The notes beneath the pieces are model-generated. The model did not search any database, was not told where the DNA came from, and worked only from the letters and a program-made list of their open reading frames with translations. From positions 28,188 to 92,187 of the forward strand of contig WKLE02001329.1 of NCBI GenBank assembly GCA_014885115.2: DNA of 64,000 nt, given 5' to 3'. This DNA comes from Asterionellopsis glacialis. Its lineage: Eukaryota > Bacillariophyta > Plagiogrammaphyceae > Rhaphoneidales > Asterionellopsidaceae. Below are positions 1 through 64,000 of the stretch, piece after piece. Each line of letters starts with the position of its first letter. The stretch's first letter is position 1. A program made the translations under genes and the position numbers.

Positions 1-3000
1 TTTTTTTCTTATCTTTTCGATTTTTCTTATCTTTTCGATTTTTCTTACCCATAGGAGCTCGATTCACTTCTGATAGCGGGATCAGCTCTGGTGGCGGAGG
101 AGCTTGTTTGCCCGTAGGCCATGTCTGTTTTGTAAACCGTAGATTTAGAACCTTTTTAATAGCTCCCATAGGCACTCGGTACGCTGGTGGCGGTGCCAAG
201 AACGACGATGCTTCCATTTCAATGCAACCTAAGTATTGCAGTGAAACGGTCTGTCTCAGGTGAGAGTTTTTCTGATAAAAGCCATTCTCGTAAGTGCGCT
301 CATCAATATTGCTATTGTCTGCAAGCTTCTTCAGCATTATGGTCAAAAGATGACGACTCACAACAGCATCTAGAACAGCATAGACAATTTGAGCCGAGGA
401 AAGCGGTCGCTGTTGCCAATCGGAGCATTGCTCTGTTTTGTCAAGACGCTTGTTCATAGTAATCGCTACAGCCTTTTGAAGGCTGTTGACGTAGTCCTTG
501 CGGTAGTTCGAGTATACACTACGAGCTAACATTTGTACATCGATTACCGATTCAAACAGTCGGAAGCACGGAAGGTGTGGGAATGACATTGCCATTTTTG
601 ACAAATCTTGCCCAATTCCAAACCCTACAATAGCAATGTATTCATTCGCAAACAGCTTTTCTAGCTCAGATGATAACAATGTTTCAATATTTGTCATTTC
701 ATGTTGTGCTATTCGAATCGATGGTTGACATAGTTCTTGTAAATCAACAAGGAAGGCTTGTGTTGGAGTGCTTAGTTGCAATGTTGCCACAGGATTATCA
801 CGTCCCTTGTCACGAGAAGGTTTCCATTCACAATCAAGTCCCCAGGCAAATCGAGCTATGATATCATCAGGTGGGTAACTGATAGACGCATCGATGAATG
901 CTGCATCAGCTCTTTGAACTGCCTCTTCTATAGCTTGTGCCAAAACATGAACACCGTCCATGTCATGCACAACAAATGGATCTTGGGATGGTTTTTCCGT
1001 TGACGTAACGAAAATATCCTTTAATTCAAGGCAATCAAACTTTGTAACATCCACAGTTGGTGGGGATGGGCTTGGACTTTTATTTCGTTTGGTTGAAATA
1101 CCTTTCTTTCCATTTTGTAATCCTGGTCGAATGGTGCGGATATAGGTTGCTGCAGAAGCAGTACTGGTCCCTTCAAGAATATTAGGAGTAGAATCATCCA
1201 TTTGTTGTTTTCCCTTGTCATTGTTATTGTTGTTATTTTTTCTATACTGCATACCTTTGGCGTACCGTATTTCTCGTGTAGTTTGACGAAGACTTCTTGG
1301 AAAACCTATACCGATTGGTAGACCACTTCGGGAATCATATTCAATTGCATTACTTTTGTCTTGCAAAAACTGATGATATGCTCTCAATTCTTCGTCTAGT
1401 TCAGGTGTCCTATTGTCATCATCAATGGAAAATCTCGGATCCAAATCACCATAACGCTTGTGATCTGAATTACTTATTCTATAATTGATAAAGGATCCAC
1501 CCGCTTCCAATTGTTGAGCTTCTATTTTGTATAGCATTTCACATGTAGATGGTTTTAAATGACTAGACGCCATGCTACAGGGTGTCTGACCTTTGTTATT
1601 CACAATGAGGAGATTCGCTTCAAGATCTTGTGCCAGTAACAAAACACAATCATCACGGCATTGCGTCAATGCATAAAATATAGGCGTCTTTCCATAATTA
1701 CCCTCACCTTGACTAATGATATTGACAAGGTCGGGTAGTCCATAGGATTGGCCTGCTTTTACTATCAACCGTACAGATTCTAAATCACCCTTCCACGCAG
1801 CTAAATGTAATGCATTTTTAGTATAATTCCCATCTGTATGACCCCCCACAGTTACAAGATTGGGAAAGTCAGACCCCGCTTCCTGTAAAATTTGACCAAC
1901 TTCGTGTGCCTTTCCTGATTTCCCCGCAGCATCACGAAGTCGTTTAGATAGTGATTTAGGTAGTACACGCAGTTCGGATTGTTCCTTTTTTCTCCCCTTA
2001 GTAGTTGAAATGTTGTTGTTACTACTGTTCGTGTCTCCTCTAACTTTGGTGTTCATCTTTCCATTTTTATTGACCGCATCTTTGTTCACAACTTTTCCAC
2101 TGTCCATGTTGTTGCTGCTGTCCATATGGATACTACCAGTGCTTCTCGGTTGTTGTTTGCCCTCCTTGGGTTGTGTCACAATAGAACATACTGTGCACCG
2201 AGTTGTCTTTTGTGCTACTCGCATAAAATCTGTTGTATTCAATTCAATGTCATACCCTACTGAACCTGATCCAATACTTACGGTAGACGATGACGATGCT
2301 TTTGGAGTAAGGAGTATAGATTCATCCATATACAATGTCAACATTGGAACAATATGACCAAATGGTGGAATAGTTCCTGATGTATATCCTGTTAATCGTT
2401 CCGCTAAATTTGTTTCTGCAAGTTGTATGTCATAGCGTTCGGTTGTTATTGCTGCACCATTCTTGTTGTGATTGAAGGTAGCAGAAGCATGAGTACTACT
2501 TATTATTTGTTGAAGAATTTTTTCATCCACTTTATCAGATACCTTTGTGGCAGTGACAAAGCAAAACTTCTCTTTCTTCTCTTCATCATCGATGATGCTT
2601 TCACCTGCTTGGTTTATATTTTGATCATATATTTTGGTCGCTTCCCATATCAGCGTCTTGACATGTGTTACTGAATCTTTTTCTTGCGTACTACCATCAT
2701 AATGTTGCGAAGGATCGGTAACGACAAGTCGAAAGGGACATTTGTCATTTTGAAGTAATGTACGTAATCGTTGATGGCCATTATAATGCAGGAAGGAATC
2801 ATCCTTTTCTTCTGATGGGTTATATTCTGATAACATTATTGTGGAGATAAAACTTCTCTTGTTGAATTTTCTCAAACGATGATGGTGAGGACTCTTATGA
2901 TTCTTATTACGTTTGATGGTTGTTGGCACAAATGTTGCAGCAGCAGATACAAGAATGACTGTTCCTCTTGTTTCTGCAAAGATACAACAACAACAATAAC

Positions 3001-3121
3001 AAAAAGTCAAGATGAAAGTAGCAGTGCAAAATTGAATAAAGCCAGTCTCGCGTTTTCCTTCTTTTGGGGCCCTATCATTCGTATTAGCAATTTCAAATGA
3101 TTGTTGACAATTTTGAGTCAT
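1..3121 (-). CDS. YbaK-like deacylase / ankyrin / 3'-5' exonuclease fusion protein (C-terminus beyond window)
   Basis: The reverse strand is open from an ATG at 3121-3119 to the left edge, about 1,040 codons with no stop and no need for an intron; an in-frame TGA lies just upstream of the ATG. Residues ~14-75 contain one or two hydrophobic stretches. Residues ~95-310 resemble the YbaK/ProX aminoacyl-tRNA deacylase fold, with the signature GYTSGTIPPFGH at 245-256. A low-complexity linker leads to about two ankyrin repeats (~430-510; NALHLAAWKGDLESVRLIV, then a TPIFYAL repeat). A DEDDy exonuclease domain follows: motif I LDCEW (D763, E765), motif II around D839, motif III WQQRPL...YAVLD (Y914, D918). 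The visible tail is proline- then lysine-rich. Seen: all motifs. Known: YbaK proteins hydrolyse mischarged tRNA; DEDDy domains trim RNA or DNA 3' ends. Inferred: an RNA/tRNA processing or quality-control enzyme. Any 3' exons lie outside the window. Confidence 0.88.
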   Translation of the reverse strand, partial: MTQNCQQSFEIANTNDRAPKEGKRETGFIQFCTATFILTFCYCCCCIFAETRGTVILVSAAATFVPTTIKRNKNHKSPHHHRLRKFNKRSFISTIMLSEYNPSEEKDDSFLHYNGHQRLRTLLQNDKCPFRLVVTDPSQHYDGSTQEKDSVTHVKTLIWEATKIYDQNINQAGESIIDDEEKKEKFCFVTATKVSDKVDEKILQQIISSTHASATFNHNKNGAAITTERYDIQLAETNLAERLTGYTSGTIPPFGHIVPMLTLYMDESILLTPKASSSSTVSIGSGSVGYDIELNTTDFMRVAQKTTRCTVCSIVTQPKEGKQQPRSTGSIHMDSSNNMDSGKVVNKDAVNKNGKMNTKVRGDTNSSNNNISTTKGRKKEQSELRVLPKSLSKRLRDAAGKSGKAHEVGQILQEAGSDFPNLVTVGGHTDGNYTKNALHLAAWKGDLESVRLIVKAGQSYGLPDLVNIISQGEGNYGKTPIFYALTQCRDDCVLLLAQDLEANLLIVNNKGQTPCSMASSHLKPSTCEMLYKIEAQQLEAGGSFINYRISNSDHKRYGDLDPRFSIDDDNRTPELDEELRAYHQFLQDKSNAIEYDSRSGLPIGIGFPRSLRQTTREIRYAKGMQYRKNNNNNNDKGKQQMDDSTPNILEGTSTASAATYIRTIRPGLQNGKKGISTKRNKSPSPSPPTVDVTKFDCLELKDIFVTSTEKPSQDPFVVHDMDGVHVLAQAIEEAVQRADAAFIDASISYPPDDIIARFAWGLDCEWKPSRDKGRDNPVATLQLSTPTQAFLVDLQELCQPSIRIAQHEMTNIETLLSSELEKLFANEYIAIVGFGIGQDLSKMAMSFPHLPCFRLFESVIDVQMLARSVYSNYRKDYVNSLQKAVAITMNKRLDKTEQCSDWQQRPLSSAQIVYAVLDAVVSRHLLTIMLKKLADNSNIDERTYENGFYQKNSHLRQTVSLQYLGCIEMEASSFLAPPPAYRVPMGAIKKVLNLRFTKQTWPTGKQAPPPPELIPLSEVNRAPMGKKNRKDKKNRKDKKK

Positions 3122-4513
3122 GGATGATGAAATATGGATGCCAATCAATCAACTTGGAAACTTGTGTGTGAACTTTTGTGTCTCCTATTTATTACGCGTA
3201 TGGTCTTATGAAGTCTTGCATAAATTAGATTCGATTGTCATCAAATACTATAATGTTCCTGTGTAGCATAGCATCCATGTACCGGTATAAGAGCACATGT
3301 GCTTTCATCATTTTTAGAAACGCATCGCATCGGGATATCTCGATCGGGAGGCAGGGGACAAGGAACACATCACAAACCAACACAGAAAAAGTAGATCTCG
3401 CACCAGCGAACCTCTTGTTTTTTGTAGTGGCTGTTCTAGTAGAGAGCGGACTCCTACATGAATTCTCCGTACCAGCTCTCTAGAGGTCATTGGAATTTAT
3501 TGGGAGTCGGTACTATCGGTGTGGTCCTTTGGCGGACGTATGCTTGCTTTTGTCGGGTTTCATTGCGGTTCAAGGTAGTTTTATTGGTACCCTCGTACTT
3601 CTACCTGGATATCTGTAGAGGGTGCTTCCAAAGGGGGGTTGTCTAAAACTACCTTAAACCGCATGCTGTGCTTGAACCGGAAGTTTCCCGACAAACGAAC
3701 GAATACCATCATAACTTGACCAATTCTTGTCGGTTTATCAAAGTTACTAGCCAAAAAGTTTCGTTTTGTTTCATGCTTCAAGACAGTTACAACACAAGGT
3801 CTTCAATAATAATCTCCCTGGAAAGGACGAAGATTGAAGCTTTTTGGCTTTTTTTCCGAAAAAATAAAAACCAGAAAAAGATTTTGGACGTTAAATTATA
3901 CGTACTCCAGTATATAGAACACTCCCGAGTATGCCGAGATTTTTTCTTGTGCTAGTGTTTTTCTAAGGACAGAAATTTCTGAGAGTTTGTCGTTTTTCGT
4001 TTTGTTTCATACTTCAAGACAGTATGGTGGTAACAACACAGGGTCTTCAATACTGATCTCTCCTGGAAGGGACGAAGCTTTTTGGCTTTTTTTCCGAAAA
4101 AATAAAAACCAGAAAAAGATTTAGGACGTGAAATTCTACGTACTCCAGTATATAGAACACTCCCGAGTATGCCGAGATTTTTTCTTGTGCGTGTTTTTGG
4201 ACCTCTGAGAGTTTGTCGTTTTTTTGGGGGGGAGTGGTGATAACGAGGCCAACACAAGTTCTACGGAGATGCGGTTCAAGGATGTACTACATTTTTTTTG
4301 ACCTTTTTTTTCGAAAAATGGAGTTCTGAGTTCTCTTTCTTGACAAGGGGCCAAATACGCGAATAGAACTAGTCCTCTCTACTAGAGATCCTATTCACAC
4401 CACGGCAGAGGCATGAGACACACGATAGAACGATCTCTAGACGATCACAATCAATTCAAATGGGTTCTCATACCACACGTTTAAAATCATAGAAGCTCTC
4501 TCTAAAAAAAAAA
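3122..4513. promoter_or_regulatory. Divergent intergenic region with repeats, presumed to hold both promoters
   Basis: This 1.4 kb spacer separates the 5' ends of the YbaK-exonuclease gene (-) and the vWA/J-domain gene (+), so both promoters should lie here. No clear TATA box or other element could be fixed by eye. It holds a 20-base imperfect inverted repeat (3564-3583 with 3644-3663), a duplicated block described separately, and CTCTCTAGAGG-type motifs near 3475-3485 and 4370-4390. The short open frames inside it overlap on both strands and look like chance. Confidence 0.45.
3768..4197. repeat. Direct duplication of a ~190 bp block
   Basis: Unit 1 (about 3768-3957) and unit 2 (about 4009-4198) share the same order of blocks: a TTCAAGACAGT start, a GGTCTTCAATA segment, CTTTTTGGCTTTTTTTCCG, an ACGTACTCCAGTATATAG segment, and CCGAGATTTTTTCTTGTGC at the end. 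They differ by small indels and point changes. This is a local tandem-type duplication; no terminal inverted repeats or coding potential were seen. Confidence 0.75.
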
Positions 4514-6751
4514 ATGACTTACGTTGATATTGGAAAGTTCGATCCGCTTGCAAATGGTGGAAACAAACCAAAGCATCCACCAGGGCATTCCTCTACTTCC
4601 CAGTCTGTACCTGCATTGGGACTTGATACCAACCAAGTTCGGTTTCTAGAGCAACAAGGATTTTCTTCTGGTGAGTGAACAATCACATTCATATATGATT
4701 GAAACAGTATGCCCTTTTCGAAGGTGACTTCTGGATCGTTCGAAGAATTTTCATCGTCAGAACTCACGGGTTTTTGTATGCTGACGTCTCCAAACTTCTT
4801 TTAAAGGTCTTATTCGTGCTCTTGATGCAAGTAGGCATAGTCATCCCAGAAGGATATGGATTCTTGACAATAGCATGTCAATGAATGTCAGGGATAGTCA
4901 CCGTATCAGCGGAAATTTTACAAACTTACAAAATATTCCAGCAACAAGATGGGAAGAATTACAGGACTGTGTTGCGTACCATGCCCAAATTTCTGCACTC
5001 TTTCATATGCCAACGAGGTTTGCGGTAAGTTACACTTGTTATCCGCAACGCGTGCAATTCGACTGACGCAATCTCACTATTACTTCTTGTTGTACACACC
5101 AAATTTGTGCAGTTAGTAAACAACCCAGGTAGTGCGGGACCACAATATTTTGGAGTTGCTGAAAATAATTGTTCTACTTCCCAGGAGGTTCAAACTCTCA
5201 AAGCTGTCATGACGAAGGTTCAACCTGGAGGTCCAACACTGCTTTCGGAACAAATCGCCAAGCTCCGCCAATATATTGTATCAATTGCGCCGACGTTAAA
5301 GAATGGTCAAACTATTACTATTGTCTTGGCAACCCAGGGTTTGCCAACAAATGAAATGGGCCAAAGTGGACCGTCTATTGTACAACACTTTGTACAGACG
5401 TTGCGGTCACTAGAGGGATTGCCTGTGTGGATTGTCATAAGGCTTTGTACAGATGAAGAGCAGGTTTTTGACTTTTATAACTCTCTCGATTCTCAAGCCA
5501 ATCTGCCCTGCGATGTACTGGATGATTTCTTCGGAGAATCACTTGAAATATACTTGCGGAATCCTTGGCTTACATACGCACTCCCTTTGCACCGGTTTCG
5601 AGAACTCGGTTCTCGAATCAGCGCATTGGATGCTATTGACGAAAGAGAATTGACTACAACAGAGGTTCGAGACTTGTGCTGTCTGTTGTTCTCTATAGAT
5701 CCTTCTACTCTACCGGATCCTACGAGAAGTTGGGACGCATTCTTTCAAGTAATTTCTGGAGTCGTTGCAGGAGAAAAACATCAATGGAATCCTGTAACTC
5801 GTAAACTTAGCCCTTGGATTAATCTTCACGATCTTAATAATATTTATGGTGTCAAGAAAACAAGTCCTCATCCACAGTTCCCGCTCTTTCACCACCACCA
5901 ACAACCAATATATCAAGAATATTTAGGTGTCCAAAATCCAACTGTCGCGTCCACCCATAGCGCACCTCAACCTCATCAGTCTATACCTGTGCAACAGCCA
6001 CAGAGACCCCTAGGAGGTAAACCGTACCACCAGTCTCACATTCACCAACAGCCCCCTTCTCAACCCTATGCCAACGTTCAATCTGCACAGCAGCAACAGA
6101 AGAAAACACCTCCTCGACCAACTGATACAGCCTATCAGCCCTCACACCAGCAACAGCAACCGGTACCCCCCTCAACAGCAACAGGTACGGGGTATGTTGG
6201 AACCGGTGCATCAGTTCAGACTTCTACCAATATCGCAGATGTTAAGAAACAAATTCTCACTAGTTGGGCTTTAGCCCCCCCTCAATATACATCCCTTAGA
6301 CCAATCGATTACCTCCTTGGTACAGTTCATCAAACATTTCCACCCTCCTTTGGAATTGAGCCACATGAATACTTCCAGAAATGGAAACCCTTTTCATTAG
6401 ACGCTCTCTCCTCAAGGCAGGAAGCAGTTCTCAAACGAGGTACGTTCACTCCATTGCGTCAGATATGGTGAAAATTCAGCTAGAAAGTTGGTTCTACAAG
6501 AGAACAGGATTAATCTATGTTGTCTCTACTCAGCACTGAAATCTTTCTCTAACTCACCCTGACTTTTGATTTTCAAATCCATAAAATTGTATCAATTTAA
6601 TCACTTTTGTAATAACGTAGCGGTTCGCAAAATGAAAGTTTTCCTTCATCCAGACAGACTCCCAAAGGATCTTACTGAAAAACAAACGTTGCTCTGTAAA
6701 ATTTTGTGGGACGTGACTGCTGACGCTTGGGAAGCATTCGGTAAGAGCTAA
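4514..6751 (+). CDS. vWA-domain protein with C-terminal J domain
   Basis: Four exons fit frame and GT-AG rules: 4514-4670, 4807-5024, 5113-6439 and 6621-6751, giving 610 residues. Residues ~66-260 form a von Willebrand A fold: RIWILDNSMSMN supplies the metal-site DxSxS (D73, S75, S77), but the later TDG-type aspartate is replaced (ATQGLP), so metal binding may be altered. Residues ~330-465 are Pro/Gln/His-rich. The C-terminus is J-domain-like with HPD at 577-579 followed by RLPKDLTEKQ and a LWDVTADAWEAF end, resembling the short auxilin-type J domains. Known: HPD loops stimulate Hsp70. Inferred: a cochaperone that brings Hsp70 to a vWA-bound partner. If the third intron were retained the protein would stop at 6471 without the J domain. 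The start is the first ATG after an A-rich stretch. Confidence 0.8.
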
Positions 6752-6785
6752 GCATGCTGTTGTGGCATGTGGATGTTCTGCGCAG

Positions 6786-7162
6786 GCGTTGCGGTTGTTC
6801 ATTGTATTCTCATCCAGGTTGGACAGCATCCTTGCCAACAACGCTACAGAACGGGTCGCTATACTTGGGGCTACCAATTCGACATGTGAACGGCGTACAT
6901 GGGTTCTGCAACAGTGTTCCTCCACTGAAACATCTACAGGTGTAGTCTTTGTCGAAATTATATGTGACGATCAACAATTACTAGAAGCTAATTTTCAATC
7001 CAAAATTGGCCAAACTTTAAAGGGATGAATCAAGAAGAAGCCCTTCAAGACTTGCGGAATCGTTGTTGCAAGTATAAAGAACAATATGAAGAACCAGATG
7101 ATGATACACAATCCTATATCAAACTTTACAATCTCAGTAGTAAATATTGGTCATATAATTAA
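6786..7162 (+). pseudogene. 6-phosphofructo-2-kinase fragment, frameshifted
   Basis: One frame reads a stretch typical of the 6-phosphofructo-2-kinase domain: RVAILGATNSTCERR, then VVFVEIICDDQQLLEANFQ, matching the family's DATNTTRERR and FFVESICDD region. It hits a TGA at 7026. The continuation GMNQEEALQDL...YIKLYNLSSKYW lies in the -1 frame from 7025 to a TAA at 7160-7162, so one base has been lost or gained near 7020. The Walker A N-terminus and the whole bisphosphatase half are absent. It starts at an AG acceptor-like site just after the vWA/J gene, same strand. Most likely a decayed gene fragment; an unrecognised intron around 7020 is less likely because the two frames abut. Confidence 0.65.
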
Positions 7163-8798
7163 CATCTATATTGAATTAAAATACAATAATTTCCTTTTTA
7201 ATTTTTTTCTCATTTTTAATTATTGTATGTGAGTGTAGTTTTTAAAAATCTGATTATATTCCTCTTCTTATTCTCTTCCCCTCCCTTTTCCCTTCCTTTC
7301 CCTAATCTCTCCTCTTCTTTCTCCCCTCCCGGCGCAATCAAGTTGCCAACCACTAACATGGGATGTTCGTCACGCAAACACTCTCTACCAGGTATAATCC
7401 AGAATATCAAGGGGTTTTAGCGGACAAACTGTGATGTCACTGAGTCCTTCCATCGCCGCCCGCCACAAACATTCGTTAGCACATAGGCCATTTCAAAGTT
7501 TTCTTGGAACGGGGTCATACAAAAAAATAATAATAACATAGTAAAAAAGATAGAGCAGTGGTAGTCTAAATGATGGACCATATGTCGAGAATTCTAGACT
7601 AGGATTAGGCTAGTCTTGGATACTCTCAAGCGGTACTCGTAGTCCTACTTTGTTCTTTTCCGGTACTGATTTTATATTTTCTAATGAATTCTTCACCATT
7701 CCAGGGACATAAGTAAGTACGTAGGACTACTTTTTATATATATTACTTTCGTACGTTGTTATTTTGCGACTTTCATTCTGAAGCAAGACTGCTTTTTAAA
7801 AGAATCTGTATCATGATGGGCGGAATGAATACCGTATCTGTAGGACCTACCTACGGTATCAGGTACCCAACGCTCGTAATGAATGTCCATCGGCTGCCGC
7901 ACCAGGTACCAGGCTACCATGTACCAGGTACATATTATAAATCATCTTTATCACCCGTTCTCTGTTACAGGTACTGTACTCTCCCTTTTTTTTAATATAA
8001 TAAAAAAACGTGCCAAAGTGACTATCCATGACCTGACCCAGAAATCGGAGTCATCTTGCAACCCAAACCCTGTTTTTTTAATACTGATTGTACAACAATA
8101 GTTCCAAGCCGCCCGTGCAGGAACCAGATCCCTGCTACCAGGTACTGTACCTCTTGATAGAAGGTATTGGGTAGGAAGTGTACCTGGTACCGGTAAGTAT
8201 GCAGAACCTGGTACCAGGTACAGGCAAAGTACTTACCTGGTACGGGATCAAAGGTACCAGGTATGGCAGGTCCTATTAGTTTCTTTTTTTATTTCTCTTC
8301 AAGTATGAGAGGGCTATTTCTTAGTGTCCACCAGCTTTACCAGGTAATGTTGCCACCTACAATCGTACGATTGAAGGTATGATACTAGATATCAGGTACA
8401 TTTGATATCAATTAATTGTATAAGTAGTGTCCAGGATTATAGAGAATAAAAACGCGCTTATCGACTTCCGACAAGCTGTTTCAACAACTGTGACTTCAGA
8501 AAGACTCAAAAGCACAATTGCAATGCTTGTATTTTAAATACTACCAGGTACCGTCTCACGACTCCCGATTTTTATTCTTGGACCCATAGAGTCATACAGA
8601 AGACGCGTTGGATTTACCTTCTTCATAAAAATTCCTCTATTCAATTATTTCTACTCCGTTCCTTTATTATTCATTGCTGCATTGCCGCGCCTCACGCCTC
8701 GAGGACCCTGCCATGTACGTTTATTTTTGACTCATCAGTTTTAATGAAGAGAGTACAAAAAGACAGTCTTTGAAGTTATCTGATACATAATATATTGT
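7163..8798. other. Intergenic region with pyrimidine tract and GGTACC-type motifs
   Basis: No gene is supported here. 7259-7330 is a nearly pure C/T tract on the + strand. From ~7836 onward, motifs of the type ACCAGGTACC, TACCTGGTACC and GTACCAGGTAC recur (dense at 7836-7935 and 8130-8275). Short open frames are explained by chance. The promoter of the 987-residue gene should lie near the right end but no clear element was identified. Confidence 0.6.
8130..8275. repeat. Cluster of GGTACC / ACCAGGTAC palindromic motifs
   Basis: Within ~145 bases there are about eight occurrences of near-palindromes built on GGTACC or CAGGTAC (for example CTGGTACCAGGTACAGG). The same vocabulary recurs in other intergenic spacers of the window and is rare inside coding exons. 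Confidence 0.7.
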
Positions 8799-11762
8799 AT
8801 GAGAATCATGTCAAGTGCAAATGAGAGAATGATTCTCAAAACTACGAGCCAAGAAGAACCAATTCTAGTAAAGACGACCTCCATAAATCATATCGACTTG
8901 AAACCTACTAACGAAACAACCGTTAGAGATTGGGAAGGATCATTTCGAGGTAGGCAAAATTCAACAAACGAACAAGATAAGCTATTTCAGAGTCTGTCTC
9001 AGCTTTCCATGGAAGGCAGAAAGGCTAATTCTGATGGAATCTCTTCCAGTGCGCCTTCTGGCGAAAGTGGAAAGTCGGTTTCGAGCAAGATTCATTCTTC
9101 CAGTCGGTCAAAAAGCACCGGAAGTAGTAACCACGAGAAAAATCTCACCAAGTCCTTCGTTTCTGGTATGAATAGACGACTTATTCCCGGCACAGAATCT
9201 AATCATCGTGGTTCAAGAGGAACAGATAGGTCCACTACATTCACTCGCCCTCAAAGCAGTCGAAGTGTGAATTGGGCGCCCGCACGAGAGCATATACGCC
9301 GGTCATCATATGATAGCTCTTCTTCCAAGCAAAGCGATTTAACCGATTCGACCTTGAAAGCCTCGAATAGATCAGAAATACAAATTTCAAAACTCTTTGG
9401 CGAAAATGGACCGGATCTTAATTCAGAACAGACCAAGAAAAACTCAGATGAGATACCACCAACAAAAGCAAACCCTTCTAAACGATGTATCTCAAACAAT
9501 TGTCCAAAATCTCTTTCAAATCTCCTACAGGCAACAGATAGTGAGATTGCTGTGGAAAAAGTTCATAATGATAACCAATCCGTCGCGGGAAGTTCCAATT
9601 CAAGCGGCAAATCAATTTTACGAGAAGGAAAGTATTCAACATTGTCTATTAAGAAAAAGAACGATGCTTCTGGTAAGGACAAGGTCACCGCGACTTCTCT
9701 GGAGAAAACAGCACCACCTCAAACTAATCTCAACCGGTTTCATACCAAAGCAAAGGAACTCGTGGAAGCAGACCGATTTATGTCTGACCCCACCATGCAC
9801 AGAAGAAATAGTTCACACTCAAAGCCATCAAACAAAACAAGAATGGACTCTTCTAACCTTGAAAATATCGATAGTGCACGTAGAGGGGAATCCGATTCCA
9901 TGGATGGAAGTAACTCGTCACGCAAAGCATCTGCATCCACTCGTAGTAATGAATTTCCCAGACGTGATTCTTACCGCAACGATGAGAAGCGCTCTTCAAC
10001 AAGACACTTTGATTCTCTTGTGGATTCCTCAAGAGGTGCAAGCTCACTGAACGAAAGTAGAGGAAAACGAACCGCAAAAATAGACGACCAAGAAAACGCT
10101 GCAAAAGGTTCAGTTCATCAAAACAACATACCATACCACCATAAAAGGAATACTGATGACGATATCAGCAGCTCCACCCGGATTTTACAACAAGAAGGTC
10201 GCAGGAGGAGACGATCGGATCCTGCCGTGTCCGCACAAAATGGCCTTGCAGGAAAGCGAGACGGTGTCTCCTTTGATGGACAAAATAGTATGCCCAATCT
10301 TGAGTCGAATGACATTCTACAAGAACACGAGGTACGAGAAGCTTACCGCCAAGTTTTGAACACTGAAAAAAAGCAGATTGTCCACAATAACGATAGACAA
10401 AGCAGAAACTATCAAAACCACCTTTTGCAGGATAAGAATGATTGTCACCAGAGTATTTCACCCACAGATGCTGCTGACAAAGATACCAACAACACTGTCC
10501 AGTTTTCGGAGCAAGAAATTTGCATGAAGACAGTGTACGACCCTTGTGTGTTTGCCAAAACAGGAGAGAGGGACGACGCCTATTGCAATGGACACAATAG
10601 CATGCCCAATCTTCATCAACTCCTAGAAGATTTCCCGAAGAAAATTGAATTGCCAGAAGCTCACGACGAAGTTTCAAACGAAGAAACATTGCCATTGGCC
10701 CCGTTACTAATGAAATCGCGATCTTTCACTGTCCAAAAAGGAATTGCTAGTCAAAGCTTGAACAGCAGTGGTCCAAATTGTACAGAACACCTGAATGTCC
10801 ATGCTGCAGAGACATGTAATGTAAACAGGCAACCTTCCAATCGTATGGAAAACAACATTACCTTTCACCGGCAGGCATCTGGTCGCAACCAGTATGAAGG
10901 TAACAGTCGGCCAGGTGATGGTAACTCGGTAGGTTTTCAAAGTTTGCAAGGACAAAGACAAAATTTTGTGCGGAACAGTTGGCCAAATGATGGCAAGGTG
11001 GAAAGTCTTCTCAATTTCCAAGCACAAAACCAAAACCAGCAGACGTTACACAAGCAGCGAGATCAGCTGTTCCAAAGGAAGCACCAGAACAGTGACTCGG
11101 CGCCCAAACTTACAAGACCAGTATCGAATACGGCCAGAAACTCCAGCTCATTAAATGCAGTGCCAGTATCTGACCAATACACGAATTCTAGAAATCATCC
11201 GCACCCCCGGGTAAGAACTCCAACTTCTGAAGATAATCACGTCATTCATCATTTCAAACAGCAGCTCCCACATGTTGTCCAACCGACGTTGTCATATCAG
11301 CAAGAATCAACTTCTCCTTACTACGAAGAGGAGCTGAAACATACCCATCTAGCGGAAAATGAACAGCATTCTTCCTATTCCCGACATCCAGTACAAGCGA
11401 AGAGCCCAAAAATCACCCCGGATTCATATAATTTAGTTGAACACAGTGAGCAGCGAATGCAAGAATCTATCCTTCAACAACGACAGCAACATTACAGAGA
11501 ACACCAGAAATTTCAGCATCGTGTACAAGAACAAAAACCTGCGTCTCTCCCTGTAAAACAGAAAAGCGGCTTGCAAAAATTCTTTGGAGGTAAAGCAAAG
11601 AAGCACAAACAGCCTATACCAGAGCCTCACCCCGAAGAAATCAAACAATCGCTACAGCCCACTCCCCAAGAAGCATATCAACAGCGCCTTGCTGTGGCAC
11701 AAGCAGCTTTTAATTCTATCACCCACAAGGAAGAAATCATGCCTGCCTGGGAGGTACTATGA
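8799..11762 (+). CDS. Large Ser/Asn/Gln/Arg-rich protein, probably disordered
   Basis: A single open frame of 987 codons, with an alternative in-frame ATG four codons in (8811). I do not recognise a family. The protein is hydrophilic throughout, rich in Ser, Asn, Gln, Arg and Lys, without a signal peptide or membrane segment, and probably mostly unstructured. Visible internal repeats: NSMPNL at 496-501 and 600-605, each preceded by a G-x-RD-rich segment ~10 residues earlier, and a NSRPGDG / NSWPNDG pair near 705 and 727. SR- and RRRRSDP-type basic clusters could be phosphorylation or RNA-binding sites. Near residues 920-930 lies a basic patch (LQKFFGGKAKKHK), followed by a proline-rich segment and a more helical end. 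Long uninterrupted coding over 3 kb argues that the gene is real; function unknown. Confidence 0.75.
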   Translation: MRIMSSANERMILKTTSQEEPILVKTTSINHIDLKPTNETTVRDWEGSFRGRQNSTNEQDKLFQSLSQLSMEGRKANSDGISSSAPSGESGKSVSSKIHSSSRSKSTGSSNHEKNLTKSFVSGMNRRLIPGTESNHRGSRGTDRSTTFTRPQSSRSVNWAPAREHIRRSSYDSSSSKQSDLTDSTLKASNRSEIQISKLFGENGPDLNSEQTKKNSDEIPPTKANPSKRCISNNCPKSLSNLLQATDSEIAVEKVHNDNQSVAGSSNSSGKSILREGKYSTLSIKKKNDASGKDKVTATSLEKTAPPQTNLNRFHTKAKELVEADRFMSDPTMHRRNSSHSKPSNKTRMDSSNLENIDSARRGESDSMDGSNSSRKASASTRSNEFPRRDSYRNDEKRSSTRHFDSLVDSSRGASSLNESRGKRTAKIDDQENAAKGSVHQNNIPYHHKRNTDDDISSSTRILQQEGRRRRRSDPAVSAQNGLAGKRDGVSFDGQNSMPNLESNDILQEHEVREAYRQVLNTEKKQIVHNNDRQSRNYQNHLLQDKNDCHQSISPTDAADKDTNNTVQFSEQEICMKTVYDPCVFAKTGERDDAYCNGHNSMPNLHQLLEDFPKKIELPEAHDEVSNEETLPLAPLLMKSRSFTVQKGIASQSLNSSGPNCTEHLNVHAAETCNVNRQPSNRMENNITFHRQASGRNQYEGNSRPGDGNSVGFQSLQGQRQNFVRNSWPNDGKVESLLNFQAQNQNQQTLHKQRDQLFQRKHQNSDSAPKLTRPVSNTARNSSSLNAVPVSDQYTNSRNHPHPRVRTPTSEDNHVIHHFKQQLPHVVQPTLSYQQESTSPYYEEELKHTHLAENEQHSSYSRHPVQAKSPKITPDSYNLVEHSEQRMQESILQQRQQHYREHQKFQHRVQEQKPASLPVKQKSGLQKFFGGKAKKHKQPIPEPHPEEIKQSLQPTPQEAYQQRLAVAQAAFNSITHKEEIMPAWEVL

Positions 11763-12649
11763 ATAGAAAAGATATCAAAAGAGTTATTTTAAGAGATGTA
11801 ACATATAATCGTGAAAAATGGAAAAAGAATACTAGAGCTTCAATCATGATTCGATTTTCGATATTTTTAGAAATTGAATATGTATTTGTGAAATGTGTCC
11901 AAACCTACTAGAGCTTGTATTCATAAAATATTTCGTTCATCCACAATGCTATTTATGCATTTCTATATATATTGACAATCCTGTCTGAACGGAATGGATC
12001 AGCGCTTGCACATGCCTTCATCTACTCTACTAAAACATTTTGAAAGGGTGGAATTGTTAAGATTCTTCTTGTTCCTGTTTGTTTCGTTTTCTTTATGTAG
12101 TGCTGGTACATCACCATTTTCAGATGCTATTTCATCGTCGGCCCAAGGGTAGGGTTTCAGGATATGTCGTAAAATCTTATCTTTCCTCGATCCATCACAT
12201 ACAAATCGTTTCGTTCGATCAAGGTTTCCTCCGGGACCACAAGCTATGCCGTTTCTTCGCAGATTGGAAAGTTATCCTTCCTTTAACAATTCTATCAAAT
12301 ATATATATAGTGGTGCTATATTTTGAAACAATGCAACATGCAAGTGCTGGAACTATTATCAGCACAATCCTGTGCCTGTTCCACATTATCAAAATATATT
12401 GCTCAAGTTTCCCCAAGTTTGCTTGTGAGGTGCAATACTTCTACGGTCATGTGAGTAGTATAGTATTCCAGAGATAGACATTTTTTATTACTTCTGGTAC
12501 CACTGCTTTACACAAAGTATCCTACTGGTGAGTGTCCTCCGTTTTTTTTTGACTTCATGTGATCCCTATCAGTAGTTCATATTTACAAGTATGATTCTTC
12601 TACCCGTGTCTACTATAGGCTAGTTTTTGACATCTTTAGAACCTCTGAT

Positions 12650-12822
12650 TGAACAATTTGGAAGTATTGCTCTTCCAATGGATTGAAAAGGGTATATGGC
12701 CTGAATTTGAGTATTTTTTTAAAAGAAATGCGTCAAAAGTATATTGACAATAATATGTCCATTTCCTCTGAAGAAATTGTCCAGCGTGTCAATATGGCTT
12801 TGAATCATTTTCAACTACAGTA
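12650..12822 (+). pseudogene. Decayed coding fragment, family unknown
   Basis: Frame A (12650-12738) reads WIEKGIWPEFEYFF and frame B (12727-12822) reads EMRQKYIDNNMSISSEEIV up to a TAA. Both look protein-like, and they would join if one T were removed from the T-run at 12714-12720. No larger protein could be assembled and the family was not recognised, so this is recorded as a possible broken gene or transposon remnant. Confidence 0.3.
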
Positions 12823-13040
12823 ATCGTTGGCCAAATGGTAGCCAGCACTTTATACTGTATCGCATATATTGCTGCAATTTGGAAACTTATCATAACCTTT
12901 CATGAATTTGTTTAGAATAATAACTGTATCGTGACAGAAATCAACCGCAAAATAGTATGTTCATCTATTTCTCTATTATTTTGTTTTGAGTTTTTGCTAG
13001 TTTTTGTACTACGAGCACTCTCTCTAAAGAGGACTCTCTA

Positions 13041-13282
13041 GTGTCTACTCTACCGGCCGTTTTCCCTCAATTGAGGAAATTTTCAACCAATCAGAAACTG
13101 GACAGCACCCTTCTGAAAATTAAAGCACACCGGCCTTACTCCAAGATACAGAATTTGATGGAGAATTCGGTGGTGACATCGGTTGATTGTGAAAATGCGT
13201 TCTTTGGTGTTTTCTGATTGGTTGAAAATTGTCCTCAATTGAGGCACTATGCCTCAATTGAGGACAATGGTAGAGTAGACAC
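13041..13282. mobile_element. MITE-like element with TA target duplication
   Basis: The ends are perfect inverted repeats of at least 14 bases (GTGTCTACTCTACC at 13041-13054; its complement at 13269-13282), each flanked by TA at 13039-13040 and 13283-13284. Further in, the arms again pair through CCTCAATTGAGG and TTTTCAACCAATCAGAAA, with small insertions between. There is no coding capacity. Short length, long inverted arms and TA flanks are the signature of a non-autonomous Tc1/mariner-type element. Confidence 0.8.
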
Positions 13283-13819
13283 TAGAACTAGCTAGAGGAC
13301 CTATCAGGTACGAGTACAGTACGACATTACAAAGAGAGTTTGTTCTTCAATGGTTCTGTAGATAATATAATAATAATGTTTCTTATTATGTAAAATAGGC
13401 CCTTTTGACAAATTTATAAATTATTTTAAATAGGTACTATTTTTTGTATACAAAAATTCTCTCTTTCTTTTTCGAAGAAGTGGTTCTCCGCCTTCGAACA
13501 TCAACGAACAATACGGAGAATCAAATAGTACTGTTCCTGTATAGTTTTACACACACAGTACCAGGTACAGATCAGACTGAACCATTTTCATATTAATTAT
13601 GTATCCCAGATATTTGGGGTACTACTTTGCAACAGTAGTGTGGATAACAATCTTTAAGTATTATTATAGATATTTAGGAGTACGATTAACGGCCGAACTG
13701 TACTTATGAATTGGACTTTCTATTTCGACTTCAACTTATTTTAAACTATGTCAACGTTCTTCTTCTACTTTACTTTATTCGCTATATTACATGGAGCTGT
13801 CATTTCGGATGACCCGTTT

Positions 13820-14040
13820 GTAGGAGTCTGTCTGGTACCGGTACCGACTAGGACCCTATTTGTACGGTAGTACCTGGTAGGACCTACCATCTCAATATTA
13901 TGTAAACGAAGGAGGACTGCATTATTTTGGGGTCCAATTAAAATAGTACCTGTATACTAAGTATATAGGCAAAGCACCGTACCAGGTACAGTGTACACTA
14001 AATTAATCTCTCTCCTACATTTGGTACCTGGTACTTGAAT
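13820..14040. repeat. Cluster of GGTACC-type palindromic motifs upstream of the secreted giant
   Basis: About eight motifs of the type GGTACCGGTACC, CCTGGTAGG, ACCAGGTAC and GGTACCTGGTAC occur within 220 bases, ending about 50 bases before the ATG at 14087. They could contribute to the promoter or 5' leader of this gene, but similar clusters also lie far from any start codon. Confidence 0.6.
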
Positions 14041-14086
14041 GCATTGATACATTTATTCTCAGGCACATGTTTTGGGGTCTTTGACC

Positions 14087-17000
14087 ATGACGACGTCTTC
14101 TTGCGACCACCAACCATCGCGATGGTTTTTCATTCTACGCCGTATATATCTCCTCGGTACTTTACAACTTCTATGCTATACAGATATTGTATTAGCGGCT
14201 GAAGAAGTAATTGTACCTGATGACTACAGTACATTGGAGAATGCATTAGAAGCAGGTCAAACCGAAATATTCCTACGTGATGGAACCCATGGCATTTATA
14301 ATGACAATCTTGAAATTGTCCTTCCAAATGTTCATATTCGTGGTGAATCACGCGATAATACGATTTTAAAAAAGAAATATGATAGCAGTAGCAATAGCTT
14401 TCTTCTGGTTGTGAAGAATACTGCCAATGTAACTGTGAAAGATCTTACGTTGGATAACGCAGTATTTCATGTTATCAATTCAAATTACACAACTCTTGAA
14501 CATACATTCTTCAACAATGGAACAGTTACCTTTGCTGGACCAACAAATCAATATGATGTGGGACAAGAAACGATCGATGCATACTGCCATTCCCATTTAG
14601 ATCAATGGAATGTCATTCACAACAATATTATTAGTTTTGATGACAATGTCATTCATAACTTTTTAGTATCATTTGCACTTCAACAAAATGGTCAAGTTTC
14701 CAGCAATGAAGTGATTGGCGGTGGCATATTACTGACGATGAATAAGAATTTGCAGTGCAAGAACAACGCAATTGTGAATTCTATTGATGTTGGCATGAAT
14801 GTTGCAGTCCCCGCAGAACGTAATTGGATTGTTGATAATCAAATTTCGTTTTCCAAAGGTTCAGGAATTAAAGCGAGCCGTCAAATGGACCAAGTCGATA
14901 TAGCATCCGGCGAAACTCTTACACCCTTGTCCTACCGCGCTACCGGTATTATCATGGCACGTAACCATATCCATGATACAAGATTCATGGGGATTGAAAT
15001 TAATCACCTGTTAGGTGCCATTATTGAAGATAATATTGTAAAAAAGGTCGACTTTAATGGTATACACATGGGTCATTCTGATGGAACGAATCTAAAAGAA
15101 AACAAGATTGAAGATTTTGGACAATCAGTTCATCGGACACCAATTCATGATACACTTTGGGATGATACACAAAATTCTGGAATCTATGGTGATACAAAGA
15201 CTACCAAGTCAGTATTGTATAGAAATGTAATTGACCAACGTAGTAGTGACGGTGGAAGCTATGGCATTAAAATCAAATCGGGTGCCGAAAATGTGCAAAA
15301 TGCTGTTATTGAAAATACAATTGTCGGTGATAGCTATGTAAATAGCAAAGTTGATGTTCCTAGCTCGGGGAATAACACCGCCGTAATAAACGAAGAAGTA
15401 ATTGAATCAATCATATTTAAAGATGTTCAAGATGCATTTGCTTATGATACAGAATACGCAGCTACAATCCCAAGCGAATATTATACGATGGGAGAGGCTG
15501 GGAATATAAGGTAAGTTTTGGAATAAAAATGCATTCTTGATTATTGCTCTTTTGTGGTGTACTGGTACCAACCCCATTCATCATTCAAGATATATGTTCT
15601 ATATTATGCAGTGCAATATTTCTTAATGTCTATGTTGTCTTTCAAAAAACTGATTGCTTATAATCTGCAGTTGTCTAAGAGCTCTGAATGTAAACTCAAT
15701 TGCACAAGCGGTAGAGAATGGCGATGAAGACTACCTTTACATGAAAACAACACCATGGGTATGTATAGAACTTTCTAAATCACAAGAAAACAAAATAATG
15801 GATGGATCTTTTTCAGCCTCGTTCACAACTAACCTACTATTTTTCTTTGTGTGTGGGTGTTCCTATATTTAAAACGATTTATGTGTATACATCAGCATTC
15901 GGTAGAACTCAGTTTTGATTGTAAACAAAAAGATACTAACATTTATAATGGGAATTGGAAATGTACCAAGGCCTGTTATGGTCCGTTACCAAAAATTACA
16001 GAATATCCTTATCTAACTTTCAAGGCAAAGTATATTGGACCCGCAGATTATTATTGCCCACCAAAGATATCATTCGGAAAACGCTATCCAGGGTATAGCT
16101 CTAAACCAATTGAGCTACAGGGTACCTATGTCGATGGTGGCTCAGTGCTTCCGGGGGATTGGCGTCAAGTTGGTAAGTACACAAGTACACAATGCATATT
16201 GTACTTGAAATACAGCTAGTGCGTTCTGAAGTGAAAGAGAAGATGATACATCCATTCCCCCCCCTATGTCAATTCAGCATTGTGACGGACTAAAGCAAGT
16301 AAAAAAGCTAACATTTTTTGTTTGTTTCTTCTAATTAAAAATGAATCACATTTCTTTGTATGCCACCAGTCATTCCTACTGCCGATTTTGTGAATCATGA
16401 AGATACGCAATGCAAAAATAAAACCGACTCCAGCACTTGCAATTGCACTGTTGACGAAAACAATAACGAAAAGTGTGAGTGTTTATATCCTACAGACGAG
16501 GCTTCCTGCAGCCTTAATTGGCCGGACCTTGCTGACACCAAGAGTTTATGGTTTAAGACGTGTGGAAGAAGTGCTGAATACTTCATGATGGACCTGAAAC
16601 TCACAGACAACCCTCCTGATATTCAAGAAGTCGTATTTGTTCCTCCATCCATGTTCCCTTCTATGGCTCCTTCTATGGAACCAAGCTCTTTGCCAACTGC
16701 TGAGGCGAGTTCAAGTCCAACTGGTAACCCAACTAAGGCACCCACAGCTTCACCAACTACTTATCACCATGGAGTTGAAACCCTTATCTCTTCCGGGGAA
16801 ACGATACTTCACATTTCTCAACCAAACCAACTCTTCACCTTGACAAAGGCCAAAGTGAACAATGATACAGGCGCCATATCTCATATTGTACCAATTGCAC
16901 GATCTTATGAAGGTCATAATTGGGAAGCTTCTCCAGGAGATTTTGCTACAAATTTTTTTCGAGAGCAATCTTTGACATGCACTAACATTGAGAATGATAA

Positions 17001-20000
17001 TACTTGCGTAGTAGTGCTCCCTTCACTTCAAAATGGTGAGTCATACTTACTTTCGACGTATGAGCACACCCTACCGGAACGTGACAAGATTGCTAGATTT
17101 CTAGAAAGGACAACATTCGGACCTACCTTAGGAGAAGTGAACGAATGGATGGCCCAACCAGGTGACATGTTCAATAATTCTGCCACTTGGATTGCACTAC
17201 AGATGAATGATACACAGACTAGGCCTACAAGCCATCGAGAATACTTTCGTACACGTGTGAATTCAAGGGTAAGAAGAAAAAAGAAAATTGCGAACAGTAA
17301 TCCAGAATCTCCCATTCTTGCCCCTTGAACCTATTCCTGTTATTGTTAACATTGCATTATGTACTACTAAACTTTCTCTAATTTCAGTTGTCTCAACCAA
17401 GAAGGGCCGCCCGTACCAATCACGCCTGCAATGCCTACTCTCGTTGGCGTAAGTTTGCTTTCAGTGACAAAGATGCAATTTACTACACTCCATACTATTT
17501 GAGAATCAGTGGAAACGGTCCCTATGTTATATACTACGCTGATCATCCCCGGGTAGTTGTACAAACAATCGCCTTTACTGATGGTACCACTGATTATCAA
17601 TTCAACGATACATTTGCGTATCGCTTTTGCCGAATTACGGAACGAGTAGGTGGGGACATCGGAATATATCTCGAAGATGGTTCCTGTAAGAAATTTCCCA
17701 ATCCCGTCATCGACTTCAGTGGATATGAAGAACTTCCTGAGTTTGTCGTGGATCTCCCGGATGATCCTAATCTATTGCGTGTAATCGATGAAGCAGATTC
17801 ACAAGGCGAGGAGATGATTTTACTTTCTGACTTGAACAGTACAAATTGCAATGAAATCCCGGCAGTAGTTGAAGAAGGTGACGCACCTGTTTTTGGACGA
17901 CTTCCAAATGGAACCTTGTTACTTCACGACCCGCATGTTCTCCTCGAGAGAAACACTCTCGACGAGTTTATAGTGGATGGTGGTGGAGAAACCCAACTTG
18001 ATACCGGGGGATTGACTTGGTGCGCGAATGTTCCAAGGACCTTTGTGAACGAGCATTCTTGTGCTATTTCAGAATCTGTGAGTGCCTGTGGTCCCACGAC
18101 TGTGACGGAAACGCACATAACGCTTGATGAGCAAAACATCCGAAATCTTCAAGTACTATCTGGTCGATATGTTTATTCAATTTTAGGCTTGGCTGTGACC
18201 TCTTTGAAGCCTCTTTGTACGCCGGAGCTGAAATTGCGCTGGGAGTTGAAGGAAAGTATTTCTTGTAATCCAACTCCATTGGGAAACAACACGATGGATA
18301 TTCTGTTCGAGCGTTTTAATTCAAACACTGACACAAATCCGACTCTTCGTGACTTTTATTTTCCGGGTCAAGAAACACAATGTGATGACTCAGACAATAC
18401 GGTCACTGAGGTCGAGGTCGAAATACACGGAGTTTGTTGGAAGCGCGTCCATCCCGCACACAAGGGCGTATACGATCTGACATACTGGACAAGGGAAGAT
18501 ACCCATCCTGGCAATATGTATGCTGCTATGAACAATCACTCCCATCCAATTAAAAAATGGGCAGATATAGATGGAAGTGCCTTCTTAACTTATCCAAGTT
18601 CACATCCTGTTGACGGTGAATTCAACCACCCAATAAGTCGATGGGAAAATAATTACGAATCCTTTCACTATCTTGGGAAACTTGGCGACTCTTTGCGTTA
18701 TCGCGATCTTCCTAATGAACTTCGATTAGAACAAGTTGCTAATCACTATAATGCAACAGGCAGTAACGGTGGAAGTGGGGTTGTAATTTGCGGGTCCGAT
18801 GGAGAAGTTAGAAACGACCCAACGCTAGGGTCAATTTTCAAACTGTCAGCACAGTTAGATCCAAGCTACATGAATGGCTTACAAAAGCAATACGTTTGGA
18901 CTATGATTGCCATAGCAGGTACTGACCAACTCCGCCAGAGGGTTGCATGGGCTCTGTCTCAGATCTTTGTTCTAGCAAAACCCTCTGTGGGAAATTGGTA
19001 CGAAAACAGCGAGACTTTCTCCGAATATTACGACATCTTTGTCAAGGAAGCATTTGGGAGCTACAAGGATATCTTGCGCCGTATTAGCTACAGTCCACTT
19101 ATGGCAGAGAACCTATCATACCTTGAATCTAGGAGTTCTGCCTACATGTGGGAAAGGTTTCAGCAGGTTGTTTATGCTGATGAAAATTTTGCTAGAGAGG
19201 TAAGAATTAATTGAATATTGTGGACAAGGTTTCTTAACAGTGATGGATTCACTAACCTTTCTCTTTGGCATTCTCTTTAACTTTCTAAAGATAATGCAAC
19301 TTTTTTCTACAGGCATCGTTGAACTCAATATCGATGGTAGTTCCAATCTAGATGACAATGGGGATGAAATTCTAGTATATACGAATGAAGATATCATGTC
19401 ATTTGCCCGTGCTTGGACTGGCTTTAAGCGATACCCCCCAAGAGGTAACATCGAAGAAGTATCTTGGACAGCTAATCGTGTTGACCCCATGCAAATAGAG
19501 GCAGATTGGCGTGACCGATTTCCGAAAACAGATCTAAGCGGTGGGTATATTGGAGACAAGTACCCTCTTTGTTCTAACTTCCCTCACCAAATGTTTCTAA
19601 GGAAGGGCGCTCGATATAGGCTCCTGGGTAGCTCTAGTATGCCCGAGTTGATGCCAGAGCAGTCTTCTAATGTTGTCAAGTTGGTGCTGGGCGCCGAATC
19701 ATCACTAGGTAATCGACTTTGTAACAAAGACGCCAATGACATCTGCCGTTATTCCAGCGTCGTCTCATTGGCATCAAACGTTGTATGCCACGGAAGCGAG
19801 TGCAATATTGACACTGCCCGGGTTGTTCAAGTCGCAGATAATGTCTTTTACGAATATGTTAGACCACCTTGCGTAGAAATGTCTTGGTATCAAGATGCAA
19901 AGAAGGTCATGGGTAAATATGGACATAATGAAATTGCATGTGCAAATCCTCTTTTACAGGTCGCCTCAGAGGCATGCTGCGAAAATGGTTCTACCGATGC

Positions 20001-22969
20001 TGTGAGAAACTCGGTATACGATGGAGAACGTATGACCTTCAATACAGCAGAAAACCGATGCTCCGCTTTATCGAGAACGAACTGTGACTATGGCATTATA
20101 GTAACCGATCCTGACAACGCTTATTCACATTATAACATCGACACTCATTGGACTACAACATCTTGCAATATTCAAGCAAAAGTGAACGACAAAGGCTATG
20201 TTGCCATAGTTCATCAACCGACCAGTGCACATGAGAACTCAGAGATACCCAAACATGTTAACAAAGATACAAGGAACTACTTCAAGGTGTATTGGGACTC
20301 TGATGAGTACCCTAGACTCGAAAATAATTGCGGGGATGGGGTATGTTCAATACTCTCTGGAGGAGAATGTTTATGCAATACGATAGTCAATCAGAGTCCT
20401 GTTTTTGACAGTGAACCAGAAAATTTGGAAGCCGTTCTTTCAACTCTTTTTATAGGTGCCCCAGATCCAAATATCTTCGACGATGGTACATACACTTCTA
20501 CTGTTAGCAACAACACTGGTATTACTACGCATACCATCAACGGTACGATTGATTTAAGCACTGTATTTGAAGTGCAAGACGACTTTGGCCGCACATTTTT
20601 TCTAAGAAATTCTCGCGAGATAGTATCTTTTGGGGGGAGCCATTCTTTTCGCAATGCCCCCCACTTCATGAGCTTTCTCCGTTCTGAAACTACAGAGTTG
20701 GATGCTCACCATGAAACAGAAGCCACCTTAGATGTCTACTTTTATCATCCCAACACGGCTCCCTTTGTAGCTGTGCGTCTTATCCAGCGTCTTGTAACAT
20801 CTAATCCAAGTCCTCGCTACGTGGAAGCGGTTGCGACTGCATTTCAAAGCGGCCAATACGTTTCTCGTGGACACTCGTTTGGGAATGGTCATTACGGAGA
20901 TCTCTCTGCTACTGTTGCTGCTTTGTTGCTAGATCGCGAGGCACATGCTGTAGTTCTTGACGCAGATCCTTCGTATGGTTCATTGCGTGAACCAATCCTC
21001 AAAGTAATCGGGCTAATGAGAAGTATGGAGTTCACATCCTTGCCGAAATATCCTGCTATCAGACTTCTCAATATGGATCAAGTCATAGGCCAGATGCCAC
21101 ATGCATCCCCTACAGTATTTTCCTTTTTTCTCCCTGAGTACAAACCCCATGGCCGTGTGGAAGAGGCAACTCTTGTTGGCCCTGAAGCCCTCATTCTTGA
21201 TATGCCAAAGACTGTTGGCATTTTGAATGGATTATTTAGTATGATCAAATATGGCCTAGCACCTTGCTATAATGGCTTCACAAGTGGGCCAGGAGGTGGG
21301 TGTACCGAAGGAACATATTTAAGAGCCAACGGAATTCTAGAATTTGCTAGAGGTTCTCTAGAATCTGCAGAACGAAATCTACAATCCAGTGAAAGTATCG
21401 TCGACGAGCTCGCAACTCTTCTTACCGCCGGCCGCCTGAGTCCTGAGAACAGATTGATAATTGAAGAGGCTTTCAATGCAGCATCAGACCCACAGTCTGG
21501 TCTCCGCATAGCACAACAGTTGGTGGTAACGTCAGCAGAATTTCACAGCACCAATATTGTTAGGAAAAGCGGCATGAGGCGAGATACCTTTTCCCCTCCC
21601 GACGCAAGTGGAATTCCATATAGAGCTGTCGTTTTTATCAACTTTGCTGGCGGTGCCGATAGTTTCAACATCCTTGCTCCGCATACTTGCGCCGAAAAAG
21701 ACATGTACAGCGAGTACGTGTCAGTGAGGGATGAAGTTGCTTTACTCAAGAGTACTCTTTTACCGATCAATGCAAGTAATCAAATCTGTGAACAGTTTGG
21801 AATCCATCCAAGTCTTTCTTCAGTTCAGGAAATGTATAATGATGACGATCTATTGTTTTTTGCCAACACCGGAGTAATGACGCAACCGGTTACAAAAGAC
21901 GACTATTCTAGTCTTACTAAAACACAACTCTTTGCACATAATCTCATGTCGCGAGAATCGCAACGCCTTGATCCGTATGATTTAGAAATCGGCACGGGTA
22001 TACTTGGGCGCATATCAGATAGCCTCACTAGTACTATGGAGTACAATGTTGGCTCGTTCTCAATCGATCAGACATCGATTTCTCTAGTGGGCGAGCCCCG
22101 AGTTTCTCCCAGTCCTAACATTATTGGTCGGAAAGGTATCACCAAGTTCAACGAGGCACCGTCAATGTCCAGCATGATAGGCAACATTACTGCCCTGAAC
22201 GAAGCTACAACGGCTGACAGTGGGTTTTTCGCAGAAACGTGGTCAGACAACTTGCTCCAGTCCCTTGCAAAGAATGAATTATTTCACACACAATTAAACG
22301 GAAAAAGTACTATCAATGCTTTCCCAAACACTGGCTTGGGTGCAAAGCTCTCCATGATAGCAAAGTTGATAGGAACTCGCAACGAGCGAGGTGCAGATAG
22401 AGATATGTTCTTTGTAGAACTTGGAGGGTTTGATACACACGCGGTGAGTGTAATGCAGTACTTTTCTTTAAACACATTTCAAAACATTTCAAATTTGCAC
22501 TTATTTCTGTTTCACCGCATATTTTCTCCTTCATTATCACTAGAATGTCGGCAGTGAACTCAAGAAACAGCTTGACGAAGCAAATGGTGCGATTGCAGCA
22601 TTTGCAGCAGAGTTGAAAAACATGACTTTATGGGACAGCGTTGTAACATTTCAATCTTCTGAGTTTGCCAGAACTCTAGCTCCAAATAGTGGTAATGGTA
22701 CTGACCATGCTTGGGGAGGCAACTACATGATGTTTGGTGGCAGTGTACAGGGTGGACAAATTGTTGGCCGGTATCCTGATGATTTGACAGACAATAGCCC
22801 TCTTTCCTTAGGCCGCGGAAGATTCATACCGACAACACCGTTTGATGGGGGTTTCAGGGCTATTGCAGAATGGGTTGGAGTTCCCCCATCGGATATGAAT
22901 CAAGTCTGCCCTAATTGTTACAGATTTAATGAAACACAACTCTTTCATAAGGAAGATTTGTTTTCATAA
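14087..22969 (+). CDS. Giant secreted beta-helix / DUF1800 / DUF1501 protein
   Basis: Seven exons keep one frame: 14087-15510, 15671-15758, 15896-16172, 16370-17268, 17388-19199, 19291-22443, 22544-22969; predicted 2,692 residues. Residues 1-38 are a signal peptide. ~45-470 is a right-handed parallel beta-helix pattern (pectate-lyase-like N-I-I, N-x-I repeats). A Cys-rich stretch follows (~510-665), then a PS/PT-rich linker (687-727) typical of diatom wall or surface proteins. DUF1800 begins near 843 (FLERTTFGPTLGEVNEW) and continues through QLRQRVAWALSQIF and ENFAREIMQLFSTGI, is interrupted by a Cys-rich insertion (~1600-1800), then resumes with APFVAVRLIQRLVTSNPSP. DUF1501 occupies ~2277-2690 (FINFAGGADSFN, ELGGFDTHA). 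Known: bacterial DUF1800 and DUF1501 genes are usually adjacent; DUF1501 belongs to the sulfatase/phosphatase superfamily. Inferred: an extracellular or wall hydrolase. The exon 6 acceptor at 19291 was chosen over a later AG because only it preserves frame. Confidence 0.82.
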
Positions 22970-23189
22970 AAACCATTTTGATTTGTGACGCGCGAGTACT
23001 CCTGAAGACACGCAACGTGTATTCGCAACAATGGTTCGCGACAAAAAAGTTCAATTACAAGCAAAAAAAGTTGCAAGTGTACGAAATTCGATAATAAATA
23101 AAATATATTTAGATCCCTTTATTTCGAAAACAGAGATTGCACATCCTTACGAAATCGACAATACAAATATGTTGAACACTGTCACTTAG

Positions 23190-25051
23190 CTACAGAACAA
23201 GTTCCTCAAGAGCACTACCACCGATTTGTCTTGTCCATTTATCTAGCTCAGTTGCACTTCCTTTTGTACAAACAGAAACAACAGTGCCTGGCTTTATTAC
23301 CACATTGCCGTCAGATGTTGATGCACGACCTACACGGCCTGCTAAATGTAGATAGGATGCTGCTGATGCTGGCCTACCGACTACAAAAACAGCGTCTACA
23401 CCATCGAAATGTAAACCACGAGCAGACCCTTCAAATGTCACAAGGAATGGAGGTGTTTCAATCGTTTCATCCCCCTCTTTTACATTAAGCTCTAAACCAA
23501 GAGCGACATGAAGAGGCTGTGCATCAATTCCCAATTTTTCAAGTATGGCACATGTTTTCCTTGCCGATAAGACTGCGGTAGGACTTTTTGCTTTGTCTTT
23601 CATCTCTGCTTTTGATGCCATTTTCTTGTTCTTTAGCATTGAGTTTCTCCTTGCTTTTGAAGTTGCACCTGATGGTTTAGCCTTGGCTACCTCCTTTGCC
23701 TTGATATTAGCCTTACCAAACTCTCCACATAGGAATACAAGGGCAGTTTTTGGTTTTAAAACCTTCGCAGCATTGGCAACAGCAGTTAGGACAGATGCTG
23801 GCGATGAGGCAGATTCCTTTGGAAGACAAACATAACGATGGTCAACTTGGGATGGAACTGTGACTGTGCGGATAGTATGTTCTTCTCCTTCTTTTTGTGT
23901 ATCCCCTTCTGGTCGACAAGCTTTGATGTCTTTCGACCAAACGAGGTCAAATGTAGACGATGCTTCCTCGGCAGCGTTTCGCATGGCTCTATTCAACCGG
24001 TCAAGCGTTTTTCGACTCGCCGTGGCACTTCCCGCCAAAATCTGTGGTGGCATAGCATCTTCACCACCTGCAAAGCGGCAAGATGCTATTAAATTCAACA
24101 ACTTCTCGGTTTGAGTGATTATTTGCTTACTGTCATTGATTTCCGTACCCTTGCGCTTTGCCGCCATTAGTTTTCGTCTCTGCTCTTGTCTCCTACGTTC
24201 GTCTTGTGGTGTATTCCTGTCTTTCTTTGGCTTGTCTCTACCTTTATCAAGAGCTGTGCGGAGTTGCTTAGGCGGAAGTGGCAAAAGAACATCTACCTCA
24301 TCTAAAACAACGGTGCTCAACGTATCTCCTGCAAGAAACTCATATCCTCCACCAACATTTGTAAGCACAATATTAAGTTCCTGGGGTGTGCCGATTATCA
24401 TAGTTGCCGTAGACAGCTCTGCAGGAGTAGGTATATCAGCTCCACGAACTGCTAACAAAACTGCAGACTCTGCATCATTGGAGAGCACAGAAAGAAGAGA
24501 TAGAGAATCTCGCATAAGTTGTACCGCAAGTTCTCTGGTGGGTGCAACACAAAGAACTGTCTTATCTTCCGTAATAGCCTTGGACAAGGCTGGAAGAAGG
24601 TAAGCTCTGGAAAGGGAAATTGCCAGTAAAAATAAATGGATAAAGTGAGACATGAAGAGCATTGAGTGGACTCTCACCAACTAAAACATTCAAGAAAAAC
24701 TTACAGGGTCTTGCCTGATCCGGTAGGTGCAATAAGGAGTAAGTTCTCACCATCCACAGCCTTTGCTGCCGAGGCAGACTGTATCGGAGTAGGTGTAGAG
24801 AAACCAAGACTATGAAGTGATTCCGACAGGGCCGGGAAAATATCCGGAAGTGTCGCTTCTTCCAAACCAACGGCACCATCACTCATGAACAAAGCATCTT
24901 TTGACCAATTTTTTCGGACAACAAATGTTGTGCTTTTAGTCTGAATTTTCTTCAAAAACGGTCTTGTATGGTGTGATACTGCAGGTGAGAACGAAGCAAC
25001 TCGCAAAATCGTGGTCAGCGACAGGACGAATGGGATTGCTGTTGCCTTCAT
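23190..25051 (-). CDS. Plastid-type DEAD-box RNA helicase
   Basis: Two exons, 25051-24705 and 24606-23190, join in frame to give 587 residues (GSGKT-L-AYLLPA across the junction). An N-terminal signal-like segment ending in RVASFSP (17-23) resembles the diatom ASAFAP plastid motif, so chloroplast import is inferred. Helicase motifs in order: Q-motif GFSTPTPIQ (83-91), Walker A APTGSGKT (108-115), Ia APTRELA (137-143), motif II DEVD (218-221) in place of DEAD, motif III SAT (309-311), and motif VI HLAGRVGRAS near the C-terminus in place of the canonical HRxGRxGR. A long Lys/Arg-rich insertion follows motif II (~235-275) and another basic one lies around 400. Known: such proteins remodel RNA or RNP using ATP; plastid members help ribosome assembly. 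The 3' end converges with the secreted-giant gene, 220 bases away. Confidence 0.87.
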
Positions 25052-25830
25052 CCTTCGTTGTTAGATGTAGAAGAAAAAGTGATGGCTTTTCTGATGTTCC
25101 GCTGTTCATATTTTTTGAGACTGACAAATTGTTCTGCCGACCAAACTGCCGGTCCTGTTCTTCAATTTTTTGTGTGGTGTGCAGTTGTAGTAATGGTATG
25201 GTACATACCGTACAAGTGTACGTACCGGTACGTCTACCTGTACGGCCGGTCCTCTTGGGACCTTCGCTCCCTGTAAGTACGATATCCCGCCGGGTACCCA
25301 GGTAATAATTACTTACTTCCGCTAGAGAGGCAACAAAAACTATTATCTACCAGGCATCTGTAGGACACTGCACTCCCTAGGACTATAATATCTTATCTGT
25401 GTTGTCTTCTTCTGAACGAGGTATGGCGGGCAACGGACGCACGCAGTCAACACACAATCTAACGAGAACGGAACGAGTAGAAAAGGAGAGAACAGCACAG
25501 AAAAAAAGGAACCTGAACATCCAAATAACGAGATCGTTACTCATACCCTTACAAATCCAAGCTCACAAAAATTTCGAAATTGTCTCCATCTAAAATCTCT
25601 AGTCCTGATCTGCTCTATCTCTACAGACAGTAGAGGTCCTCTCCAGAAGTCCAATACTGCACCAGGTAGTAATACTGCAATTCCTAGCTATAGAGAGCAA
25701 CTAACAAACCTCTCTCTAGAGGACTAACCTAACCTAGAGACGGACTGAATGTCTCGAAACTATGAAAAAATGTGTACAAAGCCTCATACTTTGATGTTGT
25801 CTTTTGTTACCCATGCTCTTAAAGTAATAA
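25052..25830. other. Intergenic region between helicase and sulfotransferase genes
   Basis: No gene is supported. 25195-25310 contains several GTACCGGTACG / GGTACCCAGG-type motifs, and 25690-25735 holds CTCTCTCTAGAGG-type motifs. The helicase promoter should lie at the left end of the spacer; no discrete element was identified. Confidence 0.55.
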
Positions 25831-26788
25831 TTACATGGTATTGAGTAATGCTGTTTGTTGGTTGTACAATTCTTTGGCATATCTGTATAATGCAACGTCA
25901 TAGCTATTGCGTCGTGCAATTGCTTCATATTCAGGTGTACTGGGGTCAAGTTGAGGGTGTGGATTAGAGTTGATAGGTTCTTCCACAGCAAATTTGTGTA
26001 TACAAGTTTTCGAATCTTCTGGCATGGGCCATCCGAAATATTTGACAATTCGTTCTCCAGCATCCATCATGTTGTCTGTAAACAAAACTAAACATTTTTG
26101 TCGTAAGATTTCTTTGGCTACCATAAAGTCTTCATTGGTCAAATGGCCTTGCATTTTATGCACAAGTCGTCTAGTAATCCAATCATTATAACAATATGGA
26201 CTACTCGCATATTCCATCAAGGTCATATTTTGTACTTGAGGTTTGTAATTACGTTCCCATGTAGCAACCTTGGTATAGTAAAACTTACTCACAGCTCGTT
26301 CAACAGGATCACGGAATACAGCAAAGAATCGTCCACGATGATTATGTGTCAAGATGGGTAAGGCTTCATAGACTCGAGATGTCGTGACAACTAAACGATC
26401 AAAGTTTTGATCCACAAGATGTTTTTCGACAGCCCGTTCTATACCCTTGGGATTGGATGCATCCACATTCACTACGGATCCAAACTCCAAATCGCAAACC
26501 TTTATTGTATCATCCTGATCATTGCAATCTGGTTCTGACATTCGACGTGTTTGTGTCCGTCCTAGACATGTCATGATGTGTTTCATAGATGACCCACCAG
26601 ACTTGTGTATGTGCCAAAAGAATGGCACTTGTGATTCCCGTCGAAATGGTAATTCTTCATCCACATTTAACCATAAAGAATACTTGTCATGCTCACGAAC
26701 TAACTTTTCAATATTCCCATCATCAGGTGGCAAAGGTTGATATGCTGGTGTTTCTGGCTGTTGTTGTTGCTGCTGCTCTTGTGATTGC

Positions 26789-26823
<35 letters not shown>

Positions 26824-27384
26824 CTGATGATCATCAAGTACAACTACATCATTATTCGGTTGAGGAGAAATCATGTCTTCTTGTTGCTTTTGTTCTGGTT
26901 GCTGCTGCTGCTGCTGCTGTTGATCGTCAAGTACAACTACATCATTATTATTTGGTTGAGAATTTATGTCTTGTTGTTGCTTTTGTTCCTGATTTTGTTG
27001 TGTTTGTTGTTGATCGTTTACTACAACTACATTACTATTATCATTAATTTGTTGTTGTTGCTGTTGTTGTGGCATTGCTGCATTGTTATTATTCATGCTA
27101 GATCCTTGAAACGATACCAATGGTGTGGAAGAGGAGAGTGGTTGCTGCTGCTGCTGCTGTAGTTGTGGTTGTTGCTGTTGTCGTTGTAGCTGATTTGGAA
27201 GATAATTGCTAGACGACATTTTGGAGGATGGTGCTATATTCATATAATTCGAAAGACTCCCATCTTGACCAATATTGGGTGGAATACTATTTTGATCCCA
27301 ACTACCAATTACTTGTATAGTTACCCATCCAGACAATAACATGACTAACCATGGGAAGGCTTTATTCATAGAAACAGTGTCCAT
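25831..27384 (-). CDS. Golgi-type sulfotransferase with poly-Q stem
   Basis: A single-exon gene of 517 codons. Residues ~8-27 are a hydrophobic segment close to the N-terminus, giving a type II membrane topology as in Golgi carbohydrate sulfotransferases. Residues ~65-210 are glutamine-rich, with two good copies and one diverged copy of a ~34-residue unit containing NDVVVLDDQQQ; the DNA is a CTG/TTG repeat at about 26755-26830 and 26895-26925. The catalytic region starts at ~253: WHIHKSGGSSM (K261) matches the PAPS 5'-phosphosulfate loop and FAVFRDPVERAVSKFYY (R358, S366) the 3'-phosphate-binding segment. Known: such enzymes transfer sulfate from PAPS to glycans. Inferred: sulfation of cell-surface or wall polysaccharides; the acceptor cannot be read from sequence. 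A second ATG at codon 6 is an equally good start. Confidence 0.85.
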
Positions 27385-28647
27385 TTCTTATTATTCTAGT
27401 ATATTTAGTACGACCGATAACGATTGCCTCGAATGAGTTTAATACGACTAATTGATAACGAGTTGGAAAAAATCAAACTTGTGTTCTTTTTTGTCAAATT
27501 AGAATGAACAAAGGAATTCTTTCTAGTCTAAATATCTAGCCGACTCACTCTCGAGACACCGTCAACGTGTTTCAGAAACTTGGACCCACAAACTTATCAC
27601 TGATAAACTGTTTCCGTCTGCTGTGTTGCTTTTAATGTCGGGGGAATATTATGTACGACAGAGCAGGAAGAGAGACAAGATCTCGGGCTGGCCGTGTAAT
27701 GGTGTTTTTTTTTTTGTTGGATTACCTCCCGTTGTTCCCTTCAGTATCTGGACTTTTTTTGGATTTCTCGGTCACAGTCATTGTGATGAAATAAATAATA
27801 GACATCCCAGCGAGGAGCGAACGACTTTGTGGGTATGCCAGCCGGAACGTCTGTCCATCTACAGTAGAGATTAGAACAATTTTATCATTATTAGAAGTGG
27901 CTCGGAAACTCGCGATAACCTCGCATTGAACAGAAATACTGACATTCGCATGCTCGCTAGCTCGTGCGCACCGAGAATTTGATGATTATAATGAGTCATC
28001 AGAAGCGAAGAGCGGAGCTGCGCCAGGCGGGCTGGCCCATCCTACCTACCTCGAATGACAATTCATGTGACGTTCATACATATTGCTGATAATACGTAAC
28101 TGGTACATGTGGGATTACTAAAATCTTTATACATTTTTTTATTTACGAAAAGTTACTTATTTCTTATTTTACACGTCGTCATCACCTGTTGTACAGTACG
28201 GTAAAGTACCAGGTACTTCAAGTACCAGGAAATTTTCAAACACAAATACCAAAGCATTCCTACTACCGTAGTACTGGTATCTCAATTAGGTAGGACCTAC
28301 AAAGCACGAGTGAGAACAACGAAACTCTCTCCCTCCCGCCTCTTCCTCCCCTCTCGCCTGAATGGTTCATGTTGATGTAAAAGAGGTGGCAGTAGAGGTT
28401 CTCTAGAGTAGAGAGATACCGACCCTTCCTTCCCCACCACGCTGACTGTAACAACGTTTGCGTCATCCTTGTTGTACAGAGGCATTCGTTGAAAGATAAA
28501 AGTCTCAAAAACATTAATATCTATCATCTTGCCAGCCGACAGTAGAGACTAAACTATACCTATCGTGCAATATCACGACTGCTGAGTACATTCAAAAAAT
28601 ACTTGATCATAAAAGCAGACTAAAAAATAGTACAACACGAAGAAAAA
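27385..28647. other. Divergent intergenic region (sulfotransferase / P450 reductase)
   Basis: Both neighbouring genes begin at its edges, so it should contain two promoters. Seen: GGTACC-type motifs at 28190-28290 and CTCTAGAGTAGAGAGA at about 28402-28417. Short open frames at 28263-28527 are overlapping and unconvincing. No TATA box could be assigned. Confidence 0.5.
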
Positions 28648-30904
28648 ATGTCGAGTCATGAAGATGGAATTCCTCTTTCCATGATTGTAACAGGATGTGT
28701 CACGTGTCTGTTGGCATCGACACTTGCATTTGTTACAATGACACGTAATACAAAATCAAATGATGAATTTGGAAAAACCAATGCTACAACCGGCGGTGGT
28801 AGTCAACATACGACAGGTTCCAACACGGAAGACCAAATTGCAGAATTAGATCCTACTCTATATCCGGGAGGTCATTTAACAGTATATTATGGATCACAAA
28901 CAGGTACGGCCGAATCATTCGCACAACAAATTGAACGCGAGGGTAGTGAAAAAGGTTTCATGGTCCATGTTGTTGACTTGGAAGATGTATCCATGGAAGA
29001 TTTTCTACAAGAAGATAAACGTGATAAGGAAACAGGTACCACCAAGGCTGTATTTATTGTAGCAACCTATGGTGAAGGTGAACCAACCGATAACTCTGCA
29101 CAAATGGTTCAAGCCATTAAAGAATTAACTGCACCAGTTTCGGAAGACCAAGCAGAAGAAGAAAAGAAGGACATTCAATCAACCAAGGTATTGGATGGAT
29201 TAGAATATTGTGTCTTTGGTTTAGGTAATCGACAATATGAACATTACAATGCCATGGGTAAATTCTTTGATTCTGCAATTGAGCAACTTGGTGGTAAGCG
29301 TGTTATTAAAATTGGATTAGGTGACGATGATGCTGATTTAGAAGGTGATTTTGATACATGGAAGGAAGAGGTCTTATGGCCTAAACTTGGTAAACGATAC
29401 ATTAAGGATGATAAGGCTGCAGCTGAATTGAAACAAAAAGCCAAACAACAAAAGAATGTTTTACCTGATTGTGCATATGCGTTGAATATCCACGATGATG
29501 ATGGCAAGGGTACCAAACCAAGCGATATTCCTATTGAAAAAGTTCATGGTTCTAGTCGTCATTACTTTACTGCCCAAGATTGTCCCGTCAGCGTGGTTCG
29601 TGAACTTCGTTCGAATGGTGCTTCTGGGTCCACAGTACACATGGAAATTGATATCTCTAAAACATCACTTCAATATCAAACTGCGGATAATATGGGCGTA
29701 TTACCCATGAATCGGTCCGAAGTTGTAGAGTCTGTTGCCCATGGATTAGGATTTGATCTGGAACAAGTTTTCTCCTTATCTGCTGCAGATGGACATGAAT
29801 GGCACGGCGCCCCCTTCCCCATGCCCATTTCTGTGAGAGAATGTTTGACTAGGTATTGTGATTTAACGATTGCACCACGTCGTTCTGATTTGAAATTATT
29901 AGCATCGTACGCCACCGATGACATTGACAAAAAGGCATTGATGCGTATGGCCTCCAAGGAGGGCAAGGCAGAATACCGTGAAAAGATCATGGATGGACAT
30001 GTTGGTTTTATAGATTTGTTACGATTATGTCCTTCCATCCAAATGTCCTTGGAACACTTTTTGTCACTTTGTCCTAGACTCCTTCCTCGGTACTACACTA
30101 TATCATCCTCGTCTTCAGTTCATCCCAAATCAGTCCATTTGACTGTGGCTGTTACAGAAACTCAGCGTAGGGATGGAACTGTATTCCAAGGTGTGTGTTC
30201 CTCCTACTTAGCAGGTACGAAAAAAACCAGTGACATGGTACGAGTGTTTTGTAGAGATTCAACTTTCCGATTGGATAAAGATGTAAGTCATGATGATACC
30301 AGTTTGTGTTGCATCGCTTTACAATAAAAATATTGTTTGCCTTTTTGGTTCTTGCACCCTTGCATGATTTTCCCTGTTTTTGGAAACTCACAATACATCA
30401 ACTTGATTCCCTCCCAAACCTGTACATTATACTCAGTCAACTCGACCTATCATATTGATTGGACCAGGAACTGGTATAGCACCCATGAGGGCACTTTTAC
30501 AGGAACGCTTACACCAAAAAGAACAACTGAAACTCCCTATTGGACCTAACGTACTTTACTTTGGTTGTAAGAAACGAACAGAAGATTATTTGTACAAGGA
30601 AGAACTTGAGGAATTTCAAAAGAAGAAAATTTTAGATCAACTTTATGTTGCATTTAGTCGAGAACAGGCTGATAAAGTTTATGTTCAAAACTTGTTGTCC
30701 AAGAATGCTACAGAAACATGGGACTTGATCCATAACAAAACTGCATCAATTTATGTTTGCGGTGGTGTTCGAATGGGAAATGATGTTCATGAAACATTAA
30801 AGACTATCTGTCGTGACGAAGGTGGAATGAGTGCTACGGATGCAAACGAATACATGTCTGGTTTGGCCAAGGAGGGACGATTCGTACAAGAATTGTGGGC
30901 GTAA
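28648..30904 (+). CDS. CPR: NADPH-cytochrome P450 reductase
   Basis: Two exons, 28648-30282 and 30437-30904, both joined in phase 0, give 700 residues, a normal length for this enzyme. Residues ~11-31 form the N-terminal membrane anchor that holds it on the ER face. The FMN/flavodoxin domain starts at ~78 with YYGSQTGTAESFA and includes ATYGEGEPTDN and FGLGNRQYEHYN. The connecting/FAD domain contains RYYTISSSS. Exon 2 opens with the NADPH-binding IGPGTGIAPMRALLQER and continues through IYVCGGVRMGNDVHETL. The protein ends ELWA, placing a tryptophan at the penultimate position, where the family stacks an aromatic residue on FAD. It passes electrons from NADPH to cytochrome P450s, for example in sterol or carotenoid metabolism. 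The 3' end converges with the PhyH gene. The ATG follows an A-rich leader. Confidence 0.95.
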
Positions 30905-31289
30905 AACATTTACACTCATAACTCTAAATTCAAAATTTTCTAAGAGTTTAAAGACCTTTCAGATTCTGTTTTATGAGTGTGCCTGATACAGGGTTTGATT
31001 ACTGTTTAATTTCACATGTCCGCATAGGATTGCAGTGCGTAAAGTGCAAAGTTCGATCCGTAGCGAGCCAAAGCTTACGTTAGAAGGTGTCAATGGTAAG
31101 GAATTGATATACATATATAGCTATATATGTAATATGTGAATTGCTCTTGTGCTAGTTCTTTACAACAGTGAGATCCCACCAATATGCTCAGCATCGAAAG
31201 GACGCCAGTTCATTCTGTAGACATCATGAGTAGTTTCATTTCTGGACGTATCTGTGGAGTTGACGCTTCTGGGTCTACAGTGTTATTTG
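30905..31289. other. Short convergent spacer
   Basis: It lies between two 3' ends (P450 reductase + and dioxygenase -), so it probably holds both polyadenylation sites. No canonical signal or RNA gene was recognised. Confidence 0.5.
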
Positions 31290-32939
31290 TTATCTTCTCA
31301 AAACTATTTGTCCTTGATTATTTGTCACCGTCCAAGCTTTCACTATAGACCTATCAGAAGAGGACTGCACGAAAACTTGACTTCCTACCTTCGCTTCCAC
31401 AGTAATGTAGTTTCCTGGACTTGGTACTTCGTAGCTAAATTCATCGGCGCTGAAAACTAGGTTTTCACTGTCTACGTCTTTGTTGGACAAAACAAACGAT
31501 TTTATGTATTCGCTATTTTCACTGTCTTGAAGAGCTTCCATTTTCGGAAACAACTCTTTGATATTTTCAAGAGTCATGGGATCCATATCATAGTAATCGT
31601 CGCTCACACCATCTGGAATTGCGAAACGAGTTGGAATAAGCATTGCCCTTATGTACTCAAAGTCCTCCTCCTCTCCTCCACCCTCATCTTCGTCGTCTTC
31701 GACGTCCTGATAAAAGTTTCTATCCTTATACCAACGTCTAGAGTACGTCATATACATGACTGCCCTCATGTCCGGGCTATGATTTGGGCCTCCACGGTGT
31801 TTCAGCTGGTAGTCAAAGATCAGCACGTCTCCAAAATGGAGTTGAGGGGAACGCCAGGACTTGATGGGACAAGCATTCACCTGGTCAAGCTCCAGGTATT
31901 CATTGTATTCTCTTCTTAACGAATTGTCCTTAATTTCAACTCCATAATAGTTAAAGCCATTGATATAAGAAGAACCCATACAAAACTCTGTGGGCCCATG
32001 ATCATTGGTCATGTTGAGCATTGGAACCATCATTGTGGCCGCATAGGAAGGTAGATCATGCCCGCCTATTCCTTTGTTTGGAAAAGAGTCAGTACCAAAC
32101 AAATAAGTGTCATCAATATGCCATCTCTGTCCAGTGGCACCTGGTTCTGCAAGTGCAGAACCGAGTGAATGGAGCACGAGTCTGTCACCAAGGATTCTGG
32201 GGTCGCTCAGAATAGAAATTATATTTTCATCGGCAAGGAGGTCTGGGTCGGCGTGAGCTCCCATCACGAGTACCTCCCATCTCTTGTGATCAATTTGTTG
32301 GAGGAAATATCCTTCACCATTTGTTGTTGTTCCTGTTGAGGAGATATAGCCCTGGTGAAGACCCTGAATATAATCAGCAAAGTCGTCCCTGTATTCATGT
32401 AAGAAGTCCAAATCAAGCGCATTACGGATGACAATTAATTTACATTTTTGAAACACCAGTATTGCATCCTCTATGTCAAGATCTTCGTCACTGGCATCAA
32501 ACTCTCGGGACATACAATCTGGGTCAGATACCACGTCTAACATGCCACGTACAAAGCGATCAGCGTATTGGTGTTCAAGGTCGTCGTCTTCCGAATTTGC
32601 GAAGTCTAACATTTCATCCAATAAGTCTTTGATGACTTGAGAAGGGAATTGACCTTTAAAGAGGTGTTCAATATCCCGTGAAATCTCGTTCATATCTTTA
32701 CCCAGTGATTTGGAGTCCCCTACATAGGCTTTGATCATGTTTCGAGCAATGTTAACTCTATCCTTGTCGGCCACATCGTTTTGCTCGATTTCAGAAACTG
32801 CGAGTCCGAGATATTGTAATGAAATAACAAAAACAAAGAAAACAGATGTCAATCGACCAAACAGATTACACGAAGTCATCTTGGAATGGGATGAACCGAT
32901 GGATGAACACCGGTCCAAAATCTTTATCGATCTGTGCAA
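31290..32939 (-). CDS. Secreted or endomembrane PhyH-type Fe(II)/2-oxoglutarate dioxygenase
   Basis: A single exon encodes 549 codons from 32939; the second Met (codon 21, at 32879) is the likelier start because it directly precedes a hydrophobic signal or anchor segment (~31-48, FFVFVISLQYLGLAV). The phytanoyl-CoA dioxygenase-like core spans ~155-405: RWHIDDT provides the iron-binding HxD (H274, D276), GPTEF lies at 315-319, and KHRGG (H381) with the downstream R392 fits the distal His and the 2-oxoglutarate Arg. After the core comes an acidic run (~412-428), then a ~100-residue C-terminal extension of unknown role. Known: the family hydroxylates lipids, small molecules or proteins. Inferred: an oxygenase acting in the secretory pathway; substrate unknown. 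It diverges from the ADCK gene 548 bases away. Confidence 0.8.
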   Translation of the reverse strand: MHRSIKILDRCSSIGSSHSKMTSCNLFGRLTSVFFVFVISLQYLGLAVSEIEQNDVADKDRVNIARNMIKAYVGDSKSLGKDMNEISRDIEHLFKGQFPSQVIKDLLDEMLDFANSEDDDLEHQYADRFVRGMLDVVSDPDCMSREFDASDEDLDIEDAILVFQKCKLIVIRNALDLDFLHEYRDDFADYIQGLHQGYISSTGTTTNGEGYFLQQIDHKRWEVLVMGAHADPDLLADENIISILSDPRILGDRLVLHSLGSALAEPGATGQRWHIDDTYLFGTDSFPNKGIGGHDLPSYAATMMVPMLNMTNDHGPTEFCMGSSYINGFNYYGVEIKDNSLRREYNEYLELDQVNACPIKSWRSPQLHFGDVLIFDYQLKHRGGPNHSPDMRAVMYMTYSRRWYKDRNFYQDVEDDEDEGGGEEEDFEYIRAMLIPTRFAIPDGVSDDYYDMDPMTLENIKELFPKMEALQDSENSEYIKSFVLSNKDVDSENLVFSADEFSYEVPSPGNYITVEAKVGSQVFVQSSSDRSIVKAWTVTNNQGQIVLRR

Positions 32940-33487
32940 AAGTTCTCTGTTGGGTTGCAGATTTCGATGTTACCGTACGCATCAGTACTGTAGAGCTGGA
33001 ACATTTTTTGGATTTGCAACAACGACTTGAGGAACATTTGGTAGTGTTCACATGAGTTCTGCCAAGCATCCTTTGGTTTTGTTGTATTTGTTGTACTGAG
33101 GCCTGATCCTGATGTGATTTCTCCGTACTGAGTTTCTTTAGTACGACAGAAAATCTAAAAAGGACAAAAAGTACAAATCTTGTCTGCCCCCTCCCCTCAC
33201 TGACGCGTGTAGAGGTTAGGGTTAATAAGACGTCATTCACCAGATCATTCCTCATTTTTTGTGTGGGGAATACTATCAATTTTGCTTCACATATTTTCCC
33301 CTTTTTCGCTGGGGACTAACTTCAAACTAGAGGCTAGACTACTGTTTCTCTTTTGTCGCTCTCCGCCCTTTCTTGTTGTATCTATATCCTCTGTGTTTCC
33401 ATCTTGTCCCGAATCAAAGCATATGTTTGCTTCTCTTACATAGACGCATACATGCTTATTTGTAATGGAAGATAAAAATCTATGTGA
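32940..33487. promoter_or_regulatory. Divergent spacer between dioxygenase and ADCK kinase genes
   Basis: Two 5' ends face each other here, so promoters of both genes are expected. A 137-codon reverse-strand open frame (32866-33279) overlaps the dioxygenase start, has no motif and low-complexity content, and is treated as chance. No specific regulatory site was assigned. Confidence 0.4.
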
Positions 33488-35453
33488 ATGAAAATGTGGA
33501 ACCGAAAATTACAACTTGAACTTGTGTTTCTTCTGTTTGCCTTTCAAACATGTTCTGCATCAACGAATTGGCGTCATCGCGAGCTTCGTCGTTTTTCCCA
33601 AACGGCCCAGCAACAGCAAAGCACACAACTTCAGAGGGCATTTGGTGTTGGTTTCCAACAAGTAGTCGACCATATATCTAGGACAAGTATCACAAATCAG
33701 TGTTTGCGATTAGTGCTGACAAAGACAACTGGTCGATTACAACTCACCCAGCAAGCTAACCATGGGAAAATGAAAGTTTTTGCAGGTACAGCACTGGTAG
33801 CAAAAGCATCCGTGATTACGTTCCCAAAAGCTGATCTGGAGGCTGCACGGCGTGCTTTTTACTTTTGGAGGAGGGTTGGTCCAATGGTGGCACATTACCG
33901 CTTTACACAGTGGTGGCTGGACACAACCAATGCACCAGTTGAAAAGAGGGATATAGTGTATGAGGGGTTACACGAAAGATATTGTAAACCATCGCTCGAA
34001 ATTATTTTGCACTTGAAGGGATTGTATGTCAAAATTGGACAGGTAATGTCATCTAGACCGGATTTTGTTCCAAGGCAATATGTTGACCTATTTTGTACTG
34101 TTCAAGATGGAGTACCACCCTGGCCATTGGAAAGAATCGAAAGGATTGTTCGAGATTCTCTAGCCAAACAGGGATTAGAGTTTCACGATGTATTTGAAAG
34201 TGTGGGGGGGGTTCTTGGTTCAGCTGCTATTGGCCAAGTACATAAAGCTGTCCTTAAGGATCCGTGGGAAAAGAAGTATGGTTCCTACAAGGGTGGAAAG
34301 ATAGTAGCGATTAAGGTTATGCATCCTGACGCGAAACAAAGATTCAAACAAGACTTTTCTGTGTTCAAGTGGCTTTGTCAAATAGCCCTGCCGGGCTGGA
34401 AACCATTACTTGTAGAACTAGAAAAGTCAATGATGACTGAATTTGATTATCAAGATGAGGCGGCCTCTTTAGAGGAGGTACGACGAAACATGAAAGAATC
34501 TCCCTATGCAAAGCGTGTGTGTGTTCCAGAGCCTGTCACACCTCTCTGTAGTAAGAACTTGCTGGTTATGGAAATGCTCGAAGGGAAAAAACTTGTAGAT
34601 TCAGTCGAAGACAATTTAGCAGTAGTTCTTGGAGGAGATAAGGAGATGGCGCGAGTATTTTTAGAAAAAAAGAGAAGAGGTATGGATAAGAGGAAACGTT
34701 GACAAATACTTCAAAAACTATCTTGTTGAAATCCTATGCACCCACTAACACTTCATGGCCTTGTTTTGTTCAACGTTAAATTCATTCACAGAGCTCTTAC
34801 TAGGCAAAGAACCAGATGAACATGAGTCGGAAGAATCGTCATTAAACAAATGGAGTCTAGTTCGAAAGCCAAAAGCTTCCTTACATTTGTTATCTCTTTA
34901 CAAGAGAGTCAGGGGACAGATTGGCCTCCTTCTTGATGTACATGGACACCAGCTACTTATAAATGGAGTCTTTAATGGTGATCCCCATGCTGGGAATGTT
35001 TTAGAAATGCCAGATGGTCGTTTGGGCTTGATTGATTACGGTCTAACCAAGAGGTTAACAAATGATGAAAGGTTAGCCTTGGCCCGTGTTGTAACGTCGT
35101 TAGGGAAAGACCCAGTCAACAGTGGAGAAGTAGCTGGTGCTATGCGTCAATTAGGATTCAAGACAAAGTTTGATAACGATGATGTCCTTTGCAAATATGC
35201 ATCTCTCTTTTTTGATTCTGACTTGGAAGGGAAAAAACTAGGTTATGCTACTCCTCAATTGTATTTGCTTTATTTAAAGTCCTTGGATCCTATGATTAAT
35301 GTACCTGACTCTGCAGTCATAGTTGCTCGATCGAGCTTTTTATTCCGAGGGATGGGATCGATGCTTGAAGCTCAGTTGCATACTGCCAAAAGATGGACCT
35401 CCCATGCAAAAGATGCACTCGAAAGGGCTGCTACAAGCACATCACAGCCATAG
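33488..35453 (+). CDS. ADCK/ABC1 (UbiB-family) atypical kinase
   Basis: Exons 33488-34679 and 34792-35453 join in frame (KKRR-E-LLLGKEP) for 617 residues. A hydrophobic N-terminus (~9-24) suggests a signal or organelle-targeting sequence; the target compartment is uncertain. Family signatures are in order: YVKIGQVMSSRPDFVP with KxGQ at 182-185, the Ala-rich loop GSAAIGQVHKA (244-254) that replaces the usual Gly-rich loop, the VAIKVMHP lysine (K276), the NGDPHAGN catalytic loop and LIDYGLTKRL in place of DFG. Known: members are unorthodox kinases/ATPases needed for ubiquinone or plastid prenyl-lipid metabolism in mitochondria and chloroplasts. Inferred: the same here. The gene ends 171 bases from the converging glycosyltransferase gene. 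Confidence 0.9.
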
Positions 35454-35624
35454 TGAAACAATAAAGCATTGTAGACTAGTGAGCTAGTACACAGAAATGT
35501 AAATTTGGTAGAAGCAAGTGAATCGTATTTGTGGTCTATCATAATATTTTATGAGTGATTGCAAAAAAAATAAGTGTGATGATTGGTACAAAGAGTATAT
35601 AATATATAGAGATAGATAGATAGC

Positions 35625-37765
35625 CTATACGCAGTTGGTTGAATGAAGAGATGGTGACCTTCGCATTCTTGTGGCACGTTCCGAACTGTCATTTTCTTCC
35701 ATAGTTGATCTTCGTCGATTCAACTGTGAAAACTCCGAATTTTTGCGTTTGCGTTTTGTTCTAAACTTTTCCAAACGCTTTTTGGTAGAACAGAAATTAC
35801 GGATTTTGCATTCTGTTCGTATTATGAATTGAGTGATCGCCATGAAGCCAATTGCTAATGGACCGCCAATGTCTGGTAAGTCAGATATCTTGATGGAAGG
35901 ACATGATCTTGTCTGTGACGAACTAGAGGAGGGAACACTTCCTTGTGTACTGGAAGTCGCGTCTGAAGCGTCATCTGATAGTAAATTGTCGGAACACGTA
36001 GTTTTGATGCCCGTAAGATCTAAAGAATTCTTTGTTGTGAGTGTGACCATCGATGACGACGATTCATTACTATGATTTGGTATTTTCCAGCAGACAAGTT
36101 CCTTCAACCATAGTAGTGCAAGCATAATCGCCGTTAGAAAGCGAAAGAGGTTCAATACGACAAACTCAAGAATCGAATAAAGGTATGATCTTGGTATGTT
36201 GCCCATTCGGAACGAGTCTTCTGTGTCATATAGATTATCACGATTATCATGATGTCCCTGATGGTCATGGTAAAATTCGTCAACGACCGTCGTATAATTC
36301 TCGAGCATTTTCAACACAGTTGTGTTCTTTTCAAAAGCCAAAGACATTTCTCTGCTGTTTTTGGAGTACTCCTTTCTTAGGGCGTGATCGGTCACCAAGG
36401 TATAAGTGGCATCGTACCATTGCTCGTTATCATCATGATTACAAGCGAATCCGTTGTAGTCATTCTTAACCAAGTGTCCAGAGCAATCACCATGTACGAC
36501 AAGTGGCATTCCAGAAGCGGCAGCCTCGAGTGTGACATTTCCAAATGTTTCCAAACCGGAGGGGAAGAGGAAGACATCAGAACTAGCATAGGCAACACTA
36601 AGATCATGACCACTCATCCAACCCATCATTTGCGTATTTGGTAAATTCGAATAGTCACGTTCCACATGTCCAGCACCAATCATTATGGCTTTGAAGGGGA
36701 CACCCTCTTCATGCAGACGTTTCACTACATAGGCAAAGATATCAGGTCGCTTTTCAGGTACGAACCGTCCAACCCAACAAATAACCACCTCATCATCTTC
36801 AATACCCAATCGTTGTCGGAACTTTAGACTTCTATGAGAGGGAGAAAATTTTTGCAAATCAATGCCGCGTCCCCATACCCGTAGCGATGTTACCTTATCC
36901 ATTTTGTAGGTATCTGTCAAATACTTTTGTATGAATGGTGTCGGGACATACAAATGTTGCATAAAGTTATACTGATGACGAAAGTATGCCGCGAGAATAT
37001 ACTTCAACCAACTCGCACCAGTGTAGTAATCCATATATTCAGGAATATTGGAATGATAGGTTCCCATGAGCGGTATTTCTTTCTGCCGGGCGTACTCAAT
37101 CAAGTGCAATGCTGTCATGTCAGGTGCTGTAATATGAATTACACTGGGCTCAAAATCAGCAATTTGCTCTTTGATACGTTCGGATAACGATGTCCCCATA
37201 TGATAGGAAAGATCAGGATTCTTTGGATCGCGGAAGAATAGAAGATCCACTGAATTGTCAAGGAAAATAACTTCACGGTGCGGATGTTTACCAACCAAAT
37301 GTGTATTTTTCATATGACCCGACTTTGTTGTTAAAATTCGTACATTTCCACCTGCTGCAAGAACACCTTCTTCAATTTTTCGTATTGTCAATGTAACACT
37401 GCAATAATCACCATTATCATTTCAAAGAGAGAAAGGAAGGGAGAGAGCAGAGTTCGCATGACAACCATGATTCAGGATTCGCACATGCACAAAGAGAAAA
37501 AAAGCCCACGAGTCAAAAATGCGAAGGAGTTAGTATACTTTTTGCGTAGGAATCGTACAAAATTGTACACAGCGGAAGAATAATCCAAGAATGGCGGTTT
37601 CGGAACAGATTTCTGGCCATCATTGGAATTATCAGTTACTCACCCATCAAGGACATTGTAGCATGTTGTATAAATTAACACTCGGAGGTCTTTATTTGAC
37701 AAGCGAATACGAGGAGCTGATACCAACAATGGAGCTACCATCTTGGTCTCGTCGTCATCCATCAT
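35625..37765 (-). CDS. GT4 glycosyltransferase with C-terminal membrane tail
   Basis: A small first exon 37765-37644 (MMDDDETKMVAPLL...YNVLDG) splices to 37398-35625, restoring the family's N-terminal GVTLTIRKIEEGVLAAGG; total 631 residues. Without exon 1 the open frame begins in mid-domain. GT4 (GT-B fold) features: GTYHSNIPEY, VPTPFIQKYL, a WVGRFVPEKRPD start of the nucleotide-binding half, and the E-x7-E motif in GLETFGNVTLEAAASG. After ~430 residues comes a hydrophobic segment (EFVVLNLFRFLTAIMLALLWL), then a Ser/Arg/Lys-rich tail, so the catalytic domain is probably tethered to a membrane by its C-terminal half. The core resembles SQD2-like and bacterial GT4 mannosyltransferases, but no plastid signal is visible and the substrate is undetermined. 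Confidence 0.83.
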
Positions 37766-39813
37766 CTTTATTTTTCTGTCTCCAGTTTTTGTCTTCTTCC
37801 GTTGTTTGAAGTGTGTGTTTGGTTATTCTTATATTATTTGTACATGAGGTTCCTGCGGTATATTTACTTACTAATTTACACACCCCATAATCCGATGTGA
37901 GTCAAACATCCAGTACTACACATGTAAAATCCTACACACACAATATGAAGAAGGGCTGGCGGTTCTCACGGTCACGCTCTAAAGTTCGGGCGGGATAGCA
38001 GAGTAGTAGGAGGTCACCTTCTGTCCGTGAAGATTCATTTAGGCTAGAATAAGTGTACAGTATCGTTCAACTTACGTGGCAGCAGGGTGGCAGTTGTGAC
38101 CTCGATTCTATCGGAAAGTAAGTTATATTCGAAAATCGATCTTACACGACTCTACCAGGACCAAACTGATGTATGTCCGAAACACTTATTATAAACGTTA
38201 TACTAACGTTAACAGAGGACAATCATTACATAAGACTACATTTTGAAAAATTCAGTTGTTGTGCTCAAGCGCGCCAATAGAAAGTCTGTTGGCGAATACA
38301 GAATGCCGCGCCTAACAAAGAGAATCTTCCGAAGACACAATTTCTTTTTTGATAAGGGAATACTGTAGTGGAAGAATCTACATTTAGTGGGCAGAGAAGC
38401 TAGATGCATATTACCGTTATATAATAGGTCTACTCTACATTTAGTATTCCATCCAAAACTGAATCTTTCTGAGAACTATTTCTTTGAACATAATAGATTA
38501 TAGGGTTGAGTGAAAAGGGGGCCTTTGCAGTCGACCATATTCATACTAAGATGTAACTGGGAACAATACACCGTCCAGTACCCCAAAATGTGATGTACCT
38601 GGAAACCAGTATTCCCACATAAGAAAGTTTCTAATTCTACAAGTACCTGGAAGGACTACTAGCGGTCCTATTATTTGTACCTGTACCGGTACTACCTGTA
38701 TACTAGGAATAGTACGTTTAAAAACTGGAGTGAGTAGCCATGAACAATGATTCAAGATGCAAAAAAGAATTTTCACTCACCATACCAAGATTCTACAAAT
38801 CTTTTTTAAAAACGCCAAAGCCCAAGAATATGAATCTCTTTGATGACTTCTTAGACCGCACAATCAATGCAGGTAGTGCATTGGCGTTTAAAGTCAGTAG
38901 GATAATTTACCTATAACAAAATGCTCGTCATTTTTTCATTCTTGTTAAAAGAAAAGATTGGTGCGTCACACCAATACGGAGCACAGCATTGTACCAAAGA
39001 TTCGGCATAACTTATTGAAAAAAAGAGAAAATGAATCTAGAACAATGACTTCGGCACCCCGAAAAGAAAGTCTCTCTTGGCTATCTGAAGAGAGATACAA
39101 CATCCGTTGAAATATGAATACAAAACAAAGATTCTGCAAATCTTTTTGTCAAACAGAGAGAAGACGAATCTATGACAACGGCATCAGAAAACAAGTCTTA
39201 TTGGTGATACCGCTGAGGGAAGTTCGTTGACAACAAAATTCTTTTTACCCAAAGAATATTTTTAAAAAAATGTATAAATCCTACAATCAAAGATCTTTTT
39301 CGAAATTTAAGATCTCTTCGAAATTTTCAAGTCCCGTTGACACCCGTCTCTCGAAATAATGCAAGAGTTTTCTCAACGCATCACGGTCCTCGTATTTGCA
39401 AGTACACGTACAATAGTCACAATTCAGAGAGTTTGCTAACACGGGGAAGAAGTGAAAGTGTTGGTCGCGTGATTTTTTGATCAATTCGTTCTGAAATTTT
39501 ATTTTGCCAATTCGTTCTGAAATTTTATTTCTTGATAAATGTTGGATCATTCCCAAAAGATAGGCTCGAAATTTTGTCATGTCACTGTATCAGCGGTCGA
39601 TCATTTTTTATGAATGAATGAAAAGATGATGCATATGTAAATTATTTCGTAGTATAGAAATACGAACAATGAAACAATCTATTTTGGTTTGACGAAGTAT
39701 GAAAGAAGCAGAACTGGATGATGCATAACCTAACAATCCGCCTCATTAAACCACGTTGAGCAAATTACATCACAGTGCAGTATCGAAAAGACAAACAAAA
39801 AATTGCATATGCA
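37766..39813. other. Intergenic region, no gene supported
   Basis: It lies between the 5' end of the glycosyltransferase and the 3' end of the homoserine acetyltransferase gene. 38570-38705 holds several GGTACC / CCAGTACC-type motifs. 38780-39200 contains degenerate ~100-150 base repeats (recurring AAGATTC-TGCAAATCTTTTT and AGAGAAAATGAATCTA-type segments). 39482-39530 holds a 22-base tandem duplication (TTCGTTCTGAAATTTTATTT). A 97-codon reverse-strand open frame (39287-39580) spans that duplication and has no recognisable motif. Confidence 0.5.
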
Positions 39814-41273
39814 TTATAGATTAGATTTTTTGAACATGAAGGCACTATCACTTTCTAAGAAACTTGTAACGTTTTGTCCCACTTGATCTTGTTCCAATAA
39901 AAATCCATCATGTCCTGCGTCACTATGAATAACTCGTAATTCAGCATTAGGTAATAGAGAAACCATTTCCTCTTGTTCTCGTAAAGGATAAAGTATATCG
40001 CTGTCAATACCCATCACCATCACAGGGATATGGACTGTTTGAAGGGCAGAAACAATACCTCCACGATTTCTACCAACATTGTGTGAATCCATTTGTTCTG
40101 TCATTTTTATATACGTTATTGGATCAAATCGTGGAATGAATTTTTGACCTTGATATTCAAGATACGATTTCATTTCATATTGAGCAGAACTTCCATAAAG
40201 TGTATTGGTTTTGGCTTTGCGACCAAACTTTTCTTGATAACCCTTATAACTCCGATAGGAAATCATTGCTATTTGACGTGCAACAGCTAAACCTTTTTTG
40301 GCTTCTAGTGGATTCGTATCCCAATTAGCATCAGCATAGATTGCTTGACGTTGAGATTCTGAAAAAGCAATTTGCCATGCGGCGTGTGCCGATCCACAAG
40401 CTATGGCCACCACAGAACGTACATACGGTCCACCTGTATTGGTTGAGAAAGAGATAACAGGCGATATTAGAGATGATTTCAAAATTCGTTTTTTAAATCA
40501 TAACGAAAACTTACACGACGGATCATATCAAATGAGAAGCACACAAATGATCATGACGTACCAGATATAGTTGTATGTTCTCCGTGTGCAGAACCAGCTT
40601 GGACAGCGAATTCCATCGCTTGCATGCCACCAAAACTACCTCCAATCACACATTTAATTGAAGTGGCTTTCAGCTCCTCCTTTAAAAAGAGCAACTGCAT
40701 ACGAACTGTGTCCCTTACTGATATATCTGGAAAATCTTTAAGGTAAGGTCGGCCAGTCGAAGGATTAATTGAAGTTGGACCTGTACTTCCATAGCATGAT
40801 CCTAAAATATTGCAGCATACGACGCAGTATTTCTGAGTATCAAAGGCTTTGTCTGGTCCCAGCAATCCTCCCCACCACTCATCCAACGAAGCATTTCCTG
40901 TAAGAGCATGGCAAACAACCACAACATTATCCCGGGAGCGATTAATTTCCCCAAAACTTCGATATCGTAATTGCGCTTGAGGTAAGATTATTCCATTTTC
41001 CAACTTAAAATTTTCACAGATAAAAGTGCTGCCTTCCGATGTCAAGTGACCATATTCGTCTTCTACGGTGTGAACTTCAGTGGTTGCCTGTGTCATTTTT
41101 GGTGGTCCTTTCAAAGAGAATACCGGCTTCGTTGTTCGAGTGGCAGCTTGCGCGATGTTATCGCTAATTATTGGGTTTTGGTTCGCCAAGGATACCATAG
41201 GTATGACGCTTTTGGTAGCAGTGAGAGTCGACGAGCTTGTTCCGGCTTTCTCCATTTTTTGAAAAGATCTCAT
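39814..41273 (-). CDS. metX: Homoserine O-acetyltransferase (MetX/MET2 type)
   Basis: Exons 41273-40562 and 40433-39814 join through an ISG-GPYVRS junction, giving 443 residues. The alpha/beta-hydrolase core has CHALTGNA (oxyanion region), DEWWGGLLGPDKAFDT, NILGSCYGSTGP and the nucleophile elbow GGSFGGMQ (S213), followed by the acid D383 (GIDSDILYP) and H412 (GHDGFLLE), a complete triad. The lid segment MTEQMDSHNVGRNRGG is also family-typical. Known: it transfers an acetyl group from acetyl-CoA to homoserine in the direct-sulfhydrylation route to methionine. The N-terminal ~60 residues are Ser/Thr-rich and extend beyond the bacterial enzyme; they may be a targeting or regulatory extension, but no clear signal is visible. 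Acetyl versus succinyl preference cannot be settled from motifs alone. Confidence 0.93.
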
Positions 41274-42154
41274 GGTGTTCTTGCTTTTTCGCTCTTTGGA
41301 TCTCTAGAGAGATGACTATCTAACCAATTGTACGGTTCTGAATTCCTACCCCGACGTGAGCACTAAATAGGCATGTCATGCGATACAACTTTTGAGAGCA
41401 ATAAAAAAAGATGTCCTGTCAAATTCCTGTGTTTATGTCCGGAGGACAGGACACGTTGCTCAATCAATTCTTACGCACTTCAACAACGTACAGACGGACA
41501 TACAATCGGGTGTTGAATTTTGTTGAAAGTGAAAAGGGCAATTGATAGATCGAATATTTATAATCTATATGAATAATATAAACTTTCTGCTATATATATC
41601 CTATGAAAAGCATTTTTTACAATAAGTGTATCATTCTGCTTTTTACGTAAGAGTAATCCATGATGCTTTTTAACCCTGTCCACAATTTTGGTTTCAAAAC
41701 CACTTTGAACAAAAGGTAAAGTCAACTTTGAAAAACTGTATGTACAATATAGATATGTACAATATCCAAGACCTCCTTGAAATCGAAATTGCGAGCAAAT
41801 GTTTCTTCCAAATTGTACAGTCTTTTCCTCTTACGCATCCACTCGCTTTGCGGATAATAACTAGCTCAATGACTACGTACAGGTTCGACGGGTTCGCAGT
41901 AGAATGTAACAGGCAAAAGAAGATACCAGGTCGAAGAGTTTGCACTTTAAATGAAATGAAAAAGGAGCATACTGTCTGATAATGTAGATAGAAAGAGTGA
42001 AAAGAGAACAAAACCAAAACTGTTTTACTAAAAAAAAAGTAAATATTTTTCAATATTTGACGAAGTTCATCTTACGAATTGTCTAATGATTTAAATCTAC
42101 AAGTTCAAATGATTTCGTGGGTAAATTCTGCTGATGGAATAAAACCGGTATTCT
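41274..42154. other. Intergenic region, no gene supported
   Basis: It separates the 5' end of homoserine acetyltransferase from the 3' end of the ATP synthase alpha-like gene. Seen: TCTCTAGAGAGATG at about 41301-41314. Short open frames on both strands at 41694-42053 overlap each other and carry no motif. Confidence 0.5.
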
Positions 42155-44285
42155 TTAGGGTTGATCGAAAAAGGAATCGATTGCGTCTTCCAAGTCTTTC
42201 TTAGTCTCTGCCGACATGTCAAATGTTTTGTTGACTTCTTCCAAGGCATCTGGTACTGCTTTTTTAACGTGGTTAAGCAAATCCTGGATCACGGCGTTAC
42301 CGGCTTCTGTACCAGCCAAATGTCCAGCATCAATAGTGTCGTCAAGTGCACCCTTCGAAGCAGCAAGAAGAGCAATACATGACTCACCGAGGCTCCTTCC
42401 CCCCTTCCCAGCTTCTTGATGCATTGCCAAAAGCCATGCACGTTGCTTCCGAATTTGCTTTTCAGAAGCTGTAGTGGCTTTGGCTCCATCCATACTTAGT
42501 GCCTGGGCTAGATCCAGTCGCAAACCTCCCACAACACGTCTCACGGCAGGGGAGTCTGCTCGGCTCACAGTATCAGCACCAATACCGACTCGTGTGATGC
42601 TGCGTTGTGGGTCTAATGGAGGCGTTTGCCCAATGTCAGCTAGTCCCTCGTCGAGCCAGATTTGTCCATCAGACATACTAATCAGATCGTCAACGTGCTG
42701 TAGCACAAATCTTCGCTCTCCTTCACTGACAGAAGGGATGGGAATGTCAATTTTTCGCAATGTTGCTGCGGTAAGAGGGATATTTTTCTTTAGCAAAATG
42801 TCCAACCTTGCTCTAACTTTCTCGCTCGACCCTTCAAAGTCACTTAATTCAAAAACATCATCAGTAGTGCTTCCGTGCATGCTTGGTACGGTTGTGAGCA
42901 TAGTTAAAGTTAAACTCCCATCGCCACGACTCTTTTTATATTTTGCTGCTCGCTGGATCAAAGAGGAATAAAAGGCTCTCATCTCTGACGACGCAGCGCC
43001 CTTTTGGTCGTCCATCACCACAGCATCAGCACCGTATATATCCATAAGTACTCTTGTAGTAGCATCCCATAAAACTTTATGTTGATCTATATTGTCAATC
43101 AATACCAGCGCATCTTCACCTTCTGACAACGCATACGCTTCTCCGATAGCACAAGCTGTCGCAGCGACTGCAACGGCTTCCGCAGCCCGCGCAACTTCAT
43201 CCTTATCGGATACCGACGCAGATACTATTGTTACTTGATCCAAAATTCCAGCTTCACGGAATTGGTCAATAATTTTTTGTCTATCTTGTGCGTTGGTAAG
43301 GCCATACACAAGTTTGGTCGCACCTGATGCTACTTGTGTCGAGAAGAAATCTGACGCAAATCCTCTCATCATATTGATATCATGTCCGACGACAAGCATA
43401 TTTTGTCCTTTCCCAATTGGTGCCAAGGCATCCACCATTGTTGTACCCGTCAATAGTGGAGAATTGATGAGGGCAATATCTTTAACTTGCGGAATGGGCG
43501 CAATCATCGGACGTTTGTAGCTACTTGTTTCTTGATCACCATCGCTATCACAAATAGGACGACCAAGATAATCCATCATACGCGCACCGGTGGAAACGGT
43601 CGCCAAACTATCCAAAACAGATACAACACCGTCGTTATTCTCCATTTGATCCATGTCAGTCAAAACAAAAGCAAGTGGGAAACGCTGTGCTACCACAACT
43701 CCTACAGACCCATTAGGAATTATACAGTGTTTTCCGACTATATCATTACCTGATGTTGGATGAAACAAAACGAAAAACATTTTTGAGATATGACTTTTTT
43801 TTTTGTCGTGTGAGCTTCAACTCTTCCATTTTTAATCACTCACCTTGACTTGCACCGGAAACATCTTTTGTAGGCAAAGCTGCAGCACCGAATACGCCAG
43901 TCGTGCTCTCCACACCAGTGTTGCTGCTACTGGTAGCTGGTTCTTGTTGTGCTATTTCGTCGCTAACTCGGATAGCGACCAAACCACCACGGTAAAAAGA
44001 TACCACTGTCCCTTCCGCTACTGGTTTTCCGAGATTACTGGGAGTCTGCTTCGTATACGTTTCCTCCGCTTCGGCCATGGTTGCGGCACTCGCTAGAGAC
44101 ACAATACCATGGCCGTTTGTTCTATGGACCAAAGCTGGTCTCGCCACAGTAAAAGCTTGAGATTGGTGAAACGAGGAAGTGCTAATGCTCAACACGGCAG
44201 CTGTAAGAGCAGTTCTTCCGATCTTCATGGTTCTATTATTCGAAGCAATGGAGTGGTTGAGAAAAAAATTAACGGCTCTGAGCAT
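42155..44285 (-). CDS. Plastid-targeted ATP synthase alpha-like protein lacking the P-loop
   Basis: Exons 44285-43844 and 43749-42155 join in frame. A second ATG at 44228 (codon 20) starts a clean signal peptide ending QSQAFTVARP, an ASAFAP-like plastid motif, and is the preferred start (659 residues). The body aligns with the F1 alpha subunit: GTVVSFYRGGLVAI, GKHCIIPNGSVGVVV, SPLLTGTTMVDALAPIGKGQ (compare canonical TG-x-KAID-x-M-x-PIGRGQ), SDGQIWLDEGL, SITRVGIG and LRLDLAQ. Where F1 alpha has the P-loop GDRQTGKT this protein has GHDINMMR (250-257), without the Lys-Thr pair, so canonical nucleotide binding is unlikely. The C-terminal ~140 residues are alanine-rich helices. Inferred: a degenerate nuclear paralog that may assemble with, or regulate, chloroplast ATP synthase. 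Normal atpA is chloroplast-encoded in diatoms. Confidence 0.8.
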
Positions 44286-45479
44286 GTGCCTTGGGGGGGC
44301 AACTGGAGCTTGAGCAACCTATAATGCTTTATTATGATGAACGAGGCACGTCTTTTCAAAGAAGCCTTCAAAGAAAAAGAAGAATTAGAGTGCAAGAGAA
44401 GAAAAGGCAGTGAGACTTCCCGCAGAAGAGTGTCTCTCTTGCTTCTGATCAGCGCCCCGACACTTCAGCAACCGATCTGACGTACTTCCGCATCATGCAA
44501 GAGTTGCATGGATGAGGAAACCTACCGGTACAAAAAAACGATACGTACAGGTACCCCTGTTACGGTAGGACCTACCCAGTACCCCGGTAGGTCCTCTTGT
44601 AGAGAGGGTCCTCCAGGAGACTCTCTCTACCTCTCTAGAGAGAGTCTCTCTCTCTCTAGAGAGAGAGAGAGAGTCTACGTTTTTGGGAGAGCACATGCAA
44701 TGGTGAAGTTGTCCCTGGCGAAGCACTGGCACCCTGCGCTCCGCGCGTCGTTTTTTTCTCCGACGCCCACCCTGCAAGATTTAAGAAAATAATATTAAAA
44801 ATTTTTAACCATGTAGGACTACCTCTCTAGAGTAGATAGACAACTTGAAACTTTAGGTTTATTCAACGAGTACTTGCTTGAGAGGACTGGGACCTACGGA
44901 AAACGCTAGGACTATTTTGAATATAGGACCAAGGATAGAGCCTCTAGGAGAACCTGTCTATCTTGTAAAAGGGACTGCACCTCCTTCCATTTTGATAAAA
45001 AGGGGGGAGTTATGACACAAAAGACTCTCTGCTGAAGGGCTCTGGAGGACTAGAACTAGCATAGTAAGACACATTTGAAGTGAAGAAGCGCCACTAGCGT
45101 TTTAAAACAAAAGGCAAAACGAATTAGAGGTGATATTGTCGCATTTTGGATATCATTCAGTTCAGATATATTTTTCTTGTGAAATAAATACTTCAACAGA
45201 AAGGTGGACCAAGCCAAAAGTCTTCATACTCTCTCTTTCGAGTAGCATAATTGCCTATCCTGTAATTGATATTATATTCACATGCTCTTAAACGAAAGGT
45301 AAACACTGGAAACTTGGACACAAAAAAAAGTACAAAAGAAAGTTATAAAAAATAACCATTATAATCATAAGTTGCGTACAGTCTACCCGTACAATTTTAC
45401 TGAATTTACCAAAAAATAAAGCAGCTTTTTACATTTGCGGCTAAAGGCGAGAGTCCGACGTGTTTCCGTCATTGGTTAC
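44286..45479. other. Intergenic region with CT/GA palindromes
   Basis: It separates the 5' end of the ATP synthase alpha-like gene from the 3' end of the PP1 gene. 44515-44600 has GGTACC / GGTAGGACCTACC-type motifs and 44590-44676 a CTCTCTAGAGAG palindromic tract. Open frames at 44493-44792 lie on both strands of this repeat and are artefacts. Nothing else was recognised. Confidence 0.55.
44590..44676. repeat. (CT)n/(GA)n palindromic tract around TCTAGA
   Basis: Alternating CTCTCT and GAGAGA runs meet at TCTAGA centres, so the tract can fold into long hairpins or cruciforms. It ends in GAGAGAGAGAGAGTCTACG. It is the densest example of a CTCTCTAGAGAG-type motif seen in several spacers of the window. 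Confidence 0.8.
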
Positions 45480-46991
45480 TCAATTTTGTCCCGGGGTGCC
45501 TGGCCTATTTCCAGCTGCGCCTCCGGCGTACGAAAAGCGCTGTCTCTTTTCTGCTGGTTTTAAAATCTGGAACGAACACATAAGTGTTTCATCTACACTC
45601 ATCATAGCCCCAGCATTGTCGAATTCACCGCAGTAATTAGGAGCCGAAAAAAGTGTAACGAGTTGCCGACGAGCAAAGAACTCATATCCGTCTTCAACGA
45701 CTTGGTGAGCACGGCAAATGAGATCCAAGTCATGTTTGTGAAGGAACTGTGCAACAATGTCTTCTCCGAAAGTGAAGGAAACACCCCTATCGTTCTCTCC
45801 CCATCCGTCAATGTCTTTGTCAGGGTCAGACCAGAGAAGATCACACAAGAGACCAGTGTCAGGTACGTCAGTTGGACGTACAATGCGTTTAACTTGATCT
45901 AGACTAGTAAGTTCTGGACTAAGACCACCATGCATGCAAAAGATCTTTTCATCAATAACAGCAGCGCAGGGAAGGCAGTTGAAGCAGTCAGTGAAAGTTT
46001 TCCAAAGCTTGATCCCAAATCGTCGCTTGCATTCATCGTAGAATCCGTAAATACGGTTGATCGAAGCACACTCGTGATTACCACGAAGGATAAAAAAGTT
46101 TTCAGGGTACTTGATCTTGTACGCCAACAGGAGGCAAATAGTTTCGAGAGATTGCTTTCCACGGTCAACATAATCTCCCAGGAAAACATAGTTAGACTCA
46201 GGGGGGAAACCGCCATATTCAAACAAACGCAAAAGGTCGTAGTATTGACCATGAACATCACCACAAATCTTGATTGGCGCCTCGAGCTCAAGGAGCATAG
46301 GCTGTCCGACCAAAATATCACGACTACGTAAACAGAGCATCTTTATCTCAGCCTCCGAAAGGTCCACCTGCTTGCCGGGCCTGGCTCCTCTCACACTGTT
46401 GGTTTAAAACAAAAAACATTGTATTAATGACATGGTCCTAGTCAAATATTGTGGACGAAATATATTGCACGAACAACATCGTGAACCTCAAAATGACCTC
46501 CCGCCTGACAGAGTAGTGCAGCACTTGCTACAGTTGTTCACAGTAGCAGTCGCAGTACAAGGTGGTGCGTTCGCTTCTTTCACCTTCCTCCGACTATCTT
46601 CGGACCCAATCAAATTTGCGTAGATATCTGTCCGCTTACCCTAATCAGGGATTTTGGATACACTGAAGTCACCCCAATTTCACGTAACTCCTGGTAGATA
46701 TTCTACACGAAAAATGTTTACGCAGGTGAAAGCTTTGCGCGGTTCGGCGATCAACCGTCCCAAGCAAGCAAGCAACCACCATGGCGACAGGGAAATGTTA
46801 CAATCTTACCTGAGAAGTTTATCAATAATCACATCAACAGGATCACTCAATAAAGCTACAGTGCCGGCGGGAACATTGACACCTGCGGGTGAGGAACCAC
46901 CGTTTGGCGCTGGAGCTGGAGCATCGTCTCCTGAAGCGTTGGGAGGAGCGCCAGCTGCAGCGTCTCCGTTGGTTGTTCCTTCCGCAGACAT
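45480..46991 (-). CDS. PP1: Ser/Thr protein phosphatase 1 catalytic subunit
   Basis: Exons 46991-46810 and 46395-45480, separated by a 414 bp intron, give 365 residues ([15 protein letters not shown] across the junction). All metal-binding signatures are intact: [21 protein letters not shown], plus [33 protein letters not shown] and [16 protein letters not shown], giving near-identity to PP1 of other eukaryotes. The first ~48 residues are Ala/Pro/Gly-rich and longer than usual. The C-terminal tail ends NRPGTPGQN; a TP site just before the end recalls the inhibitory Cdk site (TPPR) of other PP1 enzymes. It removes phosphates from Ser/Thr, with specificity set by partner subunits. The ATG at 46991 is preferred to a GTG two codons earlier; an acceptor-like GTGCAG just upstream hints at a 5'UTR intron. 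Confidence 0.96.
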
Positions 46992-47154
46992 TGTCACTGC
47001 ACAATTGGATTTTGGTTAAAGAAAGCAATTCAACACAACGATAAAAAGATGTGTTCCGGAACAAGAGGGTCCAGATTGATCCGTCCACAGCAACGGCGTG
47101 ATAACCTCGATAGCAAGCTTGGAGACAATCCTTGCTTGTTAGTCTCAAAAGAGA

Positions 47155-47525
47155 TTTAGCACCAGGACCTACTAGGACTTCAGGGTGTACAGGTAGGCCT
47201 ACCCCGCCCCCGTGGTGGTGGTTGGACTAGAAACCTGCCCATTATGTAGATCCTACTACTAGTACTAGGTAGGACCTACCAGGTACGTTAATGACTAGAC
47301 TAACTAGTACCAGTAGAGAAGCTCGATCTGTACCTGTACCAGGTCCTACTAGGTACCTGGTACCAGTTTGGCAACTAGCCTACCTGTACCGGTACCTGGT
47401 ACATGTACCTTGTAGGAATACCGGTACCAATTACCCAGGTAGATCCTACCTTGTACCAGGTACCGGTGCCCGTTACCTGTACGGTACAATGAAATGGATA
47501 CCTGTTATGGTACACAACTGGTAGA
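47155..47525. repeat. Dense field of GGTACC / ACCTGGTACC palindromic motifs
   Basis: This is the densest such field in the window: motifs such as GGTACCTGGTACCAG, CTGTACCGGTACCTGG and CCAGGTACCGG follow one another for ~370 bases on both strand orientations. Any stretch can pair with many others. Open frames called across it are products of the repeat. Confidence 0.85.
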
Positions 47526-48419
47526 TGCTCAATTCCGCGTCCAGTAATTCCCATTATACCGCAAGGTCTGACAGCACTGTATTCGGAAAGAGAGGCAGGT
47601 GACCCATTCTTTACCTCTCGGATATCGATAATAAATACTGGTACTGTACATCGGTTACAATGATGGCCACTAAGGATCTTCCTGTATTGATATGAGTTTC
47701 TGTACATATAGGACCTACAACGGGAAAAGGGTCCTCGCAGTGATAAACATGGATAAACAGACAGCTAAATGAACCAAGGCTAGGGAGGACATCATAACCC
47801 CAGTTATCGGTATGTAAGGAACTGGTACCTGTTAAATTTGTATTATTTACATATAAAAATCATCTGAAGTAATAGACAGTCCTGCACCAGTCAAAAGGTG
47901 AGTTAGGTCTTTCTAAGAATGCATTTATAATACAATAAAAGAAATAATAAAATAGACCTAAATCATTTAGTGTTCCATTTTACACCCTTATATGAATGTA
48001 TTCTTACAAGTACAAGGAAACAAATAGTTACGAGTTCGTAATTTCATTACTGTAGTCCGAATCTTTGTTATAATACCCACTACCTGGTACTCTAGATGAG
48101 AGGTCCAACTACACTCTCTCTAGTGGAGAGGTTTATTTACGATGGTTCACAAATACAGATATACTTATTTTGACGCACGCCAGCCGTCTCTCTGTTATGG
48201 CAAACGGGAAGAAAAAACAGAATGCAAATGTTGTATGGAAGAGTTCCTTCTAGAATCATTGACACAGCCACCAATTTCAAACTACAGTAGCCCTCATGTG
48301 TTTTGTATCGCGGAATGTTGCTAAATCTGTCTCACTCTTCTTTTGTTTGGCTTACAAAAACATCAATGACTGGCTGTAGAGATGGCCATTGCAAAGCCTT
48401 CTTTTAAGGCTTGTGTGCT

Positions 48420-51100
48420 TATGCGTATTCTTTGAACATTTTTTTCAATGTTATGAATGTTTGCTTGCTACTAATAGACAATCTTTTCTCTGTTTTGTAG
48501 TGTTCAAGGTTGTTGATCATTTGGCAATGGGCTTATGGCCATTTTCATAGTATTAGTACTTTTGGATGTTTACAGTCTGCACACACCAATAAGCAATTTA
48601 TGCATTGCTGAAAAGTCAAGCTTGAAAATTTGTTATTAAATAAGTAATTTCAAGCTTGAACTCTTGCATCATTGCTTATTGAGCAGATTTGTTATTTAAC
48701 AAATTTCTTATATTAATAACAGCAATATACTGTTTACTTCAAGGATTTGTAAATAATGTTGCAAAGTTCATGCTTGAAATTTTGCCCATCATAAAAATAA
48801 GAGGGACACTAAGTTGAGCAAATATCATACCATTGTTAATTGGTGCTTCTTGTGTGTGAACTGTACTGTTGCTGTGAATTCTTGAAAAGAAGGCAACAAG
48901 GATGGGGAAGTGAATTATTTGATTATTCCTCTCTTTCTTGTTATTGTGGCATTCTTTCCTATACAGATATTAGTTATACTAGGATAGGAGTTGATGTGTT
49001 ATAGAGCACTATACAAGAAAACTATATAGTGTGGTGGGACTGAATGGTGGAGATGAATCAGAAGAATTGGGACAGGAGCAATTCTACAACTCTTTGTTTT
49101 TGGGTAGAACTGGACAAAATTGCAGTCAAACCCCTTCACATTATCTTCATTGAAAGTATCACCTAGTTGTTCTTCAAATGTTCCTTTTATTATTATAGCA
49201 TTTTTTTTTTTTCATTTTGCATTACCTAGGGTGCAGGGGTAACTATCAGAGCATCACTCTACATTAGTATCCCTGTACCTTCAAATAAAGTTTGCAGATA
49301 TTCTTGAATGGCCCTTGCCATGATCAAGATTTATGCAAATGTCAACCATTTCATATGGTAAGTTGCGTTCCTGCTATTGTTGAGTCTGCACAAACAATTT
49401 TAAACACTTTGATACTGACCTGTGGCTCCATGGTATTCTTTCATTACCATATCTAAATGTTCCAGTCACAGGCTTCACAAACTCTAGATTGATGATTCTA
49501 TTACTTACTTCCTTGGTCACAAAAATAGAACTGCCTAGTTCCACATGTAAACAGATGTGAAGCATGTGCATCTGTTTCATATTTATGTTACATATGCCCT
49601 GAATGGCTTTGCCAACATATTTTCTCACCCTGTATTGTACTTCCACCACCATTCAGTGCAACTAACAAATTGTGAATCCACTTTTGTTTTTTTGCTGTGC
49701 TGTTGATCTATGAAGATCATCAACCACAGGAATAGCAGCTAAATTGTATTTACCTCTGGTAGAGCTTTCACAAAGTAACATCCATTTTTTATGTTCTTTT
49801 CCATGCTTTTTGTTAAGACTGAGTAGGTTATGCAGGAAGTTACTATGAACATGTCTGTCATCTAAGGGTACTCAATACTGCCTTAGATTGGCACAGAAGG
49901 TAACTCTGTTTTGGGTGGATGGAGATACAGGTAGAGTCACAGTTTGGATAGCAGCATTGATGTCTTCTTTTTTTTTAATTAGACTCTGACACAATTTCTT
50001 GAATTATTGTTTCTATTTCAGTAGGACTCTATTTCAGTAGGACTCACATTGTTCTTCCATTTTATCATAGTGGTGTTTTGGTACTGTAAGTCTTAAAAAA
50101 CTGAACAACTAACTTTGTATGCACATGCAGCATGATCAGATCATCTGTGCTATTTGTTAGTTTGGCTGTTGCTTCTCTATGACTTGTTTGCTGACCACTT
50201 GTTCTTTCATTTCTTGCAGGTGATGCTACTGTAGAAGTTCCTTGCTGATGTTGCTGAAACTTCTTTTTCATCTCTGATACAATAGAGTAAAGAAAGTGGA
50301 CTCTTGGGGGAACACACCTTTCACCTGGTTTGGCAATGTTGTCTTTATTGCTGGATCCCAAACAAATGAACCATCTTTTACTAGTTACACCTTGAAGTTG
50401 GACCTTGGTTATTTCACAGTTATCTCAGTGAGCCATTCAATTTGAAAAAATTAAGGAAGTTAGAATATTGAAAATGATTGGAACGTGTCTTGGTTATTTT
50501 ACAAAACCAGCTGCTTGAAGAATGGCCATATAATGTGCTTCAGATGACCTTAAAATTGTTGGGATACCCGGAATGGTATCATTGATAAATTGATGGAGTA
50601 TCACACAGTGGTTGTGCATGCTAGCTGTTATACTATATAACATGCTAGTTCTTTTTGGAAATCTTGGAAGTATATGACACAAAAGTATGTGGGCTTAGTG
50701 GAATACCTTAACTATTAGTGACAGAAATGTGTGTCATATCTTTCATTGTTGTTTATTGTAGTAATTATGGTTTCTAACATCAAGGTTATCATTGTCATTA
50801 CTATTTTTCTTCTTGTACAAAATGAGAAAAATACTGTTGGCTTTAATAGCTGCTGTAGTGGTAGAAAGTTTTCAATTGATTGGAGGGAGGTGCTGGGTGG
50901 ATGGAAGGACAAAATATTGATTTTGATTAACAGGACTGCCCTTAGTATGTACTGGTTCCAGTGCAGTGGGGGCAGAAGGGGGCATTTTCCAACCCCCGTG
51001 CCCGTGAAAAGCATCAACAAAATCCAAAAACCATGTGGATACACATAAATTAAGAATGTCCATTTCAGTTATCCTTAATTAACAATGTTTCAACATTTCT
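48420..51100 (-). mobile_element. CpG-depleted, decayed transposon of unknown class
   Basis: By eye there are only about seven CG dinucleotides in ~2.6 kb, against many in flanking genes, while TG and CA are abundant. Reverse-strand stretches look protein-like but are broken: 51063-50872, 50682-50494 (CHILPRFPKRTSMLYSI...), 50361-50065 and 49652-49374. Their order suggests one long reverse-strand ORF that has decayed. No RT, integrase or transposase motif was recognised, so the class is open. Confidence 0.55.
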
Positions 51101-51164
51101 AAATTTGGTTTGTCATAATGACATCAAATATGGATTTGGCACAAATCTGCAGGTATCCTAGATA

Positions 51165-52775
51165 CTACCATCTGTCTGTAAATTGTTGATGCATCAAATT
51201 TACTTTTCTTAGCTGGAATGACATGGTGTTCAATCCAAAAAATCTGTTTCAAGGATACAGGCATATGGTGGTTGTTTCTGTATGTGTTTGTATCCTTGAA
51301 ACAGATTTTTTGTATTCAACACCATGTAGTTCCAGCTAAGAAAAGTAAATTTGTCATCATTGATTGACTGTCATTGTCAATGGCTCTTGTTCACAAATTC
51401 ATACTTGTTTATGTTATACCAGTACTCTGGAGTCATCCCACACTAAACCATGAACAGAAAGGTAGGACTAGTAAAATACAGTAGGTAATATACATTTAAA
51501 AGACATCTGAAACTGCACAGAGACCCTGATGCAAAACTCATCTAAAGTATTGTTGTGTAGACCTCTCTGGTACTACAAGTATTTTAGTCTGATTGCAATC
51601 TGCAGGTTTGAGTTTTCATGTGTATATTGTGTCCTTGGACTTTTGTGACCTCAATGTTGGATGTTCTCAAATGCGCTTTCCAATCAATCTACTCCCACCC
51701 AGTGGTGATTCACATGAGAAATTGTCTTTTTCAAGAACTTTAGCTGCCCATATAATATTTCTAGGATTTCTTAGCACAACAGTTCTTTCATTGTTTTCTT
51801 TATCGTTATTGTTACTACCATTAGTAATGGAACCAACTGAATTATTAGTTGTTTCATTATCCATAAGAACAGATACAAGTTCATATGTAATGGTAACTCA
51901 AGCTTTCAATGATGGTTTGTTGTAGTTTACTAAGGTCAAGTGATATAGGCCATGTTCATGTCATGATGATGACACAATCTTGACACAAAACTGTTGCTCA
52001 GATTTTGCAGTAGTCTTCATCATCATTTACCTTTTCAACTCCTTCTGGCTTTTTGGTCATCATAATTTCAATGTGAGCAGGTTTACTGGCATATTTTCCA
52101 ATGTGACTGTAAGCTCTGTAGGCATAACGACATCTTGTAGGGGCACAATTACCTTGGGCATGGCCGAGAACATTAGATTGCTTGGCTTGTTACTTACGTC
52201 CAACACCAGCAGAGTTGTTCCAGGATTAGGTGGACCAGTCCAGTAGTGAGCTTTGGTAAAATACAATAAAGGAACAACCAGAACAGGACACATTTCTCCA
52301 GTGAAAGCATCAAACATGCCATTTGCATATCAACATTGGAAATCAGAATAGTCTTCAAACAAGAACTTACCTGATATGTGTAGACAGAAAGACTGTTCTC
52401 AAACAAGGTATATAACAGTTGAGTTGGATACAAACAATGGAGATGACAAGGATGCTCATGGTGACAAAATGAGTTGTGGTAGTGTGGAAAAATAATGTGT
52501 AGTCAAATAACTTTATATTGGATTTCAGTATATTTGTACAGGAAAGCATTTGATGGTCTGCAAGAGATGGGTCAAAAAGGGTAGGCTGGTGCGTTGGTGT
52601 CCGCAGATACATAAAAAGAAATCATGAAGTTTCATGAAGTTTATCGTGGGGCAGCTCCATCATACCTGGTAGGACCTGGTGTGCCTGTATTGAAACAGAA
52701 TTTTAATATGATCACCATGGCGTTCAAGCTAAGAAATGTAAATTGTCTGATCAACAATTAACAGACAGACAGTAG
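51165..52775 (-). mobile_element. ~1.6 kb terminal-inverted-repeat element
   Basis: The left end (from about 51165, CTACCATCTGTCTG...) and the right end (to about 52775, complement CTACTGTCTGTCTG...) match over roughly 95 bases, sharing AATTGTTGAT, TTTAC-TTTCTTAGCTGGAA and CTGTTTCAAGGATACAGGC-like blocks. The interior is CpG-poor and carries broken reverse-strand coding-like stretches (52612-52367; 52317-52060; 51864-51667). An extra inverted copy of the end sequence lies inside (51288-51354), pairing with 51194-51262 as a foldback. No transposase motif was recognised; Mutator-like is one possibility given the long inverted repeats. No clear target duplication was found. Confidence 0.6.
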
Positions 52776-52794
52776 GTCCTACTGTACCAAAGGA

Positions 52795-53157
52795 CTACCA
52801 TCTGTCTGTTANNNNNNNNNNNNNNNNNNNNNNNNNNNNNNNNNNNNNNNNNNNNNNNNNNNNNNNNNNNNNNNNNNNNNNNNNNNNNNNNNNNNNNNNN
52901 NNNNNNNNNNNNNNNNNNNNNNNNNNNNNNNNNNNNNNNNNNNNNNNNNNNNNNNNNNNNNNNNNNNNNNNNNNNNNNNNNNNNNNNNNNNNNNNNNNNN
53001 NNNNNNNNNNNNNNNNNNNNNNNNNNNNNNNNNNNNNNNNNNNTTTTTTTTTTTTTTTTGCGTGCCTGTATCGAAACAGAATGTTGATTTGATTGTCATG
53101 GCGTTCCAGCTAAGAAAAGTAAAATCGTCTCATCAACAATTAACAGACAGACGGTTG
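52795..53157. mobile_element. Second copy of the TIR element, broken by an assembly gap
   Basis: It begins with ACTACCATCTGTCTGTTA immediately before the run of Ns and ends with the complementary terminus at ~53060-53157 (ATCAACAATTAACAGACAG, then GACGG). It sits ~20 bases from the right end of the first copy. The visible right arm keeps its CpGs (GCGTTCCAGC, ATCGTC), unlike the first copy, so it looks younger or unmethylated. Confidence 0.6.
52812..53043. other. Assembly gap (Ns)
   Basis: 232 unknown bases. The gap falls exactly between the two ends of a repeated inverted element, consistent with an assembly failure on repeats. Its nominal length may not be the true length. Confidence 0.99.
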
Positions 53158-53477
53158 GGCGAGTCCGTTGTCGATCGAAAAATTCAAGTCCATTGAGTCG
53201 TTTCCTGGCCAGGCCAGATATTTTCGAGCACTGACGTCAGTTCTCGCGCAGGTCTGTGCACTGAGTTGAGCTGAGTTGTTACCTCTAGAGACTACGGACC
53301 ATCAAGTAAAAAAATACTGATCTGCAGCACACGACAAACGACAACACGGACCATCACGACCAAGCAACCAAAAATAACCAGAACACATCATCATCCATCA
53401 CTTGAGTCTCCTGGACTTTTCACTTTTTTATCTTTCGTTCGATTTCTTTTCGTTCTCTCGTGTTTGTGCGAATCACG

Positions 53478-54245
53478 ATGCGTATTGCAGTTGCTGTTTC
53501 CGCTTTGCTTGCCTCTTCGGCATACGCATGGATTCCTGTTACCCCTTTTAAAAATGCAAGAATCGGTACTAGAACATCCTTGAATATGGCGTTGGACTAC
53601 AACGACCCTCTGGTTGCCGAAGAATTCGCTAAAGTCCAACCGTTGACATTCGAAGAAGTCGAGGAAGAATTGTTGGAAAGCGGTATCAGAGCTCCACCTA
53701 CCATGAATGATATGGAAGTCAAATTCATGTTAGTTGAAGTACGAATGAGAAGGGAAGGAAAACTTGGAGACAACAAAAAGAAGAAAGAAAGGCCAGCAAC
53801 ATTCTCGTCGAAATTCGAAGAAGCCATGTGGACCAAACCAGCATTTGAAGAGTATTACAACAGTCTAAAGAGCAAAGATGATCACAATGCAATGAACGTA
53901 GCTGCAGAATATGTCAACAATCCTGAATTGGCAGAGCAGAGATACGGAAACGATTACAAACGTACTCTCCGTGAAGTCAAGGCCGCTCTTTCTGCACCGC
54001 CTCCGGTGAAGAGTCCTACAATTGTGTTCAGTGGGTTCCCTGCTAACATGGGAGAAATGGGTTGCAAAATGACACTTGAAGCTGTGGGACCTATTTCTGA
54101 CTTTGAATGTGCAGAGAGCGATGATTTCCCAATTCTCACTGGGAAGGTTACCTTTGAAGATATCGAAGATGCTAAGAAGGCTGTCGAACAATACAATGGA
54201 ATGGATATGGGAATGGGATCTGCTCTTGAGCTTACATCTGCTTAG
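53478..54245 (+). CDS. Plastid-targeted RRM-like protein
   Basis: A single exon of 255 residues from the ATG at 53478 (a GTG 18 bases upstream is not needed). Residues 1-17 are a signal peptide ending SSAYAWIP, an ASAFAP-like motif with Trp in place of Phe; a Ser/Thr/Arg-rich transit segment follows, so plastid import is inferred. Residues ~40-165 are charged and helical with a KKKKE cluster, of unknown family. The C-terminal ~75 residues look like an RNA-recognition-motif fold: TIVFSGFPANM (RNP2-like), GPISDFEC, ILTGKVTFEDIEDAKKAVEQYNGM (RNP1/alpha-2-like), but the aromatic residues that normally contact RNA are mostly missing. It keeps normal CpG content between two CpG-poor blocks. Role perhaps in plastid RNA metabolism; moderate certainty. 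Confidence 0.8.
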   Translation: MRIAVAVSALLASSAYAWIPVTPFKNARIGTRTSLNMALDYNDPLVAEEFAKVQPLTFEEVEEELLESGIRAPPTMNDMEVKFMLVEVRMRREGKLGDNKKKKERPATFSSKFEEAMWTKPAFEEYYNSLKSKDDHNAMNVAAEYVNNPELAEQRYGNDYKRTLREVKAALSAPPPVKSPTIVFSGFPANMGEMGCKMTLEAVGPISDFECAESDDFPILTGKVTFEDIEDAKKAVEQYNGMDMGMGSALELTSA

Positions 54246-57200
54246 CGAAAGTTTTCAGATTTACAACATTTAAAAAGATTTTTTAGTGAATGTGCAAATT
54301 TCTTGGTTAGTTTGAAATATGTTGAGTGTTGCTAAAGAAATGAGTTGATTAGATGGCAGCCTGAATAGTAGTATGATCAATTTTGCACTTGCATGTACTC
54401 CTTGAAATTATTTGTATATGTTGCTTGAATTTACTGCAAGGTCTTAGTGAATGTAGAAATTACCTCCAGAATGTTGCATTTCCATTGGATCTAGGGTGTA
54501 ATTATCCATCTTTACGCCCCGCGAATCTGAAATCAGAGCTCTTGATTCTCCATGCATATCTCCATACGAGTAGTTCCAGCTGGGACGGAAGTAACATTTC
54601 TGTCCGTCTCCCATACGTAGCTTCTACGTGATTGTACCGTTATGTCTGATTGTTGCGAGATTTGATTTTGGTTTTGTCTTGCGTGCACGCGTAATATCAT
54701 GGTGAATTGACAATGACCAAAAAATACTGTTTACATGCTACAATCAACCAACACAAACACAACAACCCACCTGATGCATCAAACGTACCTATGTCGGAAC
54801 CACCATGTCAAAGACTAACAAAAAATGACGACCTGGGAGCCAAAATATGGTTAATTGTTGTTTTGCCGGAGAAGCCACTTTTTTCGTAATCGCACAAAAT
54901 GGCCGAATTTAATCAACAATCTTTCATTTCAAAAGCTGTTATCATTCCATCTGACTAAATCAATGATGATGGTTTGAAAGATATCATCATTGTTATTATT
55001 AAAAAGGTTTATTGTTGTGTTTTTTGGTGATTTATCACCCTAGGATGTGACTTGGTCTTTGCCACATATTGTGATAGTAGTTAACTATGCCTAAGCACTT
55101 CCTTAATTAGAATTAATCTTAGGAGGCTCTAAATGTTGTATCCCTTCCATTTTCTTATGCTGTGGTTGGATACCATTGCAAGTTAACCAGTAGCCTAGAT
55201 ATTCTATCTGGGACATGGCAAAATGTGATTTGTTAACATTGACCACAAAACCAGCTTCAGTTAGGCGGGCAAGTACTGCATCAACTTTGCTGATGTGGTC
55301 TTTGAAGGTAGCACTTGATGTGATTAAAATATTGTCTATATAAGCCCGTGCAAAGTCTAGGTCACCTAGTATATCATTCATGATTTTCTGAAAGATATCA
55401 GGGCTGTTGGTTATACCTATAGGTAGGCGTTTATACCTGTATTTATCTATCTAGGTTTTGTAGTAGGTCAGCTATTTTTGGTCATGGAAATGGTTTCCTC
55501 TTAAATACCTTGTTGAGTTTATGAAAGTCAGTTACAATATGTACATTGCCTGTTTTCTTTGGTATGACAAATGTGGGGGCTGCCCATTCACTGTCATGGT
55601 TCTTTTCTAAAATGCCTATTGATTCTAGCCTACTTATTTCCCATTTAGTAGTTGCAATTAGAAATCTTTTCTGGTCGTTCGTGCTTGCAATTTTCCTTGG
55701 GCTTCATAAGTTTTTCAGACTTTGAGAGTTCACGATCAATATTGTCATGAACCTTGAGTTTCTCAAAGTAGTCCACAGTATCTTCCCACAAGAGATTGTG
55801 AGGATCAAGAATGCTAGCAAGTAGGGTGCATTGCCACTTAAGTGGTTTCATTCTATCTAGGATGTCAATGAGCTTGTCATCATCAAATTTTCAAATAGTT
55901 TTACCAATGTGATCCATTGGAAAATATGGCAAATATTTGTTCAAATGGCAAAGCCTTGCAACAAAGTCTTGCAACGTGAAGTTGCTGGTCATGGCCAGGT
56001 GGTACCAAAGGTAGTTCTTCTGGTGCCTTGCTGGGTGCCTAGACAAGAAAAAATTCTCACCTATGTCATTCAGTACCAGTTCAAACAGAGCTTCCAGATC
56101 TTTCTGAGCTGGTTCTTGAGGGTTGCATTTTTGCTCTGGCAGTTGGTATTGGCTGCTTGGAACAGCTGCCTTGCTCTACCCTTCAAAAGGGTCAATGCCA
56201 TGGATGTTTTGGATGAGGCTTTTGTGAGGAGTGGATAATCCTGCTCAACATTAGCAAACTCAATCCTCCACTGGATCCACTCTTCAGCAGATCCATCCTC
56301 AAATTGTTTCACTCTCTTCTCAATTGTCTCAGCATCTGAGCTTTGATCAGAGGGATTGATTCAGACCTTGATGGTCTTATATGCATCCTTGTCATTGTCT
56401 TTTGACTTTGACCTCTCCTTCATCATTTTTCACAAAAGGGATTGCAGGAGGATTCAGCAGAGTCTGCTGTTGACTCAAGTCCTGAGCTTTATTCTGAAAC
56501 TCATTGGAGGAGTAGGAAGTCTTCGTCTTTTGAAAGTTCATTACCTCTGAAAGAGGGAGTAACATTACTATACCCTATGCCACTAGTGTTGACAGCAGCA
56601 CAACACAACAATCAGACAATCAACACACAAAAGAAAAGAAGACTTTTCTGTGGTGGTGAAAATTATGAGCTAGTTTAAAGAGTTAGTTTTATGCTGGAGA
56701 AATCTGGCATCTAGTAAAAAGTAAATATTCAGGAAATATTAGTACTAAATGGTAAACTTTGGAGTCTGTCTGCTTGTCACTGCATCAATCAGTCATCCTC
56801 AAGAATGTCCTACAGGGAGTGTAGTTCACACCATCATGACTTCTAGCATTCTTTCAGCTTTGATCATACTCAACATGGAGCTGTATATTCTTGTGCTCGT
56901 TTTCCCTATTTTTTGTTCAGTAGGCAAGTACCACTAGCAGCAACAAAAGTAAGCCCTATATAACAAAAGCATTGAATGCACAAATAAAATCATTAACTCC
57001 TCATTGATCCTCCATGTAAAATATCTTCAGTACTAGGCAGCCCCCTGGAAGGCAGTCTGGCAGGGGGGTGCCCCTGAGAAACTTCAACAATGTGTCATAG
57101 TATGTCTGGTATTATGAGTAGTACATCCAGGTATGACACATACTGCACTATGCTGACAACAAATATGAAAAGGAAGTAGTTTTATTAGAGTGAGTAAATT

Positions 57201-60200
57201 ATGAGCTATTTTAACTAGGCACTAAAAAAATACTTGCCAATCCACCTTTCATCTTTGACACCTCCCAAATATAGCAGGGTCAATGGTTGATCTACTTAGA
57301 AATTGCATCCGCCAGGGTTCAGTTTTCTTATGAGAACCAAGCTCCTCTCCCTGACAAAGGCAAGCCTATTTGGCATCATAACTGGAAAAATACTAGGCAT
57401 AAGGAAATCCCTCAGAACTTACCTCATCATAACTTGTGTGATGTTAGTTTAGCTTATAAATTTAATATTTGGATAAATGAATCATGTCTGATTGTTGTGT
57501 TGTCTATTTCTCTGTTCTAATTACTTTAGTGTCATGCCCAACCTAATTTGTGTAAAGCGTAAATGACATTTTTACCATCACCAATTCACTGCAATATTAC
57601 ACATGCATATATAAGATAAGAAAAAGAGATAATCTTGTGATAAACAGACACACTGGTACAAATATGTAGTAGAAAGTATGTACAGAAGACAGATCAAAAA
57701 TGTTACTTCTGTCTCACCTAGATAGTTGGGAATAGAGCTCAATGTAGAACAAAACTTAGGCATCTGCTGGGATGATGATAGTGCATAATCATATGATATG
57801 AGTTGAACAACCACATCCAATTTAGAAATTTGATATTCAAAGGTAGCCTGTCTGCATACTACACAAGAATGCATCATCTGCCCTTCACATGCTTTTCCAT
57901 AATACTTTGCCAAATAAGATAAGTGAACATGCAGAACAATCTAAATCAAATGCTTCTCTATCTAAAAAATCATTCTGACATAGCAGTTCATCAAATATTA
58001 CAGTCCCCACAAACCAACTAATTTTTTGAAATAAGCATGAAATCAGAAAGAATCAAAGAAAAGATAGATATCTGAAGCTTCACAAACATATAAGATCAAC
58101 TGTTGTAGATTTACCACAATACTGTGAGCAACAAAATTTTTGCTGTACCTTTTGTCTCTAATGTTGTTAATGGAATAGAGTATTTTATTTCAGTTTTTTA
58201 AAGTAAAACACAAGATTTTTCAATTTAATTTTAGAGCAGTAGTGAGGTATTATTTTATGGGTACTATGGCTGTTCTATATTAAGGTCACTCATCCCATAT
58301 GTATGGTTGCTAGCATGAGATAAATGTTAAACCTGAGTCAGCATGACCTAGCCCTGATATTCTTCTAATCTAGGTGAGGCTTATTAGTTTTGACCTTAAA
58401 ATATGCTATTAAATCTGTCTAGAGGTGCAGTTGGCAGATCATTGGTGATATAAAGTATTGGTGAATGAGCCCTGGAAAATGCATAGAGAAAACATCTTTC
58501 AGCAGCAAGAGAGACTACACTCTTTGAGTGGTTTTTGGTGTTGGTATCCTTATTGTATTTGTAGCAAGGACATGCTAAAGTATGCTGATGAGTTGTTGGT
58601 ATAGGAGTTGGAGTGGAGTATTTGGGGTAGATTGACTTGTGGGGGTGTTGATATTAGTGGCATTCATGTTGCACCCTGTAGGGGTAGGGCTCTAGAGATT
58701 TTTGAAAGGAAAAAAATTAAAAGGTACTGAAATGTTTCAGTTTTAATGTGATTGTTTTTTTTGCACTTTAATCAAGCAATATAATGATTATACCTCAAAA
58801 ATGGAGGGATTAAATCTCTGAGTTCCTCTCTACATCATCTCTCATCATAATAACTGCAATCTGAAAGTAATCATGTAGTAGTACAGCAGAAGTAAAAATC
58901 ATGATGCTCCCTTTTATAATCACCAGAAGCCACAGTACATCATGTGTACTGATTATCAATTTCAGCTCTTTTCTTTTATTGTCCACTACTAAGGTAACTG
59001 GTAGGACCTGCATCTATACACGGACAAGGATAAGAACAAGAACAAAAACAAAATGGAACAAGAACAACAAAGGTACAAATACATAAACAAAACAAATCAG
59101 AAGAATCATGGCAAAATCAATCAGTGTCTGCAACATTGACTCTAACAATTCTTCATCAGATAATGAGGATATACTGTGTCTCTTCCCATCATCAAACCAA
59201 GGAAATGCAAATAATCATAATGTCTACTATTTGTATGGAATCACCCCTCCTTTTACATCTTACATCTGAAGGTTCTCTTGCTACTAATAATCAAAGTGAT
59301 AATACATATGAGGAGGATTGCATTGAAGAAGACATAGCTATCCAAGCTGCAAGAACAAAAGTATGTCTGATCAAATTGTTGGAACCAATCATCATGATGA
59401 TAAAGAGGAAGAATCAAACTTATCCAATAGATACCAACAATAATAAATGACTGTTGTACATATTGGCTACTGAACAACACAATGATAGAAAAATTTCATA
59501 GTTGACCCTTCATTTGTTGAATCTTATTTCTCTCTGACAGCTTTTTTGAATTTTCAAATGAAAAAATTACAATATTATTTAAAAAAATCCAAAATAATAT
59601 TGGTGTATGAAGCATTGCAAGTTGTTATATCGCATTGACTTGATACTCAACATGGGATTTGCAAATAGTAAAAGTCTAGCCTCTAGATTTACAGTTAAAT
59701 ATATTAAATTAACCAATTTATATGAAACTGAAATTGACTTACTATGGAAGTATCATGATATTGTTCTCATCAAAGATTTTATCAAAGATGTCAAAAATAA
59801 TTGCTTATCCACTATTTCATGACGCTGACAGTAGCTATGACATCATCAATAGAAATCAATTAAGTATTTATTGGTATTTTTGGCTAAGATTGAGAAATAT
59901 CTTCCAGCACTTTGTCAAGCTTGGAATTTCCTATTTTGGGCAGGAATCCCAGAAGCTTGAGAATAGAAACAAGAAACCCAACATACAGTCTCTTTTACTG
60001 TACCATTTCTTAATTAATACTGTGGTATCTGGGAAAAGCCTAGAGGACTTACGTCGGGTGTAAGCGGTAGTTGAAGCAGATCTCTTTCAACTATGGTTTT
60101 ATACCAAGAATCGGAGAAAAAATAAATAATGATTACTGTATTTAATTTGTATTTCCTTGAATTCGATCCAATGTACCGGTACTACTTTGTATGTATCAAA

Positions 60201-61884
60201 TATATTAAATAATACTTCTTCTGTAAAAAAAACGTTCGAATAGGGGTATATTACCAATGCTCTACTGTATATATTCAAGTTGTTTTCTTATATTTTAAGA
60301 GTGCGTAAGATGTATTATTACAAATCTGCTATTATTCTCGTATATACATACGGATGTTTGTAAAAATTACTAAGTTCCTGGCAGCAGGTAGAGGTAATAT
60401 TACAAAAAGAAGGGATACTGTAGATATGATATCTCTCTGATCGTAAATTATCTCAAAATGACTTTCTACTAAATTGAAACGACAAAAAGACTGCATACAA
60501 AAAATGTACGGTAAAGTAATATTCCCACCTGTTATGGATAGGTATAAATACTTGTTACCTGATGCCTGTGCAGTTTTCGTGACACGTTCAAACATGAAGT
60601 GCAGGGCTAGTTTTTTTTGCGCGGGTGGGTTTCTGTCGCGTCAATATCAACCACCCATATCTAAAACTACAGCACAAATAAATAAAAGTGCTGCACAAAT
60701 AAGGTACTATATTTTGTACTTTTTAGTCGTACACATTCTTGGGAGCCTAAACTTTTTTTGAATAAAAGGAAAACGGCTTTTTCATATGATGTTCTCTATA
60801 TAATTTTCATAAAAGTCTTATATACGTGAAGTCGTTTCGACTCCAAACTATCAATTCGAAGAACAAAAGTTTGTTAAACATTTACTCTTGATAATTTAGT
60901 CGAAAAACGGTACAGTACACCAAATCTCTGGGGGGCTCACCAGAAAACCAATAGGCTGTTTCTTTTTTTTCAAAACATAAAACAAACTCCATCTTCAATA
61001 TGCGACAAGAATAAAAAAGGGTATAATAGTAATTTAATCTCTAACAAGTAGTAGTAATCACCAAGTATTTCAATATATGAACGGTGTAATACCTTCACAG
61101 GTATCTTCTACGTAAAACTCAGTAATAAGGCGGAATATGAAAAAAAATCATTTGATGTTTTTACTACTGGAAACCAAATGACGAGTCACGCACGGTACTC
61201 GTTACCACGAATACGTACGAGTAGATTAAATTAAAGTTGTACTAACAATAAAGCCCCCTATTTATTTAAATGGAATATCTGAACTGTATTTCAGTTTATC
61301 CTTGTATTTTTAGTTTGTTTTCATGTATTAGGATATTCGCCCTACATTGATAAAAACTAAATATATATATAGTAGACAGACTGGGAGATGAAAATGATTA
61401 TTATAGTCAAGAACATGTCTTATTTAACACTTAAGAAAGCAATTTTGTACAGAAATAAATTTGCATTCTTCTACCTTCATTAATCTGTTTCTGAGAAATG
61501 AATACAGTATTATTATTTATTATTAATAAATATAAATACTGCAAATAAGGCAGGAGCTCTCGAAAAGAAAGTGCACAGCCTTCTAACCACAGACGAAGGT
61601 AAAGTACTCGTACTCGTACTCGTAGTGATGTTGTAGGATTTCCATGATGAAAAAAATCTCGACGGCGACACATTTTTGAAGGACAAAAACTATTAAACGA
61701 AGTTTCTCGGTGGCGGCGAGGACAGTCAAATCTTTCCTAGAGAGGAAAACTCAGGCGGCGGCGCCGCGACAAGACTTCTTACACGATTTGTCTTGTAAAG
61801 CGAACATACACACACACTCTCTCTTTCTCTCATCAATAAAAAGACGAGAAGATTGTTGTCGCTAGTAGACTCTAGATAGATATC
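54246..61884. other. Long gene-poor region with decayed transposons
   Basis: No intact gene is supported over 7.6 kb. ~54.9-59.6 kb is CpG-poor and contains a Ty3/gypsy remnant (55080-56320) and other broken open stretches, for example 59109-59270 (MAKSISVCNIDSNNSSSDNE, then a stop) and 59722-60063. 60.1-61.9 kb is AT-rich with normal CpG and nothing recognisable; the last few hundred bases should hold the promoter of the CRAL-TRIO gene. An RNA-gene search by eye found nothing convincing. Confidence 0.6.
55080..56320 (-). mobile_element. Decayed Ty3/gypsy retrotransposon fragment
   Basis: Reading the reverse strand, 56312-56070 resembles a gag core (AEEWIQWRIEFANVEQDYP). After a gap come VHIVTDFHKLNKVFKRKPFP (~55560-55480) and YKRLPIGITNSPDIFQKIM then AYIDNILITSS (55435-55310), the reverse-transcriptase core. 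The catalytic YxDD is now YIDN. A stop follows RKPFP, another follows NLDR, and ~35 family residues are missing between NLDR and YKRLP, so the copy is dead. RNase H and integrase domains and LTRs were not found. Strand and order (gag then RT) are consistent with one element. Confidence 0.8.
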
Positions 61885-62969
61885 ATGGCGTGTTCCTTCA
61901 CAGCGCCATGTTTCACTCTTATGCAGTTACGGCGACAAATACAATCCATGACTATAGAAGATCGAAAAAGACAGCAAGCTGATATGAAGGGCACTGGGGA
62001 ATATGATATCAAGGAAACACCAAAACTGATACGGGAGTCGTTGATACAGCTAGACGCAGAGATGGAACAACTGAGTGACACCGAAAATTATCAAATGGCC
62101 GAGTTTTGTTGTCCTGATTATGCCAAGGGAGATAAATTCCGTCTTATGTTTCTTCGATCTGAATGCTTCAATGTGAAACTTGCAGCAATCCGGATGAAGA
62201 AATACTGGGACGCAAAAGTTTATCACTTTGGATCCAGCAAGGCGTTCCGTGAGTTAACCTTGGACGATCTAGACAAAGACGATTTGTTAGCCGTGGAAAT
62301 GGGGGGACTGCAAATATTGCCCAAGAAAGATGCCGCGGGAAGAGGGTTACTTTATTGGAATCGGACTCGCTTCCTAGACAAACCAGGTCAAAATAAGAGA
62401 ATGGTAGGTGATCTTCATGGTGTTACTATCTTAGTTGGTTTTATGTAGTCTTGTGTGAAATGAAAACTCATATTCCGTGCGACTCTCTTCCTCCCTCTCT
62501 GTGTACGTCTCTCTCTGCCGCTCTCTAGGGCCGCTATGCATTTTACTTGATACATGCAGCACTTGAAGATGAATCCATTCAAAAACACGGTGTCATTCAG
62601 ATATTTGTGCTGAACAAGTTTATACGTGATATTCAAAGAATACTGATTGTGCATTGTTTGAATGCGCTTCCAATTCGATTTGTCGCTGTACACAAATTTA
62701 AACAAGGGCCAAACCAGTTGAGACACACAATTGAGCAACTCCTACATTTGTTCCCTGCTGATCTACGTATTCGTCAAGCTGTCCATGAGGTTGGGATGAT
62801 TGACGATGAAGACTTGGCTCCGTATGGATTCTCTTTATCGATGCTCCCCCCTGAAATTGGAGGTACACTTCAATTTGATTTTAAGGATTGGTTACGGAAA
62901 CGAAAAAAAAACGAGGATGAATCTATCAAAACGTTGATTACTGAAGAATTGACTGACTCCTTATTTTGA
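61885..62969 (+). CDS. CRAL-TRIO (SEC14-like) lipid-binding protein
   Basis: Exons 61885-62403 and 62529-62969, both in phase 0, give 319 residues. The N-terminal helical part (~70-110, FLRSECFNVKLAAIRMKKYW) matches the CRAL-TRIO N-terminal segment. The lipid-binding fold covers ~120-300 with RGLLYWNRTRF, GRYAFYLIHAAL across the junction, ALPIRFVAVHKF in the place of the usual LP-x-R-x-K-x-x-H segment, and the hallmark LPPEIGGTL before the end. No signal peptide or membrane segment, so it is probably cytosolic. Known: the family binds or exchanges phosphoinositides, tocopherol or retinoid-like lipids. The ligand cannot be predicted. The ATG directly follows a CT-rich leader. Confidence 0.87.
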
Positions 62970-64000
62970 ACAACCCTTGTTCATGTGGACAGGCACAGGT
63001 TTGTTTATTTTTTCCCTTCAAAGAAAAAATCAAAAATACCTTGGCAATATTTACATTCTATGGCTACTTTAAAAAAGCTATACATTGCTTTCGATGATAA
63101 AAACGTTGTCAAAAGCGTGAGGACTTTCTCGGCACTATCTTGGGATTTCTTATTATCGAAAAAACGATCATCTACTGGTACAGATACTCCAATACTGCAT
63201 ATAATATTTTTATGCACGCCAGCTCAACAGAGTCGTGGATGTCCTGCATAAGCAGTATCGCACATAAAGTACCTTTACGAAAAAAGGGTTTACGACATGG
63301 TTGATACTGTCACCACCTGTCGCAAAATCAACCAACATACCTGGTATGCATTTTTAAGTATAAAAGTGCAAGAGTTTGGGCTTTGTTGCAAGAAATCCTA
63401 ACGCAATCTTCCTTATCGAGGTATCAACAAACTCTTTCCGACTTATTACATTATGCGAGAAGGACCAAGTACAAAACTTAAACTTCTCTTTGAACAAGAA
63501 GTCCTTCAGAATTCATTCATCAAGCTAAAGAGCATCATTGCATGAGTAAAAATGCATAGTATTGATATTTGATATGGTAAATCTATACAAATATGAACAC
63601 ACAACCATTTCAAATGTGACCTTTATCTTGGAACTGCTTCATGCACACGATCAAAAAAGTACAATTATCCTTTCTTTTGGTATCCAGTTGTTGGGGTCTG
63701 GGTGTATCAAGAATTTTTACTGTCTTGTATCGACATAATCTAGACCAAATATAGGCAATGCGATTATTCATATTTTAATCCTCATGAATGGGCACAGTCT
63801 GTAGTAATAAAGTTTGGATGATAAGTGCATAAAACACATTTTTGAATTCCATCATTTTTCAACTTTATATATAAATTGCAAATTTGTATTTGAAAGTTTG
63901 GCATTGGGCGCACACATCCTGTAATTTCATACTTTATTGCTCTTCACGCGTGTGTTTGTAATTTGCGTTGAGCATGGTTGTCGTGGACATGAACATGTGC
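62970..64000. other. Right-edge region, no gene supported
   Basis: Several overlapping short open stretches occur, for example GINKLFPTYYIMREGPSTK ending at a TGA near 63543 and, in another frame, RVWALLQEILTQSSLSRYQ nearby. All are interrupted by stops within ~60 codons and no motif was recognised; they may be remnants of a decayed gene. Nothing can be said about a gene crossing the right edge. Confidence 0.45.

Follow-up and report, generated by a model that had tools for sequence, protein, structure and literature searches.

A conserved diatom gene links an INS/YbaK-type editing domain, ankyrin repeats, a DEDDy exonuclease and a predicted SRA-like domain in one polypeptide

The stretch of the Asterionellopsis glacialis genome analyzed here, 64,000 nucleotides long and referred to as the window, carries on its minus strand a reading frame that is open from position 3148 to the left window edge. 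Its start codon is the ATG at position 3121, and the gene runs 659 bases beyond the edge to a TAA stop codon at G000:C528:27529 (contig fetched leftward, L002); the single unbroken frame encodes 1259 residues (P0001). From the N- to the C-terminus, sequence and predicted structure define an INS/YbaK-type editing domain, ankyrin repeats, a DEDDy exonuclease and an SRA-like domain (Table 1). The initial annotation had placed the first three of these on one uninterrupted frame, which proved right, the full gene being even longer, and had missed the SRA-like domain because the gene leaves the window. A domain search of the full gene recovered the exonuclease and the ankyrin repeats clearly with Pfam models and the editing domain weakly, below the cut-offs, while structure modeling added the C-terminal domain. 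Two separate genes joined by one frame, or an assembly chimera, could in principle mimic such an architecture. However, at least 66 relatives were found, two transcript-derived ones among them display the full domain order, and this order on a single chain, together with the unbroken frame, rules out the two-gene explanation and leaves artefact a negligible probability. Between the fusion gene and the next gene there are two direct 125-base copies (window positions 3836-3960 and 4074-4198; 95% identical, spacing 238 bases), adjoined by a pair of 41-base copies with 80% identity.

Table 1. Features of the fusion gene (window coordinates unless stated otherwise)
Feature	Position	Strand	Basis or remark
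Portion of the gene within the window	1..3121	-	encodes residues 1 to 1040 of 1259
N-terminal extension with hydrophobic stretch and motif SAAAT^FVPTT (F64); candidate signal peptide and plastid transit peptide	2837..3121, residues 1-95	-	rule-based scan
INS/YbaK-type aminoacyl-tRNA editing domain	2171..2785, residues 113-317	-	AlphaFold2 model, fold matches; TIGR00011 6.6e-7; PF04073 9.3e-4
K155 codon	2657..2659	-	alignment equivalent of the INS superfamily lysine contacting tRNA A76
Glycine/proline signature of the editing domain, GYTSGTIPPFGH	2354..2389, residues 245-256	-	alignment
Ankyrin repeats	1517..1924, residues about 400-535	-	PF12796 5.1e-8 (438-532, two stretches); PF00023 1.3e-4
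Conserved linker motif NYR..NSDHKRYGDLDPRF..	1424..1486, residues 546-566	-	alignment A1 of diatom-type proteins
DEDDy 3'-5' exonuclease, Mut-7-like	323..841, residues 761-933	-	PF01612 5.4e-18; PDB profile, Mut-7 homologs 9.4e-23 and 1.3e-21
SRA-like C-terminal domain, residues about 1072-1259	G000:C528:27532-28095 = L002:4533-5096, left of the window	-	model and SRA-like matches

Structures were predicted for residues 96-330 (with AlphaFold2) and residues 1060-1259. The first model and its fold matches reveal the INS/YbaK fold. The match to the NCBIfam family YbaK_EbsC (TIGR00011) stays below its cut-off, as do those to PF04073, which scores 19.7 and 19.3 bits on the window protein and 23.4 bits in a genome search, against a Pfam cut-off of 25.5. 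Out of seven relatives, P0067 (75.2 bits), P0002 (50.3), P0034 (26.0) and P0005 (25.9) pass this cut-off and P0012 (25.4), P0058 (25.3) and P0027 (13.8) do not. Among PDB sequences, the closest to the INS domain of a second family of proteins described below (family 2) is 2cx5 (1.4e-16), named ProXp-x in PMC11295145. The domain belongs to the INS superfamily, but its labeling as a Cys-tRNA(Pro)-specific 'YbaK' is unsupported; the YbaK-type domain proposed initially stands as a fold.

The active-site positions of the editing domain are strongly conserved. An INS superfamily lysine touches A76 of tRNA (PMC10164551), and the equivalent position 155 is lysine in all 54 rows that have a letter there (13 of the 67 rows are gapped and were set aside, as at every other site lacking a letter) and is invariant in alignments A3 and A4. 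In the glycine/proline signature, G245 and P252 are each found in 55/55 lettered rows, P253 in 54/55 and H256 in 55/56. Near-invariance of the lysine and of the G/P/H signature across both families indicates an intact active site. The three Exo motifs are likewise complete: D763, E765 and D839 are present in 67/67 rows, Y914 and D918 in 66/66 lettered rows, and all five had been correctly named beforehand. Judging from these alignments, the key residues of both enzyme domains are retained.

A profile of the exonuclease domain, built from nine sequences of both families and compared with the PDB, matched Mut-7 homologs best, followed by WRN (4.8e-17) and EXD2 (6e-15); ribonuclease D scored far weaker (2.6e-6) and was rejected as the exonuclease family. 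Since none of the eight proteins scanned produced a Pfam match to the MUT7-C domain up to E 1, the resemblance to Mut-7 is confined to the catalytic domain. According to PMC11347159, MUT7-C is present in most but not all members of the MUT-7 family. Compared with the exoribonucleases MUT-7, Nibbler and EXD3, the diatom protein has the DEDDy domain in common but differs in that the exonuclease is preceded by the INS domain and ankyrin repeats and followed by the SRA-like domain, with no MUT7-C detected. An exonuclease-like stretch also occurs elsewhere in the genome: a 46-codon frame (L005:4395-4535; match G000:C295:13382-13534) lies within a stretch that is 49% identical to residues 872-927. 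The match contains two TAA codons, no second match to the fusion protein was found on that contig, and the stretch probably is, judging by its sequence, a relic of a lost paralogue; a nearby frame we take to be aspartate-carbamoyltransferase-like.

Following the ankyrin repeats and outside every domain found, the motif YGDLDPRF is among the best-conserved stretches of the diatom-type proteins. L560, P562 and R563 are invariant in alignment A1, and Y557, G558, D559, D561 and F564 are conserved in at least 90%. The motif may bind a partner.

The model of residues 1060-1259 (pLDDT 89.5) has SRA-like chains as its fold matches, only two of which reach E 0.001 in Foldseek. On the strength of this prediction, the C-terminal domain has an SRA-like fold. 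Its identity to the SRA and SRA-like modified-base readers SUVH5, UHRF1, MspJI and SauUSI is 7-16%, and the Pfam SRA model matched none of the eight proteins scanned. Searching the A. glacialis genome with PF02182 gave no SRA match either, but control genomes were equally without a match, so the result is uninformative. The modified-base pocket of SRA domains consists of aromatics plus a polar contact. Candidate pocket aromatics, picked by eye, are Y1147 (30/40 diatom-type rows, 8/10 in family 2) and F1160, or tryptophan at this position (38/40 and 8/10).

To collect homologs, we ran three protein searches, which scored the best 7984, 7987 and 7990 candidates by shared words, so that all counts of relatives are lower bounds. 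The first search returned the relatives mentioned above and the third at least 15 more identifiers, three ankyrin-only and two partial. The ankyrin-only proteins P0136-P0138, two of which bear the fungal names Teloschistes exilis and Umbelopsis ramanniana, were excluded from all counts. At least eight organism-named relatives match beyond the ankyrin repeats, and according to taxonomy all of these, among the matches listed, are diatoms: Seminavis robusta (P0005, P0034), Amphora coffeiformis (P0012), Ditylum brightwellii (P0027), Entomoneis paludosa (P0059), Pseudo-nitzschia heimii (P0058), Cylindrotheca closterium (P0126) and a Bacillariaceae MAG (P0127). Seven of the eight possess INS, ankyrin, exonuclease and SRA-like motifs, and P0059 begins after the INS domain. 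Ditylum and the remaining named carriers come from different diatom classes, so the domains were not brought together by a recent accident.

The INS, ankyrin and exonuclease motifs co-occur in one chain in 59 of the 78 diatom-type proteins among the matches listed, a set that includes the partial P0134 and P0135. The INS motif is missing in 18 of the 78; 14 of these are shorter than 1000 residues, probably because the models are truncated, and of the four longer ones, P0029, P0128 and P0132 keep the lysine motif. The exonuclease motif, as written for the scan, is missing in two (P0131, P0135). In P0002, P0003 and P0004 the INS-ankyrin unit is doubled (INS motifs at 78/552, 123/565 and 12/454, respectively), which by sequence is a duplication inside the gene, whereas P0005 and P0006 have one INS motif and two ankyrin motifs. 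The search for prokaryotic and viral relatives covered pattern matches, 18 and 17, none of which was a relative by tblastn.

Family 2, reached via the distant match P0067, comprises at least 57 proteins. They have an INS domain, a different middle segment, the exonuclease and a C-terminus aligning with the diatom one (e.g. Y1147, N1149, F1151, G1221), which by this alignment is likely SRA-like as well. In three of four sequences the middle segment has its best or sole Pfam match in an OB-fold model, tRNA_anti-codon (1.9e-4, 4.7e-4 and 0.025, all below the cut-off), and a profile of this segment retrieved no PDB chain up to E 1. Some of the 57 proteins carry JGI function names. The family may be green-algal.

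Diatom plastid proteins start with a signal peptide, and the residue after its cleavage site is commonly phenylalanine (PMC4329603). We scanned the N-termini with a home-made rule asking for a hydrophobic stretch, a small residue, F and few acids afterwards. Of 76 proteins, 58 were kept, the others being dropped for a start other than M, for lack of the KT[LQ]xW pattern or for fewer than 40 residues before it; P0004, where the match is the second INS copy, was counted as a miss, and P0134 and P0135 stood outside this test. Presequences of this type were found in 25 of the 58, compared with 2.87 expected from shuffled N-termini, and by extension length in 22/32 long versus 3/28 shorter ones. 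The window protein, in which the next in-frame Met, an alternative start, is residue 96, is among the positives, but so are 17% of its own shuffles, and support for targeting hence comes from the family. The transcript-derived P0027 and P0058 fail this diatom rule, as do all 57 family 2 proteins; in 29 of 43 longer family 2 members the first 35 residues include no more than one acidic residue, which is loosely transit-peptide-like, although without a control. Taken together, the N-terminal sequences are of plastid type in part of the diatom family, and the fusion protein is probably imported into the plastid.

The genome search with PF04073 hit three loci in A. glacialis. One is a prolyl-tRNA synthetase (ProRS) that carries the editing domain at its N-terminus (C999), another a stand-alone protein (C1448), and the third the window gene, which alone among them passes the presequence rule. 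Two ProRS genes nearest family I were identified. The first (L006, G000:C999) is the one bearing the editing domain and has no presequence, while the second (L023, G000:C985) gave no INS match in that search and begins with what is clearly a plastid-type N-terminus (VRA^FVTPST). A plastid ProRS without an editing domain calls for a trans-editing factor, and the fusion protein is the visible candidate for this role.

We tentatively favor, at somewhat less than an even chance, a nucleus-encoded enzyme of RNA 3'-end quality control, probably in the plastid, in which a trans-editing deacylase is joined to 3'-end trimming. The INS domain would bind the tRNA acceptor end and hydrolyze wrongly attached amino acids in trans, compensating for the plastid ProRS without an editing domain, and the Mut-7-like exonuclease on the same chain would trim or degrade plastid tRNAs or other RNAs of the plastid at their freed 3' ends. 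The ankyrin repeats (the OB-like segment in family 2) and the SRA-like domain may hold or select the substrate. As both catalytic domains would act at an RNA 3' end, this is the simplest working model. The tRNA or RNA quality-control enzyme suggested initially is thus still the best reading, amended by the SRA-like domain, the likely plastid site and an exonuclease nearest to Mut-7 rather than to RNase D.

Other readings account for parts of these observations. The INS domain might be a non-catalytic tRNA-binding module or aminoacylation sensor steering the exonuclease, a regulatory fusion as INS-fold domains in signaling proteins may be; the near-invariant A76-contacting lysine and G/P/H signature, however, point to an intact active site, and we consider this unlikely. 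Long and variable inter-domain stretches would suit two unrelated plastid functions joined solely for shared import or expression, and so would the diatom-type proteins without the INS motif, most of them probably truncated models though they are. Yet two distant families that differ in their middle segments share the order INS-exonuclease-C-terminal domain, which makes an uncoupled pair rather improbable. A modified-DNA-directed exonuclease, in which the SRA-like domain would read a modified DNA base, the WRN/Mut-7-like exonuclease would digest from a nearby 3' end and the INS domain would be accessory, appears equally hard to defend: the best match of the exonuclease is Mut-7, which trims RNA, 10 of 40 diatom-type rows have another residue or a gap at Y1147, and the SRA-like assignment lacks Pfam matches and has few significant Foldseek ones. 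Moreover, we are not aware of any INS domain with a function in DNA metabolism or recognition.

As for known editing factors, INS proteins are mostly bacterial and, unless they form part of ProRS, single-domain, according to PMC11295145. The same paper also documents ProXp-ala bearing a plant C-terminal domain, as well as fusions of ProXp-ala with ProRS. Unlike the trans-editing deacylases YbaK, ProXp-x (2cx5/TTHA1699) and ProXp-ala, the diatom INS domain is one of four domains. The editing proteins of the Trypanosoma brucei multi-synthetase complex resemble the diatom fusion in that eukaryotic editing factors are combined with other domains; however, the available text of PMC11286415 and PMC12021450 names no nuclease among them. 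The component domains are known, but the architecture, already unfamiliar to the initial annotation, is new to the literature searched (most subscription journals lay outside it), in which no INS-ankyrin-exonuclease-SRA fusion is described and YbaK and ankyrin co-occur in one synthetase review.

A more specific form of the favored trans-editing and trimming model, which we regard as speculative and doubtful, is surveillance of plastid tRNA by deacylation and subsequent degradation. The SRA-like domain would recognize a modified or wrongly modified tRNA nucleotide, the INS domain would strip the amino acid protecting the 3' end, and the exonuclease would remove CCA or destroy the tRNA, making editing and turnover one event. 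If true, this would be, within the literature searched, the first editing domain in one chain with a nuclease and the first SRA fold reading RNA. With its editing, RNA-trimming-type nuclease and SRA-like domains, the conserved diatom protein would join translation fidelity to RNA turnover within one enzyme, and it is a candidate for the factor by which a plastid with an editing-less ProRS clears mischarged tRNA.
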